Below, one piece after another: positions 1-64,000 of a stretch of DNA of 64,000 nucleotides. Origin of the DNA: Rhizophagus irregularis. Its lineage: Eukaryota > Glomeromycota > Glomeromycetes > Glomerales > Glomeraceae. The notes beneath the pieces are model-generated. The model made no database searches and was not told the origin of the DNA. It worked only from the letters and a program-made list of their open reading frames with translations. The position numbers and the translations under genes were made by a program. Positions within the stretch are counted from its first letter, which is position 1. Each line of letters begins with the position of its first letter. The DNA lies in the NCBI RefSeq assembly GCF_026210795.1, contig NC_089444.1, positions 296,001 to 360,000 of the forward strand, read 5' to 3'.

Positions 1-1379
1 TTTGACCTACAAGTAATTAATCCTATCCAACAGATCATCTGACATTTCTGATCTCCTTATGTTTACTGCGTGGCACAGTACGTAGCGCAGTCAATATGTA
101 TTAATAAATTCATAACCGAGTCAGCAGCCAAATTTGAGGTAACACAACCCAATTTTATTGTAATCGTAAGTAATTTTTTTTTAAATTAAATCTTAACGAT
201 TATATTAATAACTTTATGAATAAAATTTTACGGAAATATATCAAATCATCGATTCCTATTTAAAAATTACGTTTCGTATAGAATAAATAATAGTTATTAA
301 TTATATTTATAATCAAATTGGTATTTAATCTATAAAATGATCGATAATACACTAATACACGCAATTAATAATTTTTATTTACGAACATAAAAATTTCGAA
401 TAAAAAATTATTTTGAAAGCTTTGTTGAGGCGTATGAACATTTTCTTGGGAAATGATCGAACATTTAAACAATGCAAGCCATTTATACTAAAATTGGCAA
501 CATTTTCATTTGAAGCCCAACAAATGTGGCTGACAATTTTACATTAACTAATCGATTGATTTAATTCGCTCGCAGCATGTTTATAATATAAATACAATTT
601 AAGATGGTCATCAAAAAGTATAAAGACGGTGTCTAATTGATAATAATTAAATACTGTTAATTGATTAATTTTATTTTAAATAAATCAGTTTTTCAATGTC
701 ATTTCAATGAAATCATCAATAGTTTATTAAAATAGAAATTAGCCATAATTAAATAATTAACTATTCTTATAAAAAAAGCCATGAGGGTTAATGTTATTAC
801 GTGGCTTGGTTAATTACTATAAGCCTTAAAAGATAAAATTTTTTCTCTTAATCAATTGAATTCTGTATTGATAATTTGATAACTTCTCGTATTCATGAGA
901 ATATAGGTAAAATTCAAATATATTTAATTTGAAAATTAAGTAAATTAAGTAATATTTTAAACCTTTTGAAAATAGAATTTATCGATCAAATCTTGGACCA
1001 CGCACGATTAATTGGTCACGTGTAATAGATTGATTGGCTATATATGTGTACTTGTACTAAAATAGCCATATTGAGGCTAATCAAAAGATTATAAGCCTTG
1101 CGTTATGTTTTTTGTTGAACGAGATGGCTTAGTAAAAATATTAGTAATTATAAAGTTTGTTTCGCTTTAATTAACTTCATATGATTATTATTAAATTTAT
1201 TAAATTTCCGATTAGAAAGATGCATAGCATGAATTGCCATCATAAGCCCATATTAAAAATAAACGATTAATATTCATACAAGAGTTGAGAATGGAATAAT
1301 CCAAAAATTTCTTATAAATACACATTCTCATAGACTTAGACTTACTATTGATACGATTGTAGAAAAAAAAAAACAAAAA
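1..1379. other. AT-rich intergenic, no gene recognised
   Basis: I see no convincing exon, RNA gene or repeat on either strand in this stretch. It precedes the small secreted-protein gene and would hold its promoter. Confidence 0.5.
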
Positions 1380-2080
1380 ATGACAATTATTCATAAAATT
1401 ATGATAAAGGCTATTTTGATCTTATTCTCTATTCTAACATTTTTTATCATGCGAGCACAAGGAAAATACTTAACCACATTTACCATCGTCGCACATACAA
1501 CGGGTAATAATTTTTATCCTGAACCAAATTGTCTTACTGCCAAGGATGGAACATTTGTTGAATTACGTACGAGTCTTTTAATATTTATGTTTAATCCTTA
1601 CTCGTAAACGTTCTAACGTTCTAAAATTTTTACCTTTGAAAACAGTGTGGGTTGAAAATGGAAATAATACAATCACCACCAATGCGGGATCTTTTGGTGA
1701 TTATAATTGTAACCAGAGCTGTAAGTAATTCGTTAATATTATTTGATTTATGAGATAATTATCAAAATTATTATGTTAAATTTTTCTTTTTTTTATTTGA
1801 AGTTATATTGAACATTTTTAAGGAGAGAGAAAGAACAAACGATACATCAATTACAACGCCACAACTATTAAAATTTAATAACAATACTAAATTTAATTAT
1901 GAATTATATTACAAGTGTGATCTTGAGTAAGTGTTTTAATATTTTTTAAAACTAATAAGTAACTGGTAAGGTATTAATGTAATCTAACGTAACGTATTTT
2001 TTTTTTATAGAAAAATCATGATAATACTAATAAAAAAAACATATCCAAGAATCATCAATATATTAGTTTTTTATAAGTAA
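1380..2080 (+). CDS. small secreted protein, four exons, unknown function
   Basis: Exons 1380-1566, 1646-1720, 1803-1926 and 2011-2080 join in one frame of about 151 residues. The three introns (79, 82 and 84 nt) start GTACGA, GTAAGT and GTAAGT and end in AG; introns 1 and 3 contain a CTAAC branch-like motif before a pyrimidine run. The first 28 residues begin MTIIHKIMIKAILILFSILT and form a basic-hydrophobic signal peptide ending near AQG. The mature part has few cysteines, Thr/Asn-rich stretches and a Lys/Ile-rich tail. If intron 3 is retained, the protein stops at the TAA at 1928. No family was recognised. A signal peptide on a short protein is typical of candidate secreted effectors or wall proteins in mycorrhizal fungi, but the role is inference. 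Exon 4 is the least certain part. Confidence 0.6.
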
Positions 2081-2952
2081 AAATAAATGTTTAGCAAATT
2101 TAAAGACAAAATAATTAATGCATTTTTTTTTATGTAATCATTTTAATTTGATTCTAATTTATATTTAATAAAATATTTATTTATGTATTATGAGAAATAA
2201 AAATGTTAAATTAAAATAAATACTATCAAGATTATAATAATGTAAAGTTGATCCATATATTTTTTTTTGTATATTTATTTATAATAGAATTTATTTTCAT
2301 GTCTAAAAAATCTTTGAGTTCATTAAGTCGAAGCGAGGTAGAAATTGATTCAGTTGATCGAAAATTTGAGTAACATAATTTTATCAATAAACACATTAAA
2401 GAAAATGCGAATCATTTAAAATTTTTCGAAAATATTGTAATAGTGAAAAATAATAAAATGTTATTATCGCATACTTTTTCAACTGATAATTTTCTGAAAA
2501 AGTTACCGTATTAAATTATATATTAATAGGATATAGCATTTTGCGCTTTGCACAATTATTATTTTTTTTTTTTGCAAATTTACTCTCAAGAGGAGCAGCG
2601 AGCTTTTAAATTACGTATAAATACACAAATACCACTCGACCTGCAAATGTTTCCGATGAGTAGCTTATACGATTATAGTAATTGAGAAATGAAATTTAGT
2701 TATGAAAAGATAAGTTACAATTAATGGTATATCATAGTCACGTTCTGAGTGATCTGTGTAAAAATGACGTAAATATTTCATTTGTGTAACTGATTAATAC
2801 CTCCAAAATTATCACTATAAATTCTTATATATATATATATATGAATTCGGAAAAGTTTTTACAATTATATATACAGTATATCCTCAAACTTTCTCAAAAC
2901 TTCTCTCTCTCAAAAATACTTCTTTCTCTGAAAGTCTTTTTACTGCTTAACA
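2081..2952. other. intergenic with one 24-codon ORF
   Basis: Mostly featureless AT-rich DNA. An ATG at 2299 opens a 24-codon frame (MSKKSLSSLSRSEVEIDSVD...) that ends at a TAA overlapping a GTAACA donor-like site at 2370. It could be a first exon or relic, but no matching acceptor was identified. A short (TA)n run lies near 2828. Confidence 0.3.
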
Positions 2953-3919
2953 ATGAAATCAGTCAGCTGAGGTCGTTAAACAAATAGACGTTCTTGAGAG
3001 CTGGATCTAGACGACGAAGATATAAAGATAATTGAGAAAAATAAGGTCGCTAGTCAAGTCTTCGTTAATTTGAGCTCCATATAACCTTCTCGGCGGACCA
3101 CTCAGATAATCTACACAAAGTTTATAATATTTATGAAAAAGACCATGTACATCCCTCATTTAAGTTAGAGATCAGAGTTTTACGAAAGTTATTTGCGAAG
3201 GAGCTCCCAGCTCAATTTCGTCTAACAGAAATGGAGGAATAATTAAAGGTAATATTATTTAGCATTAAGTAGAAAAAGAAAGCAGTCCGAGGATCGATTA
3301 TCTACACGAGCTGTGTGCTTGTTGAGTTGTTGGCGAACTGTATGTTTTGGCGGGATGTGTTCTCGTCTATGGTCAGATCATACTTCCGGAGAGATTTCGT
3401 ATCTCGTTGTACTTTAGTTCAAATACTTGCATGCTTGAGGGCGAAGTGCATCTTCGTAGGGTGGGCGCATCCTTATCCTGCTAAGAGTGTAACATCTCGG
3501 GCTATTTCACTGACTTGAACCTAGGAATAACTTGACATGTTTAGTATAATAACCATTTTTACAAACTAATATTTCCTCCCATCAGATGCAACAAATTCCA
3601 CGAATTGTCAAGAAGGTTTGTAAAAGAAGGATTACCAAAGCAATCAAATTACATGCCAAGAAAGATTATAAATAAAGAGTTGGAAATTGCCCAGGTGAAA
3701 TTTTTTATTTTTTCCTTTTTTTGGTGGTGGTACACTAAACTTACCTTCTGAATATTCTACTTCTAGGATACTGTAATTGTCAGAGAATATCACCGGATCA
3801 ATAAGCATAGTTATGATGATTATCATGATGCAAGCTCACAATTAATGAAGCACCATCTGGATAATACTAACATTGGCAATTCTAAAAAAGCAAGAGTTGT
3901 GAAGGATAGCCAGAAATAA
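2953..3919 (+). pseudogene. decayed spliced gene with intact-looking last two exons
   Basis: The 3' part looks coding. Exon 3586-3694 (CNKFHELSRRFVKEGLPKQS...) ends phase 0 at a GTGAAA donor, and exon 3767-3919, after a TTCTAG acceptor, gives 50 in-frame residues to TAA (DTVIVREYHRINKHSYDDYH...). Upstream, 2953-3258 has recognisable coding fragments such as DDEDIKIIEKNKVASQVFV and LRKLFAKELPAQFRLTEMEE. They lie in different frames and are broken by stops, including a TAA immediately after LTEMEE and a shift near 3005. Between them (about 3260-3585) lies a GC-richer block that may be an intron or an insertion. The family was not recognised; the style matches repetitive Rhizophagus genes. Best read as a degraded copy. 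Confidence 0.4.
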
Positions 3920-5131
3920 CTGCATCAATTACTATACTGTACGTGTTACATAAAATTGATTTTTCGATACTGAATCATATGTAATTAGTTTTAGCATTTG
4001 CGTTGACCGAAATAAAATAATGTTTAAACTGGAATTAATGGGATAAATCTCATAGTGCCGATGCTATTTTCATATTTATCACATGATTCTGTGAAGGCTA
4101 TTCACGCGTTTCTTCTCTTAATCATAGATTATTTATAAGGTAATGATTTTAGGACAGAATACATGATAATCGAAAATATTTTTTACCGGGTGCACGGGTT
4201 TACTGCACCACATTACTGCGCAATTAGTGGACACGGGTGTCCGGATTTTCCTTTTTGAGTAGTTATGCATAAATAAAAAGTATTAGTTTGTTCGCATAGT
4301 GAACTTTGTCCTTTTTTAACTACATCTGCGAAATTGATATCAATGCTGGTCAAAGGCGCTGTGCATGTAAATTAATCTACAATGCATGTGAATAAAAAAC
4401 TCCTCCCTTGATCTCTCCCTCGTTAGTATAAATAACCTCGGGATGATATTTTTTTTATAACTTATCTCCAGATCATCTGATGGCTTCAATCATGAATCTG
4501 AAAATCTCGTGACTGAAATTTCAGCCCGGGCCCCTGCCAAAATTATTCTAAATTTTTTTTTATCTTCACACCACAATTCGAAGAACAACTGAAGGAGGAG
4601 CAATTTTGACGAGCCCGGACAGACTCTATCAGAAAAAAATAATATTTTTTTTTTCGCATGTGCATTTACTCGTAATCATTTTCCTGAATTTCCGTTAGCA
4701 AACAGCTTAAAAGAAGCTTGTTGATATAAATTATAAATTTTGTATAATATTAGGCTGTCCGCTTCATTTTTTAACGTAAAATTTAAAGTTTTATAAAAAA
4801 AAAAAATGAATTTTAAAAATTGCAAAAAATATTTATTTATGATGGTGAATGTTACCAATGTTGCCAAGTGGACAATTTGTTAACACGCAAATCTTTATTT
4901 TAATTAATATGTCCATTTTGAACCAAAATAGTATGATCACGTGATAGGCGCAGTTAAGATCGCTTTAAAAAATAGTAAGTCGATCATTTGGCTTGGTGAT
5001 ACAGATTTTATTATTAACCAAATTAAGTTAATTTAAAATTATTTTTGAACATAAATCAAAATGTCAATCATTATGAATTATGAAAATTTTTTGTCTCTTG
5101 TTACAAAAATTTTTGCACTCTAGACTTCATA
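3920..5131. other. intergenic, nothing recognised
   Basis: No exon or repeat family was recognised. The region upstream of 5132 contains an in-frame TGA near 5080 that limits the start of the downstream gene. Confidence 0.45.
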
Positions 5132-8100
5132 ATGCTTTTCCGTTTTTTAGCTTATTTATACTACTTAGGAAAAGAAGTTAAAATGTGTACAATATTTAAT
5201 TTGGCCAACCATTACTACTATGGATTTATAGTAGAAAAGGATTTGGAGATGGCCTTTTACTATTATCAAAAAGCAGCTGAAAGTGATCATGTTGACGCAA
5301 TGTTTTTTTTAGCCTGTCATTATTACATTGGGGATGAGATAGAGAAGGATTTGGAGAAAGCCTTTCACTGGTGGCAAAAAGCAGCAGAAAATGATCATGT
5401 TCAAGCAATGTTCATTTTAGCTAATAATTATTACAGTGGAAAGGAAATAGAAAAGGATTTGGGTAAGGCTTTTTATTGGTATCAAAAAGCAGCAGAAAAT
5501 GATCATGTTGACGCAATGTTTATTTTAGCTGGTTATTATTACAGTGGAGAGGAAATAGAAAAGGATTTGGAAAAGGCTTTTCATTGGTATCAAAAAGCAG
5601 CAGAAAATGATCATGTTGACGCAATGTTTATTTTGGCCTGTCATTATTTCAGTGGAAAGGAAATAGAAAAGGATTTGAAAAAGGCTTTTCATTGGTGTCA
5701 AAAAGCAGCAGAAAGAGATCTTGTTGATGCAATGTATTTTTTAGCCTGTAATTATTACATTAGGAAGGAAATAGAGGAGGATTTGGAGAAAGCCTTTCAC
5801 TGGTATCAAAAAGCAGCAGAAAGTGATCATGTTGACGCAATGTTTATTTTAGCTGGTTACTATTACAGTGGAGAGGAAGTAGAAAAGGATTTGGAAAAGG
5901 CTTTTCATTGGTATCAAAAAGCAGCAGAAAATGATCATGTTAACGCAATGTTTATTTTGGCCTGTCATTATTATAGTGGAAAAGAAATAGAAAAGGATTT
6001 GGAAAAGGCTTTTCATTGGTATCAAAAAGCAGCAGAAAGAGATCATGTTGATGCAATGTATATTTTTGCCTGTCATTATTACAATGGAAAGGGGACAGAA
6101 AAGAACTTGGAGAAAGCCTTTTACTGGTATCAAAAAGCAGCAGAAAATGATCATATCGATGCAATGTTTAATTTGGCCCGTCATTATTACAGTGAAAAGG
6201 GATCAAAAAAGGATTTGGAGAAAGCCTTTTACTATTATCAAAAAGCAGCTGAAAGAAACCATGTTAATGCAATGTTTTGTGTAGCCCTTTGTTATAACAA
6301 TGGGAAGGGAGTGGAAAAGGATTTGGAGAAGGCCCTTTACTGGTATCAAAAAGCAGCAGAAAATGATCATGGTGATGCAATGTTTAGTCTGGCCAGTCAT
6401 TATTATATTGGAGAGGAGACAGAGAAGGATTCGGGGAAAGCCTTTTACTGGTTTCAAAAAGCGGCTGAAAGTGGAGATGAAAAGGCAATGTTATTTGTGG
6501 CCTTTTGTTATAATGATGGGGAGGGAGTGGAAAAGGATTTAGAGAAGTCTTTTTACTGGCATCAAAAAGCAGCAGAAGGTGGAGATGAAGATGCAATGTT
6601 TAGTGTAGCCTTTTGTTATGACAATGGGAAGGGGGTGAAAAAAGATTTGGAGAAGGCCCTTCACTGGTATCAAAAAGCAGCAGAAAGAGATCATGTTAAA
6701 GCAATGTTTTGTTTGGCCAATCATTATGACAGTGGGGAGGAAATGGAAAAGGATTTGGAGAAGTCCTTTCACTGGTATCAAAAAGCAGCTGAAAGAGATC
6801 ATGTTGATGCAATGTTTAATGTAGCCCTTTATTATAACAAAGGGAAGGGAGTGGAAAAGGATTTGGAGAAGGCTTTTCACTGGTATCAAAAAGCAGCTGA
6901 AAATGGACATGAAAGAGCAATGTTTAATTTGGCCGGCCATTATTATAGTAGGGAGGGAGCTGAAAAGGATTTGGAGAAAGCCTTTTACTGGTATCAAAAA
7001 ACAGCAGAAAATGGAGATAAAGATGCAATGTTTAATGTGGCATTTTGCTATAACAATGGGGAGGGAACAGAAAAAAATTTGGAGAAAGCCTTTCACTGGT
7101 ATAAAAAAGCAGCAGAAAGCGGTAATGAAAAGGCAATGAATAAATTAGTTAATCATTATAAAAATGGGGAGGGAATAGAAAAAAATTTGGAGAAGGCTTT
7201 TTATTGGTATCAAAAAACAGCAGAAGGTGAAAAGGTAATAAATAACTCAGTTGATATAAATTGGGATGGAACAGAGAAGGATTTTTATTGGTATCAAAAA
7301 ATACCAGCAATTAAGGAAATAAAATTCATTGGATTATGTAATGGATGCAAGCTACCATATACTGATTATCAATGGTGTCAGCAATGTAATCCTGAACAAT
7401 TTCAACAAAATTTTTCAAAGTGGACTAGTAAAAATGAATTTATTGATAAATTTATTCAAGATGCTCAACTAAATGCTAAAAATAGTTATGAAGTTTTGGA
7501 ATGGATACCTTACAATAAACTGTCAAATATTCATTATTATGATAAAGGAGGATTCAGTAAAATTTATAAAGCTATCTGGTTAGATGGACCTATTGATAGT
7601 TGGAATTTTAATGAACAACAATGGAATAGATGTAACTTTCAAACAGGATATGAAGTTGTTCTTAAAACACTATATAATTCGTCAAAAATAGATGATAAAT
7701 TTTTGAATGAGGTATAGTATTTATTTTTAATAGTGAATTATTATTTTTTTTTTTATGGCAAAATTATTAATTTTTTATAATTTATTTAGTGGAAACATCA
7801 CTATAACTGTCAGAAAAGATCATTTTCAAAATTTATTCAATTCTTTGGAATTACTCAAGATCCATATAACTTGAATTATGTAATAATAATGAGTTGTGCA
7901 AAAAAAGGAAATTTGAGAAAATGTTTATCTGATATAATTAAGTTTAAGTGGCAAGACAAGTTACAATTATTAAAAAAAATTATATTAGGACTTAAAGTAA
8001 TTCATGATTCAAATTTAACTCATGGTGATTTTCATGATGGTAATATTTTGATATCAGATGATTATGGTGAATTATTTATCATTGACTTAGGATTATGTAA

Positions 8101-8686
8101 ACCTGTAGATGATGATAAAAAGGATAATGAAGTTTATGGAGTTTTGCCTTATATGGCACCTGAAATATTAAGGTACACACCTTATACCCCTGCAAGTGAT
8201 ATTTACAGTTTGTCAATGATAATGTGGGAATTTACATCAGGTATTCCTCCATTTAATAATAGAACATATGATCATCATCTTATCTTGGATATTTGTGAAG
8301 GTGAACGCCCTCAAATTATGAGAGATGCTCCAGAATGTTATGTAAATTTAATGAAAAAATGTTGGGATTCAAATCCTTCCAATAGACCAACTATAACTGA
8401 GCTTGAATATAAAATATCTGAATGGATTAGATGTATTAGTGAATATTATATATATAACAAAGATGGGAATTATAAGGTTGCAGTACCTGATGTTGATATT
8501 GAATTAACAAATGATATGCTTGAATTTGCAAAAGCAAATAATCAAGAAGAAAATAAACAAGAAAAACCCAATATTTTTGTTATGCAATCTTATTTACAAG
8601 CAAATTATACAAGTCGCAAGTTTACTAAAATTACTGAAATTTTAGCTGAAGAAGATTCTAAATGTTTGGATGAATTTATGATTTAA
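5132..8686 (+). CDS. Sel1-like repeat protein with C-terminal protein kinase domain
   Basis: Two exons (5132-7711 and 7790-8686; 78-nt intron, GTATAG..TTTAG, phase 0) give about 1158 residues. Residues about 20-690 are roughly 19 Sel1-like repeats of 36 residues with the core AFHWYQKAAE, a solenoid used for protein interaction. A zinc-ribbon-like CxxC(x9)CxxC follows at residues 736-752. The kinase domain has a glycine loop (KGGFSKIYKAIW, about 806), the Lys of VVLK (845), the catalytic Asp of HGDFHDGNIL (940), DLG in place of DFG (959), and APE. HRD is HGD, but the essential Asp and Asn remain, so activity is plausible. A TGA lies upstream in frame and no earlier ATG exists; Met18 is an alternative start. 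The domain order matches the expanded signalling kinases of Rhizophagus; substrates are unknown. Confidence 0.93.
5190..7230 (+). repeat. 108-bp in-frame tandem repeat (Sel1 units)
   Basis: About 19 units of 108 bp (36 codons) encode the Sel1 solenoid. The units near 5410-6060 are the most alike at DNA level, suggesting recent expansion. The antisense frames stay open over long distances only as a shadow of this repeat. Confidence 0.9.
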
Positions 8687-9653
8687 ATTATTTAAATTCT
8701 GTTATGATTTTTATTTGTTGCGTTATTTATAAGTGAATAACACGCGTATTATTTACATTTTAGCCTGATTTCTATAGATAAATGTTTAGCCCAATTTTGG
8801 TTATAAGGGTAAACCATTTATCCAATAGATTAGGAAGAGGGGAAAAAAAATTTTGGATTGGAAAAAAAGCCAATTGGAAAAAACAGAAAAAAAACAATAA
8901 AAATAAAAAAAATTATTCTATTCTTTTTTTTTTTTATTCATAACTCTTTTCATAGTTATGATATATATGTATTATTCTTAAGACATAAATAATTATCTGG
9001 ATCATTTTTTAATGCAATAAATGTTATAAAATTATATATAAGTTATTTATTTTAGCCTTATAATCTCTTGATTTGAGGTTTTATACATTTTCATACAAAT
9101 ATATACAGAATTTGAAGTGATGTATATTTTAAGTTTTTATATACATTTATTAACGTTAAAGAATAGTATGTTTAAATTAACAATTTTTGTGTGGAATATG
9201 TTATTTAAAAATTATACAAAAGTTATTCAGTTGAAAATAAAATAAATTAACCAATAAGATCTATTATATTTAACTCACTGATACACTGAAAAATTTTTTA
9301 GGGATATATGATGGAAATATCACGTGATATATCAAAAATAATTGAACTCGTTGATGTGGGTAAATGGCAAAATATATCCAATAAGTTAAATAGTGATGAT
9401 TATTTTTTTTATAGTTATTTAACATTAAATTGTTTTATTTTTGCTTAGTGATATATTTTAATTGTTAAATCATGTTAAACTAGCTTTTATTAAAATATTA
9501 TGCCAAAAATAATCCTAAATATACTAAAATCTATATTAGTCCAATTACTTCAGAGCAAAAATCTACAAATAAATTAGTAAACAACTCTATTAACAAATGA
9601 ACATAAATGGTAAAATTTCACAAAGAAACTTACCATTTTAAACTTTAACGTTC
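8687..9653. other. intergenic, no gene recognised
   Basis: AT-rich. A short open stretch after TTTTTTAG at about 9300 (MMEISRDISKIIELVDV, ending before GTAAAT) could be an isolated exon, but nothing joins to it. Otherwise nothing is seen. Confidence 0.4.
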
Positions 9654-10264
9654 CTAATTATTAAACCTTTTGAACTTATAAGAAAAACAAAAAAAATAAT
9701 CATAGGTGGTTAATTGCTCAAGTAAGTTTTCCATTTCTTTTTTTGAAAAATATTTATCTTTAAAAGTTACTGAAACATTTGGACAAATTTTATGAAAATT
9801 TAGTAATAAATCACCTATGTTAAAACTATAAATTATCTCTTCATCATTACACCAAAGTCGAAAATAATCTACTTGCTATTTGAATAAATAATAAATCAAT
9901 TTTCTTTTAAAATAAAAAGTTTCAAGTAAAATAGAAATATACCATATTAATAGAACCATTTATTTCAATTGAAAGTTGTACATAATATTCATTTACATTT
10001 TTTGGAAGTTGATATTCATTCCAACCTAATCCCTCAAGTTTTAACATATCTTCATATTTTAACACATGTTCATATAGTTTAGAATCCTATAATAAATCCA
10101 TACATTAATTAAAAATAATATTTTTAATAGTGAAAAAAGAGAATTTAGGAATTAATAAAACTTACAATACTTTTAATTATAAATTTTATAAAGCAATATT
10201 TATTTGATATTTCTTTAACATTTATTTTCCAAATAATTTTATTATGCTCCTTAAAATATAGCAT
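9654..10264 (-). CDS. hypothetical protein, three exons
   Basis: Minus-strand exons 10264-10166, 10086-9943 and 9875-9654 join at phase 0 into 154 residues starting MLYFKEHNKIIWKINVKEIS. Introns are 79 and 67 nt, with donors GTAAGT and GTATAT and acceptors TATAG and AATAG. An in-frame TAA lies two codons upstream of the ATG. Choosing the alternative AG at the second acceptor would give an immediate stop, which supports the chosen site. The protein is rich in Lys, Asn, Tyr and Phe, has no signal peptide or membrane segment, and ends in a stretch of aromatic residues. The family was not recognised. The clean splicing and phase make a real gene likely. Confidence 0.6.
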
Positions 10265-11433
10265 GTGTTAATTCAAATAAAGCTCTTCATTTTTTGAACT
10301 TATTATCTTTTCTGATAAACTAAGAAATTTAAAGTTAAAAAATTTACCCCAGTTTTTGAAAAATTTTAAAATGCATAATAGTTTATTATGAATGATATAA
10401 TAATTATTAAACTAAATATTTAGATATAATCGTATACATGTAAATAATGCAATAAAAATAAAAAAAATAAAAAAAATTCATAAAATTATCAAATGAAATC
10501 CATAAAAGAATCTAATATTATAAAATATTATACAATACAAATGTTGTTTTATTGTCACAACAACAGCAGCTAGAAATCGTAAGTGCAGAAATAATTATAA
10601 AAAATGCTACAGAAGGAGATATTCACATTATTAACAAATTTGCGGCCCTCACTTGGCATGCGGTACGAATTAAATATGAATAATGAATAATGATGTTTTT
10701 TATAATTAGAAATTTTGGTCGACATTGATTACTAATATATTGCAGAAATTTGGTTTGCTTCACGTAACTGTGCTTTTCTTTATTAAAATAATTGACATGA
10801 TTAAAATTGTTTCACCGTCTTTCTTTTCATTTTGGTCTCGATTCTTTCTCTTCTTCTCTTTTGTTCAATGCAGGAAATGCCTAGTATTGATTTATACATA
10901 TTAGGCAGTGCGATCTTTGCGAAGGTTGGGTTTATACTTGTAGCGAATGTAGCGTGTGTGTGATTGTCACTTTTGTATAGCTTCCGTCATTGTCTCAATT
11001 TTTAAAAATAAAAATAAAAATAAAATAAATGTTTCACCGCATTATTGAACCATCAATTTACCTTCAAATTTTACAGAAAGTCTATAAATAGCTCAAGAAC
11101 AAAGTTACGTTCAAATATTTCTATTTAACATATAAAATTTTAGATATGTGATATTGTGATTAATGTAAATTCTTTCTATTGAACCATTTTTAAAAGCTTT
11201 GTAAAAAAAAAAATGAATGTACCTATTTTGTGATAGTTCTTAAGAACACTTTCCATATGAAGGAGGTTGAAAACAAACGCAAGATTAGTGAGAAACTTTT
11301 AGAAACTTATATTATATTTATTATTAAAAATTATCAATAGATTATTTAATTAAACTTTATAACTTTATATAGTATAAAATCTGATCATAATAAAATATTC
11401 AATGTAACATATTTTTGAATAATTAGTCTGTGT
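10265..11433. other. intergenic with possible exon fragments (+)
   Basis: On the plus strand, 10559-10663 is open (VSAEIIIKNATEGDIHIINK...) and ends at a GTACGA donor. A further open segment follows a GCAG acceptor at 10873 (EMPSIDLYILGSAIFAKVGF...) to a TGA at about 10962. These could be exons of a small or decayed gene, but no start or continuous frame was found. The rest is featureless. Confidence 0.25.
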
Positions 11434-11639
11434 AGGACCCAGAATGAGTTTGCGTGATTTTGTGATTTTTGAACTAAAAAAAAAATCATGAAATTTTAGA
11501 TAATTTTTATGATGCTAGTCAGATTTTATTTCCTATTATAGTAACCGACTTAATTCCGGCCCTGAAAAAATGCGTACAGCTCATAGTAAAAAATTTTTTT
11601 CATCACCTGACCCTATATATTATATTATTTCTGGGTCCT
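11434..11639. mobile_element. hAT-like MITE (AGGACCC family), 206 bp
   Basis: The element begins AGGACCCAGAA and ends TTCTGGGTCCT (inverted). It is flanked by a perfect 8-bp target duplication GTCTGTGT (11426-11433 and 11640-11647). Internally it shares CCGGCCCTGAAA.AATGCGTA with the MITE at 47454. The 8-bp duplication points to hAT transposase mobilisation. It has no coding capacity. Confidence 0.85.
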
Positions 11640-11909
11640 GTCTGTGTGACACCCTAATTTACTTCGTACCTGTACCAATTATCTGTTGTAACTTACCAAT
11701 GAAATTTGCCGAGTAACTTTCCCGATCTACATTCTGCTCATTTATTTGTTTTTTATACCTTTTCAAAATTTTTATTAATAAAATTATTTGTATTACAAAT
11801 ATGTCAATAAAATTGGTGTATTAGAGCTTAATATTTTTTAATCTATGTTGTACTAATATCCAATAGCACATTCATATAGTAATATATTTTGTATCTATTT
11901 TAAGTTTAG

Positions 11910-12487
11910 ACGAATTCTATCGTTATTGCTATCTCTAATTCTTTCATTTTCCCTTTCCCTTTAATTAAATTAATCGAGCACTTTTCATTCTTTTCATCAT
12001 ATCACATCTGCGCTTCCACCACCACCACCACCACTACCATCACAACCACCACTACTACTACAACTACCACCACAACTACCACTAGCACTAGCACCACCAC
12101 TCCAGCCGCCACTCCTCCACCGGAATTAAATAAGAGGTATCAACAAAATAGTCATAAAACATTTACCTGCGTTTCTGATAAACATAAACATTATACTCAT
12201 AAACATGGCAGATACACAGAAATCATCTATTGTTCTCAACCATTTATAAACCATGTCCTAAAGATAAAACCGTAACAAAAACCATTACCGGAACCTCCAC
12301 CTTCACCTCAACCTCCAATTCTACTTCTACTTCCATCTCCACTTCAACCTCCATTGCCAAATGTAGGGCTGATGGCTCTGATTGTACTATTGAAGACTTT
12401 GCAACTGCCTGCTGTCCTGGCCTTAATGACGCCCGAGGTTGTACATTTGCGCCTCCTAATCCAACTGGAAAATGTTTTAACTTTTAG
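11910..12487 (+). CDS. Thr-rich protein with Cys-rich tail, 5' end missing
   Basis: Exon 11910-12136 opens after a TTTAG acceptor-like site and encodes a hydrophobic stretch, then a long Thr tract and a Pro-rich piece (TSTSTTTPAATPPPELNK). A GTATCA donor at 12137 and an ACACAG acceptor at 12218 restore frame (AG|A) into exon 12220-12487. That exon carries a second Ser/Thr tract and a tail with cysteines CRADGSDCTIEDFATACC...GCTFAPP...CFNF, ending TAG. The long Ser/Thr tracts suggest an O-glycosylated mucin-like surface or secreted protein. No ATG is present in the first open exon, so an upstream exon with the start (and possibly a signal peptide) was not found. The family was not recognised. 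Confidence 0.5.
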
Positions 12488-13139
12488 CAAGGTTTATCTT
12501 ATCAGAATACATTTTTATATTCAAAAATATTAATTTTTTTTTATTAATTTATTAATTTTAAAATAATAACGAATAAAAAAATTAGAATAATATTTAGATA
12601 ATATGCATTGATATCACGACATCGTGTGGTCTTTGTTATAAACATAAATTATTGTTCTTTTATTTTTAAGCTGTTATATGATAAATATGTATTAGAATAA
12701 TTTTTTAATACAGTACATAGTAAATAATAAATGCCCTTGATAATTTTTCTTGTGTAAATTAAAGATTTTCAATATGTACAGTATATGTCAGCTCGTGATT
12801 CGACCGATTCGTGTTTATTACTAATTATCGTGCGGATAATAACGGATATATGTGTGTCTTTATTCTTAATTCGTGCATAAACCTGATATAGACATATGGA
12901 CGAACATAAATATATACAATCTAATAATGACATAACCAAATTACTGAACAACCCTATTCCACTGTCGCGAGTCCGGTCTCAAGCTCCGTATTTTTTTGCT
13001 TTAGCTCCTCGAGCCAAATTTGTATTAAAAATAGGCAAATCAAGCCTCTTACTTTTAAAAAAATCTATTAATAATACGCAAATTGATAACATGAGCTGGT
13101 TAAAAAATTTATAGATTATACGCAAATCAAAATCTAACC

Positions 13140-13170
13140 ATATACCTCTATGTATATATTTCGGGGTCAT
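13140..13170. mobile_element. fragment of the AGGACCCCG MITE end
   Basis: Sequence CCTCTATGTATATATTTCGG followed by GGTCA matches the right end of the MITE at 47454-47665. No left end or target duplication was found, so it is probably a relic. Confidence 0.5.
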
Positions 13171-14040
13171 GGCGTTAATTACTTCACTCTTTTTTTTTTT
13201 ATTTTGAACATAGCGTATAAAAGTGTTTTCGAACATGGAATCCTAGATTGACTTGCTTAGAAAGAAAATGCCAGAGAGAAATATATACTATATTATGTAC
13301 ACGTAATAGGTGATTTAAATATACTTAATAATCTGCAAGATATATCATGTATTTAGAGATTTAACTAGTGAAGGGTGCAATATACCGATTCTAATATCAT
13401 TTATCATATTGGACCAACTAATGTATCAGTCAAAGAAAATATAAGGAAATGAAAAACAGTATTATTATGGTTATTTTTGTTAAAAGATATAATTGAAACA
13501 ATACAATAATGTTTTTTTTTTACATTTCATTAATAAAATTAACTATATAATTAATGTTGGTTACCACCACTTCGCTACGCAGTCACGTGATGATAACAGA
13601 AAAGAATGAAGGTATATATGAATAAACGGATGCTTCAATCAGTAATTATAAGGTTTATACGTTAGAAATGTTAGAAATGAATAGAATAATCCGTCACAAA
13701 TTGCTGCCTCAGCCGGCGATCAGCAATATATTACCAATAGCAAAAATCAAAACCAAACTATAATAAAGTTATAACAAAAACCTCTGTCTATTTCCCCTTG
13801 TTCGCTCCTTTCTTTTATATTTCTCTCCAAGCATAGTAATTTTAGTATATGTTATATAAAGTATAATTATATAAGTTTAATTTTTACTGTGGGCGCACAG
13901 ATCATGGCTTTCTAATATTCGCCTCCGTGTAACAGACTGAACAATGGAAAATCACATGATGATAAAATCAGGGGTTGTTTTTTTTTAACTATTTGAGGTT
14001 AGGTATTAATTTGCTTATTAATTAAAAAAAATTTTAATGT

Positions 14041-14070
14041 CCCCTGACCTCTATATATTTCGGGTCCTCT
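14041..14070. mobile_element. fragment of the AGGACCCCG MITE end
   Basis: CCCCTGACCTCTATATATTT followed by CGGGTCCT matches the right end of the MITE family. It is a solo end. Confidence 0.5.
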
Positions 14071-14699
14071 TAACCATGTAATGTAGCGCAATTCTATACT
14101 GCGGATTTTATCGAATTTTTTCTAGGTGAGCCAATACGGACATCGGAAAATTTTTGTGTTTAATGTCCATGACGGATTATCAACGGCTATCCGGATTGTA
14201 CCTCTACATGCATGCATTTACTATTGACTCTATAACAACTTTTTTTTTTCAAATTCTCAGTTCAAATATAAATATATTTTGAAAGGGATTTTTTTTAATA
14301 AAGTTTATTGGGAATTTTAAAATCTATATAAGAACTTTTATTATGAATTCTCTATGCCGGCGGTTGCAAACTCAATTAATTTTTTAATTTTTTGTACTGA
14401 ATATATATTACTCTATACAAATCCTGATAATTTACCTAATTATAACATACAACTTTAAAAATCATAAAATTTATTTATAAAAAATCCTACTACTCACTTT
14501 TTCTATTTACCTCATTTTACCTCATTTTTTCAAAAAATCCGGTTTTTACCTAACACCTTTCAAAAAAATTTTACAACCCCCATTTTGTACATGTAAGATT
14601 TCCGAGGTTCTCATACAGTACTTACACTTGATTGGAACTATTTGTTTATGTGAAGTATGTGATTTGCGTATTTTTTTCATATCTTATCATGAAACGTTA

Positions 14700-15870
14700 A
14701 AAACCTTTCGTTTTGGGTTTGTTTCAAAGATGCATCAAAAAGAATAAAAATATAAATATTGAAATTTATTGAAAATTAATTATTTTAGTGTATCTTAACA
14801 AATCCTTATTTATGATATGCTCACATGCAGATTAAAATATTGGCGGCGCAATATTTTTTTTTTCTTTATTAATATTCATTATAATTAATAAATACGTATA
14901 TAGAATAAAGCACAATGTTTCAAACTAATCAACTAACAATTGGCGTGGAATAATATAATTTATTATATTTACAGTGCCCCCGGTCCTTTTGCGCAAATGT
15001 AACTGTAGTACTTACTGTACAACTTCATTAAGTCACCCTTTTATGGAATAAGGTGTAAAGTTACACAAAAAATATTTAAGGTTTAGGCATCATTACACAT
15101 CATAAAAATTGAAATGGTTTGTCAATCATTTGCAAATTATCTCCGATCCTAATTTTTTTTTTTTTTTAAAAAAAACAAAACGTTTGAAGTTTTAATCTAA
15201 CTTTAATTTAGTTTAATAATTTATTTACAATTAAAAATATGACAAATATTTTTCTTAACTTATGGTAATAAAAAGATAACTTATAATAATATAATTATAC
15301 ATTATAACAAATAATTTTGTTTAAAAAAATAAAATATATTGAAATAAATTATTTTGATAATAATAACTGAAATTTTTCTATTAAAATCTTTATTTTTCAT
15401 AAATTTTAAAGTAGGTATAATTTAACTAGGGTTTACTTAATTAAAGTTTACATGGCGTAATGGTGACCGGTCTGTGCGACAAAAACGTGGCAACCTTTTA
15501 ATCGTAACGGATAGTTTAAAGAATTTTTAAATTTCATGATGCATGAGATAGCCTCTAAAATTCATAAAATAATAAAATATTATATTGGTCGATATTAGCG
15601 ATAATTTTTTTTTTTAAATAAAAAAAAGCTCATTTATTCAACAAAAAAGGGGTTCCTTAATTTGCAGTGTACGAACTGGCCGGGGTTAACGTTAACGCTA
15701 TCACGTGCAAGTGCATAACTCCTAAACAAAAAGACCATCCTTGAAAAAAACGCCAACTTGCATATACGTTGGGGTTTTTCGAACGTAATATACTTAATAA
15801 ATTATTATTTGACCTAGCTAAAATCATTTGACTATGTATGAAATGTTTCACAAATTTTTGTACCATTAAA
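14700..15870 (+). repeat. duplicated block, copy 1 of 3
   Basis: Shares diverged but collinear landmarks with 37370-38870 and 40140-41100: GTTTCA..GATGC.T.CAAAAAGAATAAAA near the start, ATCGTAACGGATAGTTT in the middle (15503), and CGAACGTAATATACTTAATA near the end (15780). No gene is recognised; ORFs on the minus strand here are not conserved in the other copies. Confidence 0.6.
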
Positions 15871-16655
15871 ATTAATTAATTTCATAATTTGATTTAAAAA
15901 AAAAATTAAAATATATCATATATTTTAATGATACCGACATAAATATATAGAATCCTTATCCTTGTTTATTTTTTTAGGCTTTATTATTCTTTCAAATTGT
16001 ATATAATATAACTTAGATGTTCCTATTGTTCTCTTTATAGTTTGCGTGATCCTTATTAGTCGCCTAGAACAAAACTTGCGGAATCGCGGAATCTCTTTAT
16101 TAAAGACCCAAAAGGTAAATCGCGATTTAAAAAATTCCAGCCTGCATTAGGGCATTATCAGATTTATGGACGGAATCCAAAAAGTAATGGCTTATGTTCC
16201 TATTAAGGTTGTATTAGAAGCATCTAAAAATGCGTCAAATAAGAATATTTTTTTTTTTTATTGATGTAAAAATATATTCCTTATATTAATATTGTATATT
16301 ATATCATATTTACGAATCGGAATAATTATTAGCTGTTTCTCTTTCTTTCTCTCTTTCTTCCAATTATAAAAGCATGAAAGGATAGGAAAAAAAAATAAAT
16401 AGCTCTCCTTTTGGCGGTTGACCGGTTGAATCAAATATTTTCTAATAGGAAAAAAATATTTAAATACGCATATTTATATCAGAAAAAAAGGAACCGCAAA
16501 ATTTTTTTTTTTTTTGATCCAATTCTCACTTCAAAGAAAACAAAAACAAACTCATTTCAAAAAAAAATTGTTTATCAAAAATTTTTTATTAGCAAACATT
16601 TAAAGAAAAATTCTTGGTTGTACAAAAATTATAATTCTTTATAAAGGAAAAAAAA

Positions 16656-17265
16656 ATGGAACAACCATCAGTCACTTATTCTGCTACTCTATCTATTGAC
16701 TACTTCGGTCAAACTCATAACCGGGCCGATCCGGAAACTTTAAATTGGTAAGTTTTTAAGAAAGAAGGAAAGAAAAAATATTTTTTTTCTCCTTTTTCTT
16801 CTATTTTTGGTGGAAATATTGTAAGGGGTGGTGCGACATTATAAGGTTTATATGCGTGTGTCAAAACCCTCTTATAATATTTGACCTCAAAAATTTTGAG
16901 GTAAAAAGCGTACATCTCCATCCTCTTAATAGGATTTAGTTTAAAAAGGAATTTTACTTTTTATTTTAATAAATTATTTCTCTTTTTAATTTTATTCAAT
17001 TTTTTTCTACTGTTTTCATAGTTCTTCTCAGTATCAGGAAACGGACATATACTCCGAACAACAAGAACAATGTCTCACAAATGTAACCCAAACTCGATCA
17101 TCATATGTGCCTCGATATAATCGTTCTCTTCAAAATCGTAAAATACAACGAAAAATAAGACATGCGAAAAATGCGAACACATTGAATTATCTTATACAGT
17201 TACCAAGACAAGTCACAAACAACCCATTTGCAGATCAAATATTTAATGGGGCTGATTTTTATTAA
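16656..17265 (+). CDS. hypothetical protein, paralogue A of a duplicated pair
   Basis: Exon 16656-16747 begins MEQPSVTYSATLSIDYFGQT and is spliced (GTAAGT at 16748, TTCATAG ending 17021) to 17022-17265, giving 111 residues. The C-terminal half is basic, with repeated RKIQRKIRHAK-like sequence, and could bind nucleic acid. The copy at 41657 has the same exon layout and about 90 percent matching residues over the shared part by eye. Here an extra T in GATTTTTATTAA stops the frame. Without it, the frame would run on into coding-looking sequence with CxxC (KDDCYMCDQHGLLHDRQPIN), so the present C-terminus is probably truncated. The family was not recognised. Confidence 0.55.
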
Positions 17266-18410
17266 GGATGATTGTTATATGTGTGATCAGCACGGGCTTC
17301 TCCATGATCGTCAGCCAATAAATGGTCAAAATGCACGAACATTATTAATTCGGATTAAATTATTGACAAATATATTTTTTTTAACCCTTTTTTTTGTAAA
17401 GAAAAATTCTTTTATTTTTTTTTCTCCATGAAAGCATCTAGAAAAATTCAACTTCACTATATTGTATAAATAGTATTGCGAAGTCGCCCAGTGACCGGTT
17501 AATCATTTTGTACTAATTAATAATCAGTGTCGCGATTTTCATAAATTTATTTAGTTGTTTGATTTTTATTTTATTTTTTTTTATGTAAATTAGATAGTAT
17601 TTTAATTGTATTTTTTTTTTACTTAGAAAAAAAAAGTCTATTATGAAAAATATTATGATACATATATGTATATACTGTATGTATTATCAAATAATAATTG
17701 CTGAAAAAAAGTCAAATAATTATCATTTAGAAAAAAAAAGTATCATAAAGAAAGTGTTTATCGTAAAACAAATTATATTTGTTGAATCAAATAAAAACTA
17801 AGTTAGTCACGCTCATTAATATTTTTCAGTAAATATGTCTTGATGAGAATTGATGAGAATTTATATTATGTTTGCTCTTTATGTATAGTTACAAATTTAA
17901 TAATAATGAAAACATGATATATGACATTGAAATTTATTTGCTTTTAATTATTATTATTTATAACTTTGTTAAAAATCTATTTGATTTTTTTTTTATAATA
18001 AAAATTTGTATGAACTTTATTAAAATTATTTTCCTAATAATAAATAATACGAAAACTTTTTATCACGTGAAAAATATTTTGATGTAATCATTATTCGTGT
18101 AACAACTTTTATAGATTCATCTACGAATATTTACGTACTTTTATTCGTATTTTTCTATTTTTTAATTCCCGTGAACTTTGTGAGGGTAAATAATAGATTG
18201 ATAAAGTGTTTTGTTAGTAACCCTTGCTTCTATGTACTGTATATTGTGAAATTAACAAATGTCTAATAATAACTAACTTCAATTTCTAATAAATGTTATG
18301 GTACTTTTAAAATTTTTTAATAATGATATTATCATTGAATAAATAGATATATTGAATTATGATAATTATGATGCAATATTTATAAACTAATATGCAATAA
18401 ATTATGTTTC
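17266..18410. other. 3' part of duplicated locus, no further gene
   Basis: AT-rich sequence conserved in copy 2 (42640-43860). The first 130 bases continue the coding-looking frame lost from the upstream gene. Nothing else is recognised. Confidence 0.5.
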
Positions 18411-18411
18411 A

Positions 18412-18590
18412 GGAAATTTCCCGTTAAGGATATTGAGATTCAGGATTAGGATTTCAGAGTTCGGGAAATAAGGATTCGGGAATTGTATATTTCAGGAAAA
18501 TGTCTAGTTCAGGAAATTAGCATTCAGGTAATTGACTTCGGAAAAAGTTATATTCAGAAAAATAGCATTCAAGAAATCGTACTGTAATCA
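18412..18590 (+). repeat. TTCAGGAAAT-type imperfect tandem repeat
   Basis: About ten irregular copies of a 12-20 bp motif with core ATTCAGGAAAT. A near-identical copy lies at 49720-49908, where the plus frame stays open by chance. Confidence 0.7.
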
Positions 18591-18699
18591 TATTGTTTTA
18601 TTAACATTTTGAATCAGATTAAGTTTAAATTTCTATTATACTAGACTGAATCGCTATATAATAATGGAATTAATTTTCAAAGTAAAATATATAGTAATT

Positions 18700-18966
18700 C
18701 GAATGCTGATGGTCTCTTGAGTGGATCTGCACCTAAACATTTTTCCATTAAATTGAGATAAAGAGGGAGAATTTCCTCAGCGGGTTTAGAAATATTAAAT
18801 GAACGGCCATGTTGTCTATCATAAAAAGAAAGATCACAAACCGATAATATCCATATTATTATACCAAAACTATAAATTCAGAAACTTAAGTTAGTTCATT
18901 TCTTTTAAAAATTTCGGGGCAACAAATGGTACAATCTCAAAAATTCCTTCTGAATTTGTGTTAAAT
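18700..18966 (-). pseudogene. relic of a protein kinase C-lobe
   Basis: Minus-strand translation gives SEGIFEIVPFVAPKFLKEM, the region around APE with E changed to K. After stops it gives SFGIIIWILSVCDLSFYDRQ and then LNLMEKCLGADPLKRPSAFE, the end of a kinase domain. The central part does not maintain one frame. The same relic, with a different extent, lies at 50090-50500. It lies downstream of the intact minus-strand kinase and is a separate, older copy. Confidence 0.75.
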
Positions 18967-19299
18967 AGTAGTGGTTTGATAATTTATATCTCATAATTAG
19001 AAAAGTTATAAAAAAAAGATTTATTTAAATGAAACTTGTAAAATATTTACTACTCTAGTCTTAGTGTTTAAATAATTCTAAATATAATAAAAAAAAGTGA
19101 ATATAGATACAGTACATAAGCTAAAAAAAAAAAAGAATTATTTAAATTACAAACTAAGAAACTTGTAAAATATTTACTACTCTAGCCTTAGTGTTTAAAT
19201 AAATCTAAAAAGAATAAAATAAAAAACAATTTCTTTTGTATGTGTATGTAATATCAAATATCACTTAAAAAAACTATAAATTTTTTTAAAACAAACAAT

Positions 19300-19430
19300 G
19301 ATTAGTTAATTTTCATCTGTTTTAATATCTAAATAATTAAATATTAAATAAAATTAATTTCACATAAAAATAATTTGCAATATTAGTTCTTTTATATATC
19401 ATAGTACATACCTAATGACCCCAAATCCTT
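19300..19430 (-). repeat. duplicated 3' terminal exon/intron unit of the kinase gene
   Basis: The segment TCATTAG|GTATGT ... TTGCAAATTATTT ... AAACAG|ATGA.AAT occurs at 19600-19520 and again at 19415-19310. The second copy of the exon end is reached only after a TAA created by a (TA)n stretch that shifts the frame relative to an ancestral IIKDLGSL-like reading. Confidence 0.6.
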
Positions 19431-22400
19431 AATTATATATATAATCATTCAAATCTTCATCATTTACTAGCATTTCATTTGCTTTTTCATGAATTTCATT
19501 CAACTTTTTACTAGTATTCTCATCTGTTTTAATTAAATTAATTTCATATAAATAATTTGCAAGATTGATTTTTTACCTATTATATTAACATACCTAATGA
19601 CTTCATATCATCATTAATTATACAATCATCCAAATTTTCACTTTCAAGAATTTCATTCAATTTTTTACTAGTAAAATCAAGTAAGCGACTAGTATAACAT
19701 GCTTTAGGATGAGATTCAGTAACAAGATTATTATGCCCAATTGGTGCATTTATAAATTCCGCAATATTGCATTTTAATTCTTCATTAATATTTTCAATTT
19801 TATCAGGAGGAATGATCCATTCTTTAATAATATTACACACTTCTTCAGATGATGGCCTTTTTAATGGATCTTCATTCCAACATTTTTTCATTAAATTCAC
19901 ATAACATTGTGGAGTATTTTCAATAATTTCAGGACGTTCACCTTTACAAATACTTAAACTAAGTTGAAGATCATGTGCTCTATTATTAAATGGTGGTGTT
20001 CCAGATGTAAACTCCCACATAATCATAGAAAAACTATATATATCACTAGCTGGAGTATAAGATTTGCCTCTTAAAACTTCAGGTGCCATAAATGGAATAA
20101 CACCATAAATATCATATTTTTTCAAAAACGATTTTATAGGTTGACATAATCCTAAATCACTAATATAAATTTTATCCTTATTCTTTTCAATATTATTTAA
20201 AATATTACCATCATGAAAATCACAATGAATAAGTTTTTTTTTATGTATCTTACTAAGTCCAGAAATAATTTCGTACAACATAAATAATTTTTGATTCCAA
20301 TTACTTTTGACTAATCTTGTTAAATTTTCTCTTAAATTACCTTTATTTGCATAATACATTACTATTATATACTTTGAAGTATTTGGATCTTCTGTGAATC
20401 CATAAATATTTATAATATCATATGAACTTAAAACACTTGTATGATATTCCCACTATAAAAAATAATAATAATTATTAATACAAATAAATTAAAATTGAAA
20501 TTAAAAATAGAAAATAATATACTATTATACTTCTTTTAAAAACTCATTTAAATTTTCATTTAAATTCTTGGGACATTTAAGAATTACTTCTTCATCATCT
20601 TCATTTCCATTATTCTTTAACCAAATAGCTCTGTATATAGTACCAAATCCTCCTTCATTAAGATATTTAATATTTTTAAATTTGTTATAAGGAATCCATT
20701 TTAATCCATTTTTAAGAATAAAATCATCTATAATCATATTTCCACTTTTTCCAAATCTATAAATTTAAATAATTAAAATTATATGATAGATTATATTATA
20801 ATTTACACAAAATAAATTATTACTTACTCTAAAATTTTAAATAAGAATTAAATGTAATATAAGCCTTAATTTTTGGATAAATACATACTATAATAACCTA
20901 TGATTTACAACTTACCGACTAAAGTAACAGATATTTTTCAAATGAAAGAATTCAGTTAACAAATTAATATTATATAATATATATAAGAATAGATCCTTAC
21001 AATCTAGATCATAATTTTTTAAATGAAGAAATTAGTTAGTTTAAATTATATGTAAATATTATAACAATAAGTAATAATAGAAATAAATAAATAACTTACT
21101 CCCTATTTATTAATAATTTTTTAAATGAAGAAATTAGTTAGTTTAAATTATATGTAAATATTATAACAATAAGTAATAATAGAAATAAATAAATAACTTA
21201 CTCCCTATTTATTAATAATTTTTTAAATGAAGAAATTAGTTAGTTTAAATTATATGTAAATATTATAACAATAAGTAATAATAGAAATAAATAAATAACT
21301 TACTCCCTATTTATTAATAATTTTTTAAATGAAGAAATTAGTTAGTTTAAATTATATGTAAATATTATAACAATAAGTAATAATAGAATTAAATAAACAA
21401 CTTATAACTTACGATCTATTAAATAAAGAAATTAGTTAGTTTAAATTATATGTAAATATTATAACAATAAGATAATAGAATTATATAAATAACTTACCAT
21501 CTATGAAATAATTTTTTAAATGAAGAAATTAGTTAGTTTAAATTATATGTAAATATTATAACAATAAGTAATAATAGAATTAAATAAACAAATTATGACT
21601 TACCAACTAAATTAAATTATAAAATAATTTTAAATTAGTTAGTTTAAATTATATGTAAATATTATAACAATAAGTAATAATAGAATTAAATAAATAACTT
21701 ACACCCTATATTATTTAATAATTTTTTAAATAAAGAAATTAGTTAGTTTAAATTATATGTAAATATTATAACAATAAGTAATAATAGAATTAAATAAATA
21801 ACTTATAACTTACGATCTATTAAATAAAGAAATTAGTTAAATTATATGTAGATATTATAACAATAAGTAATAATAGAATTATATAAATAACTTACCATCT
21901 ATGAAATAATTTTTTAAATAAAGAAGTTAGTTAGTTTAAATTATATGTAAATATTATAACAATAAGTAATAATAGAATTAAATAAATAACTTACACCCTA
22001 TATTATTTAATAATTTTTTAAATAAAGAAATTAGTTAGTTTAAATTATATGTAAATATTATAACAATAAGTAATAATAGAATTAAATAAATAACTTATAA
22101 CTTACGATCTATTAAATAAAGAAATTAGTTAAATTATATGTAAATATTATAACAATAAGTAATAATAGAATTATATAAATAACTTACCATCTATGAAATA
22201 ATTTTTTAAATAAAGAAGTTAGTTAGTTTAAATTATATGTAAATATTATAACAATAAGTAATAATAGAATTAAATAAACAAATTATGACTTACCAACTAA
22301 ATTAAATTATAAAATAATTTTAAATTAGTTAGTTTAAATTATATGTAAATATTATAACAATAAGTAATAATAGAATTAAATAAATAACTTACACCCTATA

Positions 22401-24278
22401 TTATTTAATAATTTTTTAAATAAAGAAATTAGTTAGTTTAAATTATATGTAAATATTATAACAATAAGTAATAATAGAATTATATAAATAACTTACTCCC
22501 TATATTATTTAATAATTTTTTAAATAAAGAAATTAGTTAGTTTAAATTATATGTAAATATCATAACAATAAGTAATAAATAAACAACTTACGAACTATTT
22601 AATAATTTTTTAATAAAGAAATTAGTTAGTTTAAATTATATAAATATTATAATTATAAGTAATAATAGAATTAAATAAACAAATTATGACTTACCAACTA
22701 AATTAAATTATAAAATAATTTTAAATTAGTTAGTTTAAATTATATGTAAATATTATAACAATAATAATAATAGAATTATATAAATAACTTACCATCTATG
22801 AAATAATTTTTTAAATAAAGAAGTTAGTTAGTTTAAATTATATGTAACTATTATAACAATAAGTAATAATAGAATTATATAAATAACTTACCAGCTATGA
22901 AATAATTTTTTAAATAAAGAAGTTAGTTAGTTTAAATTATATGTAAATATTATAACAATAAGTAATAATAGAATTAAATAAACAAATTATGACTTACCAA
23001 CTAAATTAAATTATAAAATAATTTTAAATTAGTTAGTTTAAATTATATGTAAATATTATAACAATAAGTAATAATAGAATTAAATAAACAAATTATGACT
23101 TACCAACTAAATTAAATTATTAAATTAGTTAGTTTAAATTATATGTAAATATTATAACAATAAGTAATAATAGAATTAAAATAAATAACTTACACCCTAT
23201 ATTATTTAATAATTTTTTAAATAAAGAAATTAGTTAGTTTAAATTATATAAATATTATAACAATAAGTAATAATAGAATTAAATAAATAACTTACTCCCT
23301 ATATTATATAATAATTTTTAAATAGTAAAGAAATTAGTTAGTTTAAATTTTTTGTAAATATTATAACAATAAGTAATAATAGATAGAATTAAATAAATAA
23401 CTTACTCCCTATTTAATAATTTTTTAATAAAGAAATTAGTTAGTTTAAATTATATGTAAATATTATAACAATAAGCAATAATAGAATTAAATAAATAACT
23501 TACACCCTATATTATTTAATAATTTTTTTAAATAAAGAAATTAGTATATAAATAATATAAATATAGATATAACTCACACCCTGTAGTATTATTAGTTAGA
23601 TATAATGATATAATGATTATATATATTACTCACAATCTAGTTATTTAAATTAAGAATATAATTAGTTGAATTATGAACAAAATAAATATAATATACAGTA
23701 TACATTGTAACTTACCATCTGTAATAATATAATTAATTATTAATAGTTATTTAAACAAAGAATTTAGTTATTTGAATGTTATATAGAAAAAATAAAGTAA
23801 AGGACTAAAGATTTAAATAATTAATAACTTACTAACTACAGTATTATTAATCATTAAATAAATTATTTAGTTATATGGAATACAATAAAGGTAATGAGTA
23901 ATTCATTATATAACTTACAAGCTAATAAATATTTAATATAATTTTTATATAATATAGTTAGCCTAAATTATATTTCATATTATATGAGGTATAATTATAG
24001 ATAGTATTTGAATTGTCTATAAATAAAAACTTAATACTTCAGCTTGTTTGATATACCTTTAGATTCCTTGGCGTCTCTTCCTTCAAATTCCTCAATACTA
24101 CTTTCAGATTCTTCAGTGTCACTTCCCTCAAATTCTCCAGTGCCACTTTCTTCAAGTTCTTCTATATTACTGAAAACTAGTTTTGTTATATTGCAAATTT
24201 GGTTTAATAATTTGAATAATTCTAATTTATATTATTATTCATGTTATATGTTTTACCTTTACCAACACGTTGGTCCAT
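19429..24278 (-). CDS. protein kinase gene with 32 tandem 3-nt microexons and a 1-nt exon
   Basis: Proposed exons: 24278-24257, 24161-24057, 32 microexons of 3 nt (first 23921-23919, last 20918-20916), one 1-nt exon (20828), 20756-20531, 20452-19594 and 19523-19429. They sum to 1404 nt, a 467-residue frame with no internal stop. The N-terminus MDQRVGKE is followed by an acidic region (GTGEFEGSDTEESESSIEEF). The microexons encode about 33 residues, including FDDR repeats. The kinase domain has NEGGFGTIYRAIW (108-120), VILK, HCDFHDGNIL (catalytic Asp about 228), DLG (249) and APE, so it is plausibly active. Splicing 24057 directly to 20756 would give a stop within ten codons. The kinase exons are secure (0.95); the upstream exons and microexons rest on splice motifs and phase. 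The simplest alternative is a start at the ATG at 20737 with no upstream exons. Confidence 0.7.
20828..23921 (-). repeat. intron-like tandem array with embedded microexons
   Basis: About 32 units of 56-117 bp (mode about 99-106) share ATAATATTTACATATAATTT, then AACTAACTAATTT (a CTAAC branch-like site), a T/A run, a TAG or CAG acceptor, three variable bases, and GTAAGT (29 units) or GTGAGT/GTAAGG (3 units). From 5' to 3' on the minus strand the three bases include CTT, TTA, ATG, ATT, GGT, GGA, TTG, CTG, TTC, ATC and TCG. The triplet differs between units while the flanking splice motifs do not. Subarrays repeat as TTG-ATG-ATC-GGT blocks, showing duplication of several units at once. Confidence 0.92.
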
Positions 24279-24547
24279 TACTATATCAAAATTGGAAAAG
24301 ATAAAGTAAATATCTTTTTTTAATTTTTTAAACGTCTTTTAAATACCTTTATTAGTATGAATAAATATGGTAATAATATTTATGCAAAATACATTATGTG
24401 CAAAAGCATTAATCACAAGTACAAGCATTGCATTATTGCACATGACAAATTTTGCACAACCGGAATGACGGAATGTATATCAATTATTACAAAATCGCAG
24501 CAACTGGTTAATCATTTTGTCTTAGGTAATTATTAAGTACCAATGAA
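24279..24547. other. intergenic between kinase gene start and retroelement array
   Basis: AT-rich upstream region of the minus-strand kinase gene. No promoter element is distinguishable. Contains AACTGGTTAATCATTTTGT, similar to sequence in the duplicated locus at 17495. Confidence 0.35.
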
Positions 24548-26490
24548 ATGATTATCATTCATTTTTATTTTTATTTTTATTAATGGGTTCCAGTTAGAAA
24601 CCTAACATGGACGCGATTATAAGTAGAAAATTACATATAAGTCAAAATTGACAAAAATACTAACTAAACTACACGCGAAAATAATCTACTCAAACCGGTG
24701 GGCAATTAACAGGAAGAAGGTATAATGTGAGATACTAAAATTAGACCCCACGACACAAAAACCCAGAAATGATTATCATTCATTTTTATTTTTATTTTTA
24801 TTAATGGGTTCCAGTTAGAAACCTAACATGGACGCGATTATAAGTAGAAAATTACATATAAGTCAAAATTGACAAAAATACTAACTAAACTACACGCAAA
24901 AATAATCTACTCAAACCGGTGGGCAATTAACAGGAAGAAGGTATAATGTGAGATACTAAAATTAGACCCCACGACACAAAAACCCAGATAACGCCACTGC
25001 CTCCCATACTCTCGCCTAGGTAAACCTAAGTTTTGGTAAGTTGAAGCCCGTACCCCGCAGATTATCAAACTGAACCGCCAGCCCCTGGTTGGAAAAATCC
25101 CCCCACACTGGTCGATAAAAATAAATTCTCCAAGTGACTATATTACCAGAGTTAACAAACTACCTAAGAGTAAACTAAAGGGGAACTTTTTAGTGTCATG
25201 CAATCCCCGAAAGGACACCCACCTCATTTCGAACGATCCCTCCAATCTAAACTAAACCGCAGTAAAAACTCATGATAGTCCAAACATGTGCCACCTTGAC
25301 CTCACCTGACCAAAAACTGATCACCAAGATCTGCACCCTCCTTAAATTACACCCAACTCTCTCAAAAGAAAAGATCTACAAACCACCTGATGTCGATCAA
25401 TTTTGGGATACCCCCCTACCCCCCAGAAAAACTCCAAAAAGCAGAAGGCAAAAAAGAAAGACGAGAAAAATTCACCAAAAAAATAAGAAAAATTCATAAC
25501 CCTAGGAAAACCAACCCAAAGGAGTAAAAACCTAGGTAAAGAGGGAAATTTCACCAAACTATCACCAGGAACAACCCCTTATTATTAAGAAAGCGAACTT
25601 TCACCACTGAGCGAAATGGAAATTTCTTCCTTCCAGCTTGGAATCTTCAACCTTATAACCAAAGTCGTTCAAAACATATGAACAAGTGCCGCTGGACCCA
25701 ATAGAGACAAGTAGCGGAAACCAAGTTGGTATTTTAACCAGGTATTTAGGGCAACTTCTTTAAATACGAGTATTTTAAAATGAGTGAAATATTATTTCCA
25801 TTAAGAAAAGTGAGAGAAAGGAGAGAGAGTTCTTATTTTCTCAATGATTATCATTCATTTTTATTTTTATTTTTATTAATGGGTTCCAGTTAGAAACCTA
25901 ACATGGACGCGATTATAAGTAGAAAATTACATATAAGTCAAAATTGACAAAAATACTAACTAAACTACACGCAAAAATAATCTACTCAAACCGGTGGGCA
26001 ATTAACAGGAAGAAGGTATAATGTGAGATACTAAAATTAGACCCCACGACACAAAAACCCAGATAACGCCACTGCCTCCCATACTCTCGCCTAGGTAAAC
26101 CTAAGTTTTGGTAAGTTGAAGCCCGTACCCCGCAGATTATCAAACTGAACCGCCAGCCCCTGGTTGGAAAAATCCCCCCACACTGGTCGATAAAAATAAA
26201 TTCTCCAAGTGACTATATTACCAGAGTTAACAAACTACCTAAGAGTAAACTAAAGGGGAACTTTTTAGTGTCATGCAATCCCCGAAAGGACACCCACCTC
26301 ATTTCGAACGATCCCTCCAATCTAAACTAAACCGCAGTAAAAACTCATGATAGTCCAAACATGTGCCACCTTGACCTCACCTGACCAAAAACTGATCACC
26401 AAGATCTGCACCCTCCTTAAATTACACCCAACTCTCTCAAAAGAAAAGATCTACAAACCACCTGATGTCGATCAATGATTATCATTCATT
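24548..26490 (-). mobile_element. three tandem insertions of one non-LTR-like element
   Basis: Copies at 24564-24768 (205 bp), 24785-25843 (1059 bp) and 25860-26474 (615 bp) share the same left end and differ in how far they extend right. Each is bounded by the same 16-bp sequence ATGATTATCATTCATT (24548, 24769, 25844, 26475). Read on the minus strand, the constant end is a 3' tail of (TAAAAA)n type and the variable ends are 5' truncations, as for LINE or SINE retroposition. The sequence is markedly more GC-rich than its surroundings. No reverse transcriptase was recognised in the longest copy. Confidence 0.8.
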
Positions 26491-26682
26491 AACACCCAGA
26501 TAATCATTTGTCATAAATTTACAACAATTGTGGATATTTTTTATGTTGATCATTTGTTGATCATTGTCAAAAATTTTAACTCCGGCAAGAAATTTTTTGA
26601 ATTTCAAGAAATTCTCTGTTGCCAATCATTCCCTAATTTACTATTGATCTAGCCATTTTGGTAAAAAAAGGTTCATTTAATC

Positions 26683-26785
26683 TTTAAGTACTTAGTACTT
26701 AGTACTTAGTACTTAGTACTTAGTACTTAGTACTTAGTTCTTAGTACTTAGTACTTAGTACTAAGTACTTAGTACAGTACAGTAC
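26683..26785 (+). repeat. heptanucleotide (TTAGTAC)n tandem repeat
   Basis: About 13 consecutive copies of a 7-bp unit, AGTACTT in this phase, with two single-base variants, ending in GTACAGTACAGTACA. The unit contains the palindrome AGTACT. Confidence 0.9.
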
Positions 26786-27399
26786 ATTGAACAATCATTA
26801 TGGAAACTTTTTGCGCTGAGTTCTTCTGTGCTACTAAAAATCATTATTGACTTGATAGATCATGAAGAAATTTACATTTCTTACTTTTATGTTGATCATC
26901 AAAAAATTTTTTTACACGAACAAAAAAAATTTCTAATATTTTCTAGTGAAATTAATTAATTATTTTATTAGAAAAAAAATCAAAAAAAAAATGGGAACTA
27001 TTTAATTTTAAGCAAAGATATTATTTATTTTAGCAATAAATTAAAAAAAAATTTTTTATTTTACGGGATAAAAAAATATGAACATTTTTAATTTTAATTT
27101 AACGTGGTAACACAGGCAATTAATTGATTTACGTTTTCGCATTTTTTTTATAAAAATTATTAATAAAAAACGTTTTTACAACATTTTTGTTAAAACAATT
27201 AAAAAACATTTACCTACTTTTCTTAAATAGGTCACTTTTTATAATTTTTTAATAATAGAATAAATTGAGCAATTTTTATTAAAATAATAAAAATTTTTTT
27301 AATTTAGAAAAAGAAATTGGCCAATTTTCTATTGAAAAATAAATTTTTTTTTCAATTTTTATAAAAAAAATTGCCCAATTTTTTATCATAAAAAAACTA

Positions 27400-29940
27400 G
27401 CAGCTACTTACTGTTAATTAGCACCATATACCAATATATTATTATTAAAAAAAATCACCAAAAAATTTTATCATATCTATTGTCCTATAAAAAATTTTCT
27501 GGGTAAATTCCAATAAATGATCATTTTTCTAGTTTTCATTCCAAAAGAACTCCAATATGTGATCAATTTTCTAAAAATTTTTTATAGGATTGTTATTAAA
27601 AAAAAAAGAAACTTTTTTACAAATCTCATTAAATATAATCTATAGTTATAAAAAATTTTTATTAATGGTAACTAAAAAGAATCTTACTAAAACATTAATT
27701 ATCTATTATCAATCTATCATTAATTAAATAGAAAAAAATCTTGGAAAATATTTTTCATAATGATCTATTACTAAAAAAAATCCAAAGATTTTTTTATATG
27801 CATCTATTAGCAATATCAATCAATTATTATTAAAAAAAATCTCAAATAAATTTATTATATCTGTCTATTTTACTACCAATAAATTTGTCATTAAAAAGAT
27901 CTCAGAAATTTTTTTATACTAATCTATTGAATCTATTGTTATTAGAAAAAGTCCCAGGGAATTTTTTTAGATCCATTATATTATACCAATTTATTGTTAT
28001 TAAAAAAATCTCTAAATAATTAAAACAAATAAAAATATTAAATAAATTAGCATATTTTTTATTATTTATATATAATTAAAAATAATAACAATTACTCCTT
28101 CTTTTAAATAATACCATTATTTAACATTTTTCTATATGCAATTTTACAATTACTAGTATTTAAACAACTAAGGATATAAATTCATAATGATGGCATGTAA
28201 ACAATTTACTCTAATCTAGTATTTAAAATATCATCAACTATGTCAATAGGATTAAATTCTATATTTCTTTATAGTATTAGGTATATTTAGTTCTTCACAC
28301 AATCCATTTTCTCCATCCTGAAAGATTGGATTTTGTAAATCTATAAAATCTTAGTAGTAGTATATGGTGATGTGTTAAATTTCGAATTTAAAAAATTTAA
28401 AAGCAGTTTTCAAATAAAAAAAAAAAGTTTATATTAATGTTAAGTATATTAAGTTTAAAAGTAGTTACAATTATATAAAGTCTAAAAAATATAAAAGTAA
28501 TTACATAAAAAGTTTAAGTCTAAAAGTCTAAAAATTCCATATGGCAAAAGTCATTTATGGCACCATACAACAATGTGACAGGATGGTCGGGATGTTGAAA
28601 AAAATGACATAACTACCTAAGGTTCAAAAGTCTGCACCACTACTAAAAAACAATCATTAACTTAATAAGTTAATAATAGTCTATTACCAATCTACTGTTA
28701 TTAAAAAAGAGTCTCAAGAATTTTTATTATATCTATTTATTGTCTACTGGTATTAAAAAAAAATTACCAAAACTTTTATCATATCTATTGTTATTAAATA
28801 AAAAAAAAATCACAGAAAATTCTATATCTATATATTATACTATAAAACCCCAGAAAATTTTTTTATATCTATCTATTGTATTATACTGATCTATTGTTAT
28901 TAAAAAATGATTCCAAAAATTTTTTATACTTATTGTTACAGTATTGTTACTAAAAAAAATATCAGAACAAAGAATTTTCCATCTATTATATTCTGATAGA
29001 AAACTTATTTTACCAAATTATTTTTTTTTTACCAACCTATTATATTAAAAAATTCCAGAAAATTCTTTTTTATACCATACTGATCTATTGTATTAAAAAA
29101 AATCCCAGAAATTTTTTTTGTATCCATTATACTATATTGATCTATTGACTCTAGTCTACTTCAGAATTAATTGATTGGCATTTTGATCACAAAAAACTAA
29201 AAACTAACAAAAATTTGCGATTAAAGTTCAATTTTGAGCAGATGATTTATTGATCGTGATAAACTATTAACCAACCAATTAATTAGTATTTTGTTGTTTT
29301 TGTTTATTTCTGTCAGTATTATCTACTTGATCAAAACGATCTACGTTTTTGGTGGTTCACGTTGAACGGTCAGTTGGTCATAATTTTTAGTGTAACTGAT
29401 CAAAAATCACGATCAAAAGTAGAAAAAAAAATTCAGAAAATTTCTTTATATCTATCTATTATATATACTATACCAATCTATTATTAAAAAAAATCCCAGG
29501 AAATTTTTTATATCTATCTATTGTATTATCCTAATCTATTGTTATTAAGAAAAGATTCCAAAAAATCATTTATACCTATCTATTCTACTATACTCATCTA
29601 TTTTTACTAAAAAAAAAACACAAAGAATTTTCTCTCTATTATGCTATACCAATTAATTTGTCATAAATCTCAGAAATTATTTTTTTACCAACTTATTGTA
29701 TTAAAAAAATTCCAGCAAACTTTTTATATCTATCCATTATTCTATTGACTCTATTGTTAAAAAAAATCTCAAAATATATTTATACCAATCTATTATTAAA
29801 AAAATTCCAAAAAATTTTTTATATCTATTCATTTTACTATACCAATCTAATATAAAAAAAATCCTAGAAAAATTTTTTTATATCTATCTATTGTATACAC
29901 TGATCTATTCTTATTAAAAAATGATTTCAAAACTTTATCA
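27400..29940 (+). repeat. degenerate about 60-bp AT-rich repeats
   Basis: Repeated motif TATATCTATCTATTGTATTA followed by TACTGATCTATTGTTATTAA and AAAAATCCCAGAAAATTTTT, in more than 20 irregular copies. Roughly 28060-28660 and 29160-29420 are non-repetitive interruptions. No coding potential. Confidence 0.7.
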
Positions 29941-30189
29941 ATAAGTTTCAAAGCAAAAAAGTGCTTTGAGCTTTTTTTAAAAAATTAAATTAATATTTTT
30001 TTGTTGTTTATTTGAATTAATAAATACCACTTTCCTATACTAAACATATAAGTAAAAAAATTTTAATATTTTTTTTTTTATATTAACAAATTAATTAATC
30101 AGCTATGATCAGTAAGATTATTAATATTATTATTGAATCAACCTCTAATTTTTAGCATAAATTTTATTTTCAGCATAAAACTCACAGAT

Positions 30190-31150
30190 CCAAATGCACT
30201 AATTTTTTATTAAAAAAAACGGATCATCAGATTTTTTAATAGAAAAATTGGTTCATTTTTATTAAAAAAAAATCAGTTTTTTTTGTTAAAAAAAAACATC
30301 AACATACCGATTTTTTTAACAAAAATCGTTTCATTTATTAAAAAAAAATCAGTTTTATTAAAAAAAAATCGGTAGTCTATTTTTTCATTAAAAAAAACTG
30401 ATATACCAATTTTTTTTGTTCATTTTTTATTAAAAAATGAAAAAATCATCAGATTTTTTAATAAAAATCAGTTTTTTTCATTGAAAAAAACTGAAATACC
30501 AATTTTTTTTAATAAAATCGGTTCATTTTTTATTAAAAAATGGATCATTAGATTTTTTAATAAAAAATTGGTTCATTTTTATTAAAAAAAAACTATGACC
30601 GATTTTTTTAAAATCAGTTCATTTTTTATTAAAAAAAATTCGTCTATTTTTCATTAAAAAAACTGATATACCGATTTTTTTCAATAAAAATTGGTTCATT
30701 TTTATGTATTAAAAAAAAATCAGTCTATTTTTTCATAAAAAAAACTGATATACCAATTTTTTTTAATAAAATTGGTTCATTAACACAGATAATCATTCGC
30801 ATATTTTCTGCAAAAAATGGATATTCCAATTTTTTTTAATAAAATCAGTTTTACTTTCATTAAAAAAAAATTGGTAGTCCAATTTTTTAATAGTTTTTTT
30901 ATAAATAAAAACTGATATACTGATTTTTCTTAATAAAATCAGTATTATTTTCATTAAAAAAATCGGTAGTCCGATTTTTTAATAGAATCAGTTTTTTTAC
31001 TAAAAAAAAAACTTATATTACCGATTTTTTAATAAAATCGGTTTTACTTTCATTAAAAAAAAATCAGTAGTCCGATTTTTTAATAAAATCAGTTTTTTTA
31101 TTAAAAAAAACTATATACTGATTTTTATTAAAAACCATGATAGAACGATT
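30190..31150. repeat. alternating inverted TTTTTTAATAAAAATCGGTT / ATTAAAAAAAACTGAT modules
   Basis: About 20 short modules of the type CCGATTTTTTTAATAAAATC alternate with near reverse complements such as GTTTTTTTATTAAAAAAAAC, so the block can fold into many hairpins. Non-coding. Confidence 0.7.
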
Positions 31151-31545
31151 TTTTTATTTTTTTATTAATATAATCTGATTCGGACCTATCAGATCGGACA
31201 CCGGTTCGAATCAGAACAAATCTTAATCCAATCCGATCTATGTGGAATCTTAGCTGTAATGCTGGAAAAATTTAGATCAGATAATCAGATCAGATAATCT
31301 TTTTTTACTTTGATGAAGTAAAATGGTGAGTCTCGTAATATTTTATTACGAAACTCTAATTTTTTTTCTAAAAAAATTCGAAACTTTTATTTTAAAAAAC
31401 ATTTTTACCATTTTATATAATATATTATAAGTATTTCAACTTGTAAAGTTACAGGTATTTTGTACAGTTAATAGTACACAAGTTTTTAAATTTTTTTTAC
31501 TTTCACATATTGATTTTTTAACTTCAGGTTATAATTTCATCATTT

Positions 31546-33850
31546 TAGCCAAATAAAATCAACTTTCTGCAGGATTGAAACTACTTGAATATTAACTATC
31601 ATGTATATAGGTGTAATACTTGAGAAAAAGTTGCATTTTTCTTGATGATATTAACTCTCTTTTCTGTTTTTTAATTTAGAGCGTATTATTTCCATTTTGG
31701 ACAAATGAAATCGACTTTATTTATTAATTGAAAGTTGTTCAGGCAGGTTGATACCACTTGAATATTAATTTTCATGAATGTAGGTGTAGTGTTTAAAGAA
31801 AATTGCATTTTTCTTGATGATATTAACTCTCTTTTCTGTTTTTTAATTTAGAACGTAATATCTCCACTTTAGTCAAATGAAATCAACTTCCTTTATTAAT
31901 TGAAAGTTGTTCAGGCAGGTTGAAACCACTTGAATATTAATTTTCATAAATGTAGGTTTAGTACTTGATGAAATTGCATTTTTCTTGATGATATTAACTC
32001 TCTTCTCTGTTTTCTAATTTAGAGCGTAATATCACCACTTTAGTCAATGAAATCAACTTTCTTTATTAATTGAAAGTTGTTCAGGCAGGTTGAAACCACT
32101 TGAATATTAATTTTCATGAATGTAGGTGTAGTGTTTAAAGAAAATTGCATTTTTCTTGATGATATTAACTCTCTTTTCTGTTTTTTAATTTAGAACGTAA
32201 TATCTCCACTTTAGTCAAATGAAATCAACTTCCTTTATTAATTGAAAGTTGTTCAGGCGGGTTGAAACTACTTGAATATTAATTTTCATAAATGTAGGTA
32301 TAGTACTTGATGAAATTGCATTTTTCTTGATGATATTAACTCTTCTCTGTTTTCTAATTTAAAGCGTAATATCACCACTTTAGTCAAATGAAATCAACTT
32401 TCTTTATTAATTGAAAGTTGTTCAGGCAGGTTGAAACCACTTGAATATTAATTTTCATGAATGTAGGTGTAGTGTTTAAAGAAAATTGCATTTTTCTTGA
32501 TGATATTAACTCTCTTTTCTGTTTTTTAATTTAGAACGTAATATCTCCACTTTAGTCAAATGAAATCAACTTTCTTTATTAATTGAAAGTTGTTCAGGCG
32601 GGTTGAAACTACTTGAATATTAATTTTCATAAATGTAGGTATAGTACTTGATGAAATTGCATTTTTCTTGATGATATTAACTCTCTTCTCTGTTTTCTAA
32701 TTTAGAGCGTAATATCACCACTTTAGTCAAATGAAATCAACTTTCTTTATTAATTGAAAGTTGTTCAGGCATGTTGAAACTACTTGAATATTAATTATCA
32801 TGAATATAGGTGTAATACTTGAGAAAAAGTTGCATTTTTCTTAACGATATTAACCCTTTTCTTTATTTTTTAATTTAGAGCGTAATATCTCCACTTTAGT
32901 CAAATGAAATCAACTTCCTTTATTAATTGAAAGTTGTTCAGGCGGGTTGAAACTACTTGAATATTAATTTTCATAAATGTAGGTATAGTACTTGGAGAAA
33001 ATTGCATTTTTCTTGATGATATTAACTCTCTTCTCTGTTTTCTAATTTAGAGCGTAATATCACCACTTTAGTCAAATGAAATCAACTTTCTTTATTAATT
33101 GAAAGTTGTTCAGGCAGGTTGAAACCACTTGAATATTAATTTTCATGAATGTAGGTATAGTGTTTAAAGAAAATTGCATTTTTCTTGATGATATTAACTC
33201 TCTTTTCTGTTTTTTAATTTAGAACGTAATATCTCCACTTTAGTCAAATGAAATCAACTTTCTTTATTAATTGAATGTTGTTCAGGCGGGTTGAAACTAC
33301 TTGAATATTAATTTTCATAAATGTAGGTATAGTACTTGATGAAATTGCATTTTTCTTGATGATATTAACTCTTCTCTGTTTTCTAATTTAGAGCGTATTA
33401 TCACCACTTTAGTCAAATGAAATCAACTTTCTTTATTAATTAAAAGTTGTTTAGGCATGTTGAAACTACTTGAATATTAATTATCATGAATATAGGTGTA
33501 ATACTTGAGAAAAAGTTGCATTTTTCTTAACGATATTAACCCTTTTCTTTATTTTTTAATTTAGAGCGTAATATCTCCACTTTAGTCAAATGAAATCAAC
33601 TTCCTTTATTAATTGAAAGTTGTTCAGGCGGGTTGAAACTACTTGAATATTAATTTTCATAAATGTAGGTATAGTACTTGGAGAAAATTGCATTTTTCTT
33701 GATGATATTAACTCTCTTCTCTGTTTTCTAATTTAGAATATAATATCTCCATTTTGACCAAATGAAATCCTTCCTTTTATTAATTGAAAGTTGTTCAGGC
33801 GGGTTGAAACTACTTGAATATTAATTTTCATGAATGTAAGTGAGTACTTG
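31546..33850 (+). repeat. about 172-bp satellite with higher-order repeats
   Basis: About 14 monomers, each with GAAATCAACTTTCTTTATTA, ATTGAAAGTTGTTCAGGC and GCATTTTTCTTGATGATATT. Variants differ at several linked sites: a (AACGTAATATCTCC, GTGTTTAAAG), b (AGCGTAATATCACC, TACTTGATG) and c (ATCATGAATATAGGTGTAAT, TTAACGATATTAACCC). From 31735 the order runs a b a b, and from 32418 it runs a b c b' a b c b', a roughly 690-bp four-monomer higher-order unit repeated twice. Both edges decay into unique AT-rich DNA. Confidence 0.92.
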
Positions 33851-35063
33851 GCAATTTTCATGAATTTTCTTTTTATTTTTACTTAAGTAAAGTGTTTACT
33901 AATATTTGGTCCTCTTTTTTGTAAGTCCAGTGGTCTATTGGACTCCATTTGTAAAGTATAACCATTGAAAACAAAATTTTTTTATTTTTATTTGATAAAC
34001 ATTAAAGCTTATTTTACATATATCATTTTTAACATTTTTTTATATTATAATAAATGAATAAATGGAAATTATAAATATTACCCAATTAATAATTAATTTC
34101 ATTATATTAAACAATATGGACAATTGGACATGACATAAATAAATTTGTGTTAGATTTGTATTAAATTTTCATTACATATGAATATAATTAAATTTATGAT
34201 GTACGTGCATGCATGATTCTTAAAATTTACTTTTAATTTAATATACAATTTTTTATAAATAATTTTGATTTTTTTTTTGATTTTAAATGTAATATCTATA
34301 TTTAAAACAATTAAACCATATGCATGAGACTTTTAACAATTTAAATCATGTATTATCAATTTTATTTATAAATTGATATTTTACAAAAAATAATAATAAT
34401 TAATCCTTTTAATATTCTAATCATACCCATACATATATGTATATTTATTTATATATTAAAAACTCACTGTACCTAAAGTACACTAGTTTTTATATAAAAT
34501 TAGTTAGTTTGCTTATTTTTATTTGTATTATTATTATTATTTTTTTAAATTGTAACGCGTTTATTAATTTTTTATGGGTCACATAATTATACAAACACAT
34601 AGACGAAAATACAAAAAAAAAATTGTTATTTTAAAATCTAACTAATTTAAATTATTTTAAAATTTTTTTCTAATTTTTCTAACATTTTCCTATGTTTTTA
34701 AGTTTCTCATAAATTTTCTAAAATTGCAAGAAAGGCATTCTCTCTAAAACATTAATAAAAAGAGAAATAAAAAGTAAAAATTGTTATATTTAAAAAAAAA
34801 ACAAAATAAGATTAATATGAATCATTAATAAAAATTTCTCCAAATCTACACCCTGAAAGAAAAGTATCTCAAAAACGGTCGAAGTTTCTTATCGTCGACG
34901 TGTTTTCTTCATCCAAATCTAAGCATAAATCCGAAGATCTTGATTTTAACTTGTTTTCGTTAATCAGAACAAATTTGTTTATTCGCTATCAGAATCTTCC
35001 CTTCGTCCTTGTACTTTCACTATACGTTTTTTGTTTTCATTAATTGTTGCTTTCTCTTTTTCT
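33851..35063. other. AT-rich region, no gene recognised
   Basis: No exon, repeat family or RNA gene recognised apart from simple AT tracts. From about 34850 the base composition becomes less AT-rich and may belong to the 3' side of the minus-strand ORF that follows. Confidence 0.4.
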
Positions 35064-35249
35064 TTATCTCGACGTTTCTACTATCTGTTCTTCTTTTCTT
35101 TTCTCTATTTTTTCCAAACGTTCACTAAACTTATTGTTTAAATCATCTAATTCCTCATGTTCTTTTTTACTTCTTGGTATCGTGGAATGAGGACTGGACA
35201 GTGGGGAGTGAAAAGGAGTGAAAGAAATGAAGGACGGGTGAAAAGGAAC
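35064..35249 (-). CDS. hypothetical ORF end, charged coiled-coil-like
   Basis: The minus-strand ORF 35360-35064 has a low-complexity Phe/Ser/Pro N-terminal part that I do not trust. Its last part, from about 35249, reads TIPRSKKEHEELDDLNNKFS then ERLEKIEKRKEEQIVETSR, charged and heptad-like, ending TAA. This is plausible as the last exon or remnant of a gene, but no upstream exon was located. The function is unknown. Confidence 0.3.
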   Translation of the reverse strand, partial: VPFHPSFISFTPFHSPLSSPHSTIPRSKKEHEELDDLNNKFSERLEKIEKRKEEQIVETSR

Positions 35250-35360
35250 GAAAAAAAATAAAGTGGAGTGAAAAAAAAATAAAAAATAAGGAAATGAAAG
35301 TAACAATGGAAACAAAAGATAAAAGAACTGTAGGGAATAAAAAATCAACCAACCGACCAA

Positions 35361-37369
35361 GTAAAAACCATAAAATAAGTTAGTAAGAAACGAAATATAA
35401 CAGAAAAAAAATAAAAAAAAAGATAATAAAAAAAAAGAACATACCGAGAAGAACTAAGGACCTAAAAACAAAATAAAGTTAGGAAGGAAATGTAAGGAAC
35501 AAAATATAAGAAATGAAGTGTAAGGGACAAAATAAAAAAAAATAAAAACTTCAAAAAATCGTGGCTATGTTATACTGAACACACCTTAATTGCAAAGAGC
35601 AAAAGAGTAAGAACTTAAGGAGAATTAGCAAGAAATAAAATATAAAAAACAAATAAAAGAAAAAAAAAGAAAAACATACCAGCTGAGCGAAGGGTCTAAA
35701 GTTTGAAAAGTACACTGAAAGTACTAGAAATAATAAATAAATAAACATTTTTTGATGATGGGGTCGGTGAAAATCACCGGCGGTGATTTTTTGACATTCT
35801 TTATTTTCTATTCTTCTATAATTATGGCTCATAAAAAAGTTGTTAAGTATCAGTGTATATTATAATTCATAAAAAAGTTGATAACGATAAATACTAAGAA
35901 AATCTACCTCAAAACCAAATTTGAGATTTTTAGCTTATATTATGTGTTATGTGTGCACTATTTTCACTTAATATCGTATACCGATAAGCATAATAAATTG
36001 TCGAAAAAACTGAAACATTATAATATCCAATGAATTTATTAATTGTGGGGCGCAGTATTACATTTAGGTTAGGTGTATGAATTTTTGAAGTATTTTATTT
36101 ACTGAGGTCCGGAATGACGTTAAACTACCATAATTATTTCATTTTATTTGATTTTATTTGATTTTATTACTTATTTAGGATGATTATAGAGTAAATTGAG
36201 TAATAGATAAATTACATCATTAACACTTTTTAGAATTCATATATATAAGGAGATTATTCTGGGATTATTTTGGAGTTTAATAACATAACCCTATTTATTT
36301 TACTTAAATATGATGTTAATATTTACGGATTTATGTTATTGGAAATATATTGATTTGGAAAATCGTGAATAATAAATACTAGGGTGGAGTATCGTTATTA
36401 ATTTGGGATATTATATTAGGATATTTGGGATATTTTTATATTTAATCAAACATTATATGAGAGTGAATTCGGGATATGTTAATACGTTAATATTTGATTT
36501 TATTAAATAAAGGAATTATTTTTGTAGCAACGTGTTTTAACACGGGCTTAAGCGCTACAACATTTGACTTATTTAGCGATAGCATGACGTAAATGATCAC
36601 ATGATAAAGATAAAAGTTTAGTCCAAATTTTCCCCCTTTTAACTGACGCACGAAAGTAAAATATTTTTTCTTGCAAATAAGTTAATTTCATTTTCTCAAA
36701 ATGATGAAAACGTAGATTTCCCCCTTTTAACTGCCGCACGCCCATAACAACACATGCTCCCTTTAAATTTAAATGGAGTTTCTGAATTTTTCTGAAATTT
36801 CCCGGAATTTCCAAAGTTTTATTATGTTATTTAGAAAATCTGAACGTTAAACAAACGGTAAATTTGCAAGTCGTCTTTTATCCAGTTATGATATAAAATT
36901 TGATGTACCATACATACAGTAGTACAGTAGGGTCGGACAATCATATAAAATGCGGGAAAAGATGAGTAAAAAATTGATTTGAATAATAATAGTATAACTA
37001 ATCACATTCTTTTATTTCAAACTCTATCTGGAAATAATTTTTAATAAGGTTTTATTTTTAATAAAGCCTGTTGGAATTTTAAAACCTATTTAATTTGAGT
37101 CATTATGAGATTTTCTTTTTTTTTTTATGATTATCATTTAACGTCTTAATTTGCTCTGTGCCAGTCGTAACTCAAAATACTCAATAATTTTTTTACTCTA
37201 GATAATATAACCAATTTATAACATACCACTTTAAAATCACAAAAATTTACCTATACCACTTTTTTTTACAATTTACTATTTCAGATATAATCGTCGAGTT
37301 CTCATACAATATGGACTCGTTTGTAATTATTTTTATTGTGAAACATCATCTTATCCTTATCAACCCTAA
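35361..37369. other. gene-poor region with low-complexity A/G-rich stretch
   Basis: 35360-35680 is A/G-rich low-complexity sequence. A short direct repeat, TTTCCCCCTTTTAACTG followed by .CGCACG, occurs at about 36629 and 36711. ORFs of 81-93 codons on the minus strand here look random in composition. Confidence 0.4.
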
Positions 37370-37869
37370 AAATGAATTATTGTTGGCTTTCATTGTTTCA
37401 TAGGATGCGTTCAAAAAGAATAAAAATATATACATTTATTAGTTTCTAGCGGAAAAAAAAAATATACTATTTCGAGATTTATTGATAACAGATAATATAT
37501 AAATTTCATTATATGTACAATGTCCAGTAATAAGCCACCGGTTACCTACAAATGTGTACCCCTGTAAAAACTTTTTTTTTTTATTAAGCGTGTCTTTTAA
37601 GGAATAAGTTAATTTACACTTACCTACAAAAAATTGGTCGTTATATTTAAGGTTTAATTTAAAGAATAAAGACTTTAATAAAAAAAAATATTTTAATGTT
37701 GCAATAATATCTAAAATTTTTATTATACTTAATATTTTAAATAATGTATTATTACGAAGTATCATAAAAATCAGTGAAATATGCATATTTGACTGGCTTG
37801 TCGATCTTTGCAGCTCTTAATTTTTTATTTTATTTTATTTTAACTGCTTATTTATGATCTCTAATTATT

Positions 37870-37966
37870 CACTTTTTATAAATGCACACCCTCTCCCAAT
37901 GCACTATTACAAAAATTATGTATAATGGTCCCAAAGGGTGTGCATTTATAGAGAGTTGACTGTATT
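37870..37966. repeat. inverted repeat, possible TA-inserting MITE remnant
   Basis: TTTATAAATGCACACCCT at the left and AGGGTGTGCATTTATAGAGA at the right form a stem of about 18 bp around 60 bp. The right side continues GAGTTGACTGTA, resembling pogo/Tc1-like ends that finish CAGT next to TA. The left end is too diverged to define. Confidence 0.45.
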
Positions 37967-38038
37967 ATTATATATTATAGCAAAAGTTATACAATAAAAT
38001 TTTTCAGTAGGGCGTTTGGATCAACTTATACCATAAAA

Positions 38039-38070
38039 TGACCCCCGAAATATATATAGAGGTTTGGGAC
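38039..38070. mobile_element. fragment of the AGGACCCCG MITE end
   Basis: GACCCCCGAAATATATATAG followed by AGGT matches the left end of the MITE at 47454. No partner end was found. Confidence 0.5.
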
Positions 38071-38871
38071 AAAATTTTTTTTTACTAATAACTGTATGCA
38101 AGAGTTTTTAGCACAAAATTTACACCTAACTCCAAATAGTTAGGAAAGATAAGAAAACCTCATGTCAGTCATATGATGATCAAGCATGTTGCAGATTTTC
38201 ATAGACCGAAATTTTTATTAAGAACAATGATACAATAATAATACAATATAATTGATATATAGTAAGGTGGAGTAAAAAAAAAATGGTGTGAATGAAGAAA
38301 AGTTTAAATAAAGCTTATAATGTGAATTAAAAATAGCATAACAATGAATTTATAGAAATCTAAATATAAAGTTTATTTATGATGTAATAAATACATGTCA
38401 GAACGATAGTTATATAAGTCAATGATTGGATGAAAATGGACCACGTAGTGGCCAATCAATAAAGAGCTCTGTATTATTATGCTATTGTATTTTTCAATGA
38501 TATTTTTTCGACCACAATACTACTGTTTTCTATTTCACGATAAATATTATTTGAAGCGTGGTTGAATAAAAATCTTTTGATCGTAACGGATAGTTTTTAA
38601 AGAATTTTTAGATTTCATGATATAGCTTCTAGGTTTCTTTAATAAAAATAAATAAATATTAAGTGTTTTCTTGAGAGATAGAAAAAAAAATTGTATAAAT
38701 TTGTTCATATTGGTCATTTCTTTGATGACAAAAGATGACAGATGACCAATCCTTAAAAGAACGTCAACATGCATTTGTTGGGGGTTTCCAAACGTAGTGT
38801 ATTTTTTTAACATAATTAATAAATTATTATTTTGATAAATAATTTTTGGATTAACAAAATCGGAGTTTTTT

Positions 38872-39110
38872 TACCTAAAGCATTTTAATTTATCATACCT
38901 AAAAAAGCATCGCTGATTTATCTAAGAGTTCTAAAAAAAGCGTTTTCATTAATTTACCTAAAAAAGCGTTTTTTTTAATTTACCTAAAAGAGCGTTTTTG
39001 ATTTAACGTTAACTAAAAAGCGCTTTTTGATTCAATCTAAGAAAGTGCTTTTTTGATTTATCTAAGAAAGCGTTTTATAATTTATCTGAAAAAATCATTT
39101 TCAATGCAAA
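38872..39110 (+). repeat. about 26-bp tandem repeat
   Basis: About nine imperfect copies of TTTACCTAAAAAAGCGTTTT with GA or AA spacers, variants reading ATCTAAGAAAGCG. Non-coding. Confidence 0.75.
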
Positions 39111-39695
39111 AAAATTGTTTTGGAATAAAAACAATAAAAAACAAAAAATCGGAATTTTAGACCGAAGTGTAACGAAGGACTATACGTTTTAATGAAAGTA
39201 TTGTTATTAGAAACACCAAATCATTTTATATCTGAAATGGGTAAATTTTTTGAAATGTGGTAATAATCGGGTTTTATTGAATAAGTGTAAAGTAAAATGA
39301 GGAAAAAAAAGTGGTATTATGTATTAGGATTTGTATACAGTATAAAAAAATTAAAATTTAATTGAGTTTTGCAGCCGACATAGAGAAATTTCAAATTATG
39401 ACGTTAAATGCTTAAAGTTGATCATTTTTTCATAATCATTTAAATACTTTAAAAAAAAAAAAAATCTCATAATGGACTCAAATTAAAATTCCCAATAGAC
39501 TTTATTAAAAGAACCTTATTAAATCAAATACTAAAATTTTTTTGAATTAAGACTTTGAAATAAGAACGCATTTGTGGTTGGTTACATTAGTATTGTTCAA
39601 ACCAAATTTTTATGATACTAATTAAATTTAATATATTTTTAGTATACATAAAAGTAGTGAAACGATCCGTATGGATGATGATAATCCGTACATAC

Positions 39696-39798
39696 CGGGA
39701 TGAATACTCGTTACAAGTTCGTAATGGTGATTTTCTTCTTTTTCATATTGTGATAGATTTACATTTTTTATGATTGATTTTGCCAAACCTTTAACCAT
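39696..39798 (-). CDS. possible first exon of an unidentified gene
   Basis: The minus strand from the ATG at 39798 (or 39819) reads MVKGLAKSIIKNVNLSQYEK and then EENHHYELVTSIHP, with protein-like composition, ending at a good donor G|GTATGT at 39695. No downstream exon was joined with confidence. It could be an isolated or decayed exon. Confidence 0.25.
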
Positions 39799-40139
39799 GT
39801 TTAAGAAACACTTTTCCAAAAATAAACCGGAAATTTACACTGAACCAATCATATACCTAATATGGTTGTGTGAATATTTAAACACTAAAAACGTTGGAAC
39901 ATTCTTTTTTCTTTAACTTCTATCAAAATTTAATAATGAACAAAGTTTTTTTTTTGAATTGTTAAATCAAAAAAAAAAGTGGGTATAAAAATTTTATTAG
40001 TTTTATCTGCGGATATACGGATAATATGCGTGCGGATGGATATATATTAAGAAACTTGGAGTCCCTAGAAAGAAGCAAGAGATGAAATGTTAAAAACAAT
40101 TCCTTAAATTCAATTAAAAAAAAATACTTACCTTCCAGT

Positions 40140-41100
40140 CCGTTCTAAGTTCTTTTCATTGTTTCAAAGGATGCATACAAAAAGAATAAAAATATATAAT
40201 TTTATTAATTTATAGCGAAAAAAAAAAATATACTATTTTGAGATTCATTGAAAGTTATATGAATAATATAAATTGATATATGTACAACGCCCGGTAATAA
40301 GTTACCGGTTACCGTACAATTAGTGCCAAATGTACCCCTGTAAAAACTTTTTTTTCATTAAGCGTGTTACACAAATTGATCGTTATAATAAAGATTTTAA
40401 CAAAAAAATTTTAAATATTATTGCGAAATTAAAATAATTTGTTTTATTATACTTTATATTTTAAATAAATAAAAATTGTTCACCATAATCGTTAAATATA
40501 TTATTACGAAGTATTATAAAAATCAGCGAAATGACTGACTTGCCAATCATTTTGCAGATTATTTCCGTCCTGTTTTTTTTTTTATTAAAAGTTTTTAACT
40601 CTTTATTTACTTTTAATTATAACCAAATTTTAAGTACATAATTTGTTCTTTAGTTTAATAATATATTAATATTATATTATAGTACATTATAGCAAAAGTT
40701 ATTTTGATGTTAAAAAATTTTATAGTAGGCATAATTTTCAAACTTGAGGATCAACTTTACTTATAGTACTATATAAAAGACAGGTTTAAAAAAAGGCAAT
40801 TAAATTGTACCGGCTTATTTATTTATATAATATTTACATATAATTTAAATTAACTAAATTCTTTATTTAAAAAATTATTTAATAATATAGGTAAGTTAAT
40901 TCTATTATTACTTATCCGGCCAGGCAATGTAGATCGGATAGTTTAAAAAATTTTTAGCTTCTAAAATTCTTTTTTTTTAAAAATAAAATGAAAATAAACC
41001 TTGAAAAGCGCCACATGCACTCGTTTAAGTTTTCGAACGTAATATATTTTTTAAAATAATTAATAAATCATTATTTTGACCTAGCTAAAAGCAAGCATAT
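40140..41100 (+). repeat. duplicated block, copy 3 of 3
   Basis: See the copies at 14700 and 37370. This copy leads directly into copy 2 of the 16-18.6 kb locus and carries a 102-bp insertion at 40814. Confidence 0.75.
40814..40915 (+). repeat. solitary copy of the intron-array unit with AG|GTAAGT
   Basis: A 102-bp monomer of the 20.8-23.9 kb array on the plus strand: ATATTTACATATAATTTAAA, TTAACTAAATTCTTTATTTA, AATAATATAG|GTAAGT and TTCTATTATTACTTAT in the same order. Here the acceptor and donor abut with no intervening bases. It is bounded on both sides by CCGG. The homologous position in copy 1 (near 15460) reads GTGACCGGTCTG with no such unit. Confidence 0.75.
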
Positions 41101-41656
41101 AAGAAGCGCTATCGAAATTAATTAATCCCATAATTTACGCAAAGTATAGATTTTTTGATCCTATTCTTTCAAATTATATACATTTATAGTATGTAGACGA
41201 TCCTATTGTTCTCTTTTTATAATTTGCGTAATTCTAAATAGATTTGACGGGATCTGCCCTAAAAGGCAATCGCTGACTGAAATCCAAAAAGTGATAATGA
41301 TTTCCGACTAAGGTTATAATTTCATTGTTTTTTTTTTGATGTGAAAAATATATTATTTTTATGTTATATTTACAATTCAGAGCTGGTTTTTTTTTTCTTT
41401 CAATTATAAAAGAAAAAAAAATTTATATAATAGCCCTCTTTTTGGAGGTTAACCCAAAAATTTTTCAATTTTTTTTTTTTGCACACTTCTCTTTTCCAAA
41501 TTATTTTGATTCAATTCTCACTTCGAATAAAATATCAACTTTTTTTAATATTTCGAGGGAACAAAAACAAAAAAAATTTGTAAATACTTTATTTTTACCA
41601 AAATATCATAACCAATTTCTTGATTGTACAAAATAATTTTTCATAAAGAAAAAATA

Positions 41657-42271
41657 ATGGAACAACCGTCAGTCACTTATTCTGTCACTCAATCTGTTGA
41701 CTACCTCGGTCAAACTCATAACCGGGCCGATCCGGAAACTTTAAATTGGTAAGTTTTTAAGAAAGAAGGAACTTTTTTCTCTATTTTTGGTAGAAATATT
41801 TGTAAGGGTGGTGCGACATTAATAAGGTTTATCTGCGTGTGTCAAAACCCTCTTATAACATTTGACCTCAAAAATTTTGAGGTAAAAAGCGTACAGCTCC
41901 ATCCTTTTAATAGAATTTAGTTTAAAAAGGAATTTTACTTTTTATTTTAATAAATTATTTCTCTTTTTAATTTTATTCAATTTTTTCTACATAGTTCTTC
42001 TCAGTATCAGGAAACGGACATATACTCCGAACAACAACAAGAACAATGTCTCACAAATGTAACCCAAACTCGATCATCATATGTGCCTCGATATAATCGT
42101 TCTCTTCAAAATCGTAAAATTCAACGAAAAATAAGACATGCGAAGGATGCAAACACATTGAATTATCTTATACAGTTACCAAGACAAATCACAAACAACC
42201 CATTTGTGGATCAAATATTTAATGGGGTTAATTTTATTAAGAATGATTGTTATATATGTGATCGGTACTAG
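41657..42271 (+). CDS. hypothetical protein, paralogue B, truncated by a MITE
   Basis: Exon 41657-41748 (MEQPSVTYSVTQSVDYLGQT...) is spliced with GTAAGT..CATAG to 41995-42271, giving 122 residues. It has the same architecture as the 16656 copy but keeps the frame past the point where that copy shifts, reading NGVNFIKNDCYICDRY. The stop codon TAG is the first three bases of the hAT-like MITE inserted at 42269; past the element the frame would resume as GLLHDRQPIN. The two paralogues therefore lost their C-termini independently. The ancestral protein had a basic region and a CxxC motif. The family is unknown. Confidence 0.6.
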
Positions 42272-42638
42272 GGATTGGAATCGATTATCGAATCTTTGTA
42301 GATTCGATTTTTTGTTCCTTAAAAGATAATCCATTTTAAGCTTTAATAATTAATTCCATGATCAATAAATATATAAATTCTGAATTAAAATTGTAAAATC
42401 TATTAAGAATTTATATATCGTTACTAATACCCAACCGTAAATCACTATAACATCGTTGCGATTATTTGCTGATTATTTCGTCATTTTGAGTTTTTGAAGG
42501 CCATTATCGATCAATTTTTCTTTTTTGAAAATATTTTAAATCATGCATTTAATCTTTGATGCAATGTTGAATTGATTTTCAATTTTCTCTTCAACAAATG
42601 AGATTCGATTTTGATTCGATTATCGATTCTAATCCCTA
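42269..42638. mobile_element. hAT-like MITE (TAGGGATT family), 370 bp
   Basis: Begins TAGGGATTGGAATCGATTAT and ends with the near inverse ...CGATTCTAATCCCTA. The 8-bp target duplication ATCGGTAC is perfect (42261-42268, 42639-42646). The paralogous locus at about 17284 has a single ATCAGCAC at this point, confirming insertion. Non-coding. Confidence 0.9.
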
Positions 42639-43495
42639 ATCGGTACGGGCTTCTCCATGATCGTCAGCCAATAAATGTACGAACATTATTAATTCGGATT
42701 AAATTATTGACAAATATATTGTTTTTTAACCTTTTTTTTTTGTAAAGAAAAAATTCTTTTATTTTTTTTCTCCATGAAAAAACATCTAGAAAAATTCAAC
42801 TCCACTATATTGTATAAATAGTATTGCGAAGTCGCCCAGTGACCGGTTAATTATTTTGTACTAATTAATTGTATTCTTTTTACTTAGAAAATATAGCATG
42901 TTTATATGATCAAGTCTATTATGAAAAATATTATGATATATATATGTATATATGTATTATCAAATAATAATTGCTGAAAAAAAATCAAATAATTATCATT
43001 TAGAAAAAAAAAGTATCATAAAAATTTATTAAAGAAAATGTTTATCGTGAAACAAATTATGTTGATTATTAAAAAAAAAATCAAACAAAAACTAAGTTAG
43101 TCACGCTTATTAATCTTTTTCGGGTAAATATGTCTTGATGAGAATTAATTTTATGTTTGCTCTTTATGTATAACAGTTACAAATTTAATAATAATGAAAA
43201 CATGATATATGACATTGAAATTTATTTGCTTTTAGTTATTATTATTTGTAACTTTGTTAAAAATCTATTTATTTTATTGATTTTTTTTTATAATAAAAAT
43301 TTGTATAAACTTTATTAAAAATAAACTTTTATCACGTGAAAAATATTTTGATGTAATTATTCGTGTAACAATTTTTATACGAATATTTTACATACTTTTA
43401 TTCACATGTTTCTATTTTTCAATTTCCGTGAAACTTTGAGAGAGTAAATAATAGATAAAAGTGTTTTGTTAGTAACTCTTCTATGTACTATATTG

Positions 43496-43823
43496 CAGTG
43501 TTGGCCAGTGACCCAAATGACCTCAAATGACTCAAATGACTGGTCACGTGTCATTTGGGTCATTTCAACATTAAATGACAAATGACCTAGTCATTTAAAA
43601 ATTATGGCCAGAACTATTCATACAATTTCACTATTTCATGGATAAAATTTTCACATGATATTAGAAGTTCATAATTCTGGCCGGCATCATTAACTTGACC
43701 TGAATTATAAAGCATTAATTTTAAATGACTCAAATGACGAATGACCTAAATGACTAGGTCATTCGAAGGTCATTTGGAGGTCATCTCAAAATGGGCAAAT
43801 GACCTAGTCATTTGCCATCACTG
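43496..43823. mobile_element. hAT-like MITE (CAGTG family), 328 bp
   Basis: Ends CAGTGTTGGCCAGTGACC and inverse GTCATTTGCCATCACTG, with subterminal AAATGACCTAAATGAC repeats in both orientations. The 8-bp target duplication CTATATTG (43488-43495, 43824-43831) is perfect. Copy 1 shows the empty site at about 18240. Confidence 0.9.
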
Positions 43824-43876
43824 CTATATTGTGAAATTAACAAATGTCTAGTAATAGCTAATTTCAATTTCCAATA

Positions 43877-46663
43877 TTTTATTTATTTTATTACTAAAAG
43901 AGTGTTAGAACCCAGACTATTACAAATAATAGAAAAAAGAATTCGAAAAAAAAAACTTGAAACTAATATATGTGTATAGATCTTTGTTCGTCATCCCCTA
44001 CGGGACCTCACTCTTCGATCTGTACTATTTGATAAAGTAGGACTATGCTAAAAAATCAAATGGGAACAATCAAAAAAAGCTAATCTAAAAAAAGAAAAGT
44101 TAGTTGATCCGTATTTTTCTTTTGGCCTAAGCCACCACCTGTAAATACTGTCATAGGTGGAATGGTTCACACTATTCTTATTGTATATACGATCATTATA
44201 GATATAAAGAGAAGAAGAGAGAAAAATAAAAAAGAAATAGACAACGTCTATATACAAAAAATGATTCCAAAGTAATGAAACACTAAACTAAAATTTCAAA
44301 TATGAGAAAACTAATAAAATTATTTAGACGATCCTGCCTGCTTGGAATCTAGAGCTAAAAGAGTATCTAGACGGGAGCATTTAGGAATACCAAAAGACCT
44401 GGAGTTATTATCAAAATTATGATCATCACGTTTTAAAGGACGGTTTTCAAGTTCTTTGGTGTCGTCGGACGTGTATGGCTTGGTGGGGAGTATATTATCC
44501 TTATAATCAAACACTGAGCGCATGGTATTACACTTTAAAGTAAAAGGGAGCGAAGCGTTAGGGTAGTTAATAAGAAAAGAATCCATTTCCGATTGTAAAA
44601 GATTCTTCTTTTTGCTTTTCTTTTTTTTCTTTTTTTCGGATGGTCTAATACATTGAGGAGTTGACATATATGTATGATAAGTGTTATTCCATTCGGTTAG
44701 ATCAGACACTTGTCGTTGCCAATATTTAACATGTTTAGGACTGGTGCCGTGATATATGGCTAAATCTTGTATTCTAATCTCTTCTTGTATTTGAAGAGCG
44801 GTAATTTCCTTTGAACGTTCTTCTAAATAGTGTTTATAACGAAGTTTAGAAGCCACAGATTTGGCATAAAGTTCATCCATTCTAGCGGCAAATTTAGCAT
44901 CATCAGCTTTTCCAAGGCGTTCATCACGGGTCTCTAAATCCAATTGATACATATAAGTAAACCACTCCCTAGAACCAGGGATAATGAAAGAACCTAAATT
45001 ATCATAAATAGGATCAGGCGGTATTATATCCTGATATTTGACAGGAATGAACATGTCCGGAATAGGATTATAAGGAGCAACTGTATATAAAATTTCATTG
45101 TTAAGTACTGAAGCTGAAGTCGTAGCTGTGGTAATGGAAATATTATATGAAGCCTTTAGTCGGTTGGTCGTATTCGTATTAGTACCGAAATAATGTGGAA
45201 TAGTGAAATTATAATCCTTTTGTTTAGGGATATCAACAGTCTTCTTATAATGTAAGTGTTTGAGAGGAGTCGTAAATTTTTGAGATGGTAAAAAAAGGAA
45301 TCGTCCTTTTTTAGCTGCGGCCAGTTTCGTTGAAGTACTGAAGTACTGGAGACGGCGCATGGTTTAATAACTTCTTGCGATAAGATACGACGATAAGAAC
45401 GTTTGAATCTAATTTTCTGATTTCTAGCTGTCCTCGGATTTGGACTTGGAGTTATTTGGAAGTTATTCATAAGTTTATGATAAATGTAAGTATGTCCAGG
45501 TCTGAATTTACGATTTGAGTTGCAGACAATATATCTTGAGTTATAAGAGATGCCCGTTCTTGAAGAGAATATCGATTTCGATTCTTTTTTTATCCATCGG
45601 TCGAATGTCAAATTAGCATGGAGCTGTTTATTCTGATGTTGATTCTTAGGTGTAAAATCACCATTTTCATCTCGTACAAGAACTATTCCATTTGGGTATT
45701 TCTTGAAAAAATGTAAGCCACATCCATGTCTGTTGTTAGACATAACTATAGGAGAAGGAACCTCACAAGGTCGAGGTGGAATAGATAAGCCTTTTGCCTC
45801 AATTATATGGTTGCAAGGGAGAAAGATACCAAAATGAAATCTATATCTTTTGTACGAGAAATTGAAAAAAGTTTTCATTATTGCGTTATTATTGTTGAAT
45901 TTATTCTTACGTGACTTGATAAACGTGATTCTATCTAATAATTTTTGACGTATCATATCAAAATATTTATGTTGAATACGACGTGGAATAACTCTTTGTG
46001 AGGAAAAAAAATGCTGAAGACCTTTGCTAATTTGATATTTGGCGTTCGGTAGTGCACTTGTGGAATGATACTTAATAGGGGTAGTTGACATGAGATAATC
46101 ATTTGTGTGTATCCGTAAATGAAGTTGATTGGTGTCCAAATGGTGATCAACAATCTCAAAAAAGAAACTTTTTGAACGTCTAAATTTGTAAATCTTGTTA
46201 TAACCGGTTTTGTGGATTCTGGTCACGTGAAATTTCTTGAAAGAAATGAGAAAAGAATTATCGACATTAAGTGGAGTCGTCGTTGAAGAAATGGGAGATA
46301 TAGAAGAAAAATCTTTTATTGGAAAACCATCATTATTATTATTTGGAGAAACTTGAGAGTCAATGTTTGTAGTTGGATAAAGAGAAATATCTTGTGAAAA
46401 TGAAGGGTCATCTATCCGAATAAACGAGTGTGTTGATGAAGATGCAGACCAATCTATTACTATAGAATTTGAAGAAGTCATATTCCCTTGGGTGTAAGTA
46501 AAATACTAACTAAAAACCTCGTATACAACCAGAGGCGCCCTTTTGGGCCTCTTCCCCTTTAGCGTTTCAAGTCGAAACTGAAAAAAAAACTAACTAGTAC
46601 AAAAATTACTGCGGAAAATTAACAAAATGTAAAAAAAGGGGAAAGAGTTTTTTGTCCAAAGTC
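43877..46663 (-). mobile_element. 2787-bp retroelement-like insertion with 16-bp target duplication
   Basis: Flanked by perfect copies of ATTTCAATTTCCAATA (43861-43876, 46664-46679), with one copy in the empty paralogous site (about 18275, slightly diverged). There are no terminal inverted repeats. On the minus strand the 3' end is A-rich (TAATAAAATAAATAAAA), as in target-primed non-LTR insertion. It carries one long coding region (44320-46481) and no recognisable reverse transcriptase or endonuclease, so it is probably non-autonomous or internally deleted. A GC-rich hairpin (GAGGCGCCC TTTT GGGCCTC) lies near the 5' end at 46532-46551. Confidence 0.8.
44320..46481 (-). pseudogene. element-encoded protein, one ORF split by an 8-bp duplication
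   Basis: An upstream frame starts MTSSNSIVIDWSASSSTHSF (46481) and a downstream frame ends at 44320. They overlap at 45156-45360 in different frames. At 45332-45347 GAAGTACT is directly repeated. Counting only one copy of the 8 bp, the upstream frame runs without a stop into the downstream one, about 717 residues in all. The N-terminal part is Ser/Thr/Asn-rich and then strongly basic (RRSKSF, RFKRSYRR). The C-terminal part has a charged helical segment (ERLGKADDAKFAARMDELYA) and a Lys block (PSEKKKKKKSKKK) resembling a nuclear localisation signal. The family was not recognised; a LINE ORF1-like nucleic-acid-binding role is only a guess from the context. Confidence 0.6.
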
Positions 46664-46679
46664 ATTTCAATTTCCAATA

Positions 46680-47453
46680 AATGTTATGACGTTTTTAAAA
46701 TTTTTTAATAATATTGTCATCTGATCTCCTTAAATAAATAGATATATTGAATTATGATGCAATACTTCTTTGCAGAAACCCGTGATTTGTTACCATGCAG
46801 TTAAGAAATTGCCATCAAATCACAACGATCTATTATCTAACACGTGATGATATGGTATCAAATGATCTCGTGAAAGTGTTGATAACATATCTTTACGAAG
46901 TTGTAAAATGCTATTAAATAAGTGGTAAATAGGTGGTAAATAGGTGGTAAATAACATCGAGAATTAGTGGTGAAAATTAATCTAAGATATTTCTTAGATG
47001 TATTAAATAAGTATTAAATATTATTTAGAGATGAATCTGCCAATTTATTTTATTCATATTTTTTATTTTATTTTTATTTTTATGATGCAGAAGATATTCA
47101 TATTTTTTATTTAAATTTGATGATTTTTAACATCGGGAAAAGCCTGTATCATGTGATACATGTAAGATTATAAAATAACTATAGTGATCTTAGTGATCTA
47201 AACTTTTTTTAACTTGACAATCATTAATATAAAAATAAACTATTTTTAACTTTTAAACTTTTTTTCCAGTGAAAATCTTCCCTTTCGTTCTTTACCTTTC
47301 ATTTCCCATTTCTTTCCTTCATTTCTCTCTTCATTCCTTCTCCCCTTTATTGTTTTATATCTTTTTTTTAAAAAAAGATTTTTTTTTCTGTTAAAAAAAC
47401 TCTGTTTTATAACTTGCTTAAAAAAAAAATTTATATTTTTTACCCATCATATT
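46680..47453. other. end of duplicated locus, then unrelated AT-rich DNA
   Basis: 46680-46765 continues homology to 18293-18385. After that the sequence is unique. A short (GGTGGTAAATA) x3 repeat lies at 46923-46955. No gene is seen. Confidence 0.5.
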
Positions 47454-47665
47454 AGGACCCCGAAATATACATAAAAGGGTCAGGTCAGAGTTTGCGTATA
47501 ATGAGTCAAAAAATCATGTAGATCATTCCTTTTATGGATAATCCCAGCCAAAATAATATTTCCTAATTTAGATAATAGCTGAAATTATCGTAATTCCGGC
47601 CCTGAAAGAATGCGTATTTTGGACCACTTCTGGACCTGACCTCTACATATATATTTCGGGGTCCT
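47454..47665. mobile_element. hAT-like MITE (AGGACCC family), 212 bp
   Basis: Ends AGGACCCCGAAATATA and inverse TATATTTCGGGGTCCT, with perfect 8-bp target duplication ATCATATT (47446-47453, 47666-47673). Shares the internal CCGGCCCTGAAAGAATGCGTA-like segment (47598) with the copy at 11434. Confidence 0.9.
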
Positions 47666-47859
47666 ATCATATTTTTAATTTTTTTTTTATAAAAAAATAA
47701 ATTTCGTTTTTCTTCTCTTATCCTTTCCTTTTTCTCTCGTATTTTATTTAAAAAAGAGTTGAAGAAACTCACAAAAAAAGATTAAATTCTATAACGATAA
47801 TGAAACATTATAAAATTTCATTTTTTAGGCGTCTCCTATGTGAGTTTAGAAAATTTTTT

Positions 47860-49080
47860 TTTTCTTTTTAAAATTTATTTTAATGGACGGTTACTAACAG
47901 TTCTTTTTTTTTTAGGAACTCTTCAGGTCTCTTTGGACACGTGGGATCTCATGTTTGATTAACGAAACGTATGTTAACATTTCAAATTTTATCTTTTTAT
48001 TAGACAGGATAGACACATGGGAAAGAAATTGGGGTTATATATCTTTCGAATTTAATTCTTTTGTTTTAAGTGACTTTTCTTCAGGTCATAACGTGGGAAT
48101 AATAATTTTTTTAAATTTTTTTTTTACTCCAGGCAATTTTTTTTTCAAAAACTAATATTTTGGAAACTGGTTCAGAACTTTAAGACATTTTCGAAAGTTT
48201 TAAAAAATTATTATTTATGGACCAGGTGACCAGCTCAAAATTGGATTTTGAAGCTTAAGAAGTATCAGGTCTTTGAATGTCAGATTTTGATTATTTTTTT
48301 TCTTTTGAATCATTTCTTCAAATGAAATGGTTACTAACACTTCATTTTTATCTTTTTTTTTAGACAGCTTGTTTTTGGGTCTGAACGTATGGGATCTTGG
48401 TAAAGAATCACCTTTCGTTTAATTGGTTATAATTTTTTTTAACAAAACATTGCTAATGTTTTGTCTTCTAGATGAATCATGCGCATTTAAGAAGATAAAT
48501 CACTCAAAAAGTATCACAAAGCATATCAAAACTAACTGATTGAGAAACGCGTAGGATTTTGTGGGTCATTCACATTTTTTTTAATTTGTTTCTTTCAACA
48601 AATTCTTCTTTTTTTAGACAGGTTTAGAATTATGGAATCTCTACACGAATGGTCAAAACAATTCAAATGTGATACGTTGTATTGTTGCTATTTGCATAGA
48701 TTGGTAGAAATCGGTCCAATTTTTTTTAATTTTTTTTTTTTTTTTTTTTGTTGAAATGATTTCTAACGCTAATGATTTATCTTTTTTTTTAGACGACTTG
48801 AGAACTATGGGATTTCTGATGGGAAATGCTAGGAGTCTCTTTGAACACGGATTTTTTTTAACAAACTTTATTAACAGTTTGTTTTTCTCTCTTTTTAGGT
48901 AGTGGTATCCTTAAAAATATTGAATGCAAAGTATGATCTGGGCAATGGCCAGATACCGGACATGTGATATCTTTGGTAAAGTATTGACCTCTTTTTAGTT
49001 ATTTTAATGTTTTTAATGTTTTTAACAAAATGTTTGTTAACATTCTACACTTTCTTTTAGGTGACTTTTTTGGATCTTTT
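47860..49080 (+). repeat. degenerate modules resembling repeated 3' splice sites
   Basis: At about 47885, 47975, 48335, 48590, 48755, 48865 and 49030 the pattern (G)TTACTAACA or similar, then a T-rich run, then TTTTAG, recurs. It is usually followed by ACAG(G/C) and 20-40 bases later by TGGGATCT or TGGAATCT. This could be a decayed tandem repeat or a multi-exon non-coding transcript; open frames are short. Confidence 0.5.
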
Positions 49081-49719
49081 TTGAATTTGGACTTGTATAA
49101 ACAAGTTATATCACTATCCTCTAACATAAGAACCAGTAAGAATAAATAAAATTTCGTGAAAGACATAATTGACGCACATTTTTGAAATACAATTAGGTTA
49201 CGAATGAAAGACTGGCTAAAGTCTTTTAGTAGTTTAATGATGAAATATTGAGGATAGCCACAATTTTAGATATAATTCATGTGCGAAATATGTATTTTTT
49301 CTATTTATTTTCTGAAACTTCAAAATTTCAAAATGAACAATTTAATAAATATTTAATATAGTTTACTATTTATTTACGAATTATTTTCTAAAACTTCACA
49401 ATTTCAAAATGAATAATTTAATAAATATTTAATAATAGTTTACTATTTATTTACGAATTCGAAAACACAATTTTACATTTATTTACAAATTTCAATAACC
49501 CATTTTTACAATTTCGATCAAATCAGCTGACGATCGTCTTAATGTGCAGTAACGACTTCGATACTAAATTATAACTTTATGAGACTAAATCGTGACCAAA
49601 TCTTGATTAAAGGTTTCACGATAAATTTTCGATATGGTCAATATATGGTTTCGATTTTAAAAGTTTCTGTAAAGTTATAACAATAAACAAAATTTATTGC
49701 ATATTAGTTTATATGTTTC

Positions 49720-49908
49720 AGGAAATTGCCCATTCAGAATATTGGGATTCAGGAATCAGGATTCGAGAAATATGATTTCAGAGTTCGGGAAATAAGGATT
49801 CGAGAATTGTATATTTCAGGAAAACGTCCAGTTCAGGAAATTAGCATTCAAGCAATTGACTTCAGAAAAAGTTATATTCAGGAAAATAGCATTCAGGAAA
49901 TCGTACTG
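49720..49908 (+). repeat. TTCAGGAAAT-type imperfect tandem repeat, second copy
   Basis: Near-identical to 18412-18590. A 61-codon open frame across it has repeat-driven composition and no counterpart in copy 1, so I do not call a gene. Confidence 0.75.
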
Positions 49909-50089
49909 TAACCATATTGTTTTGTTTAAACATTCTGAATTAGATTAAGTTTAAATTTCTATTATATTAGATAATTAGATTGCATCACTATATAATAATG
50001 GAATTAATTTTATATATAGCTCTTAGTACTAAATTTGGTGATTTTTGCTTCGTCAAATTAACTAAGTACAACTACAATTTTTCAAAGTA

Positions 50090-50500
50090 AAATATATAGT
50101 AATTCGAATGCTGATGGTCTCTTGAGTGGATCTGCACCTAAACATTTTTGAGCATAAAGAGTGAGAGTCTCCTCAGAGGGTTTGAAAATAATAAATGAAC
50201 GGCCATGTTGTCTATTATATATAATAAGGAAGATTACAAATTGATAGTATCCACATTATTATACCAAAACTATAAATACCAGAAACTTAAGTTGGCTCAC
50301 TTCCTTTAAAAATTTCAGGGGCAACAAATGGCACAATCTCAAAAATTCCTTCTGAATTTGTGTTAAATAATGGTTCCTTTGCGTCCAATATGCATGTTTC
50401 TATCGCATTCAACTAAAATATTACCTTCGTGTAAATGACCATGAATAAGACCATATTCATGAATTTTATATATCCCTGACATGATTGATCATATAAGAGT
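50090..50500 (-). pseudogene. relic of a protein kinase domain
   Basis: Minus strand: IMSGIYKIHEYGLIHGHLHE followed by GNILVE (catalytic loop, HRD replaced by HGH, so the Asp is lost) near 50390-50490; SEGIFEIVPFVAPEIFKGSE around APE near 50310-50370; and the conserved C-terminal tail near 50100-50150. Intervening parts are shortened and out of frame. Paralogous to 18700-18966 and part of the same duplicated segment. Confidence 0.8.
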
Positions 50501-50573
50501 TATTAAGTACTATTTATTTAAAATTTAAATTAATTAATTAATTATTATATTAAAATCTTATAATTTTATTTAG

Positions 50574-53537
50574 AGTAAGTATAATTAATATTATTTAATA
50601 TTTGAATTTTTAATTGATTTTATTTTAAATTTTTAATTTTTAATATAATATAATTTTTATATTTAAGATTTGGTACTAGTGGAAGTGAAATTGTGGATCA
50701 ATTTATTTCTAAAAAAAAATTAAAATGGACTCCTTATAATAAATTTAAAAATATTGAATATCTTGGGTTTGGTACTATCTGCTATATATAAAGCTAAATA
50801 TAATAGTATTGAAGTAATTCTTAAATATTTTAATGATTTTAATAATTCAGATGAAAGTTTAAATAAATTTTTAAATGAAGTATGATTAATTATTATTTTT
50901 TTTATTTAATATTATAATTTATTTATACTAATTAACTAAATATTATTTTTTTATAGTGGAAAATTATTAATTCAGATGAAATTATTAAAATATATGGATT
51001 TACAAAAGATCCAGATACTTTGAATTATGTGTTAATAATGGAGTATGCAAATAAGGGTAGTTTAAAAAGTTGTTTAACAGAAATAACAAAAAATTGGGAA
51101 CAAAAATTATTTTATTTATATCAAATTATTAAGGGTTTTAATGATATTCATAAAAATGATCTTATTCATTATAACTTTCATAATGGTAATATTTTATGTA
51201 ACAAATATGAAAAAGACATATGTAAAATTTTTATTAGTGATTATTTAGGATTATTTCAACTTGCAAGATCTTTTTTAAAAGAAAATGATATCTATGGAGT
51301 TTTACCATTTATAGCACCTGAAATTTTAAGAGGTCAACCTTATACTCAAGATAGCGATATATATAGTTTTTCTATAATTATGTGGGAATTTACATCTAAA
51401 ATTCCACCTTTAATGATAAAGCACATAATCTCCAACTTGCTTTAAGTATTTGTAAAGGTGAACGTCCTGAAGTTATTGAAAATACTCCACAATGTTATAT
51501 AGATTTAATGAAAAAATGCTGGGATGAGGATCCATTAAAAAGGCCATCTTCTAAAGAAGTTTTGAATATTATTAAAAATTGGATTTTCCATCCTTCAAAT
51601 AAGAAAATTAAAGATATCAATAAAGAATTAAAAAGCAATATTACTGAATTTATAAATGCACCAATTGAGTATAATAACCTTATTGTAGAATCTCATCCAA
51701 AAGCATGCTGTACAAGTCATTTACTTGATTTTACTAGTAAAGAATTAAATGAAATTCTAGAAGGTTTTCAAGGATTTCTTGAATTAAAACAAAATTATCA
51801 AGGTTCTCAAAATGAATTACAAAATATTCAAATGGAATTAATTAATTTACAACAAAACTCAACTTTACAAAATGAAGAATTTGCAAAAAAAGAAAGTACT
51901 TTACAAATCCAAATTACAAACCTGCAAAGTGAAAAGCAAGCTTTAGATGGCAAGCTGACTGAACAGTTAAAGCAAATCAGTCAGCTAAATCAAGAAAAAA
52001 ATAATCTGCAAGATAAATTAGTCCAAACAGAAACTATTATTCAAGAGTTAAAATTTCAGCAAGATCAATTTAAAAATCAATTAAATCAATCTCAAATTGG
52101 TTATAAACAAATAGAAGAAGAAAATCTTAAATTAGAAAAGATTGCTGAAACTTATTATCAAAGTTCTCAAAATGAGTTAATTAATTTGCAACAAGGAAAT
52201 TCTCAATTTAAAAATCAATTAATTCAAATAAAGGAAGAAAATCTTAACTTAGAAAATGAATTAGATGATTTACAACAAAAGAATTTTAAATTTGAGCAAA
52301 ATAATCAAAATCTGAGGCTTAATTTAGCTATACAAATTAAAGAATTTGCAGAAAAAGAAAATGTTTTCCAAACCCAAATTATTGACCTGCAAAATGAAAA
52401 GCAATCCTTATTAGTTGATAATTTAACTAAACAATTGGAACAAAATAAACAAATTAATCAGCAAGTTCAAATTCAAGTTAGTCAGTTAAAGCAAGAAAAA
52501 TTTGATTTACAAAAAAAATTAACTCAAACAGAAGATAATATTCAAGAATTAAAATCTCAGCAAGAAAGCTTAACTGAACAAAAAGAACAATTAAAAAACA
52601 AACTAAGTCAGTCCCAAGTTAATTGTGAACAGATAGAACAAGAAAAGATCAGGTTGCGTAATATGGTAAAAGGTCTTTCACAAGAACAAAAGCTTACAAT
52701 TAAATTGAAAACCAAGTTAGAAAAAGAAATTGCTCAATTAGAACAAAAATTAATTATTGAAGAACAAATCAAAATGCGATTAACTCAAGCTTTACAGATA
52801 AAAGATGATAAAATAAATGAATTAGAAAAGAAACTTGTTACTCTTGATCAAGAACGTATTAAGCAGCTAAAAGACAAAGAAAAAGAATTGAGTAAAATTG
52901 AAAAGGAATTAATAAATAAATTAACTAGTGGAGAAAATACTAAGGAAATTCATAAAGAAAAAGAAGCTAAACAAAAAGAGATGAATGAACTCCAACAAGA
53001 ATTATCAAGAATTTCAGCTTCTTATAATGCCAATAGAAAAAAACGGATTCTCAATCAAGTCAATAATTTTCTGAAAGTTAAGGGTGATTTCCTAACTTTA
53101 CAAGAAGAAGCTATTAAAAAACTACAAAATTGTTGTAATCATCTAGAAAGTTCCATTAATAAGGAAAAAGATACTATTGGTTCTATTGAAGATATAAAAA
53201 CCTCTAAATTTATTGACAAATATACTAAAGAATTTCAAAGTATTCTTGTAAAATATAATGATGGATTATTAGAGCTGAACAAAAATTATTATTCCTTAAA
53301 GAATGTTGTTCAGGAAAATAAAGAGTTGGAAGTTTACCTCATGATTGAAATATTCTTAGGTTGAATTCTTTCAATCTTGATAAATATAAAATTTTTAAAT
53401 TTGCTACTAATTCTCAGGAAGGAACCAGAATTCAATTAAATTCTAATATGATGAAAGAAGATATAAATTCATTAAGAAAGAATTTGAATGAATTAAACCA
53501 AAAAAAAAATGAATTAATAAATTTAGCAACAGTTTAA
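50574..53537 (+). pseudogene. kinase-like gene with long coiled coil, several lesions
   Basis: A 1-nt exon (A at 50574, between TTTAG and GTAAGT) and exons 50668-50879 and 50957-53537 match the layout of the minus-strand kinase gene. Lesions: the glycine loop is shortened by 9 nt and followed by a 7-nt insertion causing TAA near 50790; one T is missing at about 51410 (CCACCTTTAATG), shifting frame within the C-lobe; and there is a shift near 53345 before the last 58 codons. HRD is HYN (catalytic Asp to Asn) and DLG reads DYLG, so even restored it would be a pseudokinase. After the kinase, about 51760-53050 encodes a Gln/Glu/Lys/Leu-rich coiled coil of over 400 residues (LNQEKNNLQDKLVQTE type), still open. 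Upstream exons are missing. Expression as the 618-codon coiled-coil ORF (51508-53364) cannot be excluded. Confidence 0.75.
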
Positions 53538-53804
53538 ATTTAAATTTAACTATATTGATGGATTATAGTACAGTTGATTTATTGAAATGAAAATAAGTAT
53601 ATTATTTAGCAAAATATATCCCTATGAAAAAAGCCTGTGTGATTTTTGTTGAAAAAACATCCAATTAAATTCACTATGATTTCTGTATATTTGACCATAC
53701 AATAATTGTGCTAAAAATTGCAATAAATCACACAATAGTTGTATGGCAATCATACAATAATCATCCAATTTATGACCTGATTTTATATAATTATTGTCTA
53801 ATTT

Positions 53805-54012
53805 TTGAGCCAAATTTTGGGCCGAATTTTAGGAATTATTCTGGGCCGAATTTAGAAATTATTGTGAGCCGAATTTTAGGAATTATTAGGAATTATTATG
53901 GCCGAATTTAGGAATTATTGTGGGCCGAATTATTAAGAATTATTATGGCAAATTTAGGAATTATTGTAAGCCGAATTTAGGAATTATTGTGGGCCGAATT
54001 TTAGGAATTATG
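53805..54012 (+). repeat. about 23-bp tandem repeat GGGCCGAATTTAGGAATTAT
   Basis: Eight to nine imperfect copies of a 22-25 bp unit GGGCCGAATTTTAGGAATTA plus TTGT. Non-coding. Confidence 0.85.
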
Positions 54013-54944
54013 ATTACAGTAAGTTAAAATTTGGTCAGTAACGATTAACGACAAGCAAATTTATAAAGTGAAATTATGGATTTTTATTAATTTAATATAC
54101 AAAATAAAACACTATATTTGATATGAATTATAAATGTAGAAAACTATAAAAAAATATAAATATATATATATAATAATTCATAAATAATATACTATCGCTG
54201 TATTAGATATAAACTATAAATTAAAACTATAAATGTATAAAGAAAATAAAATCAAATATTAAAGAAAGTAAAGTAAATTATTGGTATAAGTAAATTATTA
54301 ATATTAAAAATAAAAAAGTATGAAGTTAGTAAAGAAAGCAAAATTAGAATTAGTAAGTAGTATGGAAAGTAAATTGTTAGCATTTGTTAGCGTTAGTAAT
54401 AATAAAAAAAAAAGAAAGTAAAATAAATTATTGTAAGTAAATTATTAATATTAAAAATAAAAAAGTAAGTTAATAAAGAAAGCAAATTAGTAAGTAGTAT
54501 GGAAAGTAATTGTTAGCGTTTGTTAGCGTTAGTAATAATAAAAAAAAGTATAAAGTTAGTGAAAAAAGCAAGTTAGTAATTGAAATGTAAAAAAGTTAGA
54601 AAATAAATAAAAGGATAAAAAAAAATAAATTTTCTTACCGAAAAGAAAGTTTGAAGAAAAAAAGTTTGAAGAAAAAAAAGGTTAAAAAAAATAAACAAAT
54701 ATTTTCTGCGTAGTGAAAAAAGTAAGTTAGTAATGTAAAAGAGTTAAAAAATAAATTCTGCGTAGTGAAAAAAGTAAGTTAGTAATGTAAAAAAGTTAAA
54801 AAATAAATAAACGAAAAGAAAAGTTTGAAGAAAAAAGAAAAAAAGTTTGAAGAAATAAAAAAATAAACAAATATTTTCTACGTTATATTTATTATTTATT
54901 TTGATGATCAGATCACGTGGTATAATATAATTTAATTTTAACTA
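54013..54944 (+). repeat. AT-rich region with two tandem duplications
   Basis: About 54262-54413 and 54414-54548 are direct copies (GTAAATTATTAATATTAAAA, AGTAGTATGGAAAGTAA, TTGTTAGCGTTAGTAATAAT). A roughly 50-bp unit starting TCTGCGTAGTGAAAAAAGTA repeats at 54707 and 54757. No gene is seen. Confidence 0.7.
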
Positions 54945-55647
54945 GGGGTTAGATAAATAAACGGGGGGTCCAACTCAAATGTTACACAGGCTAATCATTG
55001 AAATCATTGACCGCCAGAACTGTCACTCTCATATATTGGTTACACAAACGAATTTTCATATTAAAATTTCACTTTTTTTTTATTTTTTCAACACGTACAC
55101 ATAGAAAAGCAGCCGATCCCAGAAGCCAAGGTTGTATATGCTAGCTCTATATAGGCGAAGTTTTTTCATTAAAATTAGATCACTGGTTGCTTTGTTCTTA
55201 ATTTTATATGTTTTTTGCTCTTTTATGATAGTAAGTTAAAATTATATCCTTTTTTTTCGAGATTTCAACAAGTATATACTAAATATTTTTACGTAAAACA
55301 TTTTAAAATAGCTTTTTCTTCTTTTATTATGTATTATTTTCAAGTGTGTAAATAAACTTTTATATGTTTTTGAGGTATTTCAAACAGCCGATCCAAAATT
55401 TTAAAAAATATAGACAGAATATTTCGAAAAAAAAAATATTTTCGTGTAGTTTCACATTTCGTCATTACCGATTTATCATTTTTTTTCATAGATTATATTG
55501 ATTATCGGCAGATCTTTCACTTTAAACATGGGGTAATATTTAATTTTAATAGTAACACATAGTAATTTACATATGGCTTCAGTTCTGGCGATCACTGATC
55601 AGTCTGTGTAACATTTGAGTTGGACCCCCGTTTATTTATCTAACCCC
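54945..55647. mobile_element. 703-bp MITE with TA target duplication
   Basis: Terminal inverted repeats GGGGTTAGATAAATAAACGG continuing through TCCAACTCAAATGTTACACA match for about 45 bp and more loosely to about 75 bp (CGCCAGAACTG). The element is flanked by TA on both sides, as for Tc1/mariner-type insertion. No transposase inside. Outside it, GATCAGATCACGTG occurs in the same orientation on both flanks (54907 and 55664), so the host site was already a short tandem duplication. Confidence 0.8.
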
Positions 55648-56035
55648 TAGATTTTAATTGGACGATCAGATCACGTGTATTATATACATAATTTTAATTG
55701 GACAATTTCTTTTATTTTCCAAACTAACCGGATAAGTAGTGACACAAAATTTTAACTAACGAAAAATGAACTTTTAAACTTTAATTTTGCATTAGTTACA
55801 AAATTTCATTACAAAAGCAATACGACAACACAAAAATTTACTTTATTTAAAATATATATGCATATTATGTATGTTATCTCTAATTTATGAAATAAAATAA
55901 AATATTAGTATTTGTAACTAATTAATTTCAAATTAAATAACTTACTTTATTATTTTCGTTATAATCTAAAATAAAAATAAAAATTAATTGATTATTATAA
56001 AAAATTTTTTGTAATATAAAATGAAAAAATAAATA
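55648..56035. other. AT-rich spacer, nothing recognised
   Basis: Lies 3' of the minus-strand accessory gene. A possible extra terminal exon of that gene (55946-55967, after TTTTAG) would replace only the last few residues. Confidence 0.35.
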
Positions 56036-57118
56036 TTAATTATTACCTTTTCGCAGTTGATTGGAAATCCGCCCAGATTTTTTTCTTTCATTTTTTTTCT
56101 TCCCGCTCTTTTCGCTGGCATTTGTATTGCCAACATCTGTACTATTATCATTTTTTTTCTTTCCGCTCTTTCCGCTGACATTTGTATTGGTATCATCAAC
56201 GTCTGTATTATTATCGTTATTATCAGACTTCAAGAAAAGTTTAAAAGAGATATAACTGAAGTTAAAAATATGTTTTTAACAAAATGCTTATACTATATAT
56301 ATTATACCTTATCTGATAAATCATCTGCAGTTCCACTACTACTAATGACCACTTTGTTTTTAATTTTATCTCTAGTGATCACCGATTTATTCTTTTTTAA
56401 AATAACTTCCGTTTCCTTCTTCTTTAGTTTTTTTTGGTGGGCACCTTTTATAAAATTCAAAAATTAATACGTATTTATTTTTATAAATAAATATAATTCA
56501 AAAGATGAAATTATTATTTACGTTTATTGTTCATCGAGCGGCGAAATAATTCTTTGATAGCCCAATCTCCTGTTGTTTTGGGAAAATGACTATTATTCCC
56601 TTTGAACTGAAAAAAAAATTTTGTTAAATGTATTATAAATGTATTGATTTAAAGTATGATTAATTTACAATATACTCACCTTCTCGATAATTTTTAATAT
56701 TGCTCTCCTCTCCTGCTTTTCCCAGGACGTTTCAACATCGATATACGCTTCAATTAGGTCACGTATACTTGACTAGTAAAATATATAAAAGTTAAATCCT
56801 AAAATGATAATACATGAATTATATCAACAATTACATATTTATATATTACAAACTTTGTAACCATTAAATTCCTCATTAGTCAGGTTTAAAATTTTTGCAA
56901 TATTAATGTAAGCACCGGTTGGTTTGGAAATTGATACAGTTTCATCCACCACTTTTTCTAGAATTCTCTATATTTATAATTAAAACTTAATGTTAAAAAG
57001 AGATCAAACTGCAATATAAATGCTAAAATTAACTTACATTTTGTTGAACAGGAAGATCTGACGATTTTTTTGATTGATTAAGAACGGTTATTTTATTTAA
57101 TTTTTTGTTAGTAGCCAT
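56036..57118 (-). CDS. transposon-associated hypothetical protein, six exons
   Basis: Minus-strand exons 57118-57038, 56967-56854, 56772-56680, 56606-56522, 56444-56308 and 56227-56036 give 233 residues. Every junction is GT..AG and frame-preserving (phase 0 except one R codon split at exon 4/5). It starts MATNKKLNKITVLNQSKKSS. The middle (ILNLTNEEFNGYKSSIRDLI, then FPKTTGDWAIKELFRRSMNN) looks like a compact helical domain. The C-terminus is Lys/Asn/Asp/Ser-rich, with a repeated GKSGKKKNDNSTDVGNTN-type unit occurring twice. It is transcribed away from the transposase, about 1.6 kb between starts. The family was not recognised; position and nuclear-protein-like composition suggest an accessory protein of the element, which is inference. 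Confidence 0.75.
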
Positions 57119-57214
57119 AACAAAAAAATCCAAATGTAATGAAGAGAAATTCAGATAGAACGAAGAAAACGAAGAAAAAAAGAATGAATTAAATTTCTCT
57201 GAATTTATATTAAC

Positions 57215-58510
57215 TTGACGAGGTTTTTTTTTTAAAAAAAAGGTAGAAACATTAGCGATTTTTCCTAAAAAGGAAAGATAAACGAATAATTTTTTTTTTA
57301 AAAAAAAGGCAGAAACATCATCGACATTTCTTAAAAAAGAAAAATACAACGATCAAATTTTTTTTCTAAAAAAAATTGATAGCGATATTGTGTACAAAAA
57401 AGGAATATAAAAGGGTTTTTATAACATCTATTTTTAGCTATTTCAACAGTTACGGTAGAGTTTTTTAAATAAAGAATAATAAAATGAATAAACGATACAA
57501 ATTATTATAACAAATTATTATAATCGTGCGTGACTTAATAAAAATATGAAGATTTCCCACTAGATTTAGTATTAATATTTTTTGGGAAGTTGTTTCCTAT
57601 TTTTTTTTTTTTTTTTTAAAAAAAAAAAGTAGAAACATTATCGATTTTCTTAAGATTTTTTAAAAAAAATTGACAATATTTGACAGCAATATTGTATACA
57701 AAAAAGGAATACAAAAGTGACAATATTTGACAGTAATATTGTATACAAAAAAGGAATACAAAAAGGGGTTTTTCATAATAAGACTTCAACCGAAGACCAA
57801 AGTTTCTTAAAGCGATCTTTTTTTTTTTTAAAAAAAAAGAACAATCTTTTTTTAAAAAATGACAGCATTCGAAGTACAAAAAAGGAATACAAAGGAGGTT
57901 TTCATATCTATTTTAAAATTACACAGCCATTTTATCATAAGATTTTAACCCCTATAAAAAATTTTTATCCGAATTTTTCCATTATTTCTCCGTGTCTTCC
58001 GTGTCTTCCGTAAAAATTCCGTGAAAATGATACATTCACGGATATCGAGATGAAAATTTCCATGATTTAAAGCTATTATTAATTCTATTAAAATGATACA
58101 TTCATAAAAAAAAACATGGAAAGATAAAATACGGATCATATTTTTACAGGAATGTAATACTTATTTAAAATAATAGTTATTTAATTTGATGAATAATTGT
58201 TGACGTAAAAATATATTTTTTTTGATGACAAAAAAATAGTGATAGTATTACTGTAGATTAAGTGTTAGATCCTCGAACGAGGATAATTTTTTTTAAGATG
58301 ATTAATCCGTCGTTAATCGCAACGAAATAAATGGGTGTGTAACACTGGTGTAAAGATGTATGTAAAGAGATATGTATAATGCTTTTTTTTTAAAAAAAAA
58401 AATAGGCAGAAACATTATCAATTGTTCTTAAAAAAAAAAATCTTTTTTTTAATACAATATTCGAAGTACAAAAAAGGGAGTTTTTATCTATTTTTAAATT
58501 ACACAGCCAT
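57215..58510. repeat. dispersed T-run/A-run palindromic repeats between divergent genes
   Basis: Four to five copies (about 57221, 57292, 57600, 57815 and 58383) of T(8-16)A(8-12), followed by GCAGAAACATTATCGATTTT or similar and, in several, by CAATATTGTATACAAAAAAG and GAATACAAAAGG. The T/A runs are perfect palindromes. They fill the region between the accessory gene and the transposase and could be regulatory or transposase-binding subterminal repeats. Confidence 0.7.
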
Positions 58511-58714
58511 CTTAAAACGACAGGAATATTTGTGTACAAATTATTCCGAATAAAGATAAATCAAAATTTTTTAGCTTATAAAATCTGAAACATAAATTTT
58601 ATGCAGTGTGAAAAAAAAAAAGTATTTTAGTTTTTAATTTTTATAAATCTTGTATAGTGTAAAAAAAAAGTGTTTATTTTTTATAAATTGTGAAAAAAAA
58701 GTATTGGAAAAAAA

Positions 58715-61700
58715 ATGTCGAATAATAAAGTATTATGTATATGTTCCAAATGTAAAAAAAAAGGATCAGATAATATTGGTAAATATGTGCATCCTACTAC
58801 CAAATGGAGACATATTAAAAATGCAAAAAAGAATTATAATTTTAGCGACAACGATGATGATAGCGACGACGACGATAGCGATAATGATGATAATAATAAT
58901 AATAATAACGATCATGACGACGATAATAATGATATCGATAATGATGATAATAATAACGATCACGACAAAGACCACGATGACGATAACGATTACGATGACG
59001 ACCACGATAATGATGGCGATAATGATGATAATAATAACGACTACGACGATAATAATCATGATGATAATGATGTAGAATATAAACAGTAAGTATTAAGGAG
59101 AATATTTCTGTTATTCGTTAACTAATAATGATTATTAAATGTTTTATATTATATTTTAATTGTAATGATGATAGGAGGAATGAATTTGATAATAGATCTT
59201 CAAGATCTCCTACTCCCGTTCTCATGGTAATTGATGATGATTGCTATGATGACAATCAAGAACACCATGACAATCGTGACAATTCTGATGAAAAAACAGA
59301 ATCATCAACTGCAACTGAATCTGAATCTTATGAAAGTTTATATGATTCTTTTGATGATAATAATACGTTTGAAGTATTACAAAAAGGACTATATAGTAGC
59401 GATAATGAATCATCTGATGACGGTATTAATTTAACAGAAGGTAATATACGCAATATTTATTTATTTATTTAAAATTATTTATTATTAATGCAAATACATA
59501 TTACACAGGTCGAAATGCTAAAAATCGGCAAAAAAAATGGCGCGAAAAGCAGTGGCTATTCTTGGCTATTCTTGGCTATTCTTGGCTGTTTTTGGCTATT
59601 TACGAATTAACCTATACTATTTGTAAATAGTTTATACAAATTTGCGAATAGTTTATGCGATTTGCGCCATTTTTTTTGCCTATTTTTGATCATTTGACGT
59701 GTGTTATTTGTAGGGTCTAATATTGTAGGGTCTAATATTAATAGTATTAATGATGAAGTTGCTAGAGGTTTACGTCTTCTTGAAGTAAAAACTCGACAAA
59801 ATATTACTGATGCAGCCTTTAAAGAAATTGTTACTGCAGCTAGTGGTAATTTTACAAGTCAATATACACTAATAAAAACACTTAAAAATATAGTTCCTAT
59901 TAAACCAATTTGGGTTGATATGTGCATAAATTCATGCTGTGCTTTTACTGGTAATTTGGAAACATTAAATAAATGTACCTATTGTAAAGCTGAACGTTAT
60001 CAAGAAGGAGGACGACCAAGAGCACAAGTAGCATATTTTTCAATTCAGAATCGATTTAAAATTCAATATCAAGATCCAACACGCGCAAAACAATTACGTT
60101 ATCGTTCTGAATATATTACCAGAGAAGATAATGGTGCTATTGGCGATGTATTTGACGGCTCACAATATAAAAATCTATCCCAAGAGGGATATTTTCAAGA
60201 CGATCGTGATATTGCACTTTTAGGTTCTGTTGATGGTTATCAACTATTCAAACAAAAATGTGATGATTGTTGGATAGTTTTATTTATTAATGCTAATTTG
60301 CCACCCCATCAACGTGTAAAAAAAGAAAATTTACTTATTACTTCAATCATCCCGGGTCCTAAAGCTCCAAAAAATTTTAATTCTTTTATGAAACCAATAG
60401 TTGAAGAATTATGCTTATTAAATGGTAATTTTAATTACATACATTATGATAAAACTTAATGATAAAAAAAAAATATATTAAAAATAATTGTAAATTTGTA
60501 AATTTGTAGATGGTGTTGAATGCTATGATGGTGCTACGAATGAGAATTTCCTCTTAAAAGTTATGGTACTTTCCTGGTCTGGAGATACTCCCGGATTGTC
60601 AAAACTTGCTTGCTTAACTGGACATAATTCATACATGGCATGTCGTTACTGTGATCTTCGTGGGATATATAATAATCATGTATATTATCCTACAACACCA
60701 CCACCATCAATTGAAACATATAAAACTTATAATCCATCAGATTTACCAAAAAGAACTCATAGAGATTATATGATAAGAATTGAACAAATAACGACAATAC
60801 CGCCATCAAGAACACGCGATACATTAATTTCTGATTTAGGTAAATAATAAATCTATTGCAACATAATTTTTTTTACTATAAAATTAATAATTATTATTTT
60901 GAATAGGTGTTACAGGACGTAGTGTTTTATTAGAAATAGAAACAACTCAATTTCCTACATGTTTTCCAATAGATATTATGCATTTGTTTTATGAAAACAT
61001 CGCATTATATATGTTAAAACATTGGATGGGTTGTTTTTTTAAAGATTCTATTCTTAATGATCAGCCATATGTAATTAACAACAAACAATGGACTGAGATT
61101 GGGATTGAAATGGAAACCATAAGAAAATCCATTCCAACTGATTTTGGTCGACCACCACGAAATATCTTACATCACCATAATGGTTACAAAGCAGAGGAGT
61201 GGGCTTCATGGATAACCTTATATTCTTTACCTTTATTAAAAGATCGTTTGCCGGCAAATTATCTTAAAGGTTGGTCCTTTTTTGTTAAAGCTGTTCAGCT
61301 TTGTCAAAAACGAGTATTATCTTTACATGATCAAGAAGAAATAAGGAAATTATTATTGCTATTTTATCAACATTATGAACGGTATATATATTACAACATT
61401 TATTTTATTTATTGAATTATTGTTTTATTAAAATAATATTATTTTTAGTTATTATTATCAGTTTTTGGCTGCCCGACTAAGTGTAATGAAAGTATGCTTT
61501 CATTATATTTTACATGTTGCTGATAGTATTCAGGATACTGGACCATGTTGGTCAACATGGCAGTTTCCTATGGAACATACTTGTGGAATGTTACAACCGC
61601 TAGCAAAATCACGCCTCCATCCATATAAAAATCTAACAAACAATGTATATTTGTTAGAATTATTTAATAATTTGTGTTATTTTAGAAAATTTTATGACCA

Positions 61701-62463
61701 GATCTTTCCTCCTATATCTGATAAAAAATATAAAAAGCACTTGGTTTATACAAATGAGAATTATGAAGAAGAATTTCAATGGCCTTCTAAACCATATACT
61801 CTTACATTCCAAGAAGTTAAAAAAATAAAAGATCATTTATGTGTAATAGATGATCGTGCATCAGAAATGCGATTAAATGTATGTATTATTTTATTTTATG
61901 TTATTTTATTTTCAATTTTAAAATTAAATATTGACTAATATTTACATTTTTTACATTTTTTAGGATTTTGAAACCAACGGAACAAAATTTGGTCGTTTAA
62001 TAACTTCCGATGGTCGAGTAATTGGGTCAGAATGGATACGTAGAAATAAAGACTGGGCACGAATTAATTACACTGTTTTGGTTAGTATTTAATGCAATAT
62101 AATCATTTATTAATTTTGTAAATTAATTTTGTAAGTTTTATTTAATAATTTTCATTTTAGACCCGTTTAGAAATTGACAAATGGGCTCACTTACCAAGTG
62201 CAATCCCAGAATTCGTAACTAAATCATTTTACGCCCAGGTTAATTATTATTTTTTATACGGGTATATGGATCAGAAAATAATGCTAGCGAACGTAACATG
62301 GACAAATGAAGTTAATGAAGATTCATTAGGTACAACTTCCTTTGTAGGTGATGGTTCTACACAATTTATTGATGTTACTGCAATCAATAGATGTGTAGGT
62401 TTTATGAAATTGGGACGTAAAACATATATTATTGATAAGGAATGTATGGAAGAATGGGAATAA
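58715..62463 (+). CDS. CACTA (CMC) tnp2-like transposase, eight exons, apparently intact
   Basis: Exons 58715-59085, 59175-59440, 59714-60424, 60510-60839, 60907-61381, 61449-61878, 61964-62080 and 62161-62463 join in a single frame of 1000 residues. All introns are GT..AG. The N-terminus has a zinc-finger-like CxCxxC..H (C8, C10, C13, H26/H33), followed by an Asp/Asn-rich region (about 45-120) and a second acidic Ser region. The tnp2-like core follows: a Cys cluster MCINSCC...CTYC (about 283-303), SVDGYQLF with a likely catalytic Asp (about 386), LPPHQRVKKENLLITSIIPG, WSGDTPGLSKLACLTGHN, CRYC, and FPIDIMHLFYENI. Later blocks are CWSTWQFPMEHTCGMLQPLA and a short C-terminal domain. It cuts and moves the element. 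Intron 2 contains a foldback insertion; the acceptor could be 59713 or 15 nt later, both in frame. No disabling lesion is visible. Confidence 0.88.
58848..59085 (+). repeat. (GAT/AAT/GAC)n microsatellite coding an Asp/Asn tract
   Basis: Trinucleotide-rich stretch within exon 1 of the transposase, coding about 75 residues of almost only Asp, Asn and His. Other frames stay open across it only because of the repeat. Confidence 0.85.
59513..59695. mobile_element. 183-bp foldback/MITE-like insertion in transposase intron 2
   Basis: Left arm AAATGCTAAAAATCGGCAAA and right arm (inverted) AAATGATCAAAAATAGGCAA match through GGCAAAAAAAATGGCGC, about 30 bp. Between them CTTGGCTATT is repeated three to four times. 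It enlarges this intron to 273 nt against 60-90 nt for the others. No clear target duplication was defined. Confidence 0.65.
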
Positions 62464-62509
62464 TAATTTAATTAAAAATTGTCTATTTAGTCAAATGGTA
62501 AATTGAGTA

Positions 62510-62537
62510 TTTCGATGTAAACGGATTTACATCGAAA
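62510..62537. terminator. 12-bp perfect hairpin downstream of transposase stop
   Basis: TTTCGATGTAAA and TTTACATCGAAA pair perfectly around a CGGA loop, 47 bp after the stop codon. Could act in 3'-end formation or be a transposon structural motif; the role is inferred from position only. Confidence 0.4.
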
Positions 62538-62554
62538 GATATGCGATGTGCATG

Positions 62555-62640
62555 TCGGATTTTCTTAAATAGTGAGTTTAGTAAATAAATTCTTATTTCG
62601 GATTTTCTTAAATAGTGAGTTTAGTAAATAAATTCTTATT
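62555..62640 (+). repeat. 43-bp perfect tandem duplication
   Basis: TCGGATTTTCTTAAATAGTG...AAATTCTTATT occurs twice head to tail (62555-62597, 62598-62640), followed by a shorter AGTTCTTTTG.ATTGTA repeat. Confidence 0.95.
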
Positions 62641-63046
62641 AGTTCTTTTGCATTGTACTTTAAAGTTCTTTTGTATTGTAAATTTTTATTACGCGTTTTA
62701 TATAAAATCTCTTAATTTCAATCTAATAAAATTAGAAATAAACGTTTGCGACAATTCCAAATACCCATTATATATTATATTCTCTGGCTGGTTGATTCCA
62801 TCTTACCTATAGAATGGACACCATTATTAATAACAGACATATTTATTTATCACAGACGTATTGCAATGTATTATAATATAATGTTTATAAATAAAATTGT
62901 TTATAGATACAACAATTAGGCAGAGAGTCAATTTGATATTTAGCCTTTATAATAAAAATCACGTTAATACTATAGCAATAATTATAATAATATGAATATT
63001 TTTTTTATTAAAATGATTTATTAATTAATACTATTAAAATGAATTA
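62641..63046. other. spacer between convergent genes
   Basis: AT-rich 3' region shared by the transposase and the Myb-like gene. No gene or clear terminal inverted repeat is seen, so the transposon does not obviously end here. Confidence 0.4.
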
Positions 63047-63859
63047 TTAATCATCGTCAATTTCCCAAATAGCCAGGCTAGACTGGCTAGCCTGGCTAGA
63101 ATCCTCTCTTTCTAATTCATCATCAAATACTTGGACCACTTGCTGATCCTGCTGTTGCTGTTGACTTCGTAATAATTCATCAAATATTTGGACCACTTTC
63201 TGATCCTCTAGACTTCGTAACTTTTGATCCTGATCAGGATGATCAGAATTCTGCTGATGCTGTTGCTGTTGTTGTTGTTGACTTCGTAACTGATCCTGCC
63301 GTTGTTGTTGTTGTTGTTGTTGACTTCGTAACTTATGATCCTGATCAGGATCCTGTTGTTGTCTTTGTAACTTTTGTGACTGTTGTGACCGTTGCCGTTG
63401 TAATTCTAAAAATATTATTTAGAAATCAATACTATTTAGTAAAAAGAAATTAAAAATTTTACAGATTCAAAATTAAATATTTACTTGGTTTTTTCCAAAA
63501 CCCACTTCTGAACTCTACATGATATCTTTCTCCGTTTCTTGTTTGTTTTCCTCTCGGGTCCTCACTTAAAGATAATTCCATTAACTAGAAAGATTATGTA
63601 AATTAGCTTATATTTGAAGAGATAATGATAGTATAGTATTTGTATAATATTGAATATTTACACGGCAATCCTTTACGATGCCATGGAATTTTTCAGAAGC
63701 CTGGCGCCCTGTATAAGTAGTTCGGTATCTCTGGTTGATTTTTGCAGCGGTTGAGGTCCACCACGCTCTCTTACAACTCCCCCCACTGAGGGAGTGGTAA
63801 TGATCGTTACCTTCTTTTCTTTCGTCAATCAACATTCTAACTTCGTCATCGGTCCACAT
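63047..63859 (-). CDS. Myb/SANT-like DNA-binding protein with polyglutamine tail
   Basis: Minus-strand exons 63859-63662, 63584-63485 and 63405-63047 join into 218 residues. At the first junction only the GTAAAT donor at 63661 keeps the frame; the overlapping GT two bases earlier leads to a stop. Residues 1-66 (MWTDDEVRMLIDERKEGNDH...) are a Myb/trihelix-like domain with Trp/Phe core positions. Exon 2 adds a conserved-looking DPRGKQTRNGERYHVEFRSG. Exon 3 is Gln-rich, with repeated KLRSQQQQQQ and KVVQIFDELLRSQQQQ units, and an acidic Ser tail ending IDDD. The start at 63859 is preferred over the Phe/Lys/Asn run of the longer ORF. Myb-like second proteins help some DNA transposases recognise element ends; its place beside the transposase suggests that role, as inference. 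Confidence 0.8.
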
Positions 63860-64000
63860 TTTTAAACAATTAAAATTAAAATTTTTTTTGAAAAAAAAAA
63901 AATTGAAATTGAAATTTTTTTTGAAAAAAAACAATTAAAATTGAATTTTTTTTTAAAAAAAAATGAGGAAATGAGGAAAACGAATGAATTTGATTTAATT
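63860..64000. other. upstream region of the Myb-like gene
   Basis: Repeated AATTAAAATT/GAAAAAAAA tracts; no promoter motif is distinguishable, and the window ends here. Confidence 0.3.

Follow-up and report, generated by a model that had tools for sequence, protein, structure and literature searches.

Arrays of predicted one-codon exons with hypervariable bases in a kinase gene family of Rhizophagus irregularis

Can a gene contain dozens of consecutive exons of one codon each, and are such exons joined in order into a protein? This question is raised by a kinase gene on the minus strand of a 64,000-nucleotide stretch of Rhizophagus irregularis DNA (contig NC_089444.1, positions 296,001–360,000; hereafter the window), for which an initial annotation had proposed 32 exons of 3 nt and one of 1 nt. 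Between positions 23921 and 20828 of the minus strand, we located 32 sites of the form YAG/NNN/GTRAG and one AG/A/GTAAG. In 500 dinucleotide-preserving shuffles, the former pattern occurred on average 0.03 times (max. = 1), and outside the array region it was found once on the remaining minus strand and not at all on the plus strand. The predicted introns among the 3-nt exons measure 53–114 nt, the same range as annotated. These counts confirm the proposed observation of 32 putative 3-nt exons and one 1-nt exon bridging the start exon and the kinase exon.

The gene model built on these sites has 38 exons and 1404 nt including the stop codon, and encodes 467 amino acids in one open frame from the start exon to the kinase, bearing out the frame fit of the flanking exons that had been claimed. 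All exons lie on the minus strand. Exon 1 (24257–24278, 22 nt) contains the start codon and encodes MDQRVGK, with its last base split off in phase 1. Exon 2 (24057–24161) encodes an acidic repeat segment, EELEESGTGEFEGSD...; its 5' border is our choice, and an acceptor 3 nt further on is equally compatible. The 3-nt exons 1 to 32 are, in order, CTT (23919–23921), TTA (23833–23835), ATG (23716–23718), ATT (23634–23636), GGT (23578–23580), GGT (23504–23506), GGA (23406–23408), GGA (23296–23298), GGT (23194–23196), TTG (23104–23106), TTG (22998–23000), CTG (22892–22894), ATG (22793–22795), TTG (22695–22697), TTC (22592–22594), GGA (22497–22499), GGT (22393–22395), TTG (22294–22296), ATG (22188–22190), ATC (22106–22108), GGT (21995–21997), ATG (21896–21898), ATC (21814–21816), GGT (21703–21705), TTG (21604–21606), ATG (21498–21500), ATC (21413–21415), GGA (21304–21306), GGA (21202–21204), GGA (21100–21102), ATT (21001–21003), and TCG (20916–20918). 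They are followed by the 1-nt exon A (20828), kinase exon 1 (20531–20756; FGKSGN...IPYNKF...GGFGTIY...VILK), kinase exon 2 (19594–20452; HCDFHDGN and DLG, reaching the domain end and past it) and the last exon with the stop codon (19429–19523), whose splice sites were picked by eye.

The phases add up: phase 1, in which the 22-nt exon 1 ends, runs unchanged through the 32 codon-sized exons until the 1-nt exon adds the base that is lacking. Skipping all 33 microexons loses the frame, as had been stated of the array as a whole, but the statement does not extend to the 3-nt exons alone, because the frame is kept if these 32 are skipped and the 1-nt exon is retained. The translated array segment contains the FDDR-type peptide repeats expected ahead of the kinase domain (RRFDDRYDRFDDRRR). 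In paralogues, the start exon was legible by eye in 19 of 22 loci (13, 19, or 22 nt, each leaving phase 1) and cut off in the other three; exon 2 is missing from some of them.

A Pfam search of the window protein returned kinase families only (best match PF07714 at 6e-42), with no NACHT-ANK NLR domains and no WD40 repeat or STAND domains, and the one-codon-exon segment falls outside the kinase match. The protein carries the motifs GGFGTIY, VILK, HCDFHDGN, and DLG. Across 35 loci of the genome, the Gly loop, catalytic loop, and DLG patterns were all matched in 28, and at least one was missed in seven (L012, L018, L024, L026, L029, L032, and L036), where some misses reflect the ends of the extracted stretch and L036 carries N where Asp is expected. 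A Lys pattern matched the wrong place in many loci and was excluded from this tally. At the position matching the array, another, more distantly related kinase of the window is encoded without interruption (NFSKWTSKN), so the array is not general among such kinases.

On its predicted structure, the array-bearing kinase is a member of a large gene family and not a single oddity. The genome contains 81 instances of the signature of a 1-nt exon followed by the kinase exon, and 34 parsed loci carry arrays of 11 to 79 units (median 37) with a median intron length of 99 nt. The donor is GTAAGT in 1139 of 1270 cases; some units have a weaker GTAAAT, GTACGT, or GCAAGT. A 1-nt exon was present in all 35 loci, as A in 32 and as T, G, and C once each. 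All loci come from a single genome, and 19 were selected for resemblance of their array to that of the window; in 19/19 of these the array precedes the same kinase exon. The same arrangement was found in 4/4 loci picked on other grounds and in 11 of the 12 selected by their kinase exon (L021–L032; a long open frame was a further reason in some cases). The exception is L032, where the last unit and the 1-nt exon are all that is left of the array. Among the first 100 listed unit matches there were 20 array places, 13 of them with a listed kinase exon just downstream and two more with one on inspection (15 of the 20 examined in total). The loci inspected by extraction all belong to one kinase family. 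Another copy, at 50669 on the plus strand of the window, retains the 1-nt exon; from 46.8 kb to 50669, a relaxed pattern revealed no upstream 3-nt array unit and scattered non-array sites only.

The parsed set includes incomplete loci. L026 consists of the ends of two arrays counted as one locus, and unit numbers for L022, L028, L030, L031, and L033, which are clipped by the extracted stretch, are minima. L035 (26 sites before the kinase) was left unparsed and stands outside every test; L036 was included in the parsing, lag, substitution, unit-length, and per-locus counts and excluded from the phase, collapsed-pair, exon-versus-flank, and identical-flank counts. At least one gap was left unfilled by the parser in 21/34 loci, and damaged units exist, in which the AG or GT is lost or the exon measures 0, 2, or 4 nt; these must be bypassed in splicing, or the gene copy must be dead. 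Of the apparent exons of 1, 2, and 4 nt, most 1-nt matches are overlap artefacts of AG/AGA/GT-type sites. A few cases of 0, 2, and 4 nt are genuinely damaged units.

As the introns are in phase 1, each residue would be encoded across a junction, with one base from the end of an exon and two from the start of the one that follows, and stop codons at the junctions report on which exons are joined. Between adjacent exons there was one stop in 1193 junctions versus 36.5 expected; with one exon skipped (exon i to i+2) there were 29 in 1121 versus 34.0 expected, and lags 3–8 gave stops at chance or slightly above; reversing the exon order produced 44 stops in 1193 junctions. Units are related by duplication and pair counts are therefore not independent, which makes collapsed and per-locus counts the safer ones: with repeated pairs collapsed there was one stop in 697 versus 23.5 expected, and a stop junction occurred in 1/34 loci at lag 1 (the adjacent junctions of the other 33 are stop-free) versus 15–19/34 at lags 2–6. 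One array, L012, has an in-frame stop. The observed/expected ratio was 0.07 for TAG versus 0.80 for CAG, 1.14 for GAG, and 1.36 for AAG. The permutation null is imperfect, as certain sense codons deviate from it as well (GTT, CAT, GGG, and TAT at 0.59–0.75; TGG, TTT, and GAT at 1.4–1.5), so the lag comparison weighs more. Phase 2 yielded 143 stops in 973 pairs; phase 0 also yielded just 3 in 973, and what identifies phase 1 is not this count but the order tests together with the flanking exons.

Avoidance of stops at lag 1, and hardly at lag 2, indicates that no exon is normally skipped. The stop avoidance and the 1-nt exon at 35/35 loci strongly support a chain of one-codon exons with phase 1 as its reading phase, and the sequence tests establish a predicted family-wide structure with a shared phase, translation in genomic order, and full exon inclusion in the selected product. 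The stop avoidance contradicts the previously suggested recursive-splicing ladder if such a ladder is taken to leave none of the codons in the mRNA. Exon spacing was considered as a further line of proof. Matches to one unit motif, with 0–9 bases allowed, hold exactly 3 in 1105 of 1122 cases genome-wide, and anchored units have 3-nt spacing in 561/566 (99.1%) versus a modal length kept in 87–99% of intron stretches. We dismissed spacing as proof because intron stretches of similar length hold their modal length almost as well.

The exon bases differ far more than the sequence around them. Between units with alike flanks within arrays, the three exon bases differ in 38, 19, and 38% of pairs versus 3.7% for the flanks, codon position 3 being the least variable. 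Among 1006 within-array pairs (≤2 mismatches in 120 flank positions), 190 exon pairs have a single-base difference; scored in both directions, these comprise 354 nonsynonymous, 2 synonymous, and 24 stop effects, at an opportunity ratio of 3.94 to 1. Counting each type once per array, N/S was 9.4, with lower collapsed values for looser flanks (4.7) and between arrays (3.0 and 2.0). Particular exon types are associated with particular flanks, and where flanks within an array are identical, 78% of 404 pairs also have identical exons. Such identical-flank units, together with repeated peptide blocks, support the growth by tandem duplication envisaged in the initial annotation.

The introns are alike throughout. 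Among the 22 closer loci (231 pairs), array introns (up to 12 random pairs of near-equal length per locus pair) were 96.3% identical versus 93.8% for the gene-body intron; over all 385 locus pairs the values were 94.2% versus 92.5% for the kinase intron. Special homogenisation of the array introns is a needless assumption, because the ordinary kinase intron is nearly as alike and fourfold sites diverge by only 7–10% between loci. The main feature is hypervariability restricted to the exon bases, and the tests establish that nearly all single-base differences within arrays, in the predicted reading frame, change amino acids. In our reading, the N-terminal segment of the kinase would be hypervariable under diversifying selection and borne on homogeneous introns.

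Taken together, the array is very probably a constitutively included chain of one-codon exons in a large kinase family, with diversifying codons. Each unit of ~100 nt would consist of an ordinary intron and exactly three exon bases; all introns would be removed and all exons joined in genomic order, placing ~10 to 80 residues between the protein start and the kinase domain. We infer that units are gained and lost by unequal exchange between near-identical introns, always frame-neutrally, and that codons diversify under selection while introns remain alike. The outcome would be a fast-changing N-terminal segment, probably recognising a partner or ligand, of a presumably active kinase.

The alternative that survives best, unlikely as we consider it, is near-neutral growth, in which a disordered linker gains one residue per unit and selection acts solely against stops and frame breaks. 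Such growth would by itself suffice for the stop avoidance, and it agrees with the wide range of unit numbers, the position of the segment outside the kinase match, and the low between-array N/S. Neutral exons should, however, match their introns in variability, which the exons exceed roughly five- to tenfold; within arrays, moreover, nearly all differences alter the amino acid.

Alternative splicing as the purpose of the array would give very many isoforms per gene, since one-codon skips are frame-neutral, and it has been proposed for NLR genes of Tuber. The units with weaker donors could be skipped. Joins of exon i to i+2 nevertheless hardly avoid stops, unlike what selected skipping would produce, and GTAAGT makes up most donors, so this purpose appears improbable.

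A mutational mechanism aimed at the exon bases, linked for instance to transcription or to splice junctions, would concentrate change in the three bases, all of which differ in 115 of the 1006 within-array pairs. Untargeted hypermutation would strike all three equally, but codon position 3 is C in just 4/929 inner units and contributes 8/380 scored effects of lone differences, and we regard such a mechanism as very improbable. It is hardly more credible that an AT-rich satellite inside a single long intron, or in upstream DNA, makes up the region and that translation begins at the ATG at 20737. Tandem repetition alone could conserve the motifs, and the exon is barely more constant in length than intron stretches within units; a satellite gives no reason for stop avoidance in one order only between neighbours 100 nt apart, for a 1-nt exon at every locus, or for exon bases varying far above adjacent ones, and in the window as well as 19 other loci coding similarity (FGKSGN) reaches further upstream than 20737. 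Mobile, introner-like introns repeatedly inserted into an older continuous coding stretch would account for alike introns beside unlike exons, and 5 of the 20 array places from the 100 matches listed first have no established kinase link and may have other hosts, but insertions are not expected to leave exactly 3 bases every time, exon types are tied to their flanks, and all extracted loci come from one kinase family; we consider this origin very unlikely.

If the one-codon chain is real, very many such exons are spliced routinely and accurately within a single genome, which would probe to an extreme the minimum exon size that the spliceosome can handle serially, and the N-termini of a large kinase family are poorly visible to ordinary gene models. 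It would also mean that introns, as an exchange scaffold, can build hypervariable proteins, and would make the family an experimental system for both serial microexon splicing and intron-scaffolded hypervariability. More tentatively, the roughly eighty kinases (81 by signature, with arrays at 35 loci) could form a germline diversity system for recognising self, partners, or pathogens. The sensing segment would be assembled codon by codon with introns, not protein repeats, as the recombination scaffold, and any exchange within or between genes would create a new in-frame specificity.

Among the matches listed from one collection of open papers for microexons and their origin by duplication or intron gain, codon-sized exons, short exons in kinases, Rhizophagus irregularis, arbuscular mycorrhiza, and kinase expansion, we found no report of a kinase array of this type. 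The exons of aphid bicycle genes are longer than 3 nt. These fast-evolving putative gall effectors have numerous tiny exons, almost all in one phase, with more than 100 microexons in one relative (PMC9168663); their phase is 2, in contrast to phase 1 in the kinases. Micro-exon genes of Schistosoma, which encode secreted proteins, likewise combine chains of short, mostly frame-keeping exons with variable proteins; they have 10–20 exons per gene, of 3–81 bp according to the abstract of the cited paper and 6–81 bp according to its text, mostly 15, and introns of up to ~5 kb (PMC10526429), whereas the exons here are 3 and 1 nt and the introns short. Plant APC11 and VPS55 contain a conserved, RNA-confirmed 1-nt microexon with a GTRAGT donor (PMC8831610). 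It is described there as single, whereas the predicted 1-nt exon here ends a 3-nt array.

Two fungal systems come closer. In Podospora anserina hnwd genes, highly alike WD repeats are exchanged within and between genes and four codons per repeat are under diversifying selection (PMC2873952). Homogeneous repeats with diversified codons also occur here, with selection as the probable cause; the conserved scaffold is protein (WD40 repeats) in hnwd, and here it would be an intron that is spliced away, so that the variable codons alone remain. The NACHT-ANK (nank) NLR genes of Tuber melanosporum contain dozens of 3-bp mini-exons (Iotti et al., 2012, as related in PMC9815663, PMC10197012, PMC4986451, and PMC3689799), contrary to the earlier assertion that no chain of dozens of one-codon exons had been described. 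The numbers per gene here, 32 in the window and 11–79 in 34 loci from sequence alone, are of the Tuber type, and both are fungal multigene families with proposed diversification of a recognition region. According to these papers, the Tuber region is C-terminal in an NLR and thought to be alternatively spliced, while the segment here is N-terminal to a kinase and the evidence favours full inclusion. Given this precedent, chains of codon-sized exons are not a first, and the kinase array appears to be a new version of them.

The minus-strand array at 23921–20828, with a short part of the gene on its 5′ side and the kinase domain on its 3′ side, consists of 32 exons of three bases and one of a single base, separated by introns of 53–114 nt, just as the initial annotation had described. 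A YAG acceptor precedes each 3-nt exon and a GTRAG donor follows it; the array region holds 32 such sites, compared with a mean of 0.03 and a maximum of 1 in 500 dinucleotide shuffles. Joining the 38 exons produced the open frame that had been claimed, running from the ATG at 24278 to the stop at 19429 and encoding 467 residues without an internal stop. Pfam placed a kinase domain (PF07714, 6e-42) at residues 104–357, and the kinase motifs GGFGTIY, VILK, HCDFHDGN and DLG are present. As stated in the initial annotation, omitting the entire array breaks the frame, with early stops; omitting the 3-nt exons while retaining the 1-nt exon leaves the frame intact. At 24545–24988, some 270 bp before the start codon, a 221-bp sequence is directly duplicated almost perfectly (99%).

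The microexon array belongs to a gene family rather than to one gene. The assembly (146.7 Mb, 32 contigs) contains at least 396 matches to array DNA. We fetched 36 regions containing paralogues (L numbers), 20 by array similarity, 12 by kinase-exon similarity, 2 by both and 2 by array pattern only. Because two of the 20 array-similarity regions are contiguous, that set contains 19 arrays, and the same kinase exon lies downstream of all 19. Arrays were found in 11 of the 12 loci picked by kinase exon, with one unit only in L032, and in the two loci picked by array pattern alone they likewise precede kinase family members. The 34 parsed loci, some of which are cut by the edge of the fetched stretch, hold 1270 units (11–79 per locus, median 37) with a median intron of 99 nt and GTAAGT donors in 1139 units. 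The 1-nt exon is present in 35 of 35 loci; it is A in 32 of them and T, G or C in the other three, one locus each. The strict signature, which combines the A exon with the kinase exon after it, has 81 occurrences genome-wide and 0 for its reversed control. Kinase and Sel1 expansions are named for Rhizophagus irregularis in excerpts of PMC6123716. The joint array of L007/L006 (G000:C7:2566500-2580500) is interrupted by a 3.2-kb stretch without units. In L010 (reverse strand, ~1917–6386), a unit with the exon TTG and the GC donor GCAAGT has at least six copies within one array, which suggests that the GC-AG intron was copied together with its codon.

In phase 1, each residue arises at a junction, to which one exon gives its last base and the following exon its first two. 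Without splicing and translation of the exons, there would be no barrier to TAA, TAG or TGA forming across the junctions. With strict splice sites, the 34 loci taken, 33 of which yield adjacent pairs, contained 1 stop in 973 pairs (in L012), while permuting exon order within arrays predicted 28.8 (sd 4.2, minimum 11 in 2000). The same pairs gave 143 stops in phase 2 and 3 in phase 0, so that stop count alone does not tell phase 1 from phase 0. Collapsing repeated pairs left 1 stop in 697 against 23.5 expected (TAG 1/14.9, TAA 0/5.4, TGA 0/3.2), with ratios to expectation of 0.80 for CAG, 1.14 for GAG and 1.36 for AAG. Other sense codons lay below permutation (GTT 0.59, CAT 0.65, GGG 0.68, TAT 0.75) or above it (TGG 1.51, TTT 1.52, GAT 1.36), as expected for arrays with conserved ends and block duplications. 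Admitting weaker splice sites gave 1 stop in 1193 adjacent junctions against 36.5 expected. These counts, all from one genome and including related units that are non-independent observations, are strong evidence that the microexons are joined and translated in genomic order.

A comparison of lags, in which exon i is joined to exon i+k, sidesteps the sense-codon weakness of the permutation null. Lag 2 gave 29 stops in 1121 (34.0 expected), lags 3–8 a stop rate at chance or slightly higher, and reversed exon order 44 stops in 1193. At least one stop junction occurs in 1 of 34 loci at lag 1 versus 15 to 19 of 34 at lags 2–6, and of 371 distinct exon-pair types at lag 1 a single one makes a stop, compared with 18 to 25 types at lags 2–6. 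The avoidance of stops at lag 1 but not at other lags indicates that selection acts on the complete chain in its genomic order. Products from which single exons are regularly left out do not seem to be selected for; rare isoforms may occur. Damaged units exist, with exons of 0, 2 or 4 nt or a lost AG or GT, and a parser gap was left unfilled in 21 of 34 loci. Thirteen loci are free of gaps, in some cases after completion with weaker splice sites, and 12 of these are stop-free throughout, including the window gene. Five more apparent stops span unfilled parser gaps in L010, L028, L030 (two) and L031.

The start exon, legible by eye in 19 of 22 loci and cut off in the remaining three, is 13, 19 or 22 nt long and always in phase 1; start exons vary between members, and an acidic exon is present in some and absent in others. 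Where the array start lies inside the fetched stretch, the array peptide begins with FDDWW, LNDWW, WYD or the like. In 31 of 34 loci its last residues are FEFGK or a similar sequence; the exceptions (L015, L030, L033) arise because the script missed their non-A 1-nt exon. A more distant kinase in the window has NFSKWTSKN at the matching place, coded without an intron, so that the last microexon-coded residues align by eye with residues that are continuous in a relative. At 5232–8242 (+), an 18.5-copy tandem array of 108 bp, Sel1-like by eye, leads into a wider-family kinase with continuous coding at the place of the microexon array. A second, diverged family member at ~50560–51397 (+) keeps the 1-nt exon and kinase exons; a relaxed pattern found no array upstream of it as far as 46.8 kb, and it looks like a beheaded copy. 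The window also contains an inverted kinase fragment with a stop at 50251–50485 (−) and a 172-bp tandem repeat of ~13 copies at 31569–33846.

Flank and exon divergence was compared in unit pairs whose flanks differ by no more than 12%; AG and GTRAG are fixed by the search and uninformative, unlike the columns beyond them. In 2960 such pairs within arrays, flank divergence is 3.7% and the three exon bases diverge by 38, 19 and 38%; in 46546 pairs between arrays, the values are 5.1% and 54, 25 and 60%. Where 140 flanking bases are identical, exons are unlike in 80% of 397 pairs between arrays and 22% of 404 pairs within them. The least variable exon base is the middle one, codon position 3, at which C occurs in just 4 of 929 inner units, though a T-to-C change at this position never alters the residue. 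Among the 1006 within-array pairs that have no more than 2 mismatches in 120 flank bases, exons are equal in 605 and differ at one base in 190, two in 96 and three in 115. Counted in both directions, the one-base differences comprise 354 nonsynonymous, 2 synonymous and 24 stop changes; opportunity alone would give 3.94 nonsynonymous to 1 synonymous. With each type taken only once per array, the numbers are 37, 1 and 4 (ratio 9.4). This collapsed ratio is 4.7 with looser flanks, and 3.0 and 2.0 between arrays. Across 22 closer loci (231 pairs), identity is 93.8% for the ordinary intron that separates the kinase exons and 96.3% for array introns, and fourfold sites in 23 loci are 7.3 and 10.5% different. 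Given such alike ordinary introns and low fourfold divergence, neutral change seems slight and far exceeded by exon change. The closest gene pair, L008 and the joined L67, matches at 97.7% in the 600 bases that begin at the kinase start, and its array peptides have little in common except their ends. In kinase exon 1 of the 23 closer loci, second codon positions are as divergent as fourfold sites (8.5 versus 7.3%), and the kinase start may thus be weakly constrained or diversifying.

We propose that the ~100-nt introns are recognised singly and spliced out, probably one after another, since two splicing complexes hardly fit on a 3-nt exon at once. Through unequal exchange among such similar introns, entire codons would be gained or lost with the frame preserved. 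Repeated peptide blocks, for example in L022 and L033, indicate multi-unit duplications, in line with the earlier suggestion of growth by tandem duplication of units. New codons would be favoured by selection, and the outcome would be a fast-changing segment immediately before a kinase with intact motifs. This segment may have a recognition role, recognition being a common cause of such variability in fungi, such as in the hnwd genes, according to excerpts of PMC2873952. The family offers strong sequence-only evidence for serial one-codon splicing at family scale, and a putative hypervariable segment with the intron as scaffold.

The observation in the initial annotation is right, and larger than noted. 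No description of the kinase array was found in the open-access literature searched. The assertion that no chain of dozens of one-codon exons was known fails, the nearest precedent being the NACHT-ANK genes of Tuber melanosporum, which belongs to a different fungal phylum from R. irregularis. According to excerpts of PMC9815663, PMC10197012, PMC4986451 and PMC3689799 (citing Iotti et al. 2012), these genes contain alternatively spliced exons of 3 bp or codon size, their number being given as dozens, tens or multiple; the kinase array is thus no categorically new structure. It differs in gene family and array position, in predicted full inclusion as opposed to the skipping reported in those excerpts, and in combining similar introns with dissimilar codons, a contrast that they do not describe. 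As far as excerpts of the respective sources go, Schistosoma micro-exon genes have exons of mostly 15 bp (PMC10526429) rather than 3 nt, plant 1-nt exons are described singly (PMC8831610) whereas that of the kinases stands at the end of an array, and aphid bicycle genes have many small exons in one phase (PMC9168663), a single phase being found in the kinase arrays as well.
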